A stretch of 64,000 bases of DNA from Jaminaea rosea (Eukaryota; Basidiomycota; Exobasidiomycetes; Microstromatales), in assembly GCF_003144245.1 (NCBI RefSeq), contig NW_020289976.1, forward strand, positions 310,001 to 374,000, in the 5' to 3' direction. The position numbers and the translations under genes were made by a program. Below, piece by piece: positions 1 to 64,000 of this stretch. Each line of letters starts with the position of its first letter. Positions within the stretch are counted from its first letter, which is position 1. The notes beneath the pieces were generated by a model that worked only from the letters and a program-made list of their open reading frames with translations, was not told the origin of the DNA and did no database searches.

Positions 1-435
1 GGAGCGGCGGATGAGCCGATGAAGAGGGATCAGAGGACGATGATGGTAAGATGGACAGCTCAGATGAGCAGTCCTCTTCTGATCATGGCAAGTGTTGCTC
101 GTTCCCTCGTCGGGCGCGCGTGCGTCTGTGTGGGGTGGTCGTGGGTGTGAGCGAAGGAAGCCATGCAATAGCTCATCGTCGCTCGCGCTTGCCTACGCTT
201 GCCTTGCAGCCAGGCGCCGACGTCTTTCGGTGACGCAGGGCTGCGAGGCTCAACCGAGGAAGTCTTGGCGCCGCCCGCCGCACGGCCCAGAATAGCCCTT
301 CAAGACGCTGCTCAGCCCGTGGTCAAGCCTCATCTGCAACGCCGTCCTTCCGTCTCCACTCTCTGACTCCGTATCCGTCCGTCACGTCACGTCTCGAATC
401 GAATCGTCATCATCACTGCCGTGTCGCCCCCCGAC
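1..435. other. Left-edge region upstream of SPO22-like gene
   Basis: No complete gene is supported here. Bases 15-93 on the + strand read as an acidic, serine-rich stretch (DEEGSEDDDG, then SSDEQSSSD). It could be a terminal exon of a gene lying to the left, but no acceptor or stop can be tied to it. The rest is GC-rich and probably holds the promoter and leader of the SPO22-like gene. Confidence 0.3.
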
Positions 436-3400
436 ATGACAGTCCCAAGCGTTCAGAGAGATGCAAAAGATTTGCATGGTTCGAAGCAAGACAGATCGTC
501 TCCTGCGCTGATTCGCAGATTGACCTGACTCGGTGCTGCTCTCTCCTTGTCCTGCCTCCGCGCCTCATCATTGCCCGCACAGCTCTCGTCGAAGATATCG
601 TGTCTCAGCTTTCAGCACCGCAGCCTTCATCTCGCCAGATCATCGAGCTCGCACAGCGTACCACAAAGCTCGGGGCGACCTTCTTGCATCATTGGGGTAG
701 GGCACCGACCAGTGAAACGGCAGACTTGCTCGACGAGGCTGGTGCGCCGGCCACGATACGTTGGCTGAGTGCTGTGCCATGGCAGCCCCTTTGACAATCA
801 AGTCCTCTCACGACCGTCCTCACAGGCACCAGGCTATGGAATCACACGATCCAGCTCCAGAAGAGCAGCCACGAATCAGCCGACAAGGGAAGCGCTGTTC
901 ACATCAAGGGGCTGGGTGAGCGGTCAACGTTCTCGTTGACAAACAGCGTAGCACTGACGAGTCCTCGCCTTTCGCGCAGTCCGTGGAGCAGCCGCTCTTC
1001 TGACCTATGCCAGCACCCCCAAGAACGATGATGTCGAAGGTGAACAGCTAGATTGGGCAGCACCAAGGTGCATACATCGTCGCAATTGACCTGTCCCTGC
1101 CTCTCGCAGACAATGCTCGACTGCTCAGCGTCCTCAGCAGGGCCGTCTCTGCCATGTGTGCTCCTGGTAAGCTGCTGGACAACCAGAACCGCTAGCACAT
1201 GCCATATTCACGCTGCCGCCCTTGGCGCAGGATCAGTACCCACCGACAGTCATGAGAATGCCGATGAGCTACTCAGCGGTGCGGCCGAGGTGAGGAGAAG
1301 AGAGCATTCAGACAACACTGGGCCACCTCACGCTCTAATCGCGCACCTTGGCGCTCGCCCTTATAGATCTACGAAGTGCTGCGCAAGTGCCCAGCATATG
1401 CCGAGCAAGCCAATGCCCTCGAAGCGACTCAAGTCTTTTGCCTAGCCAAGCATCAGCTGGCGATTCTCGACAGCAACCTCGTCGTTGCAGAGTATGCCCT
1501 CGAGACGGCCCTTTCCGAGATCGAGCAGCATGGTCTTTCGCTGCGCATGGTCCTACGTGTAGTCAAAGTATGCATCGACCACGGTTCTTCTCTCCTCACT
1601 CAGCGCGCTCAGGTTACGGCGGCGGAAGAGCGCTCCCGACTTCTCGACGCCGCAGTCCGCTGGCTCCGTCGCTCCATTGCAGTCTTGGAAAAGGTCGAGA
1701 ATGGTATGCTGCCCCAGGTGCAGGAGATGCAAGTGCAAGCCCTGAACAACCTCGCCTCTGCTTATTTCGAGCATGCTATCAACACCACTACTCTCGACGA
1801 CGCTTCTCGTCTAGAGAACCTCACTCGCGCAGAAACGACACTAAACGAGCTGCTCAGCATCTTGCGCCAGTACGGCTCCTCGATCGAGGACGCCCCTTCC
1901 ATCACTCTCCTACGCCTCGAGATTTTGGCCCTCCGCAACGCTACGACAAAGTCCCTTCTCGACCTCATCAGGTCCCTCTGCCAGAGCGCCACCCCCTTCA
2001 GCGCCAACAGCATCTCCCGCATCATGACCGTCCTGCGCAGCCGAGACGAGTCCTTTGAGTTTGTCGAGCAGACAGTCTCTCTAGTCCTCACCAAACTCCT
2101 CGAGGCGCCCGAGCAGCCAGATGAGCTGATCCACATCGTACTACACAGCACACTCGCCCTCTGCAAGGCGACGCCCATGCTGAGCGTCGCCTATTCGATG
2201 CTGGACCGGCTTAGTAGGGCCTGTTTCTACGCCAGCAAGGACGCAAGCTTCGCTGCTCAGCTGACCCTTTGGAAGGTGGCCGAGTCCTACGAAGCGAGGG
2301 ACAGTGATCGCTTGATTGCTGCGACCTTCTACCGCCTTGCGAGCCATAAGGTCTTCAGCGCAGCGGTCGCCAACGTGGCCCGCAGCGTCCGCAAAGCCGC
2401 CTCGTGCCACATTGAAGCCGGGCAACCTGCTGCGGCCAGAGAGATCCTGCTAGACCTCCCTACGCCGTACAACGACCACGCATCGGCGCACTATCTCTCA
2501 TTCGTCTCACACGCACGCGAAGGTCACGAGGCAGATGCTCTAACCTCGCTGAACGCTTTGCTTGCCTGCCCGGACTTTGAGAGTCAGATGCTTACCCCAA
2601 TCGTCAAATTGGCCCAAGATGTGGGACTGGAGTCGGTGCTCTACCAGGCTATGCGCGGCCTCTCGGAGCGGTCGCGTGTAGATGGCAACTTCAAGCAGCT
2701 TGTCGACCCAGTAGTCCTCTCACGCTGCCTCGTCAAGCATGCTCTCCCGCCGTCCAGCCCGGAGGAACTGACATCCTTTACGCAGGACCAAGCGGCCACG
2801 CTGATCAGCCACCTAGACAACCTTCTACGCGCGCTGCGCAATTCCAACAAAGAGGACCCAAAGGCATCTGAAGAAGCAGAGTGGGCGTACAAAGCCAGCT
2901 ACAATGCGGCCATATCCGTCTCGCAGCACCTCCGAGGTGTGGACTGGGAGACCTCTGCTCAATTGTTCGACATCGTGCTCGCGATGTGTAAGGTGAGGGA
3001 GTCTTTCGTCGACTTTCACATCGGTGCAGGTGTAAGCGCCGAAGCGGCCACGGCTGCTGGAGCTGGCAGCGCGATGCTCGACTATCGCAAGTGCAAGGTA
3101 TGGGTCAAGCTCTCCTCCATCGTGGCTCGGGCTAGCGCGGCTCGAGAGGCCCAACAGAGTGCACGGGACGGCGGTGACGTTGGAATTGGCGGCAAAGATC
3201 AAGCTCGTCGCATCATGTGGTTCAAGATCAAGGATGAAGTCGACGAAGGATTCGCGCTACTCAACGAGGTCCGCAACCACGCCTCTGTACCCACCGACGA
3301 CGTCAGCGCCGCGGAGCAGACTCACCCATCCTCCTCCCCGGCTCTCCTTCGCGAAGTAGAATGGGCCCTCCTCCTCCTTCAGTGGGAGGCGACCATCAAG

Positions 3401-4308
3401 CTCCGTGACTGGGCCGCAGCGCAACGCCTCTTTAGTGACCGGGTCGCCTCTTCCGTTGCTCAAGCTCAAGCCCTCGCACAGGCCATGTTAGCAGCCGCAG
3501 CCGCTGGAGTGCCTGCTCCGCAGCAACAGCCCCACATCCCAGTCCGCATCTTTGAGACCATGGCCGACCTGCTCATGGGGGACCCGCAAGCGCCGCCTGA
3601 GCTGGTGGAGGATGTGCAGCTGGGGACAATTGAGACTATCAAGGGCCATATGACGCTCACGACTGTGCAGGCAGACGGAAGACAGGACCAGCGTGTCATC
3701 TACTCTAGCGGCATCGATGTGCCCCGCCTAGCGACCTGGGTGCGACTCCATGTTCTGCTACATCTCAACAAGGTCATCACGAACAGTAAAGTCCACCACC
3801 ATAACGGTCCTGCCAGGAATAGCAGCGGCGTCGGCGCAACATCCCACCGAAGTCGCCAGGAAGCCGCTCTGCGCCACATCCAAGCCGCCGTGGAGACGCT
3901 TTCCCTCTTCCAGGGCAAAGAATGGCCTGCGGACGAGCAGAGGTGGATTTTGGCCGTCGCCTGGGACATGGGCGTTGAGCTGTTTCACTATGCAGACTAC
4001 GCGCTCTCCCGACCCTTCTGCCAGGCAGCCCTAGACGTAGCGAGGCACCTTGCGGCTGAGGGGCATTCTGTCGACGTTCTGGATAGGTTGGACGTGCAGT
4101 TCAAGTGAGTGCGAGCCGTACAGACGTCACGATCGCACACTGACCGTCTTCGACCTCTCCTTCTACCATTGACCGCACGCACAGATCTCTGATCGCGAAG
4201 ATGGAACGTCACCCGATGGATCGTGTGGGAGAGAGCAGCTTTGATGGCAGCAGCCACACGGCTAGTGAGGCTAGGCGCGAATCACTAGCTTCGAGAGGCT
4301 CGTACTGA
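436..4308 (+). CDS. SPO22: Spo22/Zip4-like meiosis-specific TPR protein
   Basis: Likely the meiotic crossover (ZMM) protein Spo22/Zip4, a helical-repeat scaffold of the synapsis initiation complex. My model has eight exons: 436-478, 583-741, 826-915, 980-1039, 1110-1166, 1231-1289, 1367-4104 and 4185-4308, giving 1109 aa. All introns keep phase, and most have GTGAG/GTAAG-type donors and CAG acceptors; the first donor (GTTCGA) is weak, so the start is the least certain part. Family-like signals are the N-terminal GTRLWN, the segment RGAAALLTYAS before ARLLSVLSRA, and a long alpha-helical region containing ALNNLASAYFEHA and RLEILALRNA. The last intron replaces an apparent stop after QFK with a 40-residue serine-rich tail. 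It is convergent with RPS8. Family assignment is by recognition of the overall sequence, without a search. Confidence 0.72.
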
Positions 4309-4639
4309 TGGGCACGAAGGCCTGGGCGGCGCGAGGACGGCGGCGAACACGAGCATATCCAGATGTCACCTCAAGAGCGAGTCGAGAAGCACACACGACG
4401 ACCCTCCTCCCTTAATCCATCTTTCACCCAGCCTCTCTCTCTCCCTCTTTTGTGTCGAGATGATTGTGATTGATCGCGAGAAGAAACGGTCTAGCCCCAC
4501 ACAGCTGCCCTTCTCTCGACGATGAGGCAAGCTAGGAGGGGAAGAATGACATAGTACATTTTCAGCGCACCACACGATGTGAGAGGGTGTGTGCGAAGAA
4601 GAGAGGTGTAGGCGTGGGCGGACGATGGACGTCGCGCGC
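4309..4639. other. Convergent 3' region, SPO22-like / RPS8
   Basis: About 330 bp between two converging stop codons. It should hold both 3' UTRs. A CT-rich stretch lies at about 4430-4450. No gene is seen. Confidence 0.5.
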
Positions 4640-5366
4640 TTAAGCCTTGCTGGTGTGGCGGGCACGGAGACGACGGACGTACTGTAGGAAAAGAGGGCCG
4701 GAGAGGAGAGGCGAGTGAGTAAGACTGTGATGACCATGCTCCCTCCTGTGCGCGCTCGCGGCTACTCACGAACTCAAGCTCGGATCCCTCGAGAATGTAA
4801 CCGTCCGCCCTGCCGCTCTGTCCCGGTCGGCTGGCAATGACAGCGTACAGCCTACCAGCGCCGAACTGCTGCTCAACGAGGGGGTCAATCTTGCTAGACT
4901 CCTTGCGAGCGTCGAGCTTCTTGACGACGGCACGGCTCTTCTTTGCCTCGGCGTCCTGCTCTGCCTCTGCGGCGCCAGCACCGGCAGCGCGACGCTTGGT
5001 GGTGACGGGCTTGCCGTAGTGCTTCTCGTAAGCCTGACGGAAGGGAGTAGCGTCGACCTGGATGACGGCACCCTTGACGAGGGTGTTGGTGCGGACAAGC
5101 TCGTTGTTCGAGGCGTTGTAGACTACGCCGAGAATACGGGACTTTGCGGTGATGGTCTCGGATCCCCACGAGAAGTTGCCCGTCTCGAGGCGGAGAGCAC
5201 GGTACTTGATGTTACCGCCGCGGACACGGGTCGAGTGGACACGCTTGGCTCCGATACGGGTGTTGGAGGCCTGGCGACCGAGCTCGAAGGCACGCTTCTT
5301 GCGGTAGTGGGCACGGCGGGCACCGGTGTGAGAGCGCTTGTGGCGCGAGTCGCGAGCGATACCCAT
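4640..5366 (-). CDS. RPS8: 40S ribosomal protein S8 (eS8)
   Basis: Small-subunit ribosomal protein eS8, 212 aa, in two exons on the minus strand: 5366-4770 and 4681-4640. The start at 5366 gives the classic eS8 N-terminus MGIARDSRHKRSHTGARRA, followed by YRKKRAFELGRQ and the TRVRGGN segment. The intron (donor GTGAGT, acceptor CTACAG) must be removed to recover the family C-terminus LEF-YVRRLRARHTSKA; reading through it gives an unrelated serine-rich tail. The length is slightly above the usual 200-208 aa because of an alanine-rich insert (AGAGAAEAEQ) in the middle. The sequence just upstream of the ATG ends in CGCAG, so a 5' UTR intron is possible. It is transcribed divergently from RPS14, 0.94 kb away. 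Confidence 0.96.
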
Positions 5367-5441
5367 GGCTGCGCGAGGGAGAGGATGAACAGGTCAGTTC
5401 AAGGTCGGCTAGGAAGATGAGGCGCAACATCGACCAGAGTG

Positions 5442-5488
5442 GCGGCAGCAGCCACAGCAGCAGCAGCAGCAGCGGAGGCGGCGGCGGC
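5442..5488. repeat. CAG/GGC trinucleotide repeat
   Basis: Imperfect CAG units passing into GGC units, 5' of RPS8. Confidence 0.8.
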
Positions 5489-5813
5489 ATGAGCATGAGC
5501 AGCGTCTTCCTCGCCATCCGTCATATGCTGACGAGGCAGCCTCCTCGGCATCGTCCTCCAACCCACAAAGGCAGCACCCAATTGTACCCTTTGCTTGCAG
5601 CGATTGCTGTCTGCCAGCTTTCATCTCGATTGGCGACGCTGCCTACTCTTCCCATCTCTGCCTCATCTATGATGCTCTCATCATACCGCCATGATGTATG
5701 CTGCCCGCCATCTTCCTCCTTTGCAGATGCCATCGCTGCCCAACTCGCCTGCCCTCTGCCTGTTGTGCCCATCTGAAGACGAGCAACTCGTCTGCGGGGG
5801 CTACTGATGCTGG

Positions 5814-5861
5814 TGCTGCTACTGCTACTGCTACTGCTACTGCTACTGCTACTGCTGCTAC
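5814..5861. repeat. (TACTGC)n hexanucleotide microsatellite
   Basis: About six to seven near-perfect TACTGC units flanked by extra TGC units, in the shared RPS8/RPS14 upstream region. Confidence 0.9.
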
Positions 5862-6305
5862 CATCTCTGATCGATGAAGCATGCCGTCGCTGTGTGATAC
5901 CCACTGTTTGATGAGGAGGAAGAAAGGGGATGGGACGAGGGATGGAGAGTAGAAACGAGGGAGCGAGAATGTCCGTCCTCCCGTCGAGTGCCTCTCGCTC
6001 GCTCACCTCGCCCGCCCCGTGTGAGCCAGGCAGCAGGCAGCCAACCAAGGCAGCCCTCGTCCCTCTCTCTCCGCCCCGACTGGCAAATCCACCTTGGCTC
6101 AGGCCGTCTGCCGCCCCGTCGACCTCGGCCGAGCCGCAGATGAAAAGAAGCAAGTCAGTCCAGTCGAGACTGTCGACAAGTCCAAGAGCTCGCGTGCACC
6201 AAGTCGAGGACGCAGACCTCGACGCCGACGTCGATTCGAGAATTGGCTGCCAACGCTTCTTCTTGATCGTCTCTCCGTATCCCCTACCTCTCTCCTCAAG
6301 TCAAC

Positions 6306-6913
6306 AGTGAGTTCAGCGAGTGGCTGCTGTCATCGTCGTCGCCGCATGCTAACCTTCATTTCACTGTCATCGCTGCCAGTGCCTCCCAAGGTCGTCAAGC
6401 AGTCCAACCAGGAGGTGTCCCTCGGCCCTCAGGTCGGCGAGGGTGAGCTCGTCTTCGGCGTTGCCCGTATCTGTGAGTGCTGCCATACCCTCTTGTACCT
6501 GTCGATCCTCGATTATGACTCTGACTCGATCATCCTGCTTCTTTTACACCCTGCCAGTCGCCTCGTTCAACGACACCTTCGTCCACATCACCGATCTCTC
6601 GGGCAAGGAGACCATCTCTCGTGTCACTGGCGGCATGAAGGTCAAGGCCGACCGCGACGAGTCCTCCCCCTACGCTGCCATGCTTGCCGCTCAGGACTGC
6701 GCTGCTCGCTGCAAGGAGGTCGGCATCACTGCCCTCCACGTCAAGCTGCGCGCTACGGGTGGTACGGGCACAAAGACCCCCGGCCCCGGTGCTCAGTCGG
6801 CCCTCCGTGCTCTTGCCCGCGCTGGTATGCGCATTGGCCGTATCGAGGACGTTACTCCCGTCCCCACCGACTCGACTCGCAGGAAGGGTGGTCGTCGTGG
6901 TCGTCGTCTCTAA
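6306..6913 (+). CDS. RPS14: 40S ribosomal protein S14 (uS11)
   Basis: Small-subunit protein uS11, 149 aa. Exons: A at 6306, 6380-6472, 6558-6913. The start codon is itself split: the A is the last base of the leader exon (donor GTGAGT at 6307) and TG opens the next exon, giving [19 protein letters not shown]. No in-frame ATG without an intervening stop exists upstream. A second intron separates VARI from [10 protein letters not shown]. The rest is textbook uS11: [52 protein letters not shown], and the invariant basic end [13 protein letters not shown]. It is divergent from RPS8 and convergent with NUP192. Confidence 0.97.
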
Positions 6914-7244
6914 TTGCGCGGGTGCGCATTGGAGTACATTACCACATGTACGGCACGGCAAACGCCTCGTATCTTCTTGTCGCCTTCGTTTCGCGCGGGC
7001 AGGGTCACTTCAAGACCTCCCCCGGCGCGCCGAATCGTCGCATCGAAAAATGTCATTCATTTTGTCAATCACAAGAGCGATGCGAGCGAGCGAGCGAGCC
7101 AGCAGCGAGCCAGTAAGCGTGCGTTGAATGTCCTCGTTGCTAGTCATCGGTCGAGGCTGCCAAGCGGAGCTACCATATCGTGATGAGTCTGAGATTTGTT
7201 TATGCATTCACATTCATTACAGCATCCTGCCTCCCTCAATCCTT
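6914..7244. other. Convergent 3' region, RPS14 / NUP192
   Basis: 331 bp between converging stop codons. It includes a short GAGC-type tandem stretch near 7080-7100. Only 3' UTRs are expected. Confidence 0.5.
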
Positions 7245-10200
7245 TCAGTCCCGTATTTTCTCCTCCGCCTCCTGCCTGACAAGCAACATAGTCTGCAGCT
7301 TCCTCCCTACCAGCTCAAGGAAGGTGCTCCTCTCCCTGGCGTTGCTTACGATGCTTGACCCGCTAGTGCCTGCTACCCCGTGCTCCTCGCCAGCATCAGC
7401 GTCCATGCGCTGCATCGTTAACAGCACGCGGCCAAGGCGCTCCAAAACCAGCTGCACCATTTGAGCCCCATCGTCAAGAAGGGCAGAAAGAGTCGTACTG
7501 TCCGCAGCAAGAGTGCCGATCGCCTTGTTCGTCGTCGGTACATTCTGGCGTCCTCCCATCCAGGGCGCTGCGTACCCAGCATCAACGCCTTGAGGCGGTG
7601 CGCCGATGCCGCTGCTACTCGCCATGGACTCATCGTCCAGTGCGGCGAGGTAATAGGCAAAGTGACGCTGGATCACCACAATTAGGACATCGACCACGTC
7701 CAGTCTCTGAGTTGCCTTGCCCCTCATCTGGCCCAATTTTGCCAATACAAGCGCGGAGCGACGCAGCTGCAGTGAGCCTACGTCTGGCCTCGTTGCAGCC
7801 GAGCCTGTGAGTGCTTCCCATTCCTGCAGGCCAACGTTCTCCCCTTCATCAAGCATAGAGCGCAACCTCTCGGCAAGTGGAAGATCTTGCTCCAAAGAGG
7901 CGACTTGCTCGTCCATTGCCGCTAAGGCGATACCCAAGCTGGGGACAGATGCTACTCGTGTGCTCGCGCCATCGGGTCCACGAGAACGACGCAGATCATC
8001 GTGTGAGTCGTACCCTGGTGTGCGACCTCGTCGCCCTGCTTGGTAGGGCTGCGGAACTGCCAGTGACGAGGAGAGGCAGGGTCGAGCGACTTGACGGCCA
8101 GCGAGTGGCTCACTTGCTGCTTCAAGGTAGGACGTCAGGGAGAAGATGAGCCGTGAGACTGACCGAGCGGCGTTCTGGTCGAAGACGCTCTCTTCACCCC
8201 GGTTGACGAGGTCGCGTCCGTCAGCGTGGTCCCCGTCCATTGCCATATCGGCTGTGCCGCCGCCCACAGTGGTAGCCTCCTCCTCCCTCTCCCTCTCAGT
8301 GAATGGCAGAACCCGTCCTCTCCAGGCGGTTGAATGCAAGAAGCCGGCCGCGGCTTGCAGAATTGCGCTGTGGTATGCCGCCAACGGTCGCGGCGCGACC
8401 AAAGCCTCATCGTCGAGGATGGGAAGCACCTGTAACATCAAGGTGACGACCAAATGCGCCTCGTCCACCGTCGAGAGAGACACTGTATCCTGCACGGCAG
8501 AGCGCAGCACTGCGAGTAGGGACTCGCGATGGGCGTTGAGGAGGCTGAGCGCTTGGTTACGAGAAGTGGCGGAGCCGGGCGCGTGTGCCTCGGAGCGACT
8601 TCTTCCTGGGCCGCCAGTTGTAGCCTGCACAACAGCTACGGCGACCTGCAAAGCCGGCGTGAGCAGCGCAGCGTATCGCTCGGTGGCGGCTGGTAGAAAG
8701 CTTTCCAGATCAACAAAGTCCTGATCCTCCTCCGGTCGCGCAGCAAGGAAATCCGCCTGGCAAAGCGTATCGAACAGCTTTGCTTCCAACAACCGCTCAG
8801 CCCCTCTGCGACTCGAGGCCAAGCGACCAAAGAAGGCCAGCTTCGCTTCGTAGACGTACAGTGCATTGAGGCTTGGAGGGTCGGGGCGGAGGATTGATTG
8901 GAGGGGAAGGTCCATATCCCTGAGTCGGGCCACGAAAGATTTGAGGTACCCGTGTCGGGTGAGTATGTCCAGCACCACAGGCGAGCGACCACTCTTGCTT
9001 CGGCCGGTGGACTCGAGTGCGCACAGACGGTCGAGAAGAGTAAAAGCGACCGTCCGCCAGACGTCCGGCGCATCAAGCGCGTCACGGGCGAGCACGGGGA
9101 CGAGTCGCTCGGCGTGTTGCGCCAGGAAGGTGCGGGTACGGCTGTCGAGGCTTGAAGGTTGCTGGTAGTCTCCACCGCCGTAGGCCGATGCTCCGCCCAT
9201 GGAGCTACCGATCAAGCTTTCCCCATCCGCGTAAGAGAAGGAATCGTCACCCACCAGACTGTCCCCACTTGCGCCGAGTGGATATTCCCCGCCCTGGTTG
9301 GTGTTGGCTGCGGCGCGTACGAGCTGCAAATAGTTGATGAGCGCCGAGTACAGGTTGCCCCTGGCTGATACTGAGGTCCCCGCCCTGAGAATGGCCCCCG
9401 TGAGGGCAGCCAGGGTCGAGAGCAGTCGATCAATGGGGAGCTCGTCCGTCAGACCCGCCCCTACAGGAGCTTGGGCACGATGTCGTCTCAAGCTAGTCAG
9501 CAACGACAAGATAGCTCCAGCGGCCAAGTCGGCGAGCACTGGGTCTTCTTCCGGGGCCGCTCCGTCCAGCCTTGGCAGCAGAGCAGAAAGAGAGTCAAAC
9601 ACCACGAGCGGCTGCGCTTCCGGCCTGAGTAGGAATTCGCCGTGCGCCAGAACGAGATCCTGCACGTTGCGCCAGCTTGCGAGGGCAGAGCGACGACACT
9701 TGGCTACCGCACGGTGAGCATTGCGGGCGCTGACGTGCTGCAGCACGATGGCGGCCTCGGCGTCGAAGTTGGCACGGCGCCTGGCGTCACCGAGCTCGCC
9801 CATTCGTTCCAGTTCACGACGTGCGAAAGCGAGGAGCGCAATCGTCTTGCTGATGTCGAATTGACGCCCTCCAGCTGTCGGCGGCGCCTTGGCCTGGGAG
9901 ACATCCAAGTCGCGCAACATGACCAGCTGAGAGGCGAGCCCGTCACGCTCGTCGTGCCACTCGAAGTCGAAGGATTGAAGCAGAGTGAGGAGACGCATAC
10001 CCACATCTCTGTCTGCCACAGCAGATGCTTGTGCCTGCATGAAGTCCTCAGCACTCTCATCGAAGTCCTCATCGCCATCCTCAAGACGACCGCGCGATAG
10101 GACGAGCCCCGTCCCGTAGAGCGCTCCCACCAGGTGAGCAGCCTGGCTTTGCATGCCTGCGGTGACGAGGCCGTGCAGCTCGATTGCGACGCCGCTAAGG

Positions 10201-13200
10201 AGGTGTTGCCTTGCGTTGAGGCTCGAGATGAGGGCGTCGACCGACGTCTGGGTGCTGCGTCCATCGGCAAAGACGAGCTGCCCGCGGGCCAGACGCGTTG
10301 ATGATGTCTCCTCGTCCTCTTGTGGGTGCAGGCCGCGCTCGACGGGCACCGTGTAAGCAAAGAAGTTGTTCCTGAGCTGCTTGGCCCAGAAATCCTCTTG
10401 CGTTCGCAGGTACCGCAAAGTGCAGGAAGTGGTGTACGGATGGGTGCAGAGGTTGAGCAACAGAGCGAGGGTGCGCTCTGCAAGGGCGGGATGAGTCTCG
10501 AGAAGACTAGGGACCCCTTGCTCCAATGCTTCAGCAGTTTCGTCCTCCGCCAGATCGCGGTCACCTCGCAGCAGGTCGAGAAGAGCGTGCAAGCCTCCTC
10601 GCGGCGATTCGGGCGATGGGGAGGGGATCACTTGATCTTCTGCTCTAACGGCACGGAGGTCGTAGCCCAGAAGGAGGTGCGCGAGGTTCGGCGCATGCTT
10701 GCTGGTCGAGGTGCCGATGAGAAGAAGCTCCAGAATAGCACGGCAGACTGCCGCATTCCCACAGGACGACGGGGCAGCGATACCCAACAGCTGCTCTTCA
10801 CTGCTGTCCTCCTCGGCATCGTCCAGTCCCGCGCCCCGCGGCACCGCCTCTCCTTCATCGTCACTTCCAGCTAGGGCGTCCAATCGTCTCACTACGCCCT
10901 CTCTTACCCTCCCGCTCTCCTCGGTCATCTCCAACAATCCAACCAACCTGTTCATTCTTCGTCGCCCCGCACCACCAGACCCATCGGCAAAGCGGTCCAC
11001 CTCACTGAAAGCAGCTCCGTTTGCTACCTCTGTGAGCAGCTTGACACTGAGAAGGGCCAGGTCGTCCCGCACCGAGTTGACGTAGAGGGCAATCTGGACT
11101 ACAGATTCGTACTCTTGTAGCATCTTATTGTCGATGGGTGTGTAGGAGGAAGATTGGCCGATGCGAGCGTCAAGGTCGAGTCCGGGGAAGAGCGGAGCAG
11201 GGCCTGCCGCGCCTGACGCTGCTGAGTCGGATAGGCCGGCAAGTGTGGGGAGGAGAACTTGCAAGAAGAGACCCTGGCCCTTGATGGCCGCCAGGATGAT
11301 ACGCATAGCCGTACCCACAGCAGCGGGAAGGAAGATGGCGGATCGCTTCGCTGCGGGTGAGTCGACAATCTCGTATCCTGCCGCTGTGGTTGCAAGGCCA
11401 GGAATGGGCTGCCCGCTCATGTTGGGAGAGAGGAGTGCCAAGATCTCTTTGAGGAGCTTACTCGTGCTCATCAGCCTCTTCATCACTCCGAAGCCAGGGT
11501 GCATCGCGAGGCGAAGGAGGGTCTCGCGATCTTCTGCTCCGCGTTGTCCGTTCCCCGCTGATACGCCTACAGTGCGCGTGAGCGAGGAGAGGTCGAATGC
11601 TGAAAGACAGCGATGCAGGAAGTGCAGGCAGGAGGAGATCAGCCGCCACTTCTCGCTCAAGGCGGCGAAGTCGCGCGGTCCGTTGGCCGCGAGAGAGGGG
11701 AGCAGGACCGAGTCGACGACGAAGGTAATGTACTTCTCCAGTCCGACATCCACTCCATGGCCAGAGCCTTGGTGTGCAGAGGCGGCGCTGCCTAATGATT
11801 GCGGAACACCGAGCGGGAGGCTAGGTTGCTGGCCCAATGGCCCAGCGAGGGGCAGATCGGCCACCAGAGCACCCACGTCCCCGCCTGCTCGCCCGCCGGG
11901 TCCAACGAATTCGGGGACAACGAGAGCAGAGAGGAAGTTGATGAAGCTGACCGTGCCCGGGTAGAAGCCGCTAGCCGCCTCGACGTTCTCGAGCTCGAAC
12001 AGCACGTCCGACGGGGGAGCCTGCGCAGCTCTGAAGCTCCCGCCGAGTCCGCCAAATCTTGCTGCTGCTACGTTGCGATTGTTGGCGTGAGGCCCGCTGA
12101 GGATCCCGCTGGACTCGACGAGGGACCAGAGCTCCTGTCTCACTCGCGGTAGACGAGCAGAGGCAGCTGTCCCAGCTGTCAAGCCATTCTCGCGTGCAAA
12201 AGCAGCCATGGTGTCCAGAAGAGTAGCCTTGAGCTCAATGGGGATGGGGCACACGTACAGTGCAAAGAGACGCTGCAGTACGCTGGTGCCTGCACCGCCT
12301 GAAGCAGAGGAGGGGAGGCCAAAGGGGTTTGCAGCCATTTGTGGCGCTGAAGAGGTACCAGGGTTGGCTGCATTGAGCGTGAGGGCCAGGATGGCTTCTC
12401 GAGCCGCGTAGCTGCCAGAGACGACGCTACGAAGTAGCCGAAGAAAGCTGCGTAGGAGGGTCATCTCGCCGGGTGGCATGCTGGCGCGCTCTCTGTCCCC
12501 GCCTCCGCGAAGCGCATCGACGTAGTACGCCATCCAATCCCAAAGTCTGTTCCACGAGATCAAGCCATCATCCGCTGCTCCTCCCTCCGCACTGCTGCTG
12601 AGCAAGGCGTGAGCTTGCCACGCCCCCTCGCTGCCTCCGGTCGACATGGCGCTGAGCAGGTCGAGGAGGGCGCGCTGATGTCCTTCCTCACGCAGCTCGA
12701 CCGCCCACATGACGAAGCGTGATCTCCTGCCCTCAGGTGTAAGCCAGAAGGACAGCGACTTGGACGCATCGCCCCGCACGACAAGGGCAAGGCCATCGAG
12801 GAAGGCTTCGAGGTCGTAGCGACGCACGTCTTTTGAGCCCGGCCGGAGGACGGAGTAGGCTGCGTCTTCTTCCTGGCGCTGAAGCTTGCGCAGCAAAGAG
12901 AGAAAGGTGCGCGAGATGCCGAGCAGGAGTGAGTGCAGGCTGGAGAGGAGGTATGGCTGAAATTCGATGTCGATCTCGTCTCCTGCATCAACGCCCAACT
13001 GGGTGGACTGGGCTTGCGCTGATGCTGCGCCGCTTAGGGCGTCTTCGTCCTCTGTGCCCTCAATGGCATCGAACAGGCGCTGTCTCCAGCCTAGAAGGCG
13101 TAGGACCAGATAGATGAATGCGTCGCCTTGCTGAATGGCCTTGAGCACCGCACGGCTGACCGAGTCTTCTGACACGTTGAGCTCGTTGCCCAGGCTTGCG

Positions 13201-14320
13201 TCGTGCTTGACTACCTTGACGAGGAGAAGGGACCATTGCAGCTGGACGACGGCTTGCAGCGAAAGTGATGCCCAGCCGGACTTGTTGATGAGGGTGTCCA
13301 TCTGACTGAGAGAGGTTCGGTCGTCGAGCAAGTCAGGCTGCCCGGCGCCGACAAGCCCCTCGAGCGAAGCCTTGGTCGATGTCTCGAGGGCAGCGAGCAG
13401 AGCAGTGAGGACATATGGCATCAGATCCTCCTTTACTCCCGTCGCCTCGTCCTCCTTGACTTTACTAAGCCACTTTGCCATTGCAAGGATCTCTTCGCCC
13501 TGCAGCATGGCAGAGATGGCAAGAAGGTAGAGGACATGCGCCCATGCTCGCCTCTCCTGGCCGAGAGTCGAGATGCGTTCGAGCTGAAGCTCATCTGGGA
13601 GTCTACGATTTGGATCTGAGGGTGGATTGCGAAGCGCATTTTCCACAGCATTTGCCTGAGACTTGAGCGAGTCGATTTCGAGGAGGATCCTCTGCAGCAG
13701 CGAGACGTCCCGCCTCCCGGTTCCATCTGCGTAGGAGACCTTTAAGCCAAGTAAAGCTTGCACGGCCTGATTCATCTTCAGTCCCAGCCTTCTCTGCGAT
13801 ACATCGGCCTCTTGCGGGAGCGTGACAGCTGCACTGACGAGCTCCTTCCAAGCCTCTGTGAGAGCCCAACGCTCTCGCTGATGAAGCACGAGGGCGATCT
13901 CGATGGGAGAGCGTGATGGGTATCGAGAGCGAGATGAGAGGGCATCTTGTAGGAGAGAAGCGCAGTACTTGGCTGAAATGTTGAGATTGGTCGCGAGGAG
14001 GATGGTGAGTGAGGCAAAGTCTGAGTTGAGGGTGTGCGTCGTTGATCCTAGGGTGATTTTGCCTTTGGAGCGATGGAGAGGATGGGGTAAGCTCGACGGC
14101 ATGCTGGCATGCAGGCTGTGCACTCACCCGATTCAATCTCTTTCAGCTCAGCATTGTCCCCGGCTTTCACCCTTCCCAGATCCACGAGTTCATTTCTCAA
14201 TCCATCAACTGCGATGTACCATTCGTTCGAGGTCCCAGCGCTGCTCGAAGGCGCAGCGATGGCCCTCTGGATGAGGTTGTGCAGTCGAAAGAACTGCGAC
14301 GGCACAAAAGTGTCCGCCAT
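7245..14320 (-). CDS. NUP192: Nucleoporin Nup192/Nup205
   Basis: Large inner-ring scaffold nucleoporin, 2336 aa, two exons: 14320-14128 and 14062-7245. The ATG at 14320 opens MADTFVPSQFFRLHNLIQRA; a 65-bp intron (donor GTGAGT, acceptor AAAG) then joins phase 1 to a single exon of 6.8 kb. Size, all-alpha solenoid character and the N-terminal order (helical start, then GKITLGSTTHTLNSDFASLT) fit the Nup192/Nup205 family, which spans almost the whole chain. Asp/Glu/Ser-rich inserts break the helical repeats in several places, as is common in basidiomycete copies. No membrane segment or catalytic motif is seen, as expected for a scaffold that binds Nic96 and Nup53-type linkers. Confidence 0.88.
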
Positions 14321-14712
14321 TGTCTTTGTGTCCTCACGAGGAGGACGAGCAGGGGGTTCTGTTGGTCGTGAAGAAGGGAGGTTGTGTGTGTCGAGATGGA
14401 GGTCCGCGCTCAAAGCAAGCGCGAAGATCGGACGGAGTTGAGCGAGGCGGAGAGAGCGCGCTTCAAGTCAACTCCAAGGAGGAGCGAGGAGCGAGGAGCG
14501 GACAGAGCCATGAGCACGCAGCGCAGGCCCATCCATGGCACGACCATTACCTTGGCTGCGATCCAACACCAGCGGGTGAGAACACGCGCAATACCATTCG
14601 CTGGCACTGAACCTGGCGCACGCTCAGGTCAGGCTAAGGGGCACACGTGAATGGCTTCGATTGACGACGAACCGGGCTCGAGCTTAGTGAAGTTGACACT
14701 GATCTCCCCCAC
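14321..14712. other. Gap between NUP192 start and cysteine-rich gene A
   Basis: About 390 bp holding the NUP192 promoter and leader and the 3' UTR of gene A. A tandem GGAGCGA stretch lies at about 14478-14500. No gene is seen. Confidence 0.45.
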
Positions 14713-15446
14713 CTACTTCATCACTACACCCTCCTTCTCAGCACGACGAGTTATGTTAGGTCCCAAAAGTCCCGCATCTAGGTCGGCGTCCCCTTTTCCC
14801 TGGCACCAGGCCTGGTAGTCGCAGCAGATGCAGCCGGCCACCTTGGAAAGATCGTCACAGTTCTTGCACTGATGGCCATCGAAAGGGCAAGGGAGGGCAC
14901 ACGCGTCAATGGTTTTGTCGACGAAGAGAGCAAATCGTACTCACACCGTCGCGGCTATGAGAATACCCAAAAATGAGAGACTGAGGCTATCAGCAGGGGG
15001 ACTTCAGGGCTGGCCTCACTGAGCACTCGCCAGAGGTAGCCCGTGCTCTGGTGCTGATGGTATCATGGCATAGCCGCCGATAAGAGGAGCAGCGAAGCGT
15101 TTCAGCGCTCCTGAACTTCACACCAGCTACTACTGGCCATGAAAGGTACGCACGACATCCCAAGACTTGCAGGGCACGAGGAAGGCGACATTCTTCGACA
15201 GCGTGCCGGTGATGGGCACCTCCTGGCCTTTGCATTTCTCCTCTGCAACGGGCGAAGGAGATACGGGCGTGATAAGGGCTACATGGAGGCTCAGAAGCAC
15301 CACAAATCGATGCTTCATCACTCACGCGGGTAGCAAGAGCCAATGCGCGTGGTGCCTTTGCCCATCACGGAAGGGATGGCATGCCAGAGGTTGCTCGTTG
15401 TGAGCATGACGGTCAAGAAGGGGAGGAGATTCTTTAGGGATGGCAT
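14713..15446 (-). CDS. Small secreted 10-cysteine protein, copy A
   Basis: Unrecognised family; predicted secreted, 132 aa. Five exons: 15446-15326 (121 nt), 15242-15154 (89), 15053-15031 (23), 14954-14945 (10), 14868-14713 (156). The N-terminus MPSLKNLLPFLTVMLTTSN is a signal peptide. The mature part has ten cysteines spaced C-x5-C-x20-C-x12-C-x3-C-x2-C-x8-C-x-CC-x5-C, opening with IGSCY and ending AGCICCDYQAWC. The 23-nt exon uses a GC-AG intron (donor GCGAGT), where copy B has GT. Evidence for the tiny exons is mutual: only with them do A, B and C share the cysteine spacing and exon phases. Unlike B and C, A has a 29-residue tail with an NIT sequon and a dibasic RR. An effector or antimicrobial role is possible but only inferred. 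Confidence 0.75.
14945..14954 (-). other. 10-nt micro-exon of copy A
   Basis: CCGCGACGGT is flanked by a TAG acceptor and a GTGAGT donor. It adds residues RDG between cysteines 4 and 5; its first base completes the fourth cysteine codon (TG|C). Confidence 0.7.
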
Positions 15447-15878
15447 TGCCAGAGTTGAAGGTGACGTTTCGCAGGGGCACCTTCAGCAAGGGGACCGCTC
15501 AGCGCTGGAGTGAGTCAAACCTCAGGCTGCCCCTGGGCAGGGCGTAGGGGCAGGCTCGGGGATCCGAAAGAACTCCCGTGCGAGACGCTTGGTAGCGAAA
15601 AACACCGAACAGCGCGGCGAGCAAAGGCGCGACGCCAGCATGGTACTCGCATTTTCACGCTCATGACGACTGTGTAGACCGTCCACGGCGGAAGTGTCGC
15701 CAAACCCGCTTGCGATTGCCGCAGCGTTCATCACGAGGGTCATCGGGAATGACCACAGTTAGCATGGACAGAAGGGCAGCGTGCACGTGTCTACAGTTGT
15801 TGAGCTGAACCCGATTCCATCTCGGCTCATCCCTTCTGTCTCGAACTCAAAGGCCATTGCAATTACACCCGCCCGGTG
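15447..15878. other. Gap between cysteine-rich genes A and B
   Basis: 432 bp, presumably the promoter of A and the 3' UTR of B. No fourth copy of the CCD-type cysteine motif is present, and no credible ORF. Confidence 0.45.
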
Positions 15879-16508
15879 CTAGGCGCACCAGTTACGCCAG
15901 TCGCAGCAGATGCAGCCCGCCTTGTTCGCCAAGCTCGTACAATTGTCGCACTGTGGCGCATTGAGGGAACAGTAGAGCGCCGCAGTTAGCCAATGGCTTC
16001 CATGTGGCGATAGTATCAGGAGGAAAAGTAACGCACCCCGTTTTTGCTGCAAGGGCGAGTGCGTGGTGATCCAAGTCTGCAACAGTTCAGCTGCGTTCTT
16101 CATCCTCGCGGCTCTGAGCACTGACCAGAGCTGACCAGTGCTTCGCACCTACGGTCGGTCAGGGCATCGTCAGCACAAGGTACTCTGGCTGGGCATGCAT
16201 TGAGACACGCACCGAAAAGAAAGCCCTGCAATTACTGAGAAGAATGGGGTCCTTTAAGTTCTCGCTGTTGATGTCTGTTCCTGAACCCTTGCAATCGTCG
16301 TCTGAGATGAGAGCGCAGAGGCAGATGCCGTGGTCAGCCAGAGGTTGCGGTAGACATGACGAAGTAGCGTACTCGTGTAGCACGTCCCCACCGTGGCGGT
16401 GGCGTTGGCCCTGAAGCTGAAGTCAAGGATGGCAAGCAACCAGAAGCTATTGACGAAGAGGACGGCCGTGAGGGCGGGCCAGGTGAGGTGGGCAAAGAGA
16501 GAGGGCAT
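15879..16508 (-). CDS. Small secreted 10-cysteine protein, copy B
   Basis: Paralogue of copy A, 109 aa, same five-exon plan: 16508-16373 (136 nt), 16301-16213 (89), 16148-16126 (23), 16046-16037 (10), 15950-15879 (72). Exon 2, the 23-nt exon and the 10-nt exon have exactly the lengths and phases of copy A. The N-terminus begins MPSLFAHLTWPALTAVLF with a long hydrophobic signal region. The mature chain runs from VGTCYTNDDCKG to AGCICCDWRNWCA, with spacing C-x5-C-x20-C-x12-C-x3-C-x2-C-x8-C-x-CC-x5-C. The last intron has a CTAAC branch point about 35 nt before its CACAG acceptor. Skipping the two tiny exons leaves nine cysteines and loses the shared spacing. No function is claimed. Confidence 0.75.
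16037..16046 (-). other. 10-nt micro-exon of copy B
   Basis: CAAAAACGGG lies between a CCCTTGCAG acceptor and a GTGCGT donor. It contributes KTG between cysteines 4 and 5, in the same phase as copy A. Confidence 0.7.
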
Positions 16509-17147
16509 TGTGCTGAGGGTGCAGAGGAAGGAGCTGTTGATGAGAGGGGAGCCACGAGATAGCCTTTTGAACCATTCTTTCACTCCTCTACTGCGCGGGA
16601 TATCACAGGCTCGGTCCTGTCGTCAAACCCTCCTCGGCGTGAAGTAAGACTCTTCGTGACAATCGTCTCCCCCATACTCTGACCCTCGTGACCTGTGCGG
16701 TATCCAATCCGTCCACCGACCACAGCCGCAAACGGCGACAATGGTCATTGGAGTCGCTTGGAAGAAGAGTGCTGGCAGAAGTGCTGGCAGAATTCGTAGG
16801 AGCCGTTCTAAGCGTGCGAGAGGGCGGAGGAAGTCACGGCGCTTTTGCATCAGTCACCGCAATCGTCAGACAACGATCACAACTTGCAGGCGGTATGAAT
16901 AACAGCATCACATGCATTCGTAGGAGCTGAAGTGCGGTATGCCGCAGTGGCTTCAAAGTTTCTTGCGTGTATGCCTCAGCCCAGGAAGGGTCTGTTGGGA
17001 CAGGCACGGCGATGCCAACTCAGATAGCTGAGAGCACTCTCAAAAGCGTCAATTGCCCTCCTTACAGCCTCTGCCCTTCCTATTCCTCGTCTCCCAACCC
17101 TATTGCTTCCCTCCGTGCGCCTTTTGAGTGTACAATCTCTCACCATT
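16509..17147. other. Gap between cysteine-rich genes B and C
   Basis: 639 bp. It was searched for another copy (GTCY, CCD and CxC codon patterns on both strands) without success. It is probably the promoter of B plus the 3' UTR of C. Confidence 0.45.
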
Positions 17148-17635
17148 TCAAGGGCAGAAGTTGGTCCAATCGCAGCAGAGGCACTCCCCCACCTTGTTCA
17201 AAAGCTGGCAGGTCTGCGCGTCACAGCTGGTCCGAGAGTACATGATCGACAATGAGTGGCTAGCAACGTCAGCCAGCCAGCTCGCCAGTCGCTTCGGCGC
17301 GAATGTGCTGCAAGGTCAGTTCAGTCTCCACGGCCGACTCACCTGCCACGACTGCGGCGAAGGGAAGACGCCTTCGGTCAGCCTCCCTGTGATCTTGATC
17401 ATAGCGTCGAGTGCGTGCCCACTCACCAGACTCTGCCCCCAGCATCAGCGTTACGGAAAGTGTTGCAGTTCACACCGATGGCTAGCTTGTCGTTGCCCGT
17501 GCCTTTGACCGTGCCAGTGGGCTCACCGAGGCAGCTCCTCATTCCGTAGCAGGTGCCAATCTTGTAGACTTCCGCGGCCCTGAGCAGGATGAGGTGGAAG
17601 ATGACGATGGCGAGCGTGAGGGTGAGGGGCGACAT
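17148..17635 (-). CDS. Small secreted 10-cysteine protein, copy C
   Basis: Third paralogue, 98 aa, three exons: 17635-17427 (209 nt), 17351-17343 (9), 17226-17148 (79). The N-terminus MSPLTLTLAIVIFHLILL is a clear signal peptide. The mature part starts at YKIGTCYGMRSCLG and ends GECLCCDWTNFCP. Cysteine spacing is C-x5-C-x21-C-x12-C-x3-C-x4-C-x8-C-x-CC-x5-C, matching A and B apart from one residue before cysteine 3 and two before cysteine 6. The first three exons of A and B are one exon here, so introns were lost or gained. The micro-exon is 9 nt instead of 10 and the following intron is in phase 2 instead of 0, which looks like a one-base boundary shift. C is the most diverged copy and lies furthest from NUP192. 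Confidence 0.75.
17343..17351 (-). other. 9-nt micro-exon of copy C
   Basis: TCGTGGCAG sits between a CGCCGCAG acceptor and a GTGAGTCGG donor. It completes a cysteine codon (TG|T) and adds R, G and the start of S. Both splice sites match consensus well. Confidence 0.75.
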
Positions 17636-18020
17636 GGTTGGTGAGCAGGTAGGGAAGTGGCGTGGCTTGGTAGTATGAGGTCCGGAGGGGGTCTGCGAGA
17701 CCGCTGCTCGTCAGATTTAGTCCCTCTGCACATGTTTACATCTCACGACTCATGTGACCTTCATAGACCCGGTCATGCTCGCATCTCGGGGAGAAAGGTT
17801 GCAATTGCGGCTCTGTTCCCACCGTGAGAGGCTCCATGAATGCTCAATGATCCCGCGCGACATTCAGATCTCCCCGCTGAAAGATCTCTTCATTGGCATT
17901 CGCGGCTTTTCGGTGTCACTGGGTGAGGCATGGTATCACGATTGCCAAGACGCTGACTTCGAGCTTAGCGTGCCTCCTGCAGATCTTGACATTGTTCTGG
18001 CACCTCGACTCGAAGCAGGC
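17636..18020. other. Gap between copy C and BTB gene
   Basis: 385 bp between copy C and the BTB stop, both on the minus strand. It should hold the promoter of C and the 3' UTR of the BTB gene. Nothing else is seen. Confidence 0.45.
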
Positions 18021-19817
18021 CTACGAATCGAGCTTGATGGTGACAAATCTCGGATTGCCCCCACCCCTTCCGATGAGCGACCCACTCAACTCAAACATCC
18101 GGTCGAAGAGCACCTGCACCCATGCTTTCGCCGCTTGATGGCAAGCGGCCAGCTCCTTCGGCCCGTATGCGGCTACGCCCGCGCTGCCTCCACCTCCCAC
18201 AGATCCCACGCCGCCCAAGCCGCTACTGCTAGATGCAGAGCTTGCAGCGAGCGAGGCCGCACCTCCTGCAGGTCCCGTCTCGAGTTCACGCAAGTGTCGC
18301 CAGACCACGCTCGGCGTCGGCGGGCCAAAGCGCGTAGCGACGGCGAGTGCATTCGTCCATCTCTCGTGTAGTAGAGCCGCACAAGCCTCCGGATGAGGGC
18401 AGTGTGCCTGGCATAGAAAGTCTCTCCCTGGATTCAAGGTGAGACCCAACTTGAGCAGCCGTTCGAGGAACCAAGTACGCCTCCTTTCGAGCTTGAGCAA
18501 CGTCTCTGCGCTCAGCATTGCGAGCTCTTCCGGGTCCCACTGCTGCATATGATCGAGGACGTGTCGCGAGGCTTCCTTGTATATGTCACGTAGTCGGGCT
18601 TCGTCAGCGATGCGCAGGGCGAGAATGGGTCGACCGGCGAGGGAGGTGCGCAGGAAGTCTTCGATGACGCAACGGCGGAGGGCATAGACGTCGTACTTGT
18701 CTGCGAAACGGAGGAGGGCGGCTGCGTTGCGCCAGGTGATACTGAGAGAGAGGTGGGGATAAACGTGCGCAAGTGCTGCAGAGAGCGTCTCGGCATCGTC
18801 CTCTGGCAGGTCGATTACAGCGGCTAGGCGATGAGTTGGGTATGGGGATGACGGGGTATGCGCTGGAGCCTTGTCCTTGCTGCGCTGCTTCTTGCTGGTG
18901 CCCATGCGATGGCGTTGGCGTCGACTGGAAGCAGAACGGACACTGACCGGCCGACCGCCAAAGGAAGACCTGGATCCACGGCGGGAGGTGGGAGGAGTGG
19001 CTAACTTGGCCATGCTTGCCAGCCGGCTGGAGGAGGAGGAGGTGGTAGCCGCTCCCGTACTCTTCGCTGAGCTACGCCTGCCTTCGAGACGATGCAGCGT
19101 GTCACTACGAGATAAATCGTGCTGCGCGTCGTCGAGCGAGAAGGTTGCCGTGTGGAAGGAGGAGCGGACTGATCCTCGCCGAGTTGATTGGAGCTCGGGG
19201 CTGACGTTCGCGTGACCTTCGTCGCTCACAGTGGCTGCTTGACCAGCGCCGTCGTCCTCTTCATCCTCGAGATCTTCATCGCTAACATCCGAGAAGCAAT
19301 CGTCGTCGTCGTCGTCATCATCATCATCACCGCCGTTGCCTTCATCCTGGGCTTTCTTAGGCGAGTCGAGATTCGTCTCCTTCCAGTCGCCCTCGAGCAG
19401 CGAGCGAAAGAAGGGCGATGCAAACCAAAGGACATCGCGATGGCAGTAGAACTCGACCATCTCAGCCTCGCCTTGCCCACCTGCCTCAATGGGCGTCGCC
19501 CTTGTCCTTATCAGGACATCGCCCGGTCGATCTGCGTCACGCCTGAAAGTAGGATCGACCTGGAATCCACTGGTCTCATGACTAGCTTTCAAATGGCTGC
19601 TACCAGGTGCATTTGGTTTGACCGCGCTCCAATTGTGCCACTGCGATGTCTGCGGGACATTGGACAGCGTCCTGCTCGATGAGCTAGCGCCTGTATGCTC
19701 CGTCGATAGGCTCGTTGTCGGCAAGGGTGCCTGCGAGAGGTGACGAGAGAGGAAGTTGGACATGTTGGGAGCGAAGCCAGAAGACGCAGTTGGTCGCCTG
19801 TCGTTGGACGAAGCCAT
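18021..19817 (-). CDS. BTB/POZ-domain protein with large insertion
   Basis: 598 aa, single exon. It contains a BTB/POZ fold split in two. The first half (about residues 98-148) has GDVLIRTR and FYCHRDVLWFASPFFRSLL; the second (about 329-400) has LAAVIDLPEDDAETLSAAL, AHVYPHLSLSITW and the helix ALLRFADKYDVYALRRCV, then IEDFL and a BACK-like helical stretch. Between them lie about 180 residues of insert with a ten-Asp run, an acidic patch and a Ser/Arg-rich stretch. The C-terminal region has a CHPHPEAC-like Cys/His cluster and a Gly/Ser linker. Proteins of this type often act as adaptors or dimerisation modules; no CUL3-binding or DNA-binding claim can be made. It is divergent from the Rho GEF gene across 451 bp. 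Confidence 0.82.
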   Translation of the reverse strand: MASSNDRRPTASSGFAPNMSNFLSRHLSQAPLPTTSLSTEHTGASSSSRTLSNVPQTSQWHNWSAVKPNAPGSSHLKASHETSGFQVDPTFRRDADRPGDVLIRTRATPIEAGGQGEAEMVEFYCHRDVLWFASPFFRSLLEGDWKETNLDSPKKAQDEGNGGDDDDDDDDDDCFSDVSDEDLEDEEDDGAGQAATVSDEGHANVSPELQSTRRGSVRSSFHTATFSLDDAQHDLSRSDTLHRLEGRRSSAKSTGAATTSSSSSRLASMAKLATPPTSRRGSRSSFGGRPVSVRSASSRRQRHRMGTSKKQRSKDKAPAHTPSSPYPTHRLAAVIDLPEDDAETLSAALAHVYPHLSLSITWRNAAALLRFADKYDVYALRRCVIEDFLRTSLAGRPILALRIADEARLRDIYKEASRHVLDHMQQWDPEELAMLSAETLLKLERRRTWFLERLLKLGLTLNPGRDFLCQAHCPHPEACAALLHERWTNALAVATRFGPPTPSVVWRHLRELETGPAGGAASLAASSASSSSGLGGVGSVGGGGSAGVAAYGPKELAACHQAAKAWVQVLFDRMFELSGSLIGRGGGNPRFVTIKLDS

Positions 19818-20268
19818 GCTGAGCTGAGCGTCTCACATCGCCGCCCCAGCAGCGGCAAGCAGTTGTCGCTGAGGTGTGTGGTAAGACGTGTCGACTGGTT
19901 GAGATGTCGTCTCCGTGTCTCCACTCTGCCTGCCTGGCTGCGCCTGCCGTCAAGGCGATCGCAGGGCGCAGCTCGCAGCTCGCTTTCGCTTTCATCTTGG
20001 CTGTGGCTTAGGGCCTCTGTTCCGCCAAGGGCGGACGGCGGCGGGGCCCGCTGCGCCGTCGAGGGATGAGACACGCCTTTGAATCCATATCGCACCCCGT
20101 CGCGGCTTCCGTTTCACCGCTCCATCCATTCGGAGAGCTCACAAACGAAGACGACGGCGGTCAGTGGACTGCGTCTATTCACGACATCATTGCGTGCAGC
20201 CTCTCTTCGTCTTATCCACCACCTGCACGCGCGGCCACTGAAGAGCCGCTTCTCACATCATCATCATC
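19818..20268. promoter_or_regulatory. Divergent BTB / Rho-GEF promoter region
   Basis: 451 bp between two divergent start codons; presumed shared promoter and both leaders. The + side ends in a (CAT)n run just before the GEF ATG. No specific motif is claimed. Confidence 0.5.
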
Positions 20269-23200
20269 ATGTCGGGCGGGCCGCCTCTGCCGCCCAAGGG
20301 AGGTGCTCCTGCTGCCTCGATGTACTCTTACGAGGGAAATGGGCGACATCATCCAGCCTACCCGCAATATCACAATCGACATCCAAGTGGTAGTGCTGCG
20401 ACAGCGTCTCCGGCCTTCAGCGCTTCATCGGCATCGGCATCGCGGTCCAGCGACTATTCAGCGGGCACGCAGGCTAGCAACTACTACCAACAAGACCAAC
20501 AATGGCCTGCATACACTGAGCCAGACGCTCCTCCTCGTCCTCCTCGCAACTCGTATTGGCATCGGCAGGTCGCAGAGCTGCAAGAAGGGAGCAATGACTC
20601 GCAGGCTGGAGACACGTACGCTTGGGCGTCAAATGACCGGCCCATCTCGTCTGCGACTGGTATCATCAGCCTGTATGCGGGCGCCGAGGAGGGCTATCGC
20701 AGGGGCAGCGACGGGTCAATAGAGAGTGAGACGTCGACGCGAGTACCTTCAAGAAGAACGAGCAGCCGGCCGCTCCCTACTCTACCACAACACCACCAGC
20801 AGCAGCAACATCACCAAGCGCACGTTGGAATGGGCCTGCCTTCCTCCTCAGCGTCCGCCTTCCAGAACGGCCTTTCAATACCCCAGCTCGAGCGAGGCCC
20901 TCACTCAAGATCCGTGTCCCCGTATGCCCCCGTAACTCATGGCTCGGCTCCCTCTCCTCTGCCATACTCGACAGACCCGTCACCTGGGCCACACACGCTT
21001 GTAACACCGCCGATGCCGCAGATGGACGATGGCTACTTTGGCAACAGCGCAGCTACGTTGAGTCCGACGAGAAATGGTGGTCCGCTCAATGAGGGGCCGG
21101 CATGGAGCCCAACGGCGTCTGCCTTTTCATCGTCCTCAGCTCAAGCCTCGCCCGTTGCAAACGTCTTTCAGCCTAGCTTGCACCGTAGCCAGCACAGTCT
21201 TGGGGCAATGTCCGCTTTGAGCTCGGATAGTTGGGCCAGTGGGGATGTAGAAGGCTCGAGTCGCAGAGCAGTCCCTCGTCTACGCGTTCAGTCTGAGGCA
21301 GCCAATCCTCCTCCGACCATCGCTGCCCGCTCGTCCTCATCAAGAAAGGCGAGGGCACCACTGCCGCCCCTTCCTTCGCGTCCGTCACAAGCGTACGCGG
21401 ATGACGACGACCTCGTTACTCCCACAGACCGTCTAGCACCCTTTACCGCTCCAGGCGATCACCGGCCGTCGAGCGTCATGTCACACTCATCTACTATTAG
21501 GCCATCCTACCCGCGTCAAGACAGCTGGACGACAAATGCGGACGAGGGGCAGCGCGAGGAAAGGCAGCGTCAGCTTGGCGAGCAGACGGGACCCTTGTCG
21601 CGGCGTACGGAAAGACTCACTCGTACGACTTTTGTCGACTTCTGCCAGCTTTCTCACCTTGCCTTGCTGCTGCGCGACGCGATACCTCGCGAGTCTCACG
21701 TCAAGGGAAGCATCAGCTACCCGAACAGCTTCACAGGAAAGGATCTGGTCAGTACCATTCAAGAGCTGATACCGCGTGGGCGGGTGGAAGCAGCTGCGGG
21801 TCTGGAAGGCGCTGGTCTGGATGAGGCGCAGAAGCAACTCAAGATTCGCCAGCTGGTGCTGGGCATCGCGAGGAGCTTGAAAAGCCAGCTCTTCTTCCAC
21901 GAGGTCGACTGGGGAGATAGTGAGCTACAAGACGGTGTAGACGAGGTCTATCTGTTCCTCGGAGACACGATGGCGCAGAGTGAAAGCGCGGAACGGGGAC
22001 CATCAGGGGATTTCTCTTTTGGACAGTCGAACCTCGACCTCTCCCTCAGCTACGACTCGTCGCCGCGCGACCATCCAGTCTCATCGAGCGGCGTTGATGA
22101 GCTGCCCACGGGCGTTATTGTCCAGCTGACGACCTGCTACTCGCCCTCGTGCGGGAGGGAGGGTGGAATCCCAGGCACTGCGTGCTACTCCCCGTCATGC
22201 CCTCGCTCATCGAGGCCGCTTCTGCAGCGGACCGCAAGCGCGACGACGCCAGCAGTGGGACTCAAGACGGGGATTGAGGCTGCGGGCATGCCTGGCGCTG
22301 CCGGAGGTGTGGCTCATAAGGCTTGGGCTGAGCTCGTCCCTCCAGAGGTTCTAGCAAGCCTGCCCAAGGCCGAGATCACCCGCCAAAATGCCATCCTCGA
22401 GCACATTCAAAAGGAGGAAGACTTCCTCGCCGACCTGCAGCTGCTAGAGAATCTCTTCATCAAGGGCCTCGAAAAGCCCAATGCAAATGGCGATCCACCT
22501 CCCATTGGGATCGGTCCAGAGCGCGACGACTTCATCCGCGAAGTCTTTGGGAACCACCGCGAGCTCGTCTCACACGTCAAGGCATTCGTCGAGAAGCTGC
22601 ACATTCGTCAGCGCGAAGAGTCGCCCATCATCCGCTCCATCGGAGACATCTTCCTCGATGCAGCCCTGGAGTGGCAAGAAGCTTTCGTCACATACGTCTC
22701 GGCCTACCCCATCGCTAAGTCCCGCATCGGGCGCGAGCAGAGCATCAACCCTCGCTTTCGCGACTTCCTCGAGGCGTGCCGTCGCGAGCCTGCGTGTCGA
22801 CGCTTGGGGCTGGACAACTTTATTCATCGTGCCTTGCCGCACTTGCAGCGTCATCCGCTCTTGCTGCAAACGATCATTGACAAGACGGATGAGACAAATC
22901 CTGACAGGGAGAGCTGTGTGAGGGCAAAGGAGGTCATTGTGCAGCAGTGCAAGACGGCGGATGTGACGATTCAGGAGGCCCAGATCAAGGCTAAGATCAG
23001 GGGCTTCGCCTACAATCTGCAGACCAAACGAAACAAGGCTGTGGTGGATATGGATCTACTCAACCCTGAGCGACAGCTCATGCACGAGGGCAGAGTGTAT
23101 CGGCGACCTGACTTTACGGATCTGGACTGGACTGAGATGCAGGCGGTGCTCTTTGACAACTACTTTATGGTTACAAAGATGAAGGCCAAGTCCGATGGCG

Positions 23201-25122
23201 GCGCTGACGACTCTGCTGCATTTGTGCTGGCTAAGCGGCCCATTCCCGTTGAGATGTTGGAGATGTCCGGCTTTAACGAGCCGTCAGTCACCTTCGCCAT
23301 TGGACTCAATGCTCTGCATCTGCGCTCAGACCGCGAGTCTCGCTCCTTGTGGCCTTTCACCATTCACCACCTGGGCGGCAAGCTCGAGCCCCTCACCCTC
23401 TTCGCCACATCAAAGCAGCGTCGTCTCGAGTGGCGGACCAAGATCGAGGAGGCAAAGGGTCTGCGCCAGTCGGTCGTCGATGCGAACAAGGCCTTCGACA
23501 CGGTGAACTTGTGCGAGTCCACCTTCGCGCTACCGACAGCGCTGAGCGGCTTGGACCCGGACAAGGCTCCCTCAGGTGTGGCAGACGCAAGCATCTTCCA
23601 CGGTCGTGTGACCTGCGCAGTTCCCTTCAGCATGGCTGACCGGCGCAAGCTCATGGCGCTAGGATGCGCCGATGGTGTCTGGATCGGGCTGCGCAACGAC
23701 CCTTCGTCGTTCCGCAAGGTGCTTCATCTCAAGCTCGTGACTCAGTGCGCCGTACTCGAGGAGTTCGGCATCTTCGTAGTGCTGGCGGACAAGGTTCTCA
23801 TCTCCTACAGTCTCGAGGCTCTCGTTCCAACCTCAACAGGTGGGGCTTCACAGGCACGTCCGCCGCAGAAGCTGAGCGGTAACCGCGGTGTCCTCTTTTT
23901 CGGTGTCGGTGTGCTCAAAGACCGCACCTTGCTCGTCTACATGAAGAAGAAGGCAAACGAATCGGTCTTCAAGGCCCTCGAACCCGTCGTCAACCAGCCC
24001 TCTGCTAACTCAGGCGGCAAGGGCGGTAATCTGTTCAATAAGATCAAGAATGACATGAGCGGCAAAGGGGCCGACTGGTTCCGCATGTACAAGGTCTTCT
24101 TCATCCCGTCAGAGGCCTACAGCATGCAGTTCCTCCGCAATAAGCTTGCCGTCGTATGCGCGCGCGGCTTCGAGATCATGAACCTCGACACCCTTCTGCC
24201 CGGTACGATCCCGGACTTCTCACGCAGCCCACGCGATGATCCTCGCGTGCTCGCGTTGGCCAGGAGAGTGGAGACTTCCAAGCCTCTTGGCATGTTCAAG
24301 CTCTCCGGCACGGACTCGGACTTCCTGCTCTGCTACGACGGATTCGCCTGCTACGTGGACCGGTCTGGTGAGCCAATCCGACTGGACAACGTCATCGAGT
24401 GGGAGGGCACACCGCAGTCTGTAGCCTTTTGTGCGCCTTTTGTCCTCGCCTTCGACGCCCGCTTCATCGAGGTTCGTGAAGCCTTCACCGGCAGGTTGGT
24501 GCAGATGATTCGTTCTCACGACCTGCGATACGTTTCCAGCGCGAGTATCGTGGAGGGGTCGCACGCAGAGCATAGCATCGTGTGCGTGCAGAGAACAAGG
24601 CCGGCCAATCAGCCTGGGTCAGCAGCGGGGACGCCAGCTCAGTCCGCATCAGGAGTCGCAGCAAGTGGGCCAGGACCGAGCCACTCGCTCATGAACAGTT
24701 ACGATGTGCAGAACATCTTCGAGCTGCTACCCACGGCGCCGTATGCCGCTTCGCAGTTGGCTAGGAAAGGTACAACGGGAACGGCCAGTACAGGTTTGCT
24801 CTCCTTCTCGGGGACGATGAGTAGCTCAAGGAGCAGTCGTGCCGGCGGTGGAGGTGGCGGAAGTACCAGCAGCAAGATGCGTCGCTACTACGAGGAGGGG
24901 CCGATGGCGGGCAGGGTTGGAAGCCCCGTAGAGCAGGGGCAGAATGGTGGCGGGCCATACGGCTACGATGGGCAAGAAGCTCCATATCCTCAGCGCAGCC
25001 ACTCGTCTGCGGCCAACCACCAGCAGCAGCAGTATAGTCAGCAGCAGCAGAGGCAGCAGCAGCAGGGCTTTGCGACGAGGACGATTCTAAATGACCCGCC
25101 CGCTCCGGCTGGGTGGATTTGA
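20269..25122 (+). CDS. Rho1 guanine nucleotide exchange factor (Rom2-type)
   Basis: 1617 aa, single exon. Domain order: long Ser/Pro-rich N-terminus (1-440) with polyproline patches; DEP-like domain about 450-565 (TTFVDFCQLSHLALLLRDAI, NSFTGKDLVSTIQELI); a paired CYSPSC motif at C623-C628 and C639-C644; RhoGEF (DH) domain about 700-905 starting RQNAILEHIQKEEDFLADL; PH about 947-1060 (FDNYFMVTKMK); CNH/citron domain about 1110-1430 (VTCAVPFSMADRRKLMALG). The C-terminus is Gly/Ser-rich and ends in glutamine runs. This is the architecture of yeast Rom1/Rom2 and fission yeast Rgf proteins, which activate Rho1 at the plasma membrane in the cell-wall integrity pathway. I do not call ROM1 versus ROM2. 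Confidence 0.95.
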   Translation: MSGGPPLPPKGGAPAASMYSYEGNGRHHPAYPQYHNRHPSGSAATASPAFSASSASASRSSDYSAGTQASNYYQQDQQWPAYTEPDAPPRPPRNSYWHRQVAELQEGSNDSQAGDTYAWASNDRPISSATGIISLYAGAEEGYRRGSDGSIESETSTRVPSRRTSSRPLPTLPQHHQQQQHHQAHVGMGLPSSSASAFQNGLSIPQLERGPHSRSVSPYAPVTHGSAPSPLPYSTDPSPGPHTLVTPPMPQMDDGYFGNSAATLSPTRNGGPLNEGPAWSPTASAFSSSSAQASPVANVFQPSLHRSQHSLGAMSALSSDSWASGDVEGSSRRAVPRLRVQSEAANPPPTIAARSSSSRKARAPLPPLPSRPSQAYADDDDLVTPTDRLAPFTAPGDHRPSSVMSHSSTIRPSYPRQDSWTTNADEGQREERQRQLGEQTGPLSRRTERLTRTTFVDFCQLSHLALLLRDAIPRESHVKGSISYPNSFTGKDLVSTIQELIPRGRVEAAAGLEGAGLDEAQKQLKIRQLVLGIARSLKSQLFFHEVDWGDSELQDGVDEVYLFLGDTMAQSESAERGPSGDFSFGQSNLDLSLSYDSSPRDHPVSSSGVDELPTGVIVQLTTCYSPSCGREGGIPGTACYSPSCPRSSRPLLQRTASATTPAVGLKTGIEAAGMPGAAGGVAHKAWAELVPPEVLASLPKAEITRQNAILEHIQKEEDFLADLQLLENLFIKGLEKPNANGDPPPIGIGPERDDFIREVFGNHRELVSHVKAFVEKLHIRQREESPIIRSIGDIFLDAALEWQEAFVTYVSAYPIAKSRIGREQSINPRFRDFLEACRREPACRRLGLDNFIHRALPHLQRHPLLLQTIIDKTDETNPDRESCVRAKEVIVQQCKTADVTIQEAQIKAKIRGFAYNLQTKRNKAVVDMDLLNPERQLMHEGRVYRRPDFTDLDWTEMQAVLFDNYFMVTKMKAKSDGGADDSAAFVLAKRPIPVEMLEMSGFNEPSVTFAIGLNALHLRSDRESRSLWPFTIHHLGGKLEPLTLFATSKQRRLEWRTKIEEAKGLRQSVVDANKAFDTVNLCESTFALPTALSGLDPDKAPSGVADASIFHGRVTCAVPFSMADRRKLMALGCADGVWIGLRNDPSSFRKVLHLKLVTQCAVLEEFGIFVVLADKVLISYSLEALVPTSTGGASQARPPQKLSGNRGVLFFGVGVLKDRTLLVYMKKKANESVFKALEPVVNQPSANSGGKGGNLFNKIKNDMSGKGADWFRMYKVFFIPSEAYSMQFLRNKLAVVCARGFEIMNLDTLLPGTIPDFSRSPRDDPRVLALARRVETSKPLGMFKLSGTDSDFLLCYDGFACYVDRSGEPIRLDNVIEWEGTPQSVAFCAPFVLAFDARFIEVREAFTGRLVQMIRSHDLRYVSSASIVEGSHAEHSIVCVQRTRPANQPGSAAGTPAQSASGVAASGPGPSHSLMNSYDVQNIFELLPTAPYAASQLARKGTTGTASTGLLSFSGTMSSSRSSRAGGGGGGSTSSKMRRYYEEGPMAGRVGSPVEQGQNGGGPYGYDGQEAPYPQRSHSSAANHQQQQYSQQQQRQQQQGFATRTILNDPPAPAGWI

Positions 25123-25818
25123 GGGAGGACGAGCAGATGTCGCGAGGGAGAGAGGAGGAACAAGAACGTGGACATGAGCGGGGCATGGGCGCGAAGACGT
25201 TATGTACTTTGATACCCCTCCTGCTTCTTCACAGAAGCAACGAATGTCAACTGAAGATGCTAATGCCCCCCAGCGCTGCGCTGACGATCACAAGATTTCT
25301 TTTTGACGTGATTGACTCACCCAGAAAGTGCAAGGCTCGAGTGGAGCAGGCTGGCCTGAGACGTTGGGGTGAAGCCACCGACACAAGCCGACGTGCGGGC
25401 GCGTGCGCACGGACGCAGCGATAGCGACGAGCGCCAAGCTACATCAAGTGATGCCCAGCTATCAAGCGGCGCAAGGAGGCTGAGCCCGTTCACGCCCTCC
25501 AACATGACTCTGCCTCGCTTTGGATCGCCATTGCGGTTGCGATGAAGATTGCCGGTCTTGAAGCCAAGGCTGAGGCTGAGGCTTGGAGCAGTGCAGGGGG
25601 CGGCGGCGAAATGTAATCTCGAACCTGGGCTTGCTTGCGATGGGGTCCCCAGGTTCTTGGCCCAGCTGCCGGCAGTCCGACATCAAGCACAAGCGCGTCG
25701 AGTGGAGCGGGAGCAATCAGCGAGCCTCGAAGATATCAAATAGCGTCTCAGGCCCCCTCTCTACCTTCTTTCCATACCACCAACACACAACTCCACCCAC
25801 CACTACCACCAAGTCACG
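25123..25818. other. Intergenic, 3' of Rho GEF
   Basis: About 700 bp. The last 80 bases are a CA/ACC-rich leader-like stretch leading into the ATG at 25819. No other gene is seen. Confidence 0.5.
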
Positions 25819-26088
25819 ATGTTCTTCTCTCGCTCTGTTCAAGCCTCCCTCCGCTCCACGGCCGTTCGCTCCTTCGGGCCCCGTTCGGCGTTGCGAGCTC
25901 CTCCCGCCCCAACGTCCGTGGCCGCCGCCGAGGTCAAGCACCAGCCCATCAACGTGGCCGCTGCGACAAGCACCATCAAGACGGACGCTGCTCAGACTCC
26001 CGCCTCCACAGCTAGTCCCACAGCTGTGCCCGAAGTTGGAGATGTGAGCCACGCATTCGGCAAGGCAAGGAAGGTGGGCGATGAGTAG
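25819..26088 (+). CDS. Small protein with mitochondrial presequence-like N-terminus
   Basis: Unrecognised, 89 aa as an uninterrupted ORF. The ATG follows an unstructured CA-rich leader typical of expressed fungal genes. The N-terminus MFFSRSVQASLRSTAVRSF is rich in Arg and Ser with no acidic residue, as in a matrix-targeting presequence, followed by an Ala/Thr/Pro-rich region. The 3' end is uncertain: a consensus donor (GTGAGC) at 26044 lies after EVGD, and a strong acceptor (CTAAT branch point, ACCAG) at 26261 opens 66 further codons, with a possible 6-nt exon near 26184-26189 ahead of another GTGAGT. I list the simple ORF and leave the spliced alternative open. Confidence 0.5.
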   Translation: MFFSRSVQASLRSTAVRSFGPRSALRAPPAPTSVAAAEVKHQPINVAAATSTIKTDAAQTPASTASPTAVPEVGDVSHAFGKARKVGDE

Positions 26089-26692
26089 AGGCACAGCAGG
26101 CCCACAGATAGGCAGGCCGAGCACGGTTGGGGCGAGCAGCGATGCTGAGCCGTGAGGGAGCCAAGAAGTGATTTCAAAGCAGAGTGATGTGAGTGCCGTG
26201 CTTAGTTCTCGGTATGCTCGGCGACTAATCAATTCCGTTCCTGGCTCGTCATCGCTACCAGCACGGCCCGCCTGCGCTAGCCCCATCGCTCATCCGTTTA
26301 GCCGGCGGCGGCACAAGACCCTGCAGCAAGCCACGGACGGATGGCCGGGCACAGCTTGCTCACGCTTTCGCATCGACCTCAGCCCTCTGTCAAGCCTCCC
26401 TTCAGGCCATCGACGTCAAACTCATCACACCGCAACCTCCTCCACCCCACGACCGCCTGTAAATGACTACCCGTCTCTCCATACCGGCCTTTGTCCATAC
26501 GAAGCCCCTAAGGCCTCAACTCTTCCCTTCGGCCCTCTTCCCCCAAAGACCCGTCCTACAAGCCCAAAGTCTCCCTCGACGAAGTTCAGTATCCACATGT
26601 CACCACGCCCTATCTGTCTCTTAGACCTCATCACGACGACTCTTCATCATTACCATCTGCTCCCTCTCAATACATCTCTCTACTTCACATCG
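26089..26692. other. Unresolved region 3' of the mitochondrial-like gene
   Basis: 604 bp between a + strand stop and the 3' end of the minus-strand phosphopantetheinyl transferase. It may hold further exons of the 25819 gene: 26262-26460 is open and preceded by a good acceptor. A + strand stretch near 26535-26700 reads SYKPKVSLDEVQYPHVTT, which looks protein-like but has no start. No firm model. Confidence 0.35.
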
Positions 26693-27954
26693 TCATCTAG
26701 CGGTCGCTAGCCTCTTTGCCTCGTCAACGAGTTCCTGCATGGTCCAGATCCTGAGCCAGCCCTCCTCCTCAGCCTGCTTGTGCGCAATGCTGGGGGCAAT
26801 CTGGTCTCCTCCTCCCTGAGGCGCAGCGAATGGCCCTTGACAAACGACCAGCTTCGAACCTCGTTTCCTCTGCTCCAAACTCCCATTCCCCTTACCAGCC
26901 GGCAAGCTCACCTCCGTGAAGACGTACTGGTCTGCCTTCCGTCCATCCATGCGTAATACTTCCTCGCATTTGCCCCTCCTCTCCCGCCTGTCTTGCGGCT
27001 TGCACTCCCACAACGCGAGCTCCACCCGCTTAAAATCGAATCCCAAACCAAGCCCCAGATTCTTGGTCAAAGCCTCCTTGTGCGTCCACAGATCCCATAG
27101 CCGTTCCAGTCCCTCTTCACTTTGTCCCGCGTGAAGAGCGGAGCGCACCCATCCCTCCTCAGCGGGGGTGACACTGTCCTGCATCGTGTCGAGGAAGGAA
27201 GAGGGGGAGGACTCGAAGTGTGGGAGGTGGAGGGACATTACGTCTATGCCGACGCGGGTGTGAGGGGAGGGAGAAGCAGCGGGTGGAGTAATGGGCTCGC
27301 TGCTCGGGTTGCTCTGCGTCGCCGTTGATATTGAAGATGACAGATCGATGTACAAAGCCATGACGACCCAGTCTCCGTCGTGAGAGATGTTGAAGTCGAG
27401 GCCGAGTGATGGGTGGGTCTGTTGAGCAAAGTCAAGATCAGTTCAGCGCGCGAATCGAGCATCAAGTGTGGCTAAGAGAGGTACTTACGAGGAAGGGACG
27501 CCCTTCTCGCGTACGGTCGAAGCAGAGGTCGTGCCACGCTGTAGGCGCCAGAGCTGTGCTGGTCTGCGACGTCAAAGACGCGTCATTGAGAAGTTGCACG
27601 ATGGCGATGCGAGGCAGCAGGAGAGCAGCGAGTGATCCTGCTCAAGTGAGGAATTCAAGTCAGCGTGCTGCGGTACCCTCGATGGGCTCGGACCCCTTGC
27701 TTACTCGTCCGATCGATCTCGCGCACGTATCTGAGAACTCGCTGGTGGATGTCTCTCTCTTTCTGGCTTGAAGTAGATGAAGCTGCCTGCCCCTCATGCG
27801 GCTCGAAGAATTCATTGAGCAACGGCTGCAAGGCTCCCTTCGACGACTGAGTCGCTGGCCATTCTGAGACGTCAACTGCCCAAAGTTGGAGCGGACGCCG
27901 GCTCTGCGCCCCCTGCTGGTTATCGAGTGGAGTATCGAGCTTGCTCTGTGACAT
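26693..27954 (-). CDS. 4'-phosphopantetheinyl transferase (Sfp/Lys5-type)
   Basis: Transfers phosphopantetheine from CoA to a serine of carrier proteins (alpha-aminoadipate reductase, polyketide or peptide synthetases, mitochondrial ACP). Three exons, 374 aa: 27954-27705, 27637-27489, 27418-26693. The spliced chain shows the family blocks in order: YVREIDRTRSLAALLLPR near residues 76-93; EGRPFL then GLDFNISHDGDWV around 128-150; VGIDVM near 189 (metal-binding Asp); and WTHKEALTKNLGLG near 242 (catalytic WxxKEA). Introns have GTAAGC and GTAAGT donors and CAG acceptors, and both joins fall inside conserved motifs, which supports the model. It is longer than bacterial Sfp because of proline-rich and basic inserts. 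It is divergent from the aprataxin-like gene. Confidence 0.92.
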
Positions 27955-28168
27955 CAAATTTGAGAGAGCGAGTATATTGATGGCGCTTGAAGCTGTTCTT
28001 TGATGTGAGAAACGCGCAAGGAAGAAGATTGCATGCCGCCCATCGTCGACTCGACGTCCGTGCACGACTTGACGCGAAAATGCATTCGACTTTGTGGCTT
28101 GGCTGCACCTGCTCTCTCTTACCTCTCCACCATCAGAAGCTACTTCTACGCCTCCCTCGCCGCCTTCA

Positions 28169-29478
28169 ATGGCTCACTGGGCAACCGCCCTCACAGACTA
28201 TGCTCGCAGCATTGACCCTTCGCGTCTACCTCCCGACGTCCTCGTCGCTTATGATGATCGCACCCTCACCATCTGCGATATGTATCCCAAGGCGCAATAT
28301 CACTATCTCGTCCTGCCACGTATCCCATTCAGTCTGACTACAGAAGAGCAGGACGAGGTGGAGAGAACGCGCAAAGAGGAAGGGGAGAGAAAGGAGTTGT
28401 GGGGCAAGGTGGTCAGAAGACCAGATGAGGGACCATCTGCTGCGCCTCCAGAGGCCACAAAGGCTAAGCAACCACAACAGCAGCGTCTCAATCTTGCCGG
28501 AGGGACAATACGCATCGCTCCAGCGGCGGACAAGCGAGAGTCTCAAGTCAGATCCTCATGATCGTTATCGTCGCCTTCGGCCTCACAAGAGAAGGGCGTC
28601 GTCTCCATCTCCTCCTCAAGTGTCCCAAGCAAGCACCTCGCTTCTCTCTCGACTCTCCTTGCAAGTCCATATCGCAGCATAGTCTTACGCAGTCTCGCCC
28701 TCGCCGCAGAGAAGGCCAAGAAGCGCATCGAATCATTGATGCCTCAGACGTCGACAATCGGGGCCGAGAGGGCAGGCTGTACGTGGGACGTCATGGTGGG
28801 CTTCCATGCCGTCCCCAGCATGCAGACGGTGCATTGTCACGTCTTTTCGAGCGAGCTGGTATCGGAGAGGCTTAAGAACAAGAAGGTGAGCTGGCCGTCC
28901 CTTACCGCCCTCATCCAATCACTGTTAATCCAATCATCTCACATCGTCCTCGATAGCACTACCTCTCCTTTCATCCCACCTCTGGCTTCTTTCTTCCCCT
29001 CTCATCCCTCTTGCCCGCCTCTCCATCCTCCAGTTCACAAGGCTCTCCCCCCTCTTCATCTCCATCAGCGGCCCTACCACCATCAAAGCTGCCCTTCTCC
29101 ACCTCGCACTACGAGTCGCTCCTCAAAGGTCCGCTCGTCTCGCATGTAGATGGCAAGACGTACGCCAATATCCCAGCTTTGAAGCGCCATCTCAACCAGG
29201 CGTGGCTGGGCATGCTGAGGGCCAAGAGGGAAGGACAAGAAGAAACGCTCAAGGCTGACATGGATGATGTGACGGAGGATGAGCATGAGGATGAGGAGCG
29301 CCCACCGGCGAAGAGGCAGAGAACCGAGGAAGCAGTACCGACCGCTACCGAAAGCAGAGCTACGAAGCCACAACAGCACCAGGGGCATCGGCCGCAATGT
29401 CCTCCACCGAAAGAGAGCCATGATGACGCTGCCTCGAATGGTAGTCACACCGAGTCGGAGACAGAGGACGAAGCGTGA
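28169..29478 (+). CDS. Aprataxin-like HIT-domain protein (Hnt3 family)
   Basis: Likely DNA-adenylate hydrolase of the aprataxin/Hnt3 family, which removes AMP from abortive ligation ends. Model: 28169-28546, 28592-28885, 28957-29478; 397 aa. The first intron is only 45 nt and carries an in-frame TGA, so retention truncates the protein at about residue 130. Signals: DVLVAYDDRTLTICDMYPKA, then HYLVLPRIP; AGCTWDVMVGFHAVPSMQ, VHCHVFSSELVSERLKNKK and HYLSFHPTSGFFL. In the HIT triad (HxHxH) the first histidine is Thr (TVHCHV); the middle nucleophile is kept. The C-terminal zinc knuckle keeps ALKRHL, but the paired cysteines before it are replaced (LVSHVDGKTYANI). It has an inserted Gln-rich loop and an acidic nuclear-type tail (PPAKRQR). 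Confidence 0.78.
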
Positions 29479-29593
29479 AGAAGCCAAGGCAAGAGGGGAC
29501 AGTCACCGAAGCAAGCTCAAGCAATTATACCAATGTATCACTCATTCGCCCTCTCATCTTGTCGCGCTAATGCTTCATCAATTACCCTCATCC

Positions 29594-32500
29594 TCACGCT
29601 TGCGGAGCCTCGTCACCCTTCCGCTTCCCCTCATCGGTAGTCGCAGCCGTGACAACAACCTCAGGCCCCGCAGCCTCTGCTTCAGCTTCTCGCACAGGCG
29701 CAGGCGTCGACAGGGGCAGTGCCTTCTCCTCCTTTCGTCGAGTCGTGATCGCCTCCGACCGCATCTCAAACCCGGCCCTTGCCTCCCACATGGCCCTCTT
29801 GTGCTTCACGACCTCGAGCCACACCTTCTCCTCCCAGCTCGTCGCTGGACCGCTGACCCTCCCATCACTTTCCTCCTCACTGTCCTCCTCGTGACTTGCG
29901 TTCTCACGTAGTGTGCGTTTCGCTTGCGGAGGGCGGTCTGCAGGCGCTGCTGGAGCAGCGGCAGTAGTAGTAGCAGCAGCAGTAGGGCCAGAGGCCCGCA
30001 ATGTAGTTCCCCGGTCGCGACGAGCCGGCAAAGCTGGTGGACCTACCGCTCCACTGGTCTGCTGCTGCCGTCTCGGCGGGACAGGAGGTGCCGATGACGA
30101 TGATGACGCCGAAGCCGATGGTGACATGGCGGACGAGGCGATCGGCGTGGCCACGCCCTCCTCTCCTTCTGCCATACTAGACTTCGAGCGTCCCTCATTC
30201 GCTTTGGCTACGTCCAGGTTCGGGAGCTGCTTGCCCCCGCTAGTCGTGGCCGAGTCCGTCGCTGCCTCCGACTCGGCCCCTTCATCCTTGGCCGTATCCT
30301 CCGTAACAGTAGCAGTCGCTCCACTATCATCAGCATCCTCTGCTGCCTCGTCCTTCTCTGCTCCCGCTTCCGCATCAGGATCGTCCGCAGGAGTGGCGGC
30401 GCCGTGCCCCTGACTCTCCGCATCATGAAAGCCGGCATCGTCATCATCACTGCTCCCGTTTGAGGTACGCTTGCTATGCGTGTCGGTTTCGGCCTCCTTG
30501 TCGGTTGAGCTCTTGTCTCCCTGCTGATCATTCGAGGACTCTTCTGCTTCGCTGATGGCTGCTTTCTCGCCTACAGGGGCGGTGGCATCGGCAGCCTCGT
30601 CCTTCGCCGTTGGGTTTGGCGTTGCTTCCGACTCTGGCTCCTTCGCCTCCTCGTCTTCCTCTTTCGATACAGGCAACGGAGTCGGCAATGTCTCCTTCCT
30701 CCCGTTGACCTGCACGCCCGCGACCTTCCCCCGACCCGTCCGCCTCTCTTGTGCGCCATCCTCGTCCCACCCTTTGCCCTCCAATACGATCTGACGCTCC
30801 AGACTCCTCAAATAGCCCCAGAAGGCGCACGCCGCCCTAAGTCGCGCAAGACAGTGGTGCGGGCAAAGGAGGTAGCGACTGGTGGCCGTTTCGGATAGAC
30901 GGAAGATGTGAGTTGGGACTGGGAGCGGGTAAGGCTGGTCGTGAGCCGACGTGGTGGTGGAAATGAGGGTGGTCGAGGCTGACGAATTGGGGGTGGGTCC
31001 AGGAGTAGCGGAAGCGCCGGGCGTGGTAGCTGTGCTGCTCGCTGCATCGCTAGCTGGGGCGCTCTCACCGCTTGCGGAGCCGTCTGCCCACAAGGGAAGC
31101 TTGGGACTGCCTGCTTTCGCTCGCAGCGAGCTGAGCGAACTGAACAGGCCACTACGCGCCGTCTTGAGGGTGGGAGGTTTTGGACTCGCACTGCCGGTTG
31201 TAGTCGCCGCTGCTGAGGATGAGGAGGCATCCCCTCCTGCACTTGAGTCTACAGAGAGGGACTGCGAAGACGATGAGGCACCGGGCGTACTGCTCCCTCC
31301 TGCCGCTTCTCTCAACGATGAAGCAGCCGAGCCAGCCATGCTGGACGCCCAGCTCGTCACCGACCTCAAGTCCGGGGTCCCAGTCGCGGACGCTCCCTCT
31401 TCCTTCCCGTCAGCGCCCCCAGGCATTGGCACATTGACTACGTGCATCCCGCAAAGGGCACACGCGGCCGGAGGGAGATGTCTATAAAGCGCCCGGACTG
31501 CCTGCTCATCCTCCACCTTGCCTCCTGGGAAGACGGGCTCAATCACGAGCTGCCCGTCTAGGATTGCCGTATTCGCTTGTCGCCTGCTCAACCAATTCAA
31601 GCCGGGCGCAAAGTCCAGACGAAGGCAGGGGTCCGAGTCCTCTTCTTGACATCGCTTGATGAAGGGGAGAGAGAGCTGGGAGGAGAGGGAGACCAGAGAC
31701 TCGCAGTTGCTGGGAAGGAGAGGATAGTCCTTATGCCGGGATACGCCGGCGAGGAGGAAGGGAGATGTCTGAGTCGCATCTGCTGATGAGGCTGGGGTGA
31801 AGCCGGACGAGGAAGAGGAGCCTGATGAGCGGAGTGTAGGGGAGGTGGGTATTGAAGAGGAAGAGGAAGAGGAAGATTGGCCGCCGCCGATGTAATTGCC
31901 TGAGCTGTTCTTGCGGTGCGAGAGGTAGGGACGGGAAGGGTCGTAAGGATAGTTGTAGAAGGGGGCCAGCTGTTTGCGTAGTTTGCGAAGGTGGGCAAGG
32001 AAGGCGTGGAGCTCCTGATAGGGGACAATGTCCAGCATGAGGACCAGGGGCGGTGGAGCCGACGAAGATGAAGGCGAGCCCACTTGGTGCTGCGCCCTCG
32101 AGCTTGACGCCGCCTCTCCAGCCTCCTTGCTAGCCTCCAGCTTCTTTTGCAGATCGCCCAACACCTTTTGCTGCTCAAGCATGATGCCTTCGGTATCCTG
32201 CAATCGCTCCTCCATGCTCTTGCTCTTCTCCTCGGCCCTCGCCCTCGCCAGCCTCTCAACCGCAACCATGCGATTGGCCTCGTTGAAGAGACTTGCACTC
32301 AGCTCATCCAGCTCAGCCTCAATCTTTGCCTTGTCGCTCTCAGCCTGTCCCCTTTGCTTCGTTTCCTCGATAACACGATCCATCATACGAGTCATTTCCG
32401 TCGACACGTGAGCCTTCTCCACCAGCAGGCCCGTGTTGAGAGCAGCCAAGTGCTCCTGCCTCTCTTTCTCGAGGGAGGCGACCTGGGTGGTGCCAGACAT

Positions 32501-32866
32501 GACACGCTCGCGGGCGTCGGAGAGGTCGTCTTCGAGGTCGGAGATGCGCATGAAGGACGAGACGAGCTTGCCATTGAGACCTGTCACTTGGTTGGTCAGG
32601 TCGGCGATGCGGCTGCGAAGCGTGGCCACATCGTCGAGGTCTTCGGTAGAGGAGGCAGCGCCGGTCGATGTGTCCGGCGCTGCGGCGGTAGCTTCAGCCT
32701 TGCCGTCGGATGGTCGAGCTTCGCCGTTGCCAGCGTTGCCCGTGGCCGTCGTCGCTGTATGCATTTCCCCGTCTGCCCCCTGGCTGACGGATGTGTTCAC
32801 GGTGTCCGTCGAAGCGGAGGCATCAGTGGCCATCGACGATTGTGCAGGATCTGATGAGGAAGACAT
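29594..32866 (-). CDS. SEC2: Sec2-type Rab GEF
   Basis: Guanine nucleotide exchange factor for the Sec4/Rab8 GTPase on secretory vesicles. Single exon, 1090 aa from the ATG at 32866 (MSSSSDPAQSSMATDA). Residues about 80-245 form a long coiled coil with the GEF signature SASLFNEANRMVAVERLARA, the most conserved Sec2/Rabin8 segment. Downstream, a second conserved fungal region holds GLNWLSRRQANTAILDG, IEPVFPGGKVEDEQ, LPPAACALCG and LLCPHHCLARLRAACAFWGY; its CxxC and CxxHC residues could bind metal. Between and after are Ser/Ala/Pro-rich and acidic low-complexity stretches. A longer reading frame upstream to 33145 lacks an ATG and is taken as leader. Its stop lies 115 bp from the end of the aprataxin-like gene (convergent). 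Confidence 0.9.
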   Translation of the reverse strand: MSSSSDPAQSSMATDASASTDTVNTSVSQGADGEMHTATTATGNAGNGEARPSDGKAEATAAAPDTSTGAASSTEDLDDVATLRSRIADLTNQVTGLNGKLVSSFMRISDLEDDLSDARERVMSGTTQVASLEKERQEHLAALNTGLLVEKAHVSTEMTRMMDRVIEETKQRGQAESDKAKIEAELDELSASLFNEANRMVAVERLARARAEEKSKSMEERLQDTEGIMLEQQKVLGDLQKKLEASKEAGEAASSSRAQHQVGSPSSSSAPPPLVLMLDIVPYQELHAFLAHLRKLRKQLAPFYNYPYDPSRPYLSHRKNSSGNYIGGGQSSSSSSSSIPTSPTLRSSGSSSSSGFTPASSADATQTSPFLLAGVSRHKDYPLLPSNCESLVSLSSQLSLPFIKRCQEEDSDPCLRLDFAPGLNWLSRRQANTAILDGQLVIEPVFPGGKVEDEQAVRALYRHLPPAACALCGMHVVNVPMPGGADGKEEGASATGTPDLRSVTSWASSMAGSAASSLREAAGGSSTPGASSSSQSLSVDSSAGGDASSSSAAATTTGSASPKPPTLKTARSGLFSSLSSLRAKAGSPKLPLWADGSASGESAPASDAASSTATTPGASATPGPTPNSSASTTLISTTTSAHDQPYPLPVPTHIFRLSETATSRYLLCPHHCLARLRAACAFWGYLRSLERQIVLEGKGWDEDGAQERRTGRGKVAGVQVNGRKETLPTPLPVSKEEDEEAKEPESEATPNPTAKDEAADATAPVGEKAAISEAEESSNDQQGDKSSTDKEAETDTHSKRTSNGSSDDDDAGFHDAESQGHGAATPADDPDAEAGAEKDEAAEDADDSGATATVTEDTAKDEGAESEAATDSATTSGGKQLPNLDVAKANEGRSKSSMAEGEEGVATPIASSAMSPSASASSSSSAPPVPPRRQQQTSGAVGPPALPARRDRGTTLRASGPTAAATTTAAAPAAPADRPPQAKRTLRENASHEEDSEEESDGRVSGPATSWEEKVWLEVVKHKRAMWEARAGFEMRSEAITTRRKEEKALPLSTPAPVREAEAEAAGPEVVVTAATTDEGKRKGDEAPQA

Positions 32867-33184
32867 GATGCTCAACGAGCGTCCCTGCGACGGCTCGACG
32901 AGAGAAGAGCGGATGTTGGTGAAGGAGAAAGGATAGGGAGCAAAGTCGCAACTCGGTCTGTCGTCACCATCGCCTCGCCCCGCCTCTCCGCTCGCTCGAC
33001 CAACACACCAACCCACGCCCGTCCGCCCGCACGTCCGCCATCTTCCCACGCACGACTCACACCTTCGCAGCAAAGCGCTCGCTCGCTCGAGTTTCCAGTC
33101 TATGAGATTAGGAGCACACGATCGTCTACAGAGGCATAGAGGCAATGCAACACATCATGATCATCACCACCACCCCAAAGGCAC
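32867..33184. other. Gap between SEC2 start and NEW1 stop
   Basis: 318 bp, the SEC2 leader and promoter plus the NEW1 3' UTR. An uninterrupted frame runs into SEC2 but has no ATG. Confidence 0.5.
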
Positions 33185-36100
33185 TTACTTGCGCTTGTTC
33201 GGGGGCAGCTTCTTCTTGGCGGCAGCGGCAGCGGCCTCCCCGCCTTCCTTGCCTCCCTCACCTTCGCTCTCGGTATCAACAGGCTTCTCGCCGCCCTCCA
33301 ACAGCCACTTCTGCACCCTCGCCCTCCTGCGCTCTTCCTGCGCCTTGATCTCGTTACGAGTCTTCTTCTTCTTCTTCCCCTTGGCAGCCTTGAGCTTCGA
33401 CATGTCCTGGTCTTCGGCATCAGACCCAGCGGGGGTAGCGGCAGCAGAGCTCATAGGGGTAGCAGCCTTTGATCCCAGACGGGAGGCGACGCGTGATGAG
33501 CCGCCAGCAGGGGTGCCAGGAGGGAAGGCGGGAGTGCCAGGGCCCGGGGTAGAGGCATTGTCGTCTACGACTTCCTCTTGTGCCTCGTCGCCGAAGTTCT
33601 GCTCAAGACCGACGTTCTTCGTCTTGGACATGATACGGCCATTGTCTACCTGCCACTGCTCGGGGAAGAGGGCATTGACGAACTCCTCGTTGTGACTGAT
33701 GCAGACGACTGCTCCACCCCACTCGCGGATGGCGATGGCCAGACCACCAAGGGCCTCACGGTCCAGATAGTTGGTGGGCTCATCGAGGACGAGGATTTGC
33801 GGGTTGTTCCACATGGCAGCAGCCAGGCAGACCTTGACTTTCTGCCCACCAGAGAGACCGCGGATCTCGTTGTTCTGAGCAATCTCGCCGTTGAGACCCA
33901 CCTCCTCCAGCGTCTCCCTGATAGCCTTCTGTGTCATCTCCCTGGCGCCAGCACCCTCGCGCGCGTTCTCCACGTCGTCGAAGCGCCCCACAATCTTGGC
34001 GAAGCCCAACTCGTTCAAACGCTCACGCGGGATCCAGGTGTTGTCCTTGTGGAGCATTCCCCTCCACTTGATCTCATACTCAAAGCCGCGCTTCATCTTC
34101 CTTCGGCCAACGATGAACTCGATCTGGCGCTTCTCGCCCGTGGACGAGACGATGGGCTTGGCAAGCTGCTCGGCCTCCTCCTCGGAGATCTTGCGGTTGG
34201 CCTTCTCGTCGGCCTCCTTGTCCGAGCCATCGCTGTAGCGCCAGCGGATGTAGTCGCAGGCTGTCTTCTCGAGATGCTGCTCGAGGTGGTGGAAGGCGTG
34301 CTGCGCGAGGAGGGCAACACGGAGGTTAGGGTGCTTCTCGACCTTGCCCTTTTGAGGAATGACCTCCTCCGTCAGGACCTTGATGAGGGTCGACTTGCCC
34401 GCACCGTTCGGGCCGAGGACCGCGACACGAGACGAGAGGGTGACGGCGCAAGAGGCGTCAGTGATGGAGGGCTTCTTCATGCCAGGGTACGTGTACGTGG
34501 CGTCGGTGACCTTGAGAATCGTCCTCGTCGTCGATCGTACGCCCATGAGGGAGCCAGGCGGAGGGAAGGAGAACTTGACCGATGTGGCAGCGAGCGAGAT
34601 GTAGGACTTGGCCTCGGGCTTGGTCGCAATGAACTTGGACAAGTTGCCCTTGTAGTATTTGAGCTTCTTCGACTCGTACGAAATGATGTCCGTGCAGACT
34701 GTGTCGAGGAAGCCAACGTCGTGCGAGACGGTCAGAACGGTGATGTTGTCGTTTGAGATGAGATAGTTCTCCAGCCAGTGGACCGAGGCGACGTCCAAGT
34801 GGTTCGTCGGCTCGTCAAGGAGGAGAACGTCTGCGCCAATGAGCATAGCACGAGCCAGCTCGAGCTTCATCTTCCAGCCACCGGAGAGCGAGGCGACCGG
34901 GTTGCTCTGCCTCTCCTCGTCGAAGCCGACCTCGAACAAGGCCTTGCTGACCTGGTCCTTGGTCTTGCCTCCAAGACGCGGGTCTTTGGCGATGAAGTCG
35001 AGGATGGGCATCGAGGCGTCCTCGCCCTGGTTGTGCTCAACCATGACCGTGACCAAGTCGCTTGGATAGCCCTCGACCTTGCCGTCTCGCATAGCCTTCA
35101 GCAAAGTACTCTTACCGCTACCGTTGGCAGCCACGATACCGTAGCGCCTACCGCGGTACAGCTTGAGCCAGGTGTGGTTGAGGAGAAGCAGACCACCGTA
35201 AGCCAAGGAGAACTCGATGCGGCACACGCACTCGCCGACCTCGTCATCCTCATCCTCGGGCTTGCCGAAGCGGGCGCGGTCGATCTCAGAGTATTGCTGG
35301 CGCAGGTTGTCAGTAACGAGCCTTGCTTTCTCCTCGGAAGAGCAGATGCGGCGAAGGTAGGGAAGGACATAGACATCGTCCCAAGGCGCTTGCTGTACCA
35401 CACGCTTGTCGGCCAGGCGGACGATCAGGCGGGCAACCCAATCCAGACCGAGCATAGCAAACTCGTCGCTCTTGACGTTGGCGTGCTCCTCGGGCACGTT
35501 GCCCTGTACCGCTGCAATGATGGAGCCCAGAGCTGCGCTCTTGGCCTGCTCGAATGCAGCGACGGGATCCTCATCCGAGGCCTTGGCAGCGCCTACGGCC
35601 TTGGTGGCAGCCTGCAGCGTCTCGACAGCGCGGCGGGCGTACTCTCGGACCTCGGGGAAGGAAGCTCCCTTCTCGATCCTCTCGACACCAGGCGTGAGGG
35701 CGGGCAAGAACTTGGCTGCCTCGTGAGGGTCGCGGACGAGCTTGCACAAGTTGTCGACAACGACGACAGTCTGGCGCTGGACGGTCTGGTTGCGCTCTCC
35801 GAGGGCTCGGACGAGGAGCGGGACCATAACGGCAAGGGCTGGTCCAGTAACCTCAGCTACGAAGGTCGTCGACGAAAGCTTTTTGACAGTGGCCGACACA
35901 GTGTCTGGCGCTCGCATCGTCTCGACGAGATCGGGGATATAAGGTCGGATGTCGTTGTTGTCGATGACACCGCAGACTTTAGTAGCAGCCTTGATTGCTG
36001 CCTTGCTGATCTCCGCCTTGGTCTCGTGCATGGCATTAGTCAGGTAGGGAATGAGTGTGGGGAGCTGCTCTCCGATTTGCTCCTGGTTCTTGTCGGCGAG

Positions 36101-36601
36101 CTTGCCAATGAGCTTGAGGGCGCCGACCTTGGACTGCCATTTTGACGCACTGGAAGAGAGGGTGGCATAGAGGGTATCGAGGAGCTCGGGGATGGCTTCG
36201 GCGGGGACGAGAACAAAGAGGTAATCGATTGCCTTTTGCGCGGCCTCGACTACGACGTCACCCTTGTCGGCGAGGAGGTCGAGGAGGACGGGAAGAGTCT
36301 GAGGGAGGAGCCATGGCTCAGCTCCGAGTGGTGAAGGCGCATTCTTGCCTGCGACCTTGTTGAAGATGTCAGCGAGGCCGATAGCTGCTGCTTCCCTCTC
36401 GTAGCCGCTCTTCTTGTTCTTTGCGGCCTTGACAAGAGAGGGGATGATTGCCTCGGAATCAACTACTCGCAGTCCATGGTCGTTGATGTACGAGGCCAGC
36501 GAGTCAGCGGCCTTTTGGCAGTCCTCAGCTGAGGGCGCCTTGTAGAGGGCCTCTAGGTGAGTGGCAGCAGACGCTGAACCAGCGCCATTGACGGCTGCCA
36601 T
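33185..36601 (-). CDS. NEW1: New1/Elf1 ABC translation factor (eEF3-like)
   Basis: ABC ATPase acting on ribosomes (yeast New1, termination/recycling; fission yeast Elf1). 1138 aa from the ATG at 36601. Order: HEAT repeats about 20-360 (SSTTFVAEVTGPALAVMVP); four-helix region; first ABC domain with NGSGKST near 495, LSGGWKMKL near 570 and LLLDEPTNHLD near 600; second ABC domain with GPNGAGKST near 732, a chromodomain insert near 840-862 (YEIKWRGMLHKDNTWIPRE), LSGGQKVKV near 913 and LVLDEPTNYLD near 935. The basic end TRNEIKAQEERRRARVQKW and the intact KW chromodomain fit New1/Elf1 better than eEF3 proper. In the first Walker A loop the leading GP is AA (AANGSGKST). It is divergent from the phosducin-like gene. 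Confidence 0.9.
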   Translation of the reverse strand: MAAVNGAGSASAATHLEALYKAPSAEDCQKAADSLASYINDHGLRVVDSEAIIPSLVKAAKNKKSGYEREAAAIGLADIFNKVAGKNAPSPLGAEPWLLPQTLPVLLDLLADKGDVVVEAAQKAIDYLFVLVPAEAIPELLDTLYATLSSSASKWQSKVGALKLIGKLADKNQEQIGEQLPTLIPYLTNAMHETKAEISKAAIKAATKVCGVIDNNDIRPYIPDLVETMRAPDTVSATVKKLSSTTFVAEVTGPALAVMVPLLVRALGERNQTVQRQTVVVVDNLCKLVRDPHEAAKFLPALTPGVERIEKGASFPEVREYARRAVETLQAATKAVGAAKASDEDPVAAFEQAKSAALGSIIAAVQGNVPEEHANVKSDEFAMLGLDWVARLIVRLADKRVVQQAPWDDVYVLPYLRRICSSEEKARLVTDNLRQQYSEIDRARFGKPEDEDDEVGECVCRIEFSLAYGGLLLLNHTWLKLYRGRRYGIVAANGSGKSTLLKAMRDGKVEGYPSDLVTVMVEHNQGEDASMPILDFIAKDPRLGGKTKDQVSKALFEVGFDEERQSNPVASLSGGWKMKLELARAMLIGADVLLLDEPTNHLDVASVHWLENYLISNDNITVLTVSHDVGFLDTVCTDIISYESKKLKYYKGNLSKFIATKPEAKSYISLAATSVKFSFPPPGSLMGVRSTTRTILKVTDATYTYPGMKKPSITDASCAVTLSSRVAVLGPNGAGKSTLIKVLTEEVIPQKGKVEKHPNLRVALLAQHAFHHLEQHLEKTACDYIRWRYSDGSDKEADEKANRKISEEEAEQLAKPIVSSTGEKRQIEFIVGRRKMKRGFEYEIKWRGMLHKDNTWIPRERLNELGFAKIVGRFDDVENAREGAGAREMTQKAIRETLEEVGLNGEIAQNNEIRGLSGGQKVKVCLAAAMWNNPQILVLDEPTNYLDREALGGLAIAIREWGGAVVCISHNEEFVNALFPEQWQVDNGRIMSKTKNVGLEQNFGDEAQEEVVDDNASTPGPGTPAFPPGTPAGGSSRVASRLGSKAATPMSSAAATPAGSDAEDQDMSKLKAAKGKKKKKTRNEIKAQEERRRARVQKWLLEGGEKPVDTESEGEGGKEGGEAAAAAAKKKLPPNKRK

Positions 36602-36915
36602 CGCGAAAGGAGGAAGAGGGTTGAGTGGTGGTTGAAAAGGAGAGGGTGACAAATAGTGAGGAAGCTAGGAAGCAAGCGCTCGTGCCCGTCGTGTCGAGCG
36701 GACGCAGACCACAAATTTCGCTCGAGGCTGCGTTCGACCTGCAGGGGAGAGGCGAGCAAGTGAAACCACGCCCCCCGTGGTGCTCCATGAGCCACGTGGT
36801 CGAACCGAGCCCAGTCCGTCGATGAGAGTGAGTGGCCCCGGCGTCAAGATGAGATCGAAGTGCGGCTGTGACTTTGACTTCTTCTCGATTCTATATCTCA
36901 CCCGCGACTACTAAG
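36602..36915. promoter_or_regulatory. Divergent NEW1 / phosducin-like promoter region
   Basis: 314 bp between divergent start codons. No recognisable motif beyond a CT-rich leader on the NEW1 side. Confidence 0.5.
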
Positions 36916-37962
36916 ATGCAAGCGGAAGTCGATCCAACGCAGGACACCGAGTTGTACGTGTACAAGCGCACACGCGAGCTGAGATGGCAGAAGCAGGAGC
37001 GTCACTGACTCCTATTGATCTCTCTCACCTCGGCCCGCAGCCACGATGCCCTCCGTGCTCACGGGATTATCCCGCCCAAGCCGCCTTCACGCTCTCCCTC
37101 GCCAGAGCTTCCAACTGATCAAGAGCGTCGCGCAACGGAGCTGGATAAGGCCACAGTAGAGGACATAGACCGCGCCCTGGAGCAGGACGGCGGTCGAGGC
37201 GGTGAAGACGGCGATGAGGAGGAGAAACTCCTCTTGAGAATACGACAGCAGCGCCTCGATGCTTTGGCCAAAGAAAGGAAGAGGGGCAGATTCGGACGTG
37301 TCTATCCAATCAGCAGACCAGACTATACGCGTGAGGTCACAGAAGCTAGCAAGGTGGATCCGGATCGTATTGGCAAGGACGACGATGACCCAGACGATGA
37401 TGACGATGTCGCAGAGACTGGCGCGGGCACCGTAGGTGGCTCAGCAGCCAAACAATCACGCGCCAAGGGCACCGGCGTCGTCTGTTTCCTGTACAAGGAC
37501 AGCATCGAGGAGTGTCGCCTCCTCTCCGGCTACCTGGACCGCCTCGCATCAAAGTACCCCGCAACCAAGTTCGTCAGCATAGTTGGGGACCAGTGCATCC
37601 CCAACTATCCAGACAAGAACCTGCCCACACTCCTCGTCTACCGCAACGGCGAGCTCCATCGACAGATCATCGGCCTCAGACCCGAGATTGGCTTGGACGG
37701 CATGAAGACGAAGTGCGAAGATATCGAGTTGCTCCTTACCGCAGTGGGCGTCGTCGATCGTTCGACGGTGCCCGGGTCGGCGACGCACCAGGATAATGGG
37801 GAGGGGGATATGGACAGGAGGGAGAAGGAGGAGAGGAGAAAGGAGGAGCGTCAAGAGGCCGAGGATCAGGACGAAGGTTTTGGAGGGAGCAATAGAAAAT
37901 ACGACAAGCCAAGCGTGCGAAGTCAGGAGGAAGAGGACGATGATCTCGATTGGGATCTGTGA
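36916..37962 (+). CDS. Phosducin-like protein (Plp2/PDCL3 type)
   Basis: Thioredoxin-fold co-chaperone of the CCT chaperonin. 319 aa, two exons: 36916-36953 and 37041-37962. The short first exon encodes MQAEVDPTQDTE and joins in phase 2 to FHDALRAHGIIPPK, the conserved PLP2 N-terminus (usually DTEWNDILRxxGILPPK). A charged helical region follows, an acidic insert (DDDDPDDDDD), then the thioredoxin-like domain: VVCFLYKDSIEECRLL, YPATKFVSIVGDQCIPNYPD, LPTLLVYRNGELHRQIIGL. The C-terminus is acidic with Lys/Arg-Glu repeats and ends DDDLDWDL. The usual thioredoxin CxxC is absent, as in all phosducins. It is convergent with MON2. Confidence 0.92.
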
Positions 37963-38011
37963 CGGCTGGCGTAGCGGCCTCGCAATGCAAAACTCACTTT
38001 CGATGAGGATC

Positions 38012-38031
38012 ATGATGATGATGATGATGAT
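38012..38031. repeat. (ATG)n microsatellite
   Basis: Six to seven ATG units between the convergent phosducin-like and MON2 genes. Confidence 0.85.
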
Positions 38032-38099
38032 TACGATGGTACTGAGGTTGTTGATGCGAATATACAATAGAGTCCAGTGAGCAGCCGACCGCCCATCCA

Positions 38100-41000
38100 T
38101 TACTCAAACGACTCAGACAGCAGGTTCAAGCAATCCCTGGCGAGGTCCGCTATCCTCCTCGGCTGGCCACGATCTCGGCGATCACCGCCGAAAAGATCGC
38201 CTCCGCCAAGGAGGCTCGTGTCCCCATAGTCGAAGCCCTGCGGCATGTGATGGAGCAGCGGACCGCGCCCGCTCACTGGGGACGCTGAAGCGACGCAGCT
38301 GAGGGCAACTACGTCGAGGAGGGTACCGTGCAGGGCGAAGAGGTGCGAGAGTGGAGTGCGATGCGCCAATGAGGCCAGCGTTGCCTCGCCCTGCTGCTCT
38401 TCGCCAGAGTAGTGTGCTTCAAGGTATTGTGTCGCGTCCCCCGACTTCGCGGCGGAGAGTGTCTCTGGTTGGAGACGAAGATCGAGGAGGTGCGAAAGGA
38501 TGAGGTAGGCCTCTTCGTCCCTCAGACGCGGGAAAGGGGCGCTTCCCAGCAACGCTGCGTCTGCTGTGTAGCTCTTGAGACTTGCCTTGACTCGTCGAAG
38601 GAGGACGGGCAGCGACAGGGCCGCGACACGATGTCGTCTACGCTTGCGCTCCTCGTTGTCCTCGATGCCGGGAAGCAGGGAGTTCGAGCACATAAGAAAG
38701 AGCATGTTCAGGCAGGCTTTGGCCAAATTCTCCCGCGACGTCGCCTGCGGAGCCAGGACGGTACCTGAGGGCAGTTTTGGACCGTTGAGCTCGTAGACTT
38801 CCGCTTGCCCGCTACTGGATGATTGGGGTGGGTCGCGGTCAAGGGCTGCACTCTCCTCGTGGCACCGACTCGCACGAGCGAGGGAGACGGCGAACTGCTC
38901 CACGATGGCTGCAGGTGTGCGCTTACTCCCCAACACGGGCCAGACGTGTCGCTCAAAGATGCAGAGGATGACGAGGTCGAAAGCTCCGTCTCGCTCCTGG
39001 TCCTCTTCGTGGCCTGAGCAGTCGCCGTCGAAAGCTGCCTGGTAGACGGCGAGCAGGTGACGCCAAATACCTTCCAAATCTTCGTCGGGCAGGTCCTGCT
39101 CGCTCGCTTCATCAAGGAAATCACAGGCTCCAGGGCACATCGAGGCGAAAGCCAGGGTGGCCTCCTGCCAGAGAGGGCGAGGAGGGGCCAGGTCCTTCGG
39201 CGCATACCGATAAGGTTGTGGACAATCGTAGCGCAGCTTGATGGGTACAGCCAGAGCCGCTAGGACGGCGTTGAAGGCGCCTGAGGTATACGTATCCGCT
39301 TCGTGCTTATGCTTGCTAAAAAGGTTGATGGCGTCGCGCACTGCTTCTTTGTGGGCGGCAATGTACGTACGCTGCGAGCTCGAACCTTGCTGCGGCTGGG
39401 CCCCTGATGCCGAGGGCAGCAGCGTGAAGGGCAAGGAGATCCTCTCAGCAATCGTGCGAAGCAGTGCTGCAGGTAGGCCAGGCTGGTGGTTCAGCGCGAA
39501 CAAAATGTCGCGCGTCGCAGCCTGAACAGGCGTCAACTTGTCAACGTCATTGATGCCCTGCCCGGACCCCGCGTACGTCTCAACGAGGTGCAGCCGTGGT
39601 ACTGCCTCCAATTCTACGCTCTCCGGCTGGCAGCGGTAGAGCTCGGAGAAGGTCTCCCCGAACGCGAGCAGATTGGGGTGCGAGAAAGTTGTGGGGGCCG
39701 ACGCAAGACTGTCGGCCATGCCCGCCCAGGTCAACCAGGCTTGCCGCCAAGCATAGCGGATCTTGTCGTTCTGTGCGTCGACTTGAGATGACAAGATGGT
39801 ACGGAGAGCAGCGATGGATGCCTGCGAGACGAGGGCTGGTCCGGCGAGGAAGCTCGACTTGATCTTTGCCAAAAGTGTGTCCCACAGCTCGACAAAGTCT
39901 TCTGCGGCTATCAGGCGCGAAGAGAGAAAGGCGCTGACGACCGGCGCAAGCTCTTCGTATGCCACGGACTGCGTCTTTTGCCATTGCTGGGCCTGCTCTG
40001 CAGCGGGGTCTTCCTGACTCGGTCGACTCAGTGACGATTTGCGACGAGTGCGAGAGGGCGAAGAGGCTGTGTCGGCTTCAGATGCGCCAATTGTCGGTGC
40101 AGGCGGTGACTTCGGCGCGACGCTAGCTGCAGCGGTAGCGTCCAGAAGAGGGAAGACCTCCTTACGCAACGCTGTCGACCATGCTGTAGAGTCGAGCATC
40201 TGCCCATACGAGGACAACACGCGGAAGAGTCCAGAGATGGCCGCATCACGTACCTCGGCCCGGCCATCTGCGGCAATGAGGCGGAAGGCTGTAAGGAGCC
40301 TAAGCCAGAGCGGGAGACAGTCAGGAGCAGCGGTGGTAGAGGACGATGTGGACGACGAGGGCGAGGAGCGGTCCGCAATTTCTGCTGTGAGGCTCCACAG
40401 AGCACTGCTGGCCGTGAGCGCGACGTTGATATCCTCTGCCAAGCCGAAGCCTTGAAGAGCTTCGATGACAAGCAGAAGCTGATCGAGGCTCAGTGCTGCC
40501 AGAAGATCGTTGCAGATCAGCTGCGTGGCAGCGAACGCCGTCTTGACGAGGGGAAGTGTCATCCTGGCTGCATTTGCGTCGTGCGAAGGACGATGACAAG
40601 CGGCGATTGCGGTCTCGAAGATGTCGTCCCACCCTAACCTCAGCGCATAGCCGTGAGTCTCAAGGATCTTGCGCAGTGTCTCAACACCGACCTTGCGCAC
40701 TTCTACGGCGGGCTGCGAGACATCCTTGTTGAGGACGCTCACCGTGCGCAGAGGCGCAAACACCCGGCGTTGCAAGGCTTCCGCTTCTGCCTTTTCGTGC
40801 TCTGTGCCCATGGAGGCGAGAAGCAGCGCAGCGAGGGCTTCTGCGGCTTGAGTGCGGAGGACCGGCCGGACGTTGGAGTCACATGCTAGATCGAGCAGCA
40901 CTTTGGTCGCCTGACTCCAGCCGCGCTCTTCACTGCTCTCGTTGAGTCGCTTGACGTTGAGACGCAGCACAGTGTCGAGATTGAGCATGTAGATGGAGCC

Positions 41001-43549
41001 CGACAGGACGCTATCGCGAAGTGGTCTCTGCAGTTGGCCGGAGGTCGCTGCTCCAGAGGGCCGGCGATCCTTCGTCGGCGTCGACAGAACCATCGTCGGT
41101 GGCGCTGATGAATTAGTTGCTGCCTGGCGTGCCGAAGCATCGCAGAGATCGCAGAGAGCCTCGAGGAAGGCTTGAAAGGCATCACCGTCGAGGGAAGTGG
41201 TGTTTTCAAAGCAGTTGGCTACTTCACGCAACAGGCTATCGAAGTCGAGCCCGGCGAGGAGCTGCGGTCTGCCCGTCTTAGAGTCTGTCGGCGTTGAGGC
41301 GACCGAAAAGCCAGGCTGAAAGACGGCGGTACTCGAGCTGGCTCTGGGGCTCATGGGTCCCGCGGCCTTATCGTCATCCTGGGAGATATTGCCCTGTACG
41401 TTCTCTCGCCGCCCCTTTGCTCTCTTGATGAGAAGCTCTGCGTCGCATAGGGCTGCCAGCACAGGACGCCAGTGCCCGTCCAGGATTCCAGAGAGGTAGG
41501 TGGCGACATGCGCCAGGACTCGCAGAGCTGCCAGGTTGCGTTCTGAAAGGCCTATCTCAGGTGCACTGGGATCATCGTCGGGGAGCTGCTGGGGTAGAGC
41601 TATGGACGAGATGCCAGCAATGAACGAGTTCCTAGCCTCGTCCTCTCCAAGCACGCCGCAAACATTTGTCCAATTGCGCACCGCCGTCAACACCTCGCAA
41701 AAGAGGGAGTCGTCTAGTTGGGCAGAGAGGAGGAAGAACAAGGAGGAGCGAAGCGTCTTGGAGGATTGAGACACCATTGCTTTGCAGTTGAGAAGGTCAC
41801 GACGCTGCTTTTGCTCGACTTGCTGGAAGTCGAGTCTCGGGGGTGCCAGCCGGGCGCCTGATGACCTGGCATTGACGAAGCTCGAGTAGGCTGGCAGGAT
41901 GTGCTGCGCCAGCGATTGCGCTACGTGGACGAGGGACTGCAGACCTAGAAGGTAGGCGTAGGTCGCTGGGGCGTTGGGTGCTTCTGCCTTTTCCAGCTGG
42001 TCGATGAACTGCAGCGGTGGCGTTGATGACAGAGTGAGGTTGCCAATTGCGCTGTCCTGACTGCCGCTGAGCATTGCGTTGGCAACTCCTGCGGCGGCTT
42101 CGTACAGGCTAAAGGCGCCAGATGTCCTGCGATCGATGCTTTGCCTAGGGCTGGTCACAGACGCATTGCGACTCGCTCCAATAGCGGTCCCGCCTTCCTC
42201 GGCTACTGCCTTGAGCACCTCGACGAGATTCAGGAAGACCTTGGCTGGCGAGTCCTTGCCGTCGAACCAGGCCCAGAGGTTCCGAAGGAATATGCTGTCA
42301 GAACAGAGAGATCGAGTGACTTCGAGCGCGATGATCCTCTGCCACTTGGGGACGGCCTCTTGCTGCGGATCCGCGCTAGGCGCTACAAAGCGCAGCAGGA
42401 TGCTGACGAGAATCTCGGTCTCGATGACCAGGTCGGCGCTGAATTGGCGCAGTAGTACGAAGAGCAACCTCATGTAACGTAGCGCAGTAGGAAATGCTGG
42501 CTTCTCGCTGAGGGCTTTGATGAGTAGCGGGCACGTCGACTCGCGCAATGTATGTAGGAGCTCTGGGTGATTGCGGACCAGTGCGGTGTGATTGGTGAGG
42601 ATTGATTCGATGAGCTCCAGAGTGAAGGTACGAGGGAGTGAGGATAGTTCCAGGAAGTCAGCCGCCTCGTCCTGTGCAAGCGCATTGAGGTCGCAGAAGG
42701 CTTTGAATGCATCTGCCGATGAGGGGAAAAGCGTGACATTTTCTTCGCCTGGTACCTCGGTCGTCATTGCAGCCAAGGGCGCGGCGACAGCTGCATCTTC
42801 ACCTCCTTCTTTGATGCCGTCAAGTACGCGATCTTCTTCAACGACCTTTTCGAAGACAATCATGATGGCTTGGCGGACCGTAGCTGCGGCTGTGGAGCTC
42901 ACTACTTGGACCTTGTTGCTCTGCAGCTGGAGGCAGTGACGCAGAGTGAGCGCCAGGAGCGGCCCATGTATTGACGGATATGACAACAGCAGTGCTGAGA
43001 AGGTCTGTAACAGCTTGAGCAGCAAGTCGACGTCGCCCTTGGCGAGTAGGGGAGTCAAGAGATCGAGGACCGGACCGATGGCAGCCTGCGCAGCGGGGAG
43101 ACAGGATGTCGGCATGCTGGTCAGCTAAGCGGTGATTCTGCGAAGTTGTGAAGCTCGTGTTCATGACCCACATCTGGCACGACCTTCATCGCGACGATGC
43201 GCTGTAGCAGCGCGACGCCGAGTCCAGCTACTTTGAAGTGCGTCTTTGAGTTGCAAGCAAAGAAGATGGGACGCAGCAGCAAGTTACCCTCAAAGAGCTC
43301 CTTCTTCTCATCCTCGCTGAGGACGTCCGCAGACTGAGATATTGATGAGCCTCGAGCGAAAGCGCTCGGGCCACTAGGCCGTTTAACGCTGCCATCTCTG
43401 TTAGGTCCCTGTCTACAGGTCGTCAGAGTAGCATTAAAGTCGGCGCGCAGCGCAGTCAGAGCCGCGTCTGCAGCCACCTTTGCCTCAGGACATCTCCTCT
43501 TTGACTCGTTGGAGAGCGAGGTGAGGTCTGCAAGGAGAAGCTGAGACAT
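38100..43549 (-). CDS. MON2: Mon2, Golgi/endosome Arf-GEF-like scaffold
   Basis: Large HEAT-like protein of the trans-Golgi and endosomes, related to the non-catalytic parts of Sec7-family Arf GEFs. 1800 aa, two exons: 43549-43172 and 43124-38100, with a 47-nt intron (GTGGGT ... GCTTAG) in phase 0. Splicing joins AMKVVPD to LTSMPTSCLPAA. Conserved blocks: LADLTSLSNESKRRCPEAK at the start (DCB domain); LKLLQTFSALL and SYPSIHGPLLALTLRHCLQL; VSSTAAATVRQAIMIVFEKV; then a HUS-like region (AFKAFCDLNALAQDE, FTLELIESILTNH). The rest is helical, with Ser-rich loops and Mon2 C-terminal character (LLFMCSNSLLPGIED). No Sec7 catalytic domain is present, as expected for Mon2. Confidence 0.9.
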
Positions 43550-44110
43550 GGCCAGTGCCACGCAGCCGCAGCGTGGTGATGAGAATAATGCGAGACCGGC
43601 GGTCTGAGTTGGTGTTGGTCTGAGGATGGATGGATCGCGAGAAAGTGGGCTCGCCTTGGCCTTGGCTCATCGTGTAGCGGCGGACGGCAGTGTTGGACGG
43701 CACGGGCCCCAGTCCGCCTCGCAACCACGTGGGTGCAGCTTGCCAATCTGCAGCGGGCCGAGTGACGCGGGAGGGCAAACGGCGGCTCGCCATCACCGAG
43801 AAGCGATGGCGCGATCTCGCTCACCGTGGCATCTTTGGCATCGCTCGAGCCTCTGTCGCCACCAAACGATCTGACCCTCTCATCGCGGCGAACAAGCTGA
43901 ACAGGCTGATCCGAGTGACAAGAGCAAATGATGGCGCCATGATCTCCACGATCGCTGAGACGAGTCACGAAGGCAAAGCAAAGACTCGGGATCGACGGAG
44001 GCAAATGAGAGGGCGCAACGGTCTTAAATGAGTGAAGACAGCAGTGCCCACTGTCGCTCAGAGTAGTCTCGTGTCAAGTATCCCATCCTCCTACGTCTAC
44101 ATCATCTGCG
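43550..44110. promoter_or_regulatory. Divergent MON2 / UPF0643-like promoter region
   Basis: 561 bp between divergent start codons. Open frames here (e.g. 43690-44031) lack family features. Presumed promoters and leaders. Confidence 0.5.
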
Positions 44111-45280
44111 ATGTCCTACGGTAGCTCGTACCGCCCTTCTTCGTCGTGGGGTGATCCTACAGCTCGCCCACCCAGCTACGTGAGCCTGAGGCAGGAGCTA
44201 GCCAAGCGCAATGGCACCGTCCACTTCCAGCCGCTGAGCTCGTCGATGGCGGCAGGCCCCTCTTACACGGCTCTTCAACGCCCCGAGGAGGAGCGACGCG
44301 GTCGATCCCGCGAGGTCCGCCATCTCTGGGCTTGCTCGTCCTCGAGCCAAGTCCAAGCTGATCTTGCCAAGGAACGCAGAGGCTCGTCCACAGAGACGGC
44401 CCGCCTCCCGAAGTCTGACGGTCCGGAGCAATCTAAAGAGGAGGTAGTCAGCTCTAGCACCCTCTTCGAGCATTATGACGGCAATACATCCGGCATGCCT
44501 ATCTTATCTCGGCCCCCACGCCATCTAGGCACGCCAACGCCACTCGAGCTGCAATCCAGTTATGCGCAGCCAGCGGGAAGGCAGGATGATGACAACAGCT
44601 ACCTCGCACCATGGATCTCGTCGGCGCTGCACGAAAAGTCAGGCTATTCCTCTGGGACGCGTGTGCTCTACACTCGCGCTCAGCTGCCTGAGATCGATGA
44701 AGCCAGTCGTCACCTGTGGACTGCGCTTCACCAATTCAACACAACGTCCGCGCACTACTTGAGCAATTGGAAGTTACTGCAGGGAGTGAGAGCCACAGAA
44801 GCGCCTCATCCTCTGTCGGTCGGCGTCACAGACAGATCAAAGTGCCCATTCGTCGCCGACCAAGCTTCTGACGTCTCCCTCCTCACATCTTCCTTCAATT
44901 GGTCATCGCTGTCGCTGCCAAAACACATCAAAGGCACTTGGTACGGGGTCCTCTTCCTCTCTCGCCGTCGTTCGGGTTCAGAGTCTATCAATCTGTACGA
45001 GGCAGACCGTCTCTCCCACGAAGAAGCGGTACGAAGTGGCGGGCTTCTTGCATACTGGTACGGGGAGCCGGATGAGGAGACCGGCGACAACCTTGCAACG
45101 TGCATTTGGACGGATCGAGAGAGTGCTGTGAGAGCTTCGAAGCTGCCTAGACATCGCCAGGCGGTGAGGCATGCGGGACGAGCGTATGAGGAATTCAGGT
45201 TGGGCAGGTATAAGGTGGTTAAGAAGGCGGGGGAGCGCAACGTTACTGTTGAGAAGTGGCGGATAGATGACGAGGAGTGA
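44111..45280 (+). CDS. UPF0643-like fungal protein of unknown function
   Basis: 389 aa, single exon. The N-terminal 170 residues are low complexity (Ser/Pro/Arg). The conserved-looking part is about 190-389: ASRHLWTALHQFNTTSAHYL, IKGTWYGVLFLSRRRSGSES, EADRLSHEEAVRSGGLLAYW then YG, NLATCIWTDRESAVRASKLP, and a tail with YEEFRLGRYKV and VTVEKWRIDD. The pattern 'shortened length, L-D-xx-SH-EA, GGLLxYWyG, LAtCiW' resembles the fungal UPF0643 family as I remember it, whose biochemical role is unknown. The recall is not certain. No signal peptide or membrane segment. It is divergent from MON2 and upstream of DAD2 on the same strand (263 bp gap). Confidence 0.7.
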   Translation: MSYGSSYRPSSSWGDPTARPPSYVSLRQELAKRNGTVHFQPLSSSMAAGPSYTALQRPEEERRGRSREVRHLWACSSSSQVQADLAKERRGSSTETARLPKSDGPEQSKEEVVSSSTLFEHYDGNTSGMPILSRPPRHLGTPTPLELQSSYAQPAGRQDDDNSYLAPWISSALHEKSGYSSGTRVLYTRAQLPEIDEASRHLWTALHQFNTTSAHYLSNWKLLQGVRATEAPHPLSVGVTDRSKCPFVADQASDVSLLTSSFNWSSLSLPKHIKGTWYGVLFLSRRRSGSESINLYEADRLSHEEAVRSGGLLAYWYGEPDEETGDNLATCIWTDRESAVRASKLPRHRQAVRHAGRAYEEFRLGRYKVVKKAGERNVTVEKWRIDDEE

Positions 45281-45543
45281 TGGCGCTTGCGGCGAAACAA
45301 TACCAGAAACAGAGTGTACATCCCAGATGAACGTCTCAATGTAACAGTCGTAGCTACTGTACTCCGTGGTGCTGCCATGGTGAGGCAACGCTAAAGCAGG
45401 CGGGCCTTGGGCGCCACACGCGTCTGCTCAACGCGCTCCCGCCTGCAGCAGACCATCACTCGCTCTGTCCGTCCATCTCGTCGTCCAGCGACTTGCATCC
45501 GTCCGACCCTCACTACCCAACTACCTCCCTACTCGTTAGCACT

Positions 45544-46209
45544 ATGTCACGACCCTCCGTGATGCCCTCTTCATCAACAAGTGCACGCCCCTCCGTATAT
45601 CCCGGAGGCAGCGCATCATCATCATCGTCACAATCAGCAAATTCAGCGCAGAGCCCCGCTGCGAGGCTGGCGGCCAAGCAGGCCGAGCTGGAGGGGTTAA
45701 AGCAGCTCAGGGATTACAGTGCGCTGCTGGTCAAGGAGCTGGAGAAGATGGGCGAGGGGCTGGATCAGATCAGGAAGGGTGGCGAGAGTGAGTATGACTG
45801 CGCAATGGACGCATTGGGTGATGCTGCGAGAAAGGATCGGCTGATCAGTGCCCCTTTGTACATCGTTCCCGCCGCGACAGGCGCCGCGCAAGTGATGGCT
45901 TCATGGCAAACGGTCTTTCGTGGTATTCAGGTAGCACAGGGTGAGAGTCACAGAGCCAGCTGGCCAACGATGCTGAAATCAGTCGAGAGCCATCGAAGCT
46001 GACCCCCTCGTGCGCCCGTTGCATCTTCTCCTCACGCAGCATCCGTCGCTGACCGCACAAGACCAACAGAAGGCGCCGACCCAGACGAGGAGGAAGAGAG
46101 GCTTGCGACACTGGTACCTGACACGCTCGTCCGCATCCCCGTCGATCAGAGCTATGCGAGTGGGCAACAGGCAGGGCAGCAGCAGCAGGAAAGTGGAGAG
46201 GAGGCGTAA
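45544..46209 (+). CDS. DAD2: DASH complex subunit Dad2
   Basis: Kinetochore protein of the DASH/Dam1 ring that couples chromosomes to spindle microtubules. Three exons, 45544-45787, 45881-45940, 46040-46209; 157 aa. After a Ser-rich start comes the Dad2 helix: LAAKQAELEGLKQLRDYSAL then LVKELEKMGEGLDQIRKGGE; exon 2 supplies SAAQVMASWQTVFRGIQVAQ (family: GGEAVAxVLANWxxVLRAI); exon 3 ends the core with LVPDTLVRIPVD, another Dad2 hallmark, then a Gln-rich tail. Introns have GTGAGT and GTGAGA donors and phase 1 joins. Each exon alone would be unrecognisable. Confidence 0.93.
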
Positions 46210-47648
46210 AGGGCGATGCTCTCTGAAGTAGCCAGGGAAGAAGATCATCTGCCTCCTCGTGGCAGCGATGAAGATGCAGACTCGACCGCTTCACGGATCT
46301 GAGCTGTCACAGAGACGGATCTTTCCAGGAGCTGTCTCAATATGCGGAGGAGATTGGACGGAGATGGCTTCTCGTGTTGCTCTACTCGTCCCCGAATATA
46401 CGCGCTCTGCCTCGGGCCATTTCGTCTACTATTGTACTAATACACTCATCATCATCATTCTCGAGCCTGGAGCGATGAGCCTCGAGCCAACGCTATCCTG
46501 TCGCCATTTTGACTCTGGCCGCGATTTTGACTCTGGCTCGAGCTTCTAATTCAGACCGAGCCTCACATTGGACTGACATCTGGCGTGGTCGGGGCTGGGT
46601 CCCGTCTCCTCCCGTCTCTCCTTGCAGATACGAAGAGCACCGACATCGATGCAGCTGTAACGGACCTTTAGTCTATCATCCTCTGGACGCCACGCCGCTC
46701 GCTCGTCGGGCCTTTCCTTCACTCACCCATGCTCAGAGGGAGCACGGAAATGCTGCTTTGGCCGACAGTATGTCAAGTGCTAGGGTGCGGCTTACTCATG
46801 ATAGGCGCGAGACAGGCAGAGCGAATGCTACTATAGCATTCAGTACAAGACATGCGCCTTGCTCGACGAGCAGATGTGCCGATTGGAATGCCTGGTGAGA
46901 CAAGCAGACACGAGACAATTAGAGCGCGCAAGCCTGCCAGGGTTCAGGCCGGTATTCACGAGCGCCTGTTGCTAGCTCGCTCGATTGAGCCCTGGCTGAC
47001 TTGAACGCGGTAGCGAGAAGAAACTTCGATCCACGATCTGAGTCCCCGCAAGATCGCCGTCTCCCTCACCCCTTTTTTCCAAACTGACCTCGGACGTCGA
47101 CGGACACGCACTTTGTGCTTGATAGTGTGAGCTCGCGCTGAGCCGGCGGCCGTGACTAGCGGCCCTACGGCTGCTACGGCAGGCGTTTGTTGCGTCTTGC
47201 CGTCATTGGCCACATCGTTGCTCTTCTTGATCGCCGTTGCAGTCTGTCTTCCTGGAGTTCGACGCTGCAAGATCGGCTTGTCCTCGTCTCGTCTGGCCGT
47301 CTTCGTCGTCGTACTCCCGGTGATACGGCACGCATGTCGCCCGACTAGACGGAAGCCAAGTCGCAGCCAACTGGCAGCGTTGGTCGTGGCGTCGTTCTTG
47401 AGGCGAGGAGGCCCCAGGGGGCACATCGCACTGTAAACCCGCGCTGGGGCCATTGCGAGCAGGCTCAGAGTGGCACTGCAGGAGCGAAAGCAGTCCGCCG
47501 GCAATGAGGCGACGAACAAGCAAAGCAAGCGCGGCGACGGCGGCCAAGGCAGGCAGTCACGAACGGAGCTGAAGAGAGCACCGGGCGCGGGCGCAGGCGC
47601 GCAGTCAGTCGTCGATGTCGACTCTCTCCGAGGGACGCCGTCAGCGCC

Positions 47649-47680
47649 CGCCAGCCCGCCCGCCAGCCAGCCAGCCAGGC
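47649..47680. repeat. CCAG/CCCG tetranucleotide run
   Basis: Imperfect tandem CCAG and CCCG units. Confidence 0.75.
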
Positions 47681-47734
47681 ATTAGCCGCCCCGCTCGCCC
47701 GCCACCCCTCGTCTCCTGAACCAGCGTCGCCGGG

Positions 47735-47767
47735 CCTGCCTGCCTGCTTGCCTGCCTGCCTGCTTGG
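47735..47767. repeat. (CCTG)n tetranucleotide run
   Basis: CCTG units interrupted by CTTG, upstream of the glyoxal oxidase leader. Confidence 0.8.
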
Positions 47768-48182
47768 TTGCTCTTGCCTGTTGCTTTGCCCTGGACACAC
47801 GGCCGCCGCCGCTCTCACTCGCACTGGGACTCGCGTTTCTCAACTACGACCCTCACACCACTGCCTCTTTTCGACAGATTGCCTGAGACGACCAAGACAG
47901 AGGCTACCTTTGTCTTTTCCACCACCAAAACCCCACTCCAAGCAACAACTTCACGACTCTCTCACTCCTACTTTCTTTTTCTTGGGTCCCTTGTCTCTTC
48001 ACCCCACGTCCGCGCGCTGCTCCACCCTATTGCAAGGCAGTGCTGCTTGCTCTCGCCACCCAGCAGCCCCTCTTTCTCTCTCCCCCTCCTCATCCTTCGC
48101 TGCCCCAGCGACGACTAGAGGGAGCCATCCACCTCACCACCACGACCACCACGAGCACACACACAGAGCGTTTTTCTTCGCC

Positions 48183-50865
48183 ATGATCTCATCAACATCA
48201 CGTATCGTATCAGCCGTCGCAGCTACCGCGGCTGTCCTCGCCCTGTCCACTGCGCCAGCGGCATCGGCCGCGGGCAAGTCAGCGGCCAAGAGCTGCAATT
48301 GCCCTGGCCAGTATGAGACCATTGTCGAGAACTCAAAAGCATCTGCGATGATGCTCGGTCTCATCAATGAGGACTACGTCTGGATTCTTGACAAGGTCGA
48401 GAACAACCGCGACAAGGTGCCTGGCTCCAACAAGCCAGCATGGGGCTCCATCCTTAACCTCAACGACAATTCGGTCAACGTCATCGACGTCAACACCAAC
48501 ACCTTCTGTGCCTCAGGATCAACCCTCGGCAACGGTTCGTGGGTGGTTGCTGGTGGTAATCAGGCCATCTCATACGGTGGTGAAGCCATCGCCACCGATG
48601 CGCCTCCATCAGCGCAGCCCTACGGCGATTACGATGGGCGCAAAGCTCTCCGTATCATGGAGCCCGTAGCTTCTGGAGCCAACAATGCCTCGATCAGCTG
48701 GAGTGACAACCCTGGAGGAAACGTCATGCAGTCGCAGCGTTGGTACCCTGGTATGGAGACGATGGCCGATGGCTCCATCATTCTCATTGGCGGCGCTACT
48801 GGCGGCGGATACATCAACCGCAATTACCCCAACATTGACCGGTGAGTACACCGCGCGTCTAGTGAGAAGAGACCTTCGCAAGGCGCTGACACATCCTCCC
48901 ATCGCTCCCCGCCACGCCCGCAGCGCTACTTCCGGAGGTGGATCCAACCCAACGTACGAGTACTTCCCCTCAAAGGGCACGCAAAAGACGGCACAGTTCA
49001 TGATCAAGACGAGCGGTCTCAACATGTACCCTCACATGTACCTCCTCCCTTCAGGCAACATGTTCATGCAGGCAAACTACTCGACGACGATCTGGAAGCC
49101 AGACGATGACTCGTACACCGACCTCGACGATATGCCTGGCCAGATTGTCCGTGTCTACCCCGCCTCTGGTGCTACGGCCATGCTCCCTCTGACGCCCGCC
49201 AACAAGTACACTCCGACGATCCTCTTCTGCGGTGGCTTTGCTACGACGGACGCTCTGTGGGGTGACTTCACCGCTCCTCGCTTCAACGCTCTCACCACCG
49301 CTGCGTCGGACGATTGCTCGTCGATCACACCCTCCAACTCAGACGGCAGTGACAATCCCAACGCCAAATACGTCACCGAGGAGAAGCTCCCTGAGCCACG
49401 CACGATGGGTCAATTTATCCACCTGCCCAATGGCCAGATGGTCATCGTCAACGGTGCGCAGAAGGGTACTGCTGGATACGGTAACGTCTCTGCTGGTGCA
49501 AAGACGAATGACGGCTTCGTTTGGGACTGGACAAACATTTTCAACACCTCAGACGGCCAGACGGTCTACACCGAGTCGATGAGCCAGGACCCCACCTACC
49601 AGCCCGTCCTTTACGATCCTGAGCAGCCCATGGGCTCGCGCCTGACTCGTGACGGCTTTGGCTCGTCGCCGATTGCCCGTCTTTACCACTCCACTGCTCT
49701 CCTCCTGCCCGACGGCTCTGTCCTCGTCGGTGGCTCCAACCCGCACATGGACGTCGCCCTGACGATGCCTCAGACCATTGCAGGCATTCGCGCATTCAAC
49801 ACGACGTACGAGCTCGAGAAGTGGTACCCGATGTACTACTTCAAGACGCGACCCGAGCCCACTGGCCTGCCTGACCACATCCTTTACGGCGGCAAGACGT
49901 TCACATTCAACATGGACTCTAACTTCATGGGCGACTCTGCCAACTACAAGGCCAACAACACCAAGATCATGGTCATTCGCCCTGGTTACTCGACGCACGC
50001 CATGAACATGAACCAGCGCTCCCTGCAGCTCGAGCACTCCTTCACCGTCAATGGTGACGGCACGGTCTCGTACACCGTCATGCCTATGCCGACCAACGTC
50101 AACCTCTTCCCACCTGGACCTGCTCTCCTCTTCGTCACCATCGACGGCGTACCGTCGAAGGGCAAGTACGTTATGATCGGCCAGAGCCAAGCGGGCGGCC
50201 CCGTCCCATTCAACTACGCTGCTGCTGCAGGCACTCAGCCCTCACTCCCTGCCTCGGTCACCAATGCCAAGTACAACGCCACGCCTGACGAGTCTGGCGC
50301 TGAGTCTTTCGGCATTGGCAAGATTGTCGGCATTGCCGTTGGCGCTGCAGCCTTGATCCTCTTGATCCTTCTTGGTCTCCTCTGCTGGCGCCGTCAGTCG
50401 AACAAGAAGGCCAAGGCCGCTGGCGGCTACGGTGGAGCAGGTGGAGCAGCCGCAGCAGGTGGAGCAGTGTATGGCCAGTCGAGCTACCGTGACGGGGGAG
50501 CTGGCGGCGAGTACAAGCGTGTCAATACCCCCGCAAGCTCAGTAGGCGCGTTTCCTGGAGCCGGGACGCGCGGCAGCCTCGCGACGTACGATTCGTACCG
50601 CATGCAGGACGTCAGTGGGCCCAACACTCCCTACTACGACTCGCCGCGGAATACAGCGACTCGTTCGCCGCTTGGCCAGGATGCGGCCACATTGGGCGGT
50701 GCTGGGGACTATGCGTCGCAAGGATGGGGAGAGCACCGTGGTGGCGATGCCGGGGACTACTACCGCGACAACATGGACCGATCTGACGGCGGTGCGGCGC
50801 AGTACTACAACCAGGGATCGCACCATGCGTCGCAGTACAGCTACGGCAGCCAAGGGCGAAGATGA
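48183..50865 (+). CDS. Glyoxal oxidase (radical copper oxidase), membrane anchored
   Basis: Copper-radical oxidase turning aldehydes to acids with release of H2O2. 866 aa, two exons: 48183-48841 and 48924-50865. Signal peptide at about 1-28, then a beta-propeller glyoxal-oxidase domain and a C-terminal DUF1929-type Ig-like domain. All active-site residues of the galactose/glyoxal oxidase family are present: Cys109 (NTFCASGSTLGNG) and Tyr188 (SQRWYPGME) for the thioether cofactor, Tyr474-His475 (ARLYHSTALLLPDGSV) and His578 (YSTHAMNMNQRS). A transmembrane helix at about 687-710 (GIAVGAAALILLILLGLLCW) and a Gly/Tyr-rich cytoplasmic tail make it membrane bound, like Ustilago maydis Glo1, which is needed for filamentous growth and virulence. 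Substrate is not determinable from sequence. Confidence 0.95.
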
Positions 50866-52353
50866 TTGGCCGAGAGGCCCTGATCTCGTCTCTTGTCACC
50901 CTTCGCAAGTCCAATTCTCCTTTCTCTTTGCTCGCCATTCATCCTCAACTACCGTATCATAGTAGCGCAGTAGCCGACGCCTCTCACACCTAAGCGCAGC
51001 GCAGCTCGCAGCACCTCGCCTACCCATCCACCAATCATCAATCCTCAACGCCACGCCACGCCGCCACGACTCGTTCACTCCTCTGGATTCTGTTTCACGT
51101 TCTTCCCACCATCACTCATTTCACGGTGGCTTCGTAGGTCCCCCTCCTTTCAATGCCCCATCCCTCATCTTACCGCTACAGCCGCGCGAGCGCCCAGGCA
51201 GCTAGTCGGCCCCACTCACACGTCGTCTCTCCCTTCACCTCGGTGTCTGTCCCTTTCGAGTTGATAGCCTCACGAATAGCTTCCCCTATGCCTAAGAAAT
51301 GGACACTATCTTTGCCTCTGACGCTGCTTGCCTTGCTCGCGATTCGGCCGCTTGATCCCGCTTCGAGGGAATTGATGCTCGCCTCAGCTCAGTCATTCAG
51401 CCTGCTTTGACGGGACGTGCCCTCCTTCATTGATTCATCACACAGCCCTCATGTTTGACAACCGTGGGACTCAGCCTGACAGCGCACGATGATTGCCGGG
51501 CGTGGGGAAGGGCCATGATGCGCCCGCCCGTACCTGTGGCTTAGCCCAGGCATGCGGACCTGCGGTGCACCCTCGTCGAGCCGGCGGGAGCCGTCCTCGA
51601 GGTCCTTCGGCTCCCAAACAACAATGCCCAACCGAATCGCACTGCCTCAAGATGAGCACGGCGAGCTCACAATTCACATCGTAGCAAGAAGGTAGAGAGT
51701 GATAAATGACTAGAGTATTGCGAGGTGAGAGCACACGTGTGCCAAAAAAAGGGGTAAAGACAAAGAGGTCAAGCCAAAGGACGCAGGCGCCGCTCGCTCG
51801 TAATGAAGTCAAAAGGTAGGGCCGGGTCGGGGTGCTACAAGAAGTGTGGTGTCGTTGTTCTCCCCCACCGTTCCTGCTCGATGAGGAAGAGAATGGGAGG
51901 AGTGTAAAAGAGCGTAGGGGAGTGTTGGTGGGAGATTGTTCTTTCTTTTCGTGACGCATTGCGAGGTTCGACGTCCTTGATTGACTTGACTGTTCTTGCT
52001 GCCGATTGAGCGGGCTTATCGACGTGATGGCGAGCAGCCAGTAGGCGTGAGATTCGCAGGATGGATGACTTGGGAGAGAGCTGGTTGTTGACTGATGTCA
52101 GGGATGAACGTGGAGCCGAGTAGATGGGGGAATCGAGGATGGATCTGACGCAGATGACGGCCTCTATGAGCGGGCATCCTTGACGATCATTGATAGGGTG
52201 AATGTATCCGAGAAAGGAGGCGCAGCGATCTAGGGTCGAGGGTCGAGGGTCGAAAGGCAGGAGCAAGTGCAGGCGAGCATCGAGCACGCCCGTCATGGTT
52301 GGCTTGCCGTGTGATTGATCAACGATCAACGGCGTCTGTGGTAGCCAGGGCTC
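50866..52353. other. 1.5 kb gene-poor region
   Basis: Between the glyoxal oxidase stop and the end of the DPBB gene (convergent). Several short ORFs on both strands have no family features. A short TCGAGGG tandem lies near 52232-52250. Confidence 0.5.
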
Positions 52354-52954
52354 TTAGTTCATCGACCAGTTGAGGCCGTGAAGCTCACCCTCACCGAGGG
52401 ACGCGAGCTTCTTGAAGGCAGCCTTGCTCAAGTCGACGTGGGTGGGCGAGCAAGACTCGCAGAAGTCGACGACCTTTACGGTAACCTTCTTGCTGCCACG
52501 GGAGAGGGTGACCCTGTCGTGGCACTTGAAGGGACTGTTCTGAGAGACGGCGCCGACCATGTCGTTGTCGCTGGGCGTGCCACCACCACAGGCGGGGGCG
52601 TTCATCTGCGCGTGAGAGAATGGACGGGTCAGCGTTGTGCTCGTTACGTGTCGTGAGGGTCTCGTTCTCGGTCACACTCACCTGCGAGCCAGTGTACCAG
52701 GTAGCGACACCGTTGCCACCCTTCTTGGCGGAGGTGTGCTTCTTGTGCTTCTTGTGCTTCCTTGCCTTCTTGTGGTGCTTGCGGCGGCTCTCGAGGATGA
52801 CGTCCTCGTCACGAGCAACCATGGCATCGACATCGGCGAGGGCAGCAGAGCGCTCAGCGATGAGGTCGCTCGAGTCGTTGGCAACGGGAGTAGCGGTGGC
52901 TACCGAGGTGAGGGCCACGAGGGCAACAGCGAAGAGGGAGAGGGAGGCACGCAT
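52354..52954 (-). CDS. Secreted double-psi beta-barrel (RlpA/barwin-like) protein
   Basis: 174 aa, two exons: 52954-52682 and 52605-52354. Signal peptide MRASLSLFAVALVALTSVAT, a propeptide-like region with acidic and Arg-rich stretch (VARDEDVILESRRK), a very basic His/Lys segment (KKARKHKKHKKH), then a DPBB domain from GVATWYTGSQ to the C-terminus. The domain has the typical blocks CGGGTPSDNDMVGAVS, CHDRVTL, VKVVDFCESCSPTHVDLS and AFKKLASLGEGELHGLNW. Four cysteines can form two disulfides. Related single-domain fungal proteins are secreted, small and often expressed on hosts; some are protease inhibitors or expansin-like. No catalytic claim is made. The intron (GTGAGT, GCGCAG) sits inside the DPBB fold, so the second exon alone would lack the ATWY strand. 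Confidence 0.9.
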
Positions 52955-55555
52955 CGTGTTGTGAGAGGACGAGAGTGAAGGACGGTGCTGTTGATAGTCG
53001 AGTAGAGAGGGATCCCGATAGGCTGTCAATCTGAATAATGAGCGTTGTGAGGAGAAGAGAGTAGAGAGACTGACGCCGACGTGGTGCGGGCTGTGATGTG
53101 AGGTAGGGTGGTTGAGGAGGGAGGGAGGGGACGATGAGGATTGAGAAGGCGTGGATAAAAGGGAGTGAAGGATGGAGTGAGTGTGAACGGGTTGAAAGAG
53201 ATGAAAACGGGGACTCTGCCTTGCCGGCGGTTCTTTGATTAATAGCAGCAGCCAATCAGCAACCGCCTGGCGGAGCGACAGGGTGCGGTGCCCAGGGTGC
53301 CAGCTACGACTGCTTCGTGGCCGACGCACGGCGAACGGCAATGAGAGCAAGTTGGCACACTGTCTCGAACGTCGTCACACGCAGAAGAAGCCCCGCTCGC
53401 ACACGCCGCTCGTGGAGTTTCGATCATCATGATTCCGGCATCGGAGTGTCGACGACGAAGACGATGGCTGACGACGACGTTGACTTGAGCTGCCTTGTCC
53501 TAGCGTCGTCGTCTCGCGCACGCACTTGGTTCGTACTTCTATTCTCGCCAACTCGCGAGAAGCAGGGCCCAAAGCAAGATCCAGCAGCTGTCGCATTCCA
53601 CCAACGCCGCCGCTTTGTGCGCGATTTCAGCCTCCGATCAGTAGGGACCCTCGTCTGGCCTGCCTTGCCCTGCCGGCACGTCTACGCTCGCGCCCATGCA
53701 CCCGCCCACACACCAGGCGAAATTACGCTCAATCGTCAGACCAGCCCGGCGACCACACAGCACACACACGCTCGCAGGCGCCTCCATGATGCTCATGGAT
53801 ACATCGCCGAGCTTACGATTGAGCACCATCAAGCTTCGAGACAGGTCGAATTCGTCGTTTGATGTCGTTGAAGATCACTGAACCCGAGCTTCGCGTGGTC
53901 AGCCCTCGCTTCACCATCCTGCCTCGCACACCTCGCCTCACCCTCATCCGTCACTGATCATCGCCATCGCCTAGCCGCCGGCACCAGTACCTGAGCTCAT
54001 CATCGCTCCTTTGCGAGCGAGGAGCTATGGCGCTGCCTGGCTGGCAGGTCCAACCGGGTGCTTCGTTGCTTCTTCTTGCTCAGGATTGGGATCCCGCCCC
54101 CGGGCAGCCTGGTGAGAAGGTGGAAGCCTTCTTCGCAGGCGCGTGGTGCTCCGCCCCGCCGGCCGTCTCGCTGCCCCGGCCTGCCAGTGCCAGCCCTGCC
54201 ATCCATTGGCGCTCGTCAAAAAACGTCCGCACACGCTCGCGACTCGAGTCGAGTCGAAAGCAGAGCAAGCCACAGAGAAAGCAAGCGGCTGATGAGTTGC
54301 AGTGCGCATGAGGCAAGCTCACCAAGCCAGCACAGCAAGTGAGCAGGCAGGCAGGCTTGCGCTTCACATGCTCGTACGCAGCATGCTAGCAAGTCAGAGC
54401 AGACGGTGTCATCGTATCATGTCGCTCAACAGACAGTGAGATCGCCGATCTGCTGGGCGAGCTGGGCGAGCACTGTCACGGTACAGCTTCACGCCGAGCG
54501 TCCACTTTTCGCCTCACGACTCGGACGTGTAAATGGTCGCGCTTTCGATTGCGGACGTCGCCGTAGAAGTGGTCTCACTGCATTAATTTGGCCGTTTCTA
54601 GTGGCGGTACCACTGGTGGTCCCTGTCCGTCTCACCCATGGCAGCTACTTTGAGGAGCGCTGGGTACAAAAGGTCGAACGTGGTCCGAAAGCGGCGACGA
54701 TGAGCGACTGAAGAGGACCTCGTATTCACGACGTGTAGACGTGGCTCACTGTCGTTAGCAAAGGGACCAACCCCGCGAACAGGAAGACAATTCTCTTCGT
54801 CACACCATTTGATAGTACAGGGATTCTTCCGGCTGGCGGTGAGACAGTCGACAGCTTGATGGCTTCGTAACTTCCGAGCTGAGTAGACAATCTCCTCTTC
54901 AAGCTGTCAGGCCGGACACCGAACCAATTCGACGATGTCGTGCTCGATAGTCGGCGCGCTCTAAGATTCATGTCACAGAGCTCCTTCGGTAAGAGCTCCA
55001 TAGCAGGGTCTCCATAGCATGATGGTCCTACACTCGTCCTTGGGAAGTAGGATGGTCTTTTTCAGCCTTGCGCCGACCCAATGGGCAGCCGACTGGGATC
55101 AGTGAGCACATAAAGCCGGCCTCAGACATCAATGCGACCCCTATGGTGTGCTCACTCGCCCTCATCACGATGACAAATTCGCTCGAAGGCGTCACGGCTG
55201 AGCAACCCGCCTGGAGAGGACCTGCGCTCAGGCCACCTCCCCGAAGTCGATGACGCCAACGACGCCCTCATTTACTCGTGACAGGATGAGTGAGCAGACT
55301 GCGAAGGCGAGGATCAAGCTCGAATGTACGGCACTGCTCAGCCTCTCTATCTCGCTATCTACGAAAGCCCGCTCATCCGCCCAGCCTTGTCTAGCCTGCT
55401 TCCGTGTCCGGTCCGGTTCACGAGCGGCCAATCGAGTTGAGTCCAACAGTTGCTACTCCACCCCGGCCGTCGCCTCCGCCTCGCTCCCACCTACTCCCGC
55501 TCGATCTTCATTCCTTTCCTACCTTGCCATCACGAACACCTCGATTCCATATACC
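52955..55555. other. 2.6 kb gene-poor region
   Basis: Promoter of the DPBB gene on the left (GAGG-rich leader to about 53200), leader of the 4E-BP gene on the right. The centre (about 54380-55250) has lower GC than the surroundings and only weak ORFs, including 54726-55001 (-). No repeat, tRNA or element signature is recognised. Confidence 0.45.
54726..55001 (-). CDS. Doubtful small ORF with C-terminal hydrophobic segment
   Basis: 91 aa from an ATG at 55001. Basic N-terminal half, then a hydrophobic segment (IVFLFAGLVPLLTTV) close to the C-terminus that could be a membrane anchor. Codon choice (TTA, CTA, GTA, AGA) is unlike the strongly GC-biased neighbours. It may be a chance ORF, a lineage-specific gene or a relic. 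No family is recognised. Confidence 0.22.
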   Translation of the reverse strand: MELLPKELCDMNLRARRLSSTTSSNWFGVRPDSLKRRLSTQLGSYEAIKLSTVSPPAGRIPVLSNGVTKRIVFLFAGLVPLLTTVSHVYTS

Positions 55556-56172
55556 ATGACGACCGACCCTGTGATCACCTCTCCAGGAGGCAGCGCCCGC
55601 ACCTCCGACGCTACCGGGCCTGGTACGATGCCTATGGCTATCAGGAGGGCGGGACCGGGGGACCATGTTGAGCGGAGCACGCTCAGTCAGACTCCTGGAG
55701 GGATGAACTTTTACGGGAGCACGCCTGGAGGGTAAGTAGACGTTGCTCTCCGCCGGCGTACCGTGAGCACAGCGCTAATATGCATCGTCCTCTTCCCCCC
55801 TGGTCTACGCTCAGCACCAAGCTCATGTATAGTCGCGAGCAACTCCTCGCCCTGTCTACCTCTCCTCTATCCCGATCGCCTGCTCAAGGTCTCTCTGCAA
55901 TTCCGGCTTCCATCTCTCGCTCGCCGGAGAAGAGCGCCGATTTCCACCAGCACAAGTCTGGAGGAGGAGTTGGCTCAGCCGCTTCGACGTTGCTGGGCAG
56001 TGGCGCGGGCGGAGTTGGTAGGCAAGGGAACGGCAGTGATGCAGACAGAAACATCTCTGGCGGTGGGCAAGCTACGATTGAAGGACTTCGAACAGACGAC
56101 AAAGGGCAGCAAGAGGCCGGCCGAGTGGCTCGAGCACAAGGAGGCGAGGAGCAATTCGCGATGGATCTTTAA
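55556..56172 (+). CDS. eIF4E-binding protein (4E-BP) with TOS-like motif
   Basis: Translation repressor that binds cap-binding eIF4E and blocks eIF4G. 177 aa, two exons: 55556-55731 and 55815-56172, phase 2, donor GTAAGT, acceptor CTCAG. The join lies within the diagnostic block: STPGG|TKLMYSREQLLAL. It reproduces animal 4E-BP (STTPGGTRIIYDRKFLM), including the TP site and the YxxxxL-phi eIF4E-binding motif (Y64, L69, L70). Next come LSTSPLSRSP (SP sites like the NSP/TPP sites of 4E-BP1), then AIPASI matching LPTIPGV. The last five residues FAMDL match the TOS motif FEMDI that recruits Raptor/TORC1, preceded by GGEEQ (animal GGEESQ). The rest is Gly/Ser-rich and probably disordered. Confidence 0.9.
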
Positions 56173-56559
56173 GCGGAGGAAGCAGAGGCGCCATGACTTT
56201 CTACGTCTCCTCATAATCATGTAGCAACATTCTGAAACAGCTCGACCATCGACTTCTCTCCGCCTCTACTCGTCCATATGCACTGCTCGCTCCTCCTCTC
56301 TTATCGTGGGCCGCGCCGAGTCTTGTTTGGCTGGAGGTGTTGACCCCAACTTAAATCGCATGGCTCGAGCGTGAGGTGCCTACACTACGTCTACCACGTG
56401 GCGCGGCGTCGCCGCTCACCTTTGGTCAGCGCCGCGTGGTCTCATCGGCTGCTTGGCTGAGGCTAGGCTGAGCTTCGTCGTCCGCTCGTCCCATCGACCT
56501 TTGTCATTCTCCCACCTCTCCCTCTCATCTCACCGTATCCTCATCAGAGAGCTGCAACG
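56173..56559. promoter_or_regulatory. 4E-BP 3' UTR and PHB2 promoter
   Basis: 386 bp between two genes on the same strand. A CT-rich leader lies just before the PHB2 ATG. No specific motif is claimed. Confidence 0.5.
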
Positions 56560-57691
56560 ATGGCGTCCGGTGGTCGCCCCCCTTTCATGCGCGCCCTCGA
56601 TCAGGTGCGCAGGCAGCTCGAGCAGCAGATGCGCAATCAGCAGGCGGGAGGAGGTGGACCCATGCGATCTGGAGGCGGAGGTGGTGGACCCAACATGGGA
56701 GCCATTGCCGGAGGTGGTGGGTTGCTCTTCCTCCTCGCGGGAGGCGGCATCCTGCTCAGTCAGTCCTTGTTCAACGTTGATGGTGGTCATCGCGCAATCA
56801 AGTACTCGCGCATGAGTGGTATCAAGCAGGAGATCTACCCGGAAGGGACGCACTTGATGGTGCGTGGCACAGCGATGGCGAGAGGCGACAATATGCGCAG
56901 ACTGACATCGTCTTTCTGCCTTGCACGCTTGCACAGGTCCCGTGGCTGGAGCGACCCATCGACTACGACGTACGCGCCAAGCCGAGGAGCATCGGCAGCT
57001 TGACAGGGACCAAGGACTTGCAGATGGTCAACATCACCTGCCGTGTGCTCAGCAGGCCCAGGGTCGACGCCTTGCCCACCATCTACCGCGAGCTGGGCGC
57101 AGACTATGATGAGAGAGTTCTGCCCTCGATTGTCAATGGTGTGTGGCGCGCTAGCTCATGACAGAGTACTATCTCGTCCTGCTCGCCATGCTGACCCAAT
57201 GCTTGCCACCCCTTCTCTCGCTGACAGAGGTCCTCAAATCAGTTGTCGCCCAATTCAACGCCTCCCAACTCATCACTCAAAGAGAGATGGTCTCGCGCCT
57301 CGTACGAGAGAATCTCACCGCGAGAGCGCAACGCTTCAACATCCTCTTGGACGACGTCTCCTTGACTCATGTTACCTTCTCTCCCGAATTCACTCATGCC
57401 GTTGAGGCAAAGCAAGTAGCACAACAGACGGCGCTACGTGCCGCTTTCCTCGTCGACCAGGCTTTGCAGGAGAAGAATGCTACCATCGTAAGGGCACAGG
57501 GAGAAGCCAAGAGTGCGCAGTTGATTGGTGATGCGATGAAGAAGAGTAAAGGCTTCTTGCAGCTCAGGAAGCTGGAGGCTGCGAGGGATATTGCTGGGAT
57601 TCTGGCTACTAGTCAGAACAGGGTCATGCTGGATGCGCAGAGTTTGCTGCTTAATACGCAGGATCAGGATCCTCAGGAGCAGGCCAAGTGA
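56560..57691 (+). CDS. PHB2: Prohibitin 2
   Basis: Subunit of the ring-shaped prohibitin complex of the mitochondrial inner membrane (with Phb1), acting in m-AAA protease control and membrane organisation. 321 aa, three exons: 56560-56859, 56937-57138, 57228-57691. The N-terminus is Gly-rich with a membrane anchor at about 50-68 (GGGLLFLLAGGGILLSQSLF), then the PHB/SPFH core: VDGGHRAIKYSRMSGIKQEI, YPEGTHLM|VPWLERPIDYDV, RAKPRSIGSLTGTKDLQMVN, RELGADYDERVLPSIVNEVL, FNASQLITQREMVSRLVREN, and the C-terminal coiled coil VEAKQVAQQTALRAAFLVDQ. PHB2 rather than PHB1 by the IDYDVRAKPR and SLTGTKDLQMV segments. Both introns interrupt conserved sequence and restore it on splicing. Confidence 0.96.
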
Positions 57692-57920
57692 GGGTGGGAA
57701 GAGTAGTCGGGAAGGAAAGGATGAGAGGGAAAGGGCGAGGGAAGCGGAGGGTCACCCGGTCACCCCAGAAGCAAAGTCAGACTCGGAGCTTTCGTTCTCA
57801 TCGGTGGCGCATTGCAGCGCATTCGTTGCACAATCAACCATTCATCATTCCACGTAGCACCGTTGCATGGTGACAGGTCCTCTCTAGCCGCTTTGCCTAC
57901 GATCACTGCCTCCAACCACG

Positions 57921-60900
57921 TCAGGTCAAGCGCGCCGCCTCATCGAATCTGACCCGCGCCTCCATCTCACGCTGCTTAGCCATCTCGGCCCTCTGCTTCT
58001 CCCACTGCAGGTCAAGGACGTCCCTAGCAAGAGGGAAGCGTGACAAGAGAGCCTCGATGAGGTCGTCCGCATCCCCAGACGTCGATGCAGCTGCTGAATG
58101 ACCAGCCTTGTTCGAGAGGTCGGCCTTTCCTCCAGAGTCGACGTGAGCTTGCGCTTTGCTCTCCTCATCCCCGTACCGCTGCAAGGCCTCCCTGACCTCA
58201 TCCAATGTCCGCCACTCAGCGACCCACACCGCCTGACTGTCATCATAGCGTCTCTGCCGGGCGAGTGCCTCGAGAATGGGATGCTGCCTCTTCCTCTGGG
58301 CACCTCTCTTGTCCTTGCCGCCCTTTCCTGCCGTCCTGCCGAGCTCCTCGTCATCAGGATCGATAATGTCGCCACCTCGTCGACGACGCATGTGTTCACG
58401 ACGCTCTCTCTGCTGCTGCAAGAAAGTGGCAGTGGACACGCCTCCGCCTCTTCGGGCTGCAGCCTCGCGAGACATGCTGCGCAGTCGCTCGTCGGGATCG
58501 ACATCTAGCGGTGAGCGGGTAGCAGAGGGTATGGGAAGCCTCCAGCCTGTGGACCTCTTCTCTTCAGCGGTGGTGCTGTCTTCCTTCTGCGCCTCCTCGG
58601 CTTCCAATGCCTCCGAAGACTCGTCCTCACTACCCTCCTCATCCTCATCCGCTTCCTCCTCAGCGGCAGCCGCCTCAGCTTCGCTGCGATGTGCAGCATT
58701 ACGTTCGCGTCGCACGATGTCCTTGCGACGTTGTGCAGACGAAGTCGGAGAAAGGACTTGATCGTCTGGTCGAGACTGCTCCATCTTCAGGACGTGCGAA
58801 GTCGAAGCATTGAGAGAAGGCCGCGGGGCGTCTGCGGCTTGGTCGCTCAATAGGCTAGCTTGTGACGGAGCGGCGGCGGCTAGCAAGCTTTCTTCGGCGC
58901 TTGCCGTTGCTCCTGCTGATGTAGAGGCAGCCTTTCCCTCCTCTTGCTGCTGAAGGCGCGCCTTCCACTCCTGCTCTGATCGCCTCCTCTCCTCTGCCTC
59001 CCTCCTCTTCTCCCTCAACCTGAACAGCATCTCCCTCTCCTCTCCTTGGGCGCCTCGGACCTCATTCAGCACTCTCTCGACAACGCGCAGCGCATCTGGC
59101 ACCCGCTTCACCCTGCACAAGGCGACGGCAAGATCGTTCCAGTTGGATGGGTCAAAGGCGAAGCCTGCGGCGCGCGCCCTTGACCAGATGGAGGCGATGG
59201 CCTCATGCATACCAGCCGAGAGGAGAGCGTCGAGTACGATGGAAAGGGAAACGCAAAGGGCATTGCGCTGGACTTGAGGGACTTCGATGTCTGAAAGCAC
59301 GCCAAGACCGCCATAGCGCTGTGCTCTTCCTGCTGCAGAGCTACCACGACTGGCGGGAATCTTTGCGCGCCCTTTGGACTCCTTACTCGCTGCTCGTAGA
59401 TCGCCGTCCACATTCTGACGCTCGATGCGCAATTGTGACGCGAGGCCTGTGTTGGCCGACGCGCGCTTGAAGATGCGCTCCCATGCTGCAAGCATCGAGC
59501 CAATCTCCGATGTACGTCTATACGCGTCAAGCAAGATATTCATGGTGGAGATGGACAGCTCAATCCCATCCGACTCCAGCTCGCCGATGATGCCTTCCAC
59601 CTGCGATAGATCGCCCACATTGGCCGCTCGCACCAGAAGTGGAGTGACGAGGATCTCTGCCGATTTGCCTCGCGGTTCAGCGGGGCTCAACCTGACGCCT
59701 GGGTCCGACTCGTCGTGGGATGCACGGTCGGCCTCGTCCATCCTGCGCATGACGATATCGCGTGCCAGACGTTGGTTGCTCTCGGAGTCGGACTTGGTAT
59801 AGGCGCGAGCCAGAACTGACCACGAGAGGGAGTCAATACGCAGCCCTCGGCGCTGCATCTCGTCAAAGTATTCCTTGGCCGCACTGACGTTGCCGGCGCC
59901 AAGAAGGGCATGTATGAGGATTGTGAAGTGGTAGCGATTGGCGCGACGTTGCTTGAGGCTGACGAGAGGGTCGTGTTGCTCCGGCTGTGATGAAGAGGAC
60001 GTCGTAGTCGTCGTTCGGTGCTGCGGAGCGGCGTCGAAGCCGTACGTCTCGTCGTTTTCCTCGTCCTCTTGCTTCTTCGACTCTTGCTCTGCCGTGCCCT
60101 CGTCGCTCGGCTTCGCCTCAGCTCCATCAGCCCTAGCGAACAAATGTTCGGCAGAAGCTAAGTCCCCAGCCTCACTCGCGCTCTGCATCGCAAGAGCAAA
60201 AGTCTTGTCATCCGGCTCAACTCCCTCTTTTTCCATATCCTCCAGCAGCTGCATCACCCTCTCGAAAGGCGCAGCCCTCGTGACTAGAATCCTCAGCATT
60301 GAGTTCCAAGCCACAACGTCCGGCCCAGCACCTCCTCCTGCAGATCCCGACTTGAGCATGGCCTGAAAAAGCTGCGTAGCTCTCTTGTACTCTGCGGCTC
60401 GGGTCAGGGCTGCGATCATTGTGCCGAGGATCTTTTGCGAGGGGCGAGTGCCCGACTGCTCGAGGATATCCAGCAGTGAGAAGGCTGACTCGACGTCGCC
60501 TCGTTGCGCGAATAGGCGGGCCATGATCTCGTACGTGGCAGCGTTGCGCGTCACTCCGCGAGAGTCATAGCGCGACCAGAAGCTTTTCGCGTTGGCAACG
60601 TCACTACGATGAACGTAGGCGAGGAGGAGCGTATTGTACGTGCTTGCATCGCTGAGCCCAGCTTGATCCATGAAATCGAGGTACTGTTCTGCCATCCCGA
60701 GATTGCCTCCCTGACAGAAGCCGTGGATGACCGTCTTGTAGGTGTGCTCTGTGAAAGGACGCTTCAATCGAGCCGTTTCCGTCGTTTCCTCGCTATCGGG
60801 CAAGATCCAGTGGTCGGCGAGATGCTTTCTCATCAATCCCATCGTCCCCTCGCCTCGAGCGTACACAACCAGGAAGTGATCTTTGAGGAGGCGAGAGCCC

Positions 60901-62486
60901 GCCTCATCGGGATATTCGGCAATGATTCGTCGCCAGACCTCCTTGAGGAGGGCCTGGTCGCCCTTCCGAGCAATGTAGCCCGCCATGGCGATCCATGTTG
61001 AACGCGCTATGCGGTGCCCCTCCTCGTGATCTGCCGACTGGAAGACCAGAGCAACGACGGCGTCTGCTATCTGCCCCGACCCCGCACCAGATGCGTTGCG
61101 GATCAGCGTCTCGACAACTTGCGGCGGAAGAGCGAAGTGACGCTGGTGCGCCATCTTGACTACAAGTAGTGCATGGTCGAGACGATTCATACGCACGAGG
61201 CTCGAGGCGAGAGCCACGAGTATCCGCGATGCAGCATATGAATCACGGGCGAGGGCATCCTCGACGACTTCTCGCAGCGCTGAATGACTCAGCAGGGCGA
61301 CGTTGTCGTCAAATGCGAGCATGAGGTCACGAAAAGCGTGTGACGTGCATGGTAGGGCGAGATTGTAGCGTGTAAGGACGTCGCATAAACGATGTAATGC
61401 TGCTCTGGCTTCTCTGAGGTCTGCTGCATCCTCCCTGCGACTGCTAGGTCCATTGCTGATCTCTCCCAAGCCTCGATATGGTGTGAGGATGCGGCTGAGA
61501 CGCAACATCTCTGCTCTTTGACTTGCGAGCCCTGGCGTCAGCCCTTTAGCTGCAGTAGCCCAGACGAGGTCAAGCTCGAGGATCGCCTGTAACGCCGCAG
61601 CTATATCGACGAAGAGGTGCATGTTGGAAGGGTCGACCTGCTGCGTAGGGCCCAAAGCTGCTACGAGATTTTCGCCGGCCTCCGCTAAAACGCTGTCCAG
61701 AGTCAAGAGAGCCAGTCTGCGATTGCCCGCCAAAGCCAGAGCCTGGGCTCGCAGTGTCCGCGTCTTGAGCGTGCCATGCTGGCTGTCTACGAATGGCAGC
61801 AGCTTTAACGCAAGACTTCCCGCCTCTGGAATGTGGGTATTCCTTTCGGACCTGTGCCCACCCTCACGCCGGAGGAGCAAGCTGACCCTCACCATCTGCT
61901 GCGCGAGGACAGCGCCGTACTTGCGCAAGTCTGGACGCTCAAGAACCGGTTGCGCTATCGCCATGAGCTCGTATAAAGTCTCCCGCATGACGGCAAGCGG
62001 ATCGGAGGGGATGCGGCCTCTTCTTGAATGATCGAAAGAGTGCGGCTTGGCGAGCCAGTGAAGAAAGACACCGACGTCTTGCTTATTGCGCTTTTGTGCG
62101 CGGATCTGCCGGTGCACTGAGAAGACCTGACGGTGCCGCCGAGTTGGAGTGATGGGCGGAGGGTCCAGGAGGCCTTCCTGGAAGAAAGGCTCACTGGAAG
62201 GTGAAGCTGTCCGGCTATTCGTCACAGAGCTCTGTTCCTGCTGGACAAGCACGTGGGGAGGAGGTGGACGGTGATGATGGTGATTGTATGCTGGTTGGAT
62301 CGCTGCACTCGTTGAAGCGTGACGCCGTTGAAGAGGACGCGCGACTGCCGTGGTAGCCGTCGGTGGCCATGGTGGCGTGAATGGGCATAGACGCACCCTC
62401 GACGTCGATGCGACGCTGTTGGCGACTGGGATTGCCTCCGAGCATAGCAGCCAAACGGGACGCCCGCCGCCACCCGATGGGATCAT
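57921..62486 (-). CDS. Mitochondrial pentatricopeptide repeat (PPR) protein
   Basis: 1521 aa, single exon. The N-terminus has a presequence-like region (RPLQRRHASTSAA) and a His/Pro stretch. Helical repeats occupy about 200-1000, with clear 35-residue PPR units around 575-760: TYKTVIHGFCQGGNLGMAEQ, STYNTLLLAYVHRSDVANAK, ATYEIMARLFAQRGDVESAF, then VVAWNSMLRILVTRAAPFER and KTFALAMQSASEAGDLASAE. After an acidic insert come further units (YHFTILIHALLGAGNVSAAK; LSWSVLARAYTKS). Residues beyond about 1150 form a highly charged Glu/Arg/Ser tail. Such proteins bind organelle RNA; the target cannot be told. An in-frame TGA just upstream of the ATG supports the start. Confidence 0.88.
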   Translation of the reverse strand: MIPSGGGGRPVWLLCSEAIPVANSVASTSRVRLCPFTPPWPPTATTAVARPLQRRHASTSAAIQPAYNHHHHRPPPPHVLVQQEQSSVTNSRTASPSSEPFFQEGLLDPPPITPTRRHRQVFSVHRQIRAQKRNKQDVGVFLHWLAKPHSFDHSRRGRIPSDPLAVMRETLYELMAIAQPVLERPDLRKYGAVLAQQMVRVSLLLRREGGHRSERNTHIPEAGSLALKLLPFVDSQHGTLKTRTLRAQALALAGNRRLALLTLDSVLAEAGENLVAALGPTQQVDPSNMHLFVDIAAALQAILELDLVWATAAKGLTPGLASQRAEMLRLSRILTPYRGLGEISNGPSSRREDAADLREARAALHRLCDVLTRYNLALPCTSHAFRDLMLAFDDNVALLSHSALREVVEDALARDSYAASRILVALASSLVRMNRLDHALLVVKMAHQRHFALPPQVVETLIRNASGAGSGQIADAVVALVFQSADHEEGHRIARSTWIAMAGYIARKGDQALLKEVWRRIIAEYPDEAGSRLLKDHFLVVYARGEGTMGLMRKHLADHWILPDSEETTETARLKRPFTEHTYKTVIHGFCQGGNLGMAEQYLDFMDQAGLSDASTYNTLLLAYVHRSDVANAKSFWSRYDSRGVTRNAATYEIMARLFAQRGDVESAFSLLDILEQSGTRPSQKILGTMIAALTRAAEYKRATQLFQAMLKSGSAGGGAGPDVVAWNSMLRILVTRAAPFERVMQLLEDMEKEGVEPDDKTFALAMQSASEAGDLASAEHLFARADGAEAKPSDEGTAEQESKKQEDEENDETYGFDAAPQHRTTTTTSSSSQPEQHDPLVSLKQRRANRYHFTILIHALLGAGNVSAAKEYFDEMQRRGLRIDSLSWSVLARAYTKSDSESNQRLARDIVMRRMDEADRASHDESDPGVRLSPAEPRGKSAEILVTPLLVRAANVGDLSQVEGIIGELESDGIELSISTMNILLDAYRRTSEIGSMLAAWERIFKRASANTGLASQLRIERQNVDGDLRAASKESKGRAKIPASRGSSAAGRAQRYGGLGVLSDIEVPQVQRNALCVSLSIVLDALLSAGMHEAIASIWSRARAAGFAFDPSNWNDLAVALCRVKRVPDALRVVERVLNEVRGAQGEEREMLFRLREKRREAEERRRSEQEWKARLQQQEEGKAASTSAGATASAEESLLAAAAPSQASLLSDQAADAPRPSLNASTSHVLKMEQSRPDDQVLSPTSSAQRRKDIVRRERNAAHRSEAEAAAAEEEADEDEEGSEDESSEALEAEEAQKEDSTTAEEKRSTGWRLPIPSATRSPLDVDPDERLRSMSREAAARRGGGVSTATFLQQQRERREHMRRRRGGDIIDPDDEELGRTAGKGGKDKRGAQRKRQHPILEALARQRRYDDSQAVWVAEWRTLDEVREALQRYGDEESKAQAHVDSGGKADLSNKAGHSAAASTSGDADDLIEALLSRFPLARDVLDLQWEKQRAEMAKQREMEARVRFDEAARLT

Positions 62487-62935
62487 CGGAGCAGCTCAAG
62501 GGACGAGCCACCAAGCGAGCGTGTTGAAGAGGAGGAAGAAATGGAGACCAGGGTCGTGATGCTATGAGTCCATGCCGACGGGAATGCTTGGTATAATGCT
62601 GTGTGAGTCTGTAGCTAGGGACGAGCTGAGCCAGTGGCAATCAAGGGGAGTGACACGATGATGATGAGGAAGTCGATGATTGGCAGGCACCGTCGATCCT
62701 TGTTCCGATTCATCGACAAAAGCTCTGTCCGCCGCCCGCGCCACTTGAGTGTGTGCTAAGCGACGATTGCTTAGTCAGCCCAACACATCGCACCGGCTAT
62801 GGTCCGGTGGAGCGCTCAGAGCGTCGCGGGGCAGCCTCGAGCGAGTTGATGGGTATCTAAAAAGATGTATTCGAAGAATCGATCAAACAACATGCATGAG
62901 GAACAACAAAGATGTAGCAGCCCCCTTTTCGCCGC
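62487..62935. other. PPR promoter / phosphatase 3' region
   Basis: 449 bp between the PPR start and the stop of the phosphatase, both minus strand. No gene is seen. Confidence 0.5.
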
Positions 62936-64000
62936 TTAAATACCAATGCTACCCACAAAAATCACCGGCCTGTGGTCGCTCCTGCCCTCCAAGGCCCTCA
63001 TCTCTCCATCATCCAAGCTCTTGTACAGCAAGCACTCCACCTCGCCGCGTCTCGGCCCAATGATCTCCAGCTCGGACTTGACCTTAGCTTCCGATGCACC
63101 GACGCCTCCCCGGTTCGACGAGGTCAAGGAAGCGAAGGCGGCAGCAGCTCCCTGCGCCGTGAGGATGGTGGGAATGTGTGTTGCCCACCACGACGAGAGA
63201 CGGCGTGCCCCTCCTCCACCTCCGGGAGGGGAGGGGCTGCGGTTGACATTGCCACTGAATGCGCGTCGGGCTGCATAGTCGGCAGAGGGGGAGCGACGTG
63301 ATCCGATCGCGCTGTCCCTCGTCGTGGCTCGGGTGGAAGGCCTACTATCTCTTCCTGCTCCTCCTCCCCGTGGGCTTTCCGAGCCGCCATCAGGAGTGCC
63401 TGGCCGGCTGGAGAGGCGCAACATCGACATGCGCGGTGAGTTGGTACCGCTGCGTCTCCCGTTCTGTCCGTCGCCGAGACCAGAGATGTCGTGATCGGCA
63501 GAGAAGGTGCGACGGGGCCTCATCCATGGCTTCACTGCTGCGCTCGCACTCGTGGGGCTGTCCCGAGGTGAAACATTGGCGGGGGAGGCGGTGCGAGAGG
63601 GAGCATCGGCGGATGCCGATGAGGGGCCTTCCATCGAGCCACGACGTCGCCAAGACGATGTGTTCGACGATGCCGCTGCTCCTACAGCCGGAGCCGTGGT
63701 GGGCATGGCGCTCCCTCGACCGGTACTGCCGTTGACTGGATGGGAGAACGTTTGCGACCTGCTCGGCGTGACACTACGCTTCTCACCAACAGCTGCAGGC
63801 GCGCTCCCCGTTCCACCATGTACGGTGCTGACCAGAACGCCACCCGCGCCACGGAGAGCACTGCCTAGACTCTTCCCCAACTTAGCACCAGCTCCATCCA
63901 TCACGACCTCTCGAGCCTGTTGCTCGCCACGCTCTCCAATAGTAGCCAGAGTAGGGCCTACGACCTTTGGCTTGACGTTCGTCCGCCACAGGATTCGGTC
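62936..64000 (-). CDS. Inositol polyphosphate 5-phosphatase, C-terminal part (cut by window edge)
   Basis: 354 residues visible; the frame is open through base 64000, so the gene starts beyond the window. The first visible residues DRILWRTNVKPK match the end of the conserved W-C-D-R-I-L-W block of 5-phosphatases. The last residues EVECLLYKSLDDGEMRALEG then RSDHRPVIFVGSIGI match the closing Y...SDHRPV block that holds the catalytic Asp-His pair. The intervening 300 or so residues are Ser/Arg/Gly/Pro-rich and probably disordered, where animal and yeast enzymes have 20-60. It should hydrolyse the 5-phosphate of phosphoinositides or inositol phosphates; subfamily (Inp51-54, OCRL, SHIP-like) cannot be told from this part. 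An ATG at 63901 lies inside the frame and is unlikely to be the start. Confidence 0.8.
   Translation of the reverse strand, partial: DRILWRTNVKPKVVGPTLATIGERGEQQAREVVMDGAGAKLGKSLGSALRGAGGVLVSTVHGGTGSAPAAVGEKRSVTPSRSQTFSHPVNGSTGRGSAMPTTAPAVGAAASSNTSSWRRRGSMEGPSSASADAPSRTASPANVSPRDSPTSASAAVKPWMRPRRTFSADHDISGLGDGQNGRRSGTNSPRMSMLRLSSRPGTPDGGSESPRGGGAGRDSRPSTRATTRDSAIGSRRSPSADYAARRAFSGNVNRSPSPPGGGGGARRLSSWWATHIPTILTAQGAAAAFASLTSSNRGGVGASEAKVKSELEIIGPRRGEVECLLYKSLDDGEMRALEGRSDHRPVIFVGSIGI

Follow-up and report, generated by a model that had tools for sequence, protein, structure and literature searches.

Three adjacent genes in a 64,000-nucleotide stretch of DNA of the fungus Jaminaea rosea (Microstromatales, Exobasidiomycetes, Ustilaginomycotina), the whole of which is referred to here as the window, were originally predicted to encode small secreted proteins arranged in tandem and sharing one cysteine pattern. 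This raises the question of whether the genes exist in the form proposed, to what kind of family they belong and what such proteins might do for the fungus. As judged by sequence comparison, the three genes (A, B and C) form a local branch within a large family of probably secreted proteins in Jaminaea rosea which is built on an eight-cysteine core.

Genes A, B and C share a ten-cysteine frame and an intron position

Splicing of the three minus-strand genes confirmed the original prediction in its coordinates, strand and range of protein sizes (Table 1), and the cysteine spacing claimed to be common to them is exact in the spliced products, with 5,21,12,3,4,8,1,0,5 residues between successive cysteines in gene A and 5,20,12,3,2,8,1,0,5 in genes B and C. 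An intron at phase 2 of the Cys4 codon is common to all three and, in gene A, directly precedes the micro-exon. Genes B and C have five exons each and gene A has three; exons 2, 3 and 4 of B and C are equal in length (89, 23 and 10 nt) with the same intron phases, and their last exons are 53% identical. The introns of the trio are GT-AG, with the exception of one GC-AG intron in gene C (15030-14955). The ten-cysteine frame with its CC pair and the intron position, both found in A, B and C, place the genes together as one subfamily. Branch-point-like motifs were seen in seven of the ten introns, which is close to chance level, and they were dropped as support.

Table 1. Positions of the three genes, their micro-exons and the flanking genes in the window.
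Feature	Position	Strand	Description
Gene A	17148..17635	-	98 aa, 10 Cys; exons 17635-17427, 17351-17343, 17226-17148
Gene B	15879..16508	-	109 aa, 10 Cys; exons 16508-16373, 16301-16213, 16148-16126, 16046-16037, 15950-15879
Gene C	14713..15446	-	132 aa, 10 Cys and C-terminal tail; exons 15446-15326, 15242-15154, 15053-15031, 14954-14945, 14868-14713
Micro-exon of gene A	17343..17351	-	9 nt, Cys4-Cys5 loop
Micro-exon of gene B	16037..16046	-	10 nt, Cys4-Cys5 loop
Micro-exon of gene C	14945..14954	-	10 nt, Cys4-Cys5 loop
Nup192-type nucleoporin gene (flank, not family)	7245..14320	-	Pfam PF11894 on 7245-14123; ATG exon ~14320 by eye
BTB/POZ-type protein (flank, not family)	18021..19832	-	Pfam PF00651, E 1.3e-5, above curated cut-off; no single stretch passes alone

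The trio is flanked by the Nup192-type gene on one side and the BTB-type gene on the other, and the window also contains ribosomal protein S8e, EF3 and Mon2 genes; its setting therefore bears no mark of an accessory region. A tandem-repeat artefact was rejected, positions 14000-18400 containing a single 12-nt repeat with roughly two copies, as was a structured RNA, with no Rfam match at gathering score within the window. Elsewhere in the window, positions 48670-50865 hold a glyoxal-oxidase-type gene (Pfam Glyoxal_oxid_N and a galactose-oxidase-like early set), and this frame is probably the later part only of an intron-split gene. A frame at 52391-53374 has a Ser-rich start and, by eye, an apparent internal signal-like segment; it has no Pfam match.

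An independent profile and an intronless relative support the splice models

Micro-exons of 9-10 nt invite overfitting, and the models were therefore examined in four ways. When scored with a profile made from 12 dispersed members of the family, all of them outside the window, A, B and C reached 34.0, 34.9 and 42.3 bits, whereas 129 of 1500 shuffled mature parts of the three were reported at all and the best of them scored 13.2 bits; a chance origin of the match is therefore unlikely. By the same profile the chosen splice forms rank first among the enumerated proteins (12 for A, 143 for B and 67 for C, of which 5, 22 and 19 were scored), with leads over the runner-up of 0.9, 10.2 and 2.2 bits, respectively, in an enumeration whose donor patterns were picked after the models were known and hence include the GC donor. 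Simpler models with one to three introns had lower scores with the independent profile and broke the spacing, and they were rejected.

Independent support for the models comes from C17:140954-141175, where the same ten-cysteine frame (spacing 5,22,12,3,2,8,1,0,5) lies in one open frame without intron, with a mature part 35% identical to that of A, about 34-35% to B and 37% to C. At the level of sequence, these comparisons establish that the three genes are coding and that their common frame occurs in intron-split and intronless versions.

Single exons of the trio also have counterparts among proteins found by database search. Protein P0004 corresponds to exon 1 of gene A, slightly changed, and P0006 to exon 2 of gene C at 30/30 residues (by eye), with several residues from the flanking introns differing. 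P0005 is near-identical to exon 1 of gene B and has Val at the position of the B start Met (16506-16508), so that in the strain of P0005 gene B may be without this start, being either absent or starting elsewhere.

The trio belongs to a large family found mostly in tandem clusters

A first genome search with an early model of A gave two weak matches elsewhere (E 0.026 and 0.05), both of which keep the cysteine order through Cys7 plus a last cysteine. When a profile was iterated over 81 fetched loci, the coding segments recovered merged to 52, spread over 10 contigs and including a weak one (E 0.07); the reversed-ORF control gave 0 matches. As a match was the reason for fetching each locus, the E-values lack independence. 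Genes B and C are intron-split and lie outside the 52, and the sum of 51 + 2 gives a lower bound of at least 53 segments or genes in the genome, a count of segments and not of proven genes, as some are single exons, some end before the last cysteine and neighbouring ones may be domains of one gene. The family of three implied by the original prediction is accordingly too small. Further candidate members outside this count lie at C3:1391319 (E 1.8e-7), C16:104918 and C20:324988, together with a weaker place on contig C7 (E 0.046).

The arrangement in tandem, which had been proposed for the trio, holds for most of the family: 42 of the 52 segments have another at most 5 kb away, and clustered amplification is thereby evident from the genome sequence. 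At C1:1872808-1874055, three family segments follow one another on the same strand at intervals of about 500 bases, as three genes or one multi-domain gene.

The conserved part of the family is a domain of about 75 residues with eight cysteines, which approximately follows the pattern G-x-C-x5-C-x20-C-x-S-F-x9-C-x(3-5)-C-x(2-4)-C-x(7-8)-C-...-C; the extra CC pair on this core was found in the trio and in one dispersed relative. Intron content varies among the other members, some of which have no intron and others up to six exons. Sister pairs retain their exon lengths, as seen on contig C3 (85/19/123-126/46/13/17 nt) and on C19 (225-231/71/22 nt), and in the seven spliced members that were modelled many introns fall between adjacent cysteine codons. 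A tree of 39 rows recovered the trio as one clade in 17% of bootstrap trees and left 23 of 36 inner branches open; a subfamily division based on this tree was rejected, as most inner branches are without support.

Members carry signal-like N-termini and one appears to be displayed on a stalk

The signal peptides originally claimed for the trio find support across the family, since 19 of 20 full-length members have a signal-like N-terminus by a simple hydropathy rule of our own, which also called 8 of 66 mechanical window ORFs of 90-140 aa signal-like. One member departs from the short format. At C8:435751-438306 an 851-aa frame begins with a signal-like segment, continues with some 700 residues in which Pro, Thr, Glu and Lys are abundant and PENVKPG-like repeats occur, and carries the eight-cysteine domain of the family at its C terminus; it looks like a stalked surface protein.

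The family has no convincing match in curated families or structures

In the original prediction the family was not recognised, and this agrees with the lack of a convincing match in Pfam, NCBIfam and PDB. In Pfam, no family was matched by the final A, B and C proteins at E up to 10, and 35 members searched one by one (E up to 0.5) matched 9 families, each with one member and at best with E 0.0012 (DUF3586). Pfam has models for CFEM, hydrophobin, cerato-platanin, KP4-type toxin, LysM, WSC and cyanovirin-N, and none of these was matched by any of the 35 members. The same members matched 2 NCBIfam families (E up to 0.5), again with one member each and a best E of 0.044. Against PDB, a 35-member profile had no match up to E 10, and a 16-member profile matched a single toxin peptide of 26 residues (E 0.29), which was taken as chance.

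When three alignments were searched against protein sequences, eight different proteins were found, one of them twice: P0001, P0002, P0007 and P0008, which are annotated in J. rosea, and P0003-P0006 (source 'lgn'), which are near-identical to family or window readings. The search requires shared 5-residue words and similar length and reaches distant relatives poorly; the eight proteins that it returned include no annotated J. rosea entry corresponding to A, B or C, and no named species other than J. rosea is represented, which is weak evidence of absence elsewhere. The annotated P0002 merges two adjacent, 70% identical copies on contig C16 (C16:117092-118096), a fusion that is likely to be a gene-model error. 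No description of this family was found among the literature matches listed, as far as titles and abstract starts go.

Two database names were considered. P0001 bears the UniRef name 'Cyanovirin-N domain-containing', and the likeness to cyanovirin-N proteins is confined to that name; P0001 has no precomputed Pfam domain, no cyanovirin model matched in the 35 members, and the name was taken as a guess. The UniRef name 'Pectate lyase' has no domain support and was rejected. A viral origin was also set aside, a scan of viral contigs with P0001 alone having returned no relative.

Less diverged pairs are under constraint

The fast divergence that had been proposed for the trio was not demonstrated. 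Substitutions were counted by the Nei-Gojobori method, and pN is below pS in six less diverged pairs of closely neighbouring copies, hand-chosen from outside the window and in two cases compared over one exon (pN 0.17-0.45, pS 0.59-0.86 overall). The values are 0.17/0.63 for the C19 pair (exon 1), 0.18/0.59 for the C16 pair, 0.32/0.86 for the C3 pair (one exon) and 0.39-0.45/0.65-0.78 for three C12 pairs. The pairs tested are under constraint. Within the trio, A-B and B-C have pN lower than pS, with pS near the value for unrelated codons, and pN equals or exceeds pS in A-C; the sites of the trio are near saturation, and the counts are no proof of diversifying selection.

What the proteins may do

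In our judgement the balance is even for a function as a repertoire of disulfide-locked extracellular proteins that bind ligands on surfaces, which we infer from the sequences. The proteins would be taken into the ER, acquire four or five disulfides as the core of their fold and work extracellularly, either free or displayed on the wall, as the copy that is carried by a Pro-rich stalk might be. Variable loops between the fixed cysteines would bind differing ligands on the surfaces of the leaf or of organisms living nearby, with clustered gene birth supplying the repertoire and selection against change maintaining the copies. J. rosea is placed among the phylloplane fungi in the cited text (PMC7766764), and an interaction with surfaces or microbes therefore fits at least as well as plant virulence. 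The effector, antimicrobial or self-recognition function that was originally suggested for the trio is likewise conjectural.

Families of known effectors offer a comparison. The mig2 genes form a cluster that encodes cysteine-rich proteins. In Ustilago maydis, which shares its subphylum with J. rosea, the cited text terms mig2-3 and mig2-6 effector genes (PMC4917244); they are likened to the present family by description, and kinship is neither shown nor excluded. The RNase-like effectors of a mildew and the hydrophobin-like effectors of a rust are described as structurally similar and unrelated in sequence, and they resemble the J. rosea family in forming large families in which, according to the cited text, the disulfide cysteines and little else are under purifying selection (PMC9816061). 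RNase-like effectors carry a Y/F/WxC motif; the J. rosea family has an aromatic residue after the first cysteine in many members.

An alternative is that the proteins are plant-directed effectors, secreted into plant tissue to weaken the defences of the host while the fungus passes through a hidden filamentous stage associated with plants, and we regard this as unlikely. Members do have effector-type traits, namely a signal-like N-terminus (19/20), small size and richness in cysteine (98-132 aa with 10 Cys in A-C); they are clustered, and the word-based searches did not find them in other named species. J. rosea is filamentous on Tween 40, which the cited text suggests as a possible host-surface signal, but the same text lists the fungus as phylloplane (PMC7766764), and no plant-pathogenic stage appears in the cited texts.

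The excess of pS over pN in the six less diverged pairs, which speaks against plant-directed effectors, speaks in favour of proteins of the fungus's own cell wall or of adhesion, whose domain would cross-link or decorate the wall or attach cells to the leaf, with copies specific to stage or substrate. The C8 member, with its domain C-terminal to the long Pro/Thr/Glu/Lys-rich stretch, also fits such a role, whereas the remaining full-length members are short and without a stalk; we give this reading a low probability. Antagonistic proteins, antimicrobial or killer-like and directed against competing microbes or non-self strains, would suit small, disulfide-rich, signal-bearing and amplified products of a leaf-surface fungus, and antimicrobial effectors are known in plant-associated fungi according to the cited text (PMC9438471), but the 35 members gave no convincing Pfam match to such a family (one defensin-like match, E 0.08) and we hold the idea to be very improbable.

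Beyond the binding repertoire that we favour, the family could conceivably represent a new disulfide-framed recognition fold in at least 50 copies, with loops encoded on 9-23-nt exons and one copy displayed on a stalk, a proposal that we consider highly speculative and doubtful. If it were true, swapping or skipping of micro-exons could alter one binding loop at a time while the framework stays intact.

Significance for the family and the fungus

With exons down to 9 nt, and with four annotated J. rosea members returned of which none is A, B or C and one is fused, the family suggests, as a hint and not a count from a word- and length-limited search, that some members of families like this one may escape gene callers. 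Small secreted proteins rich in cysteine are known to form expanded families, and the J. rosea family is one without a match in the curated families and structures searched. It is large for a yeast-like genome of 16.6 Mb, in a fungus that the cited text describes solely as a leaf-surface dweller (PMC7766764), and its genes are a defined set with which the role of such repertoires can be studied where no disease is involved.
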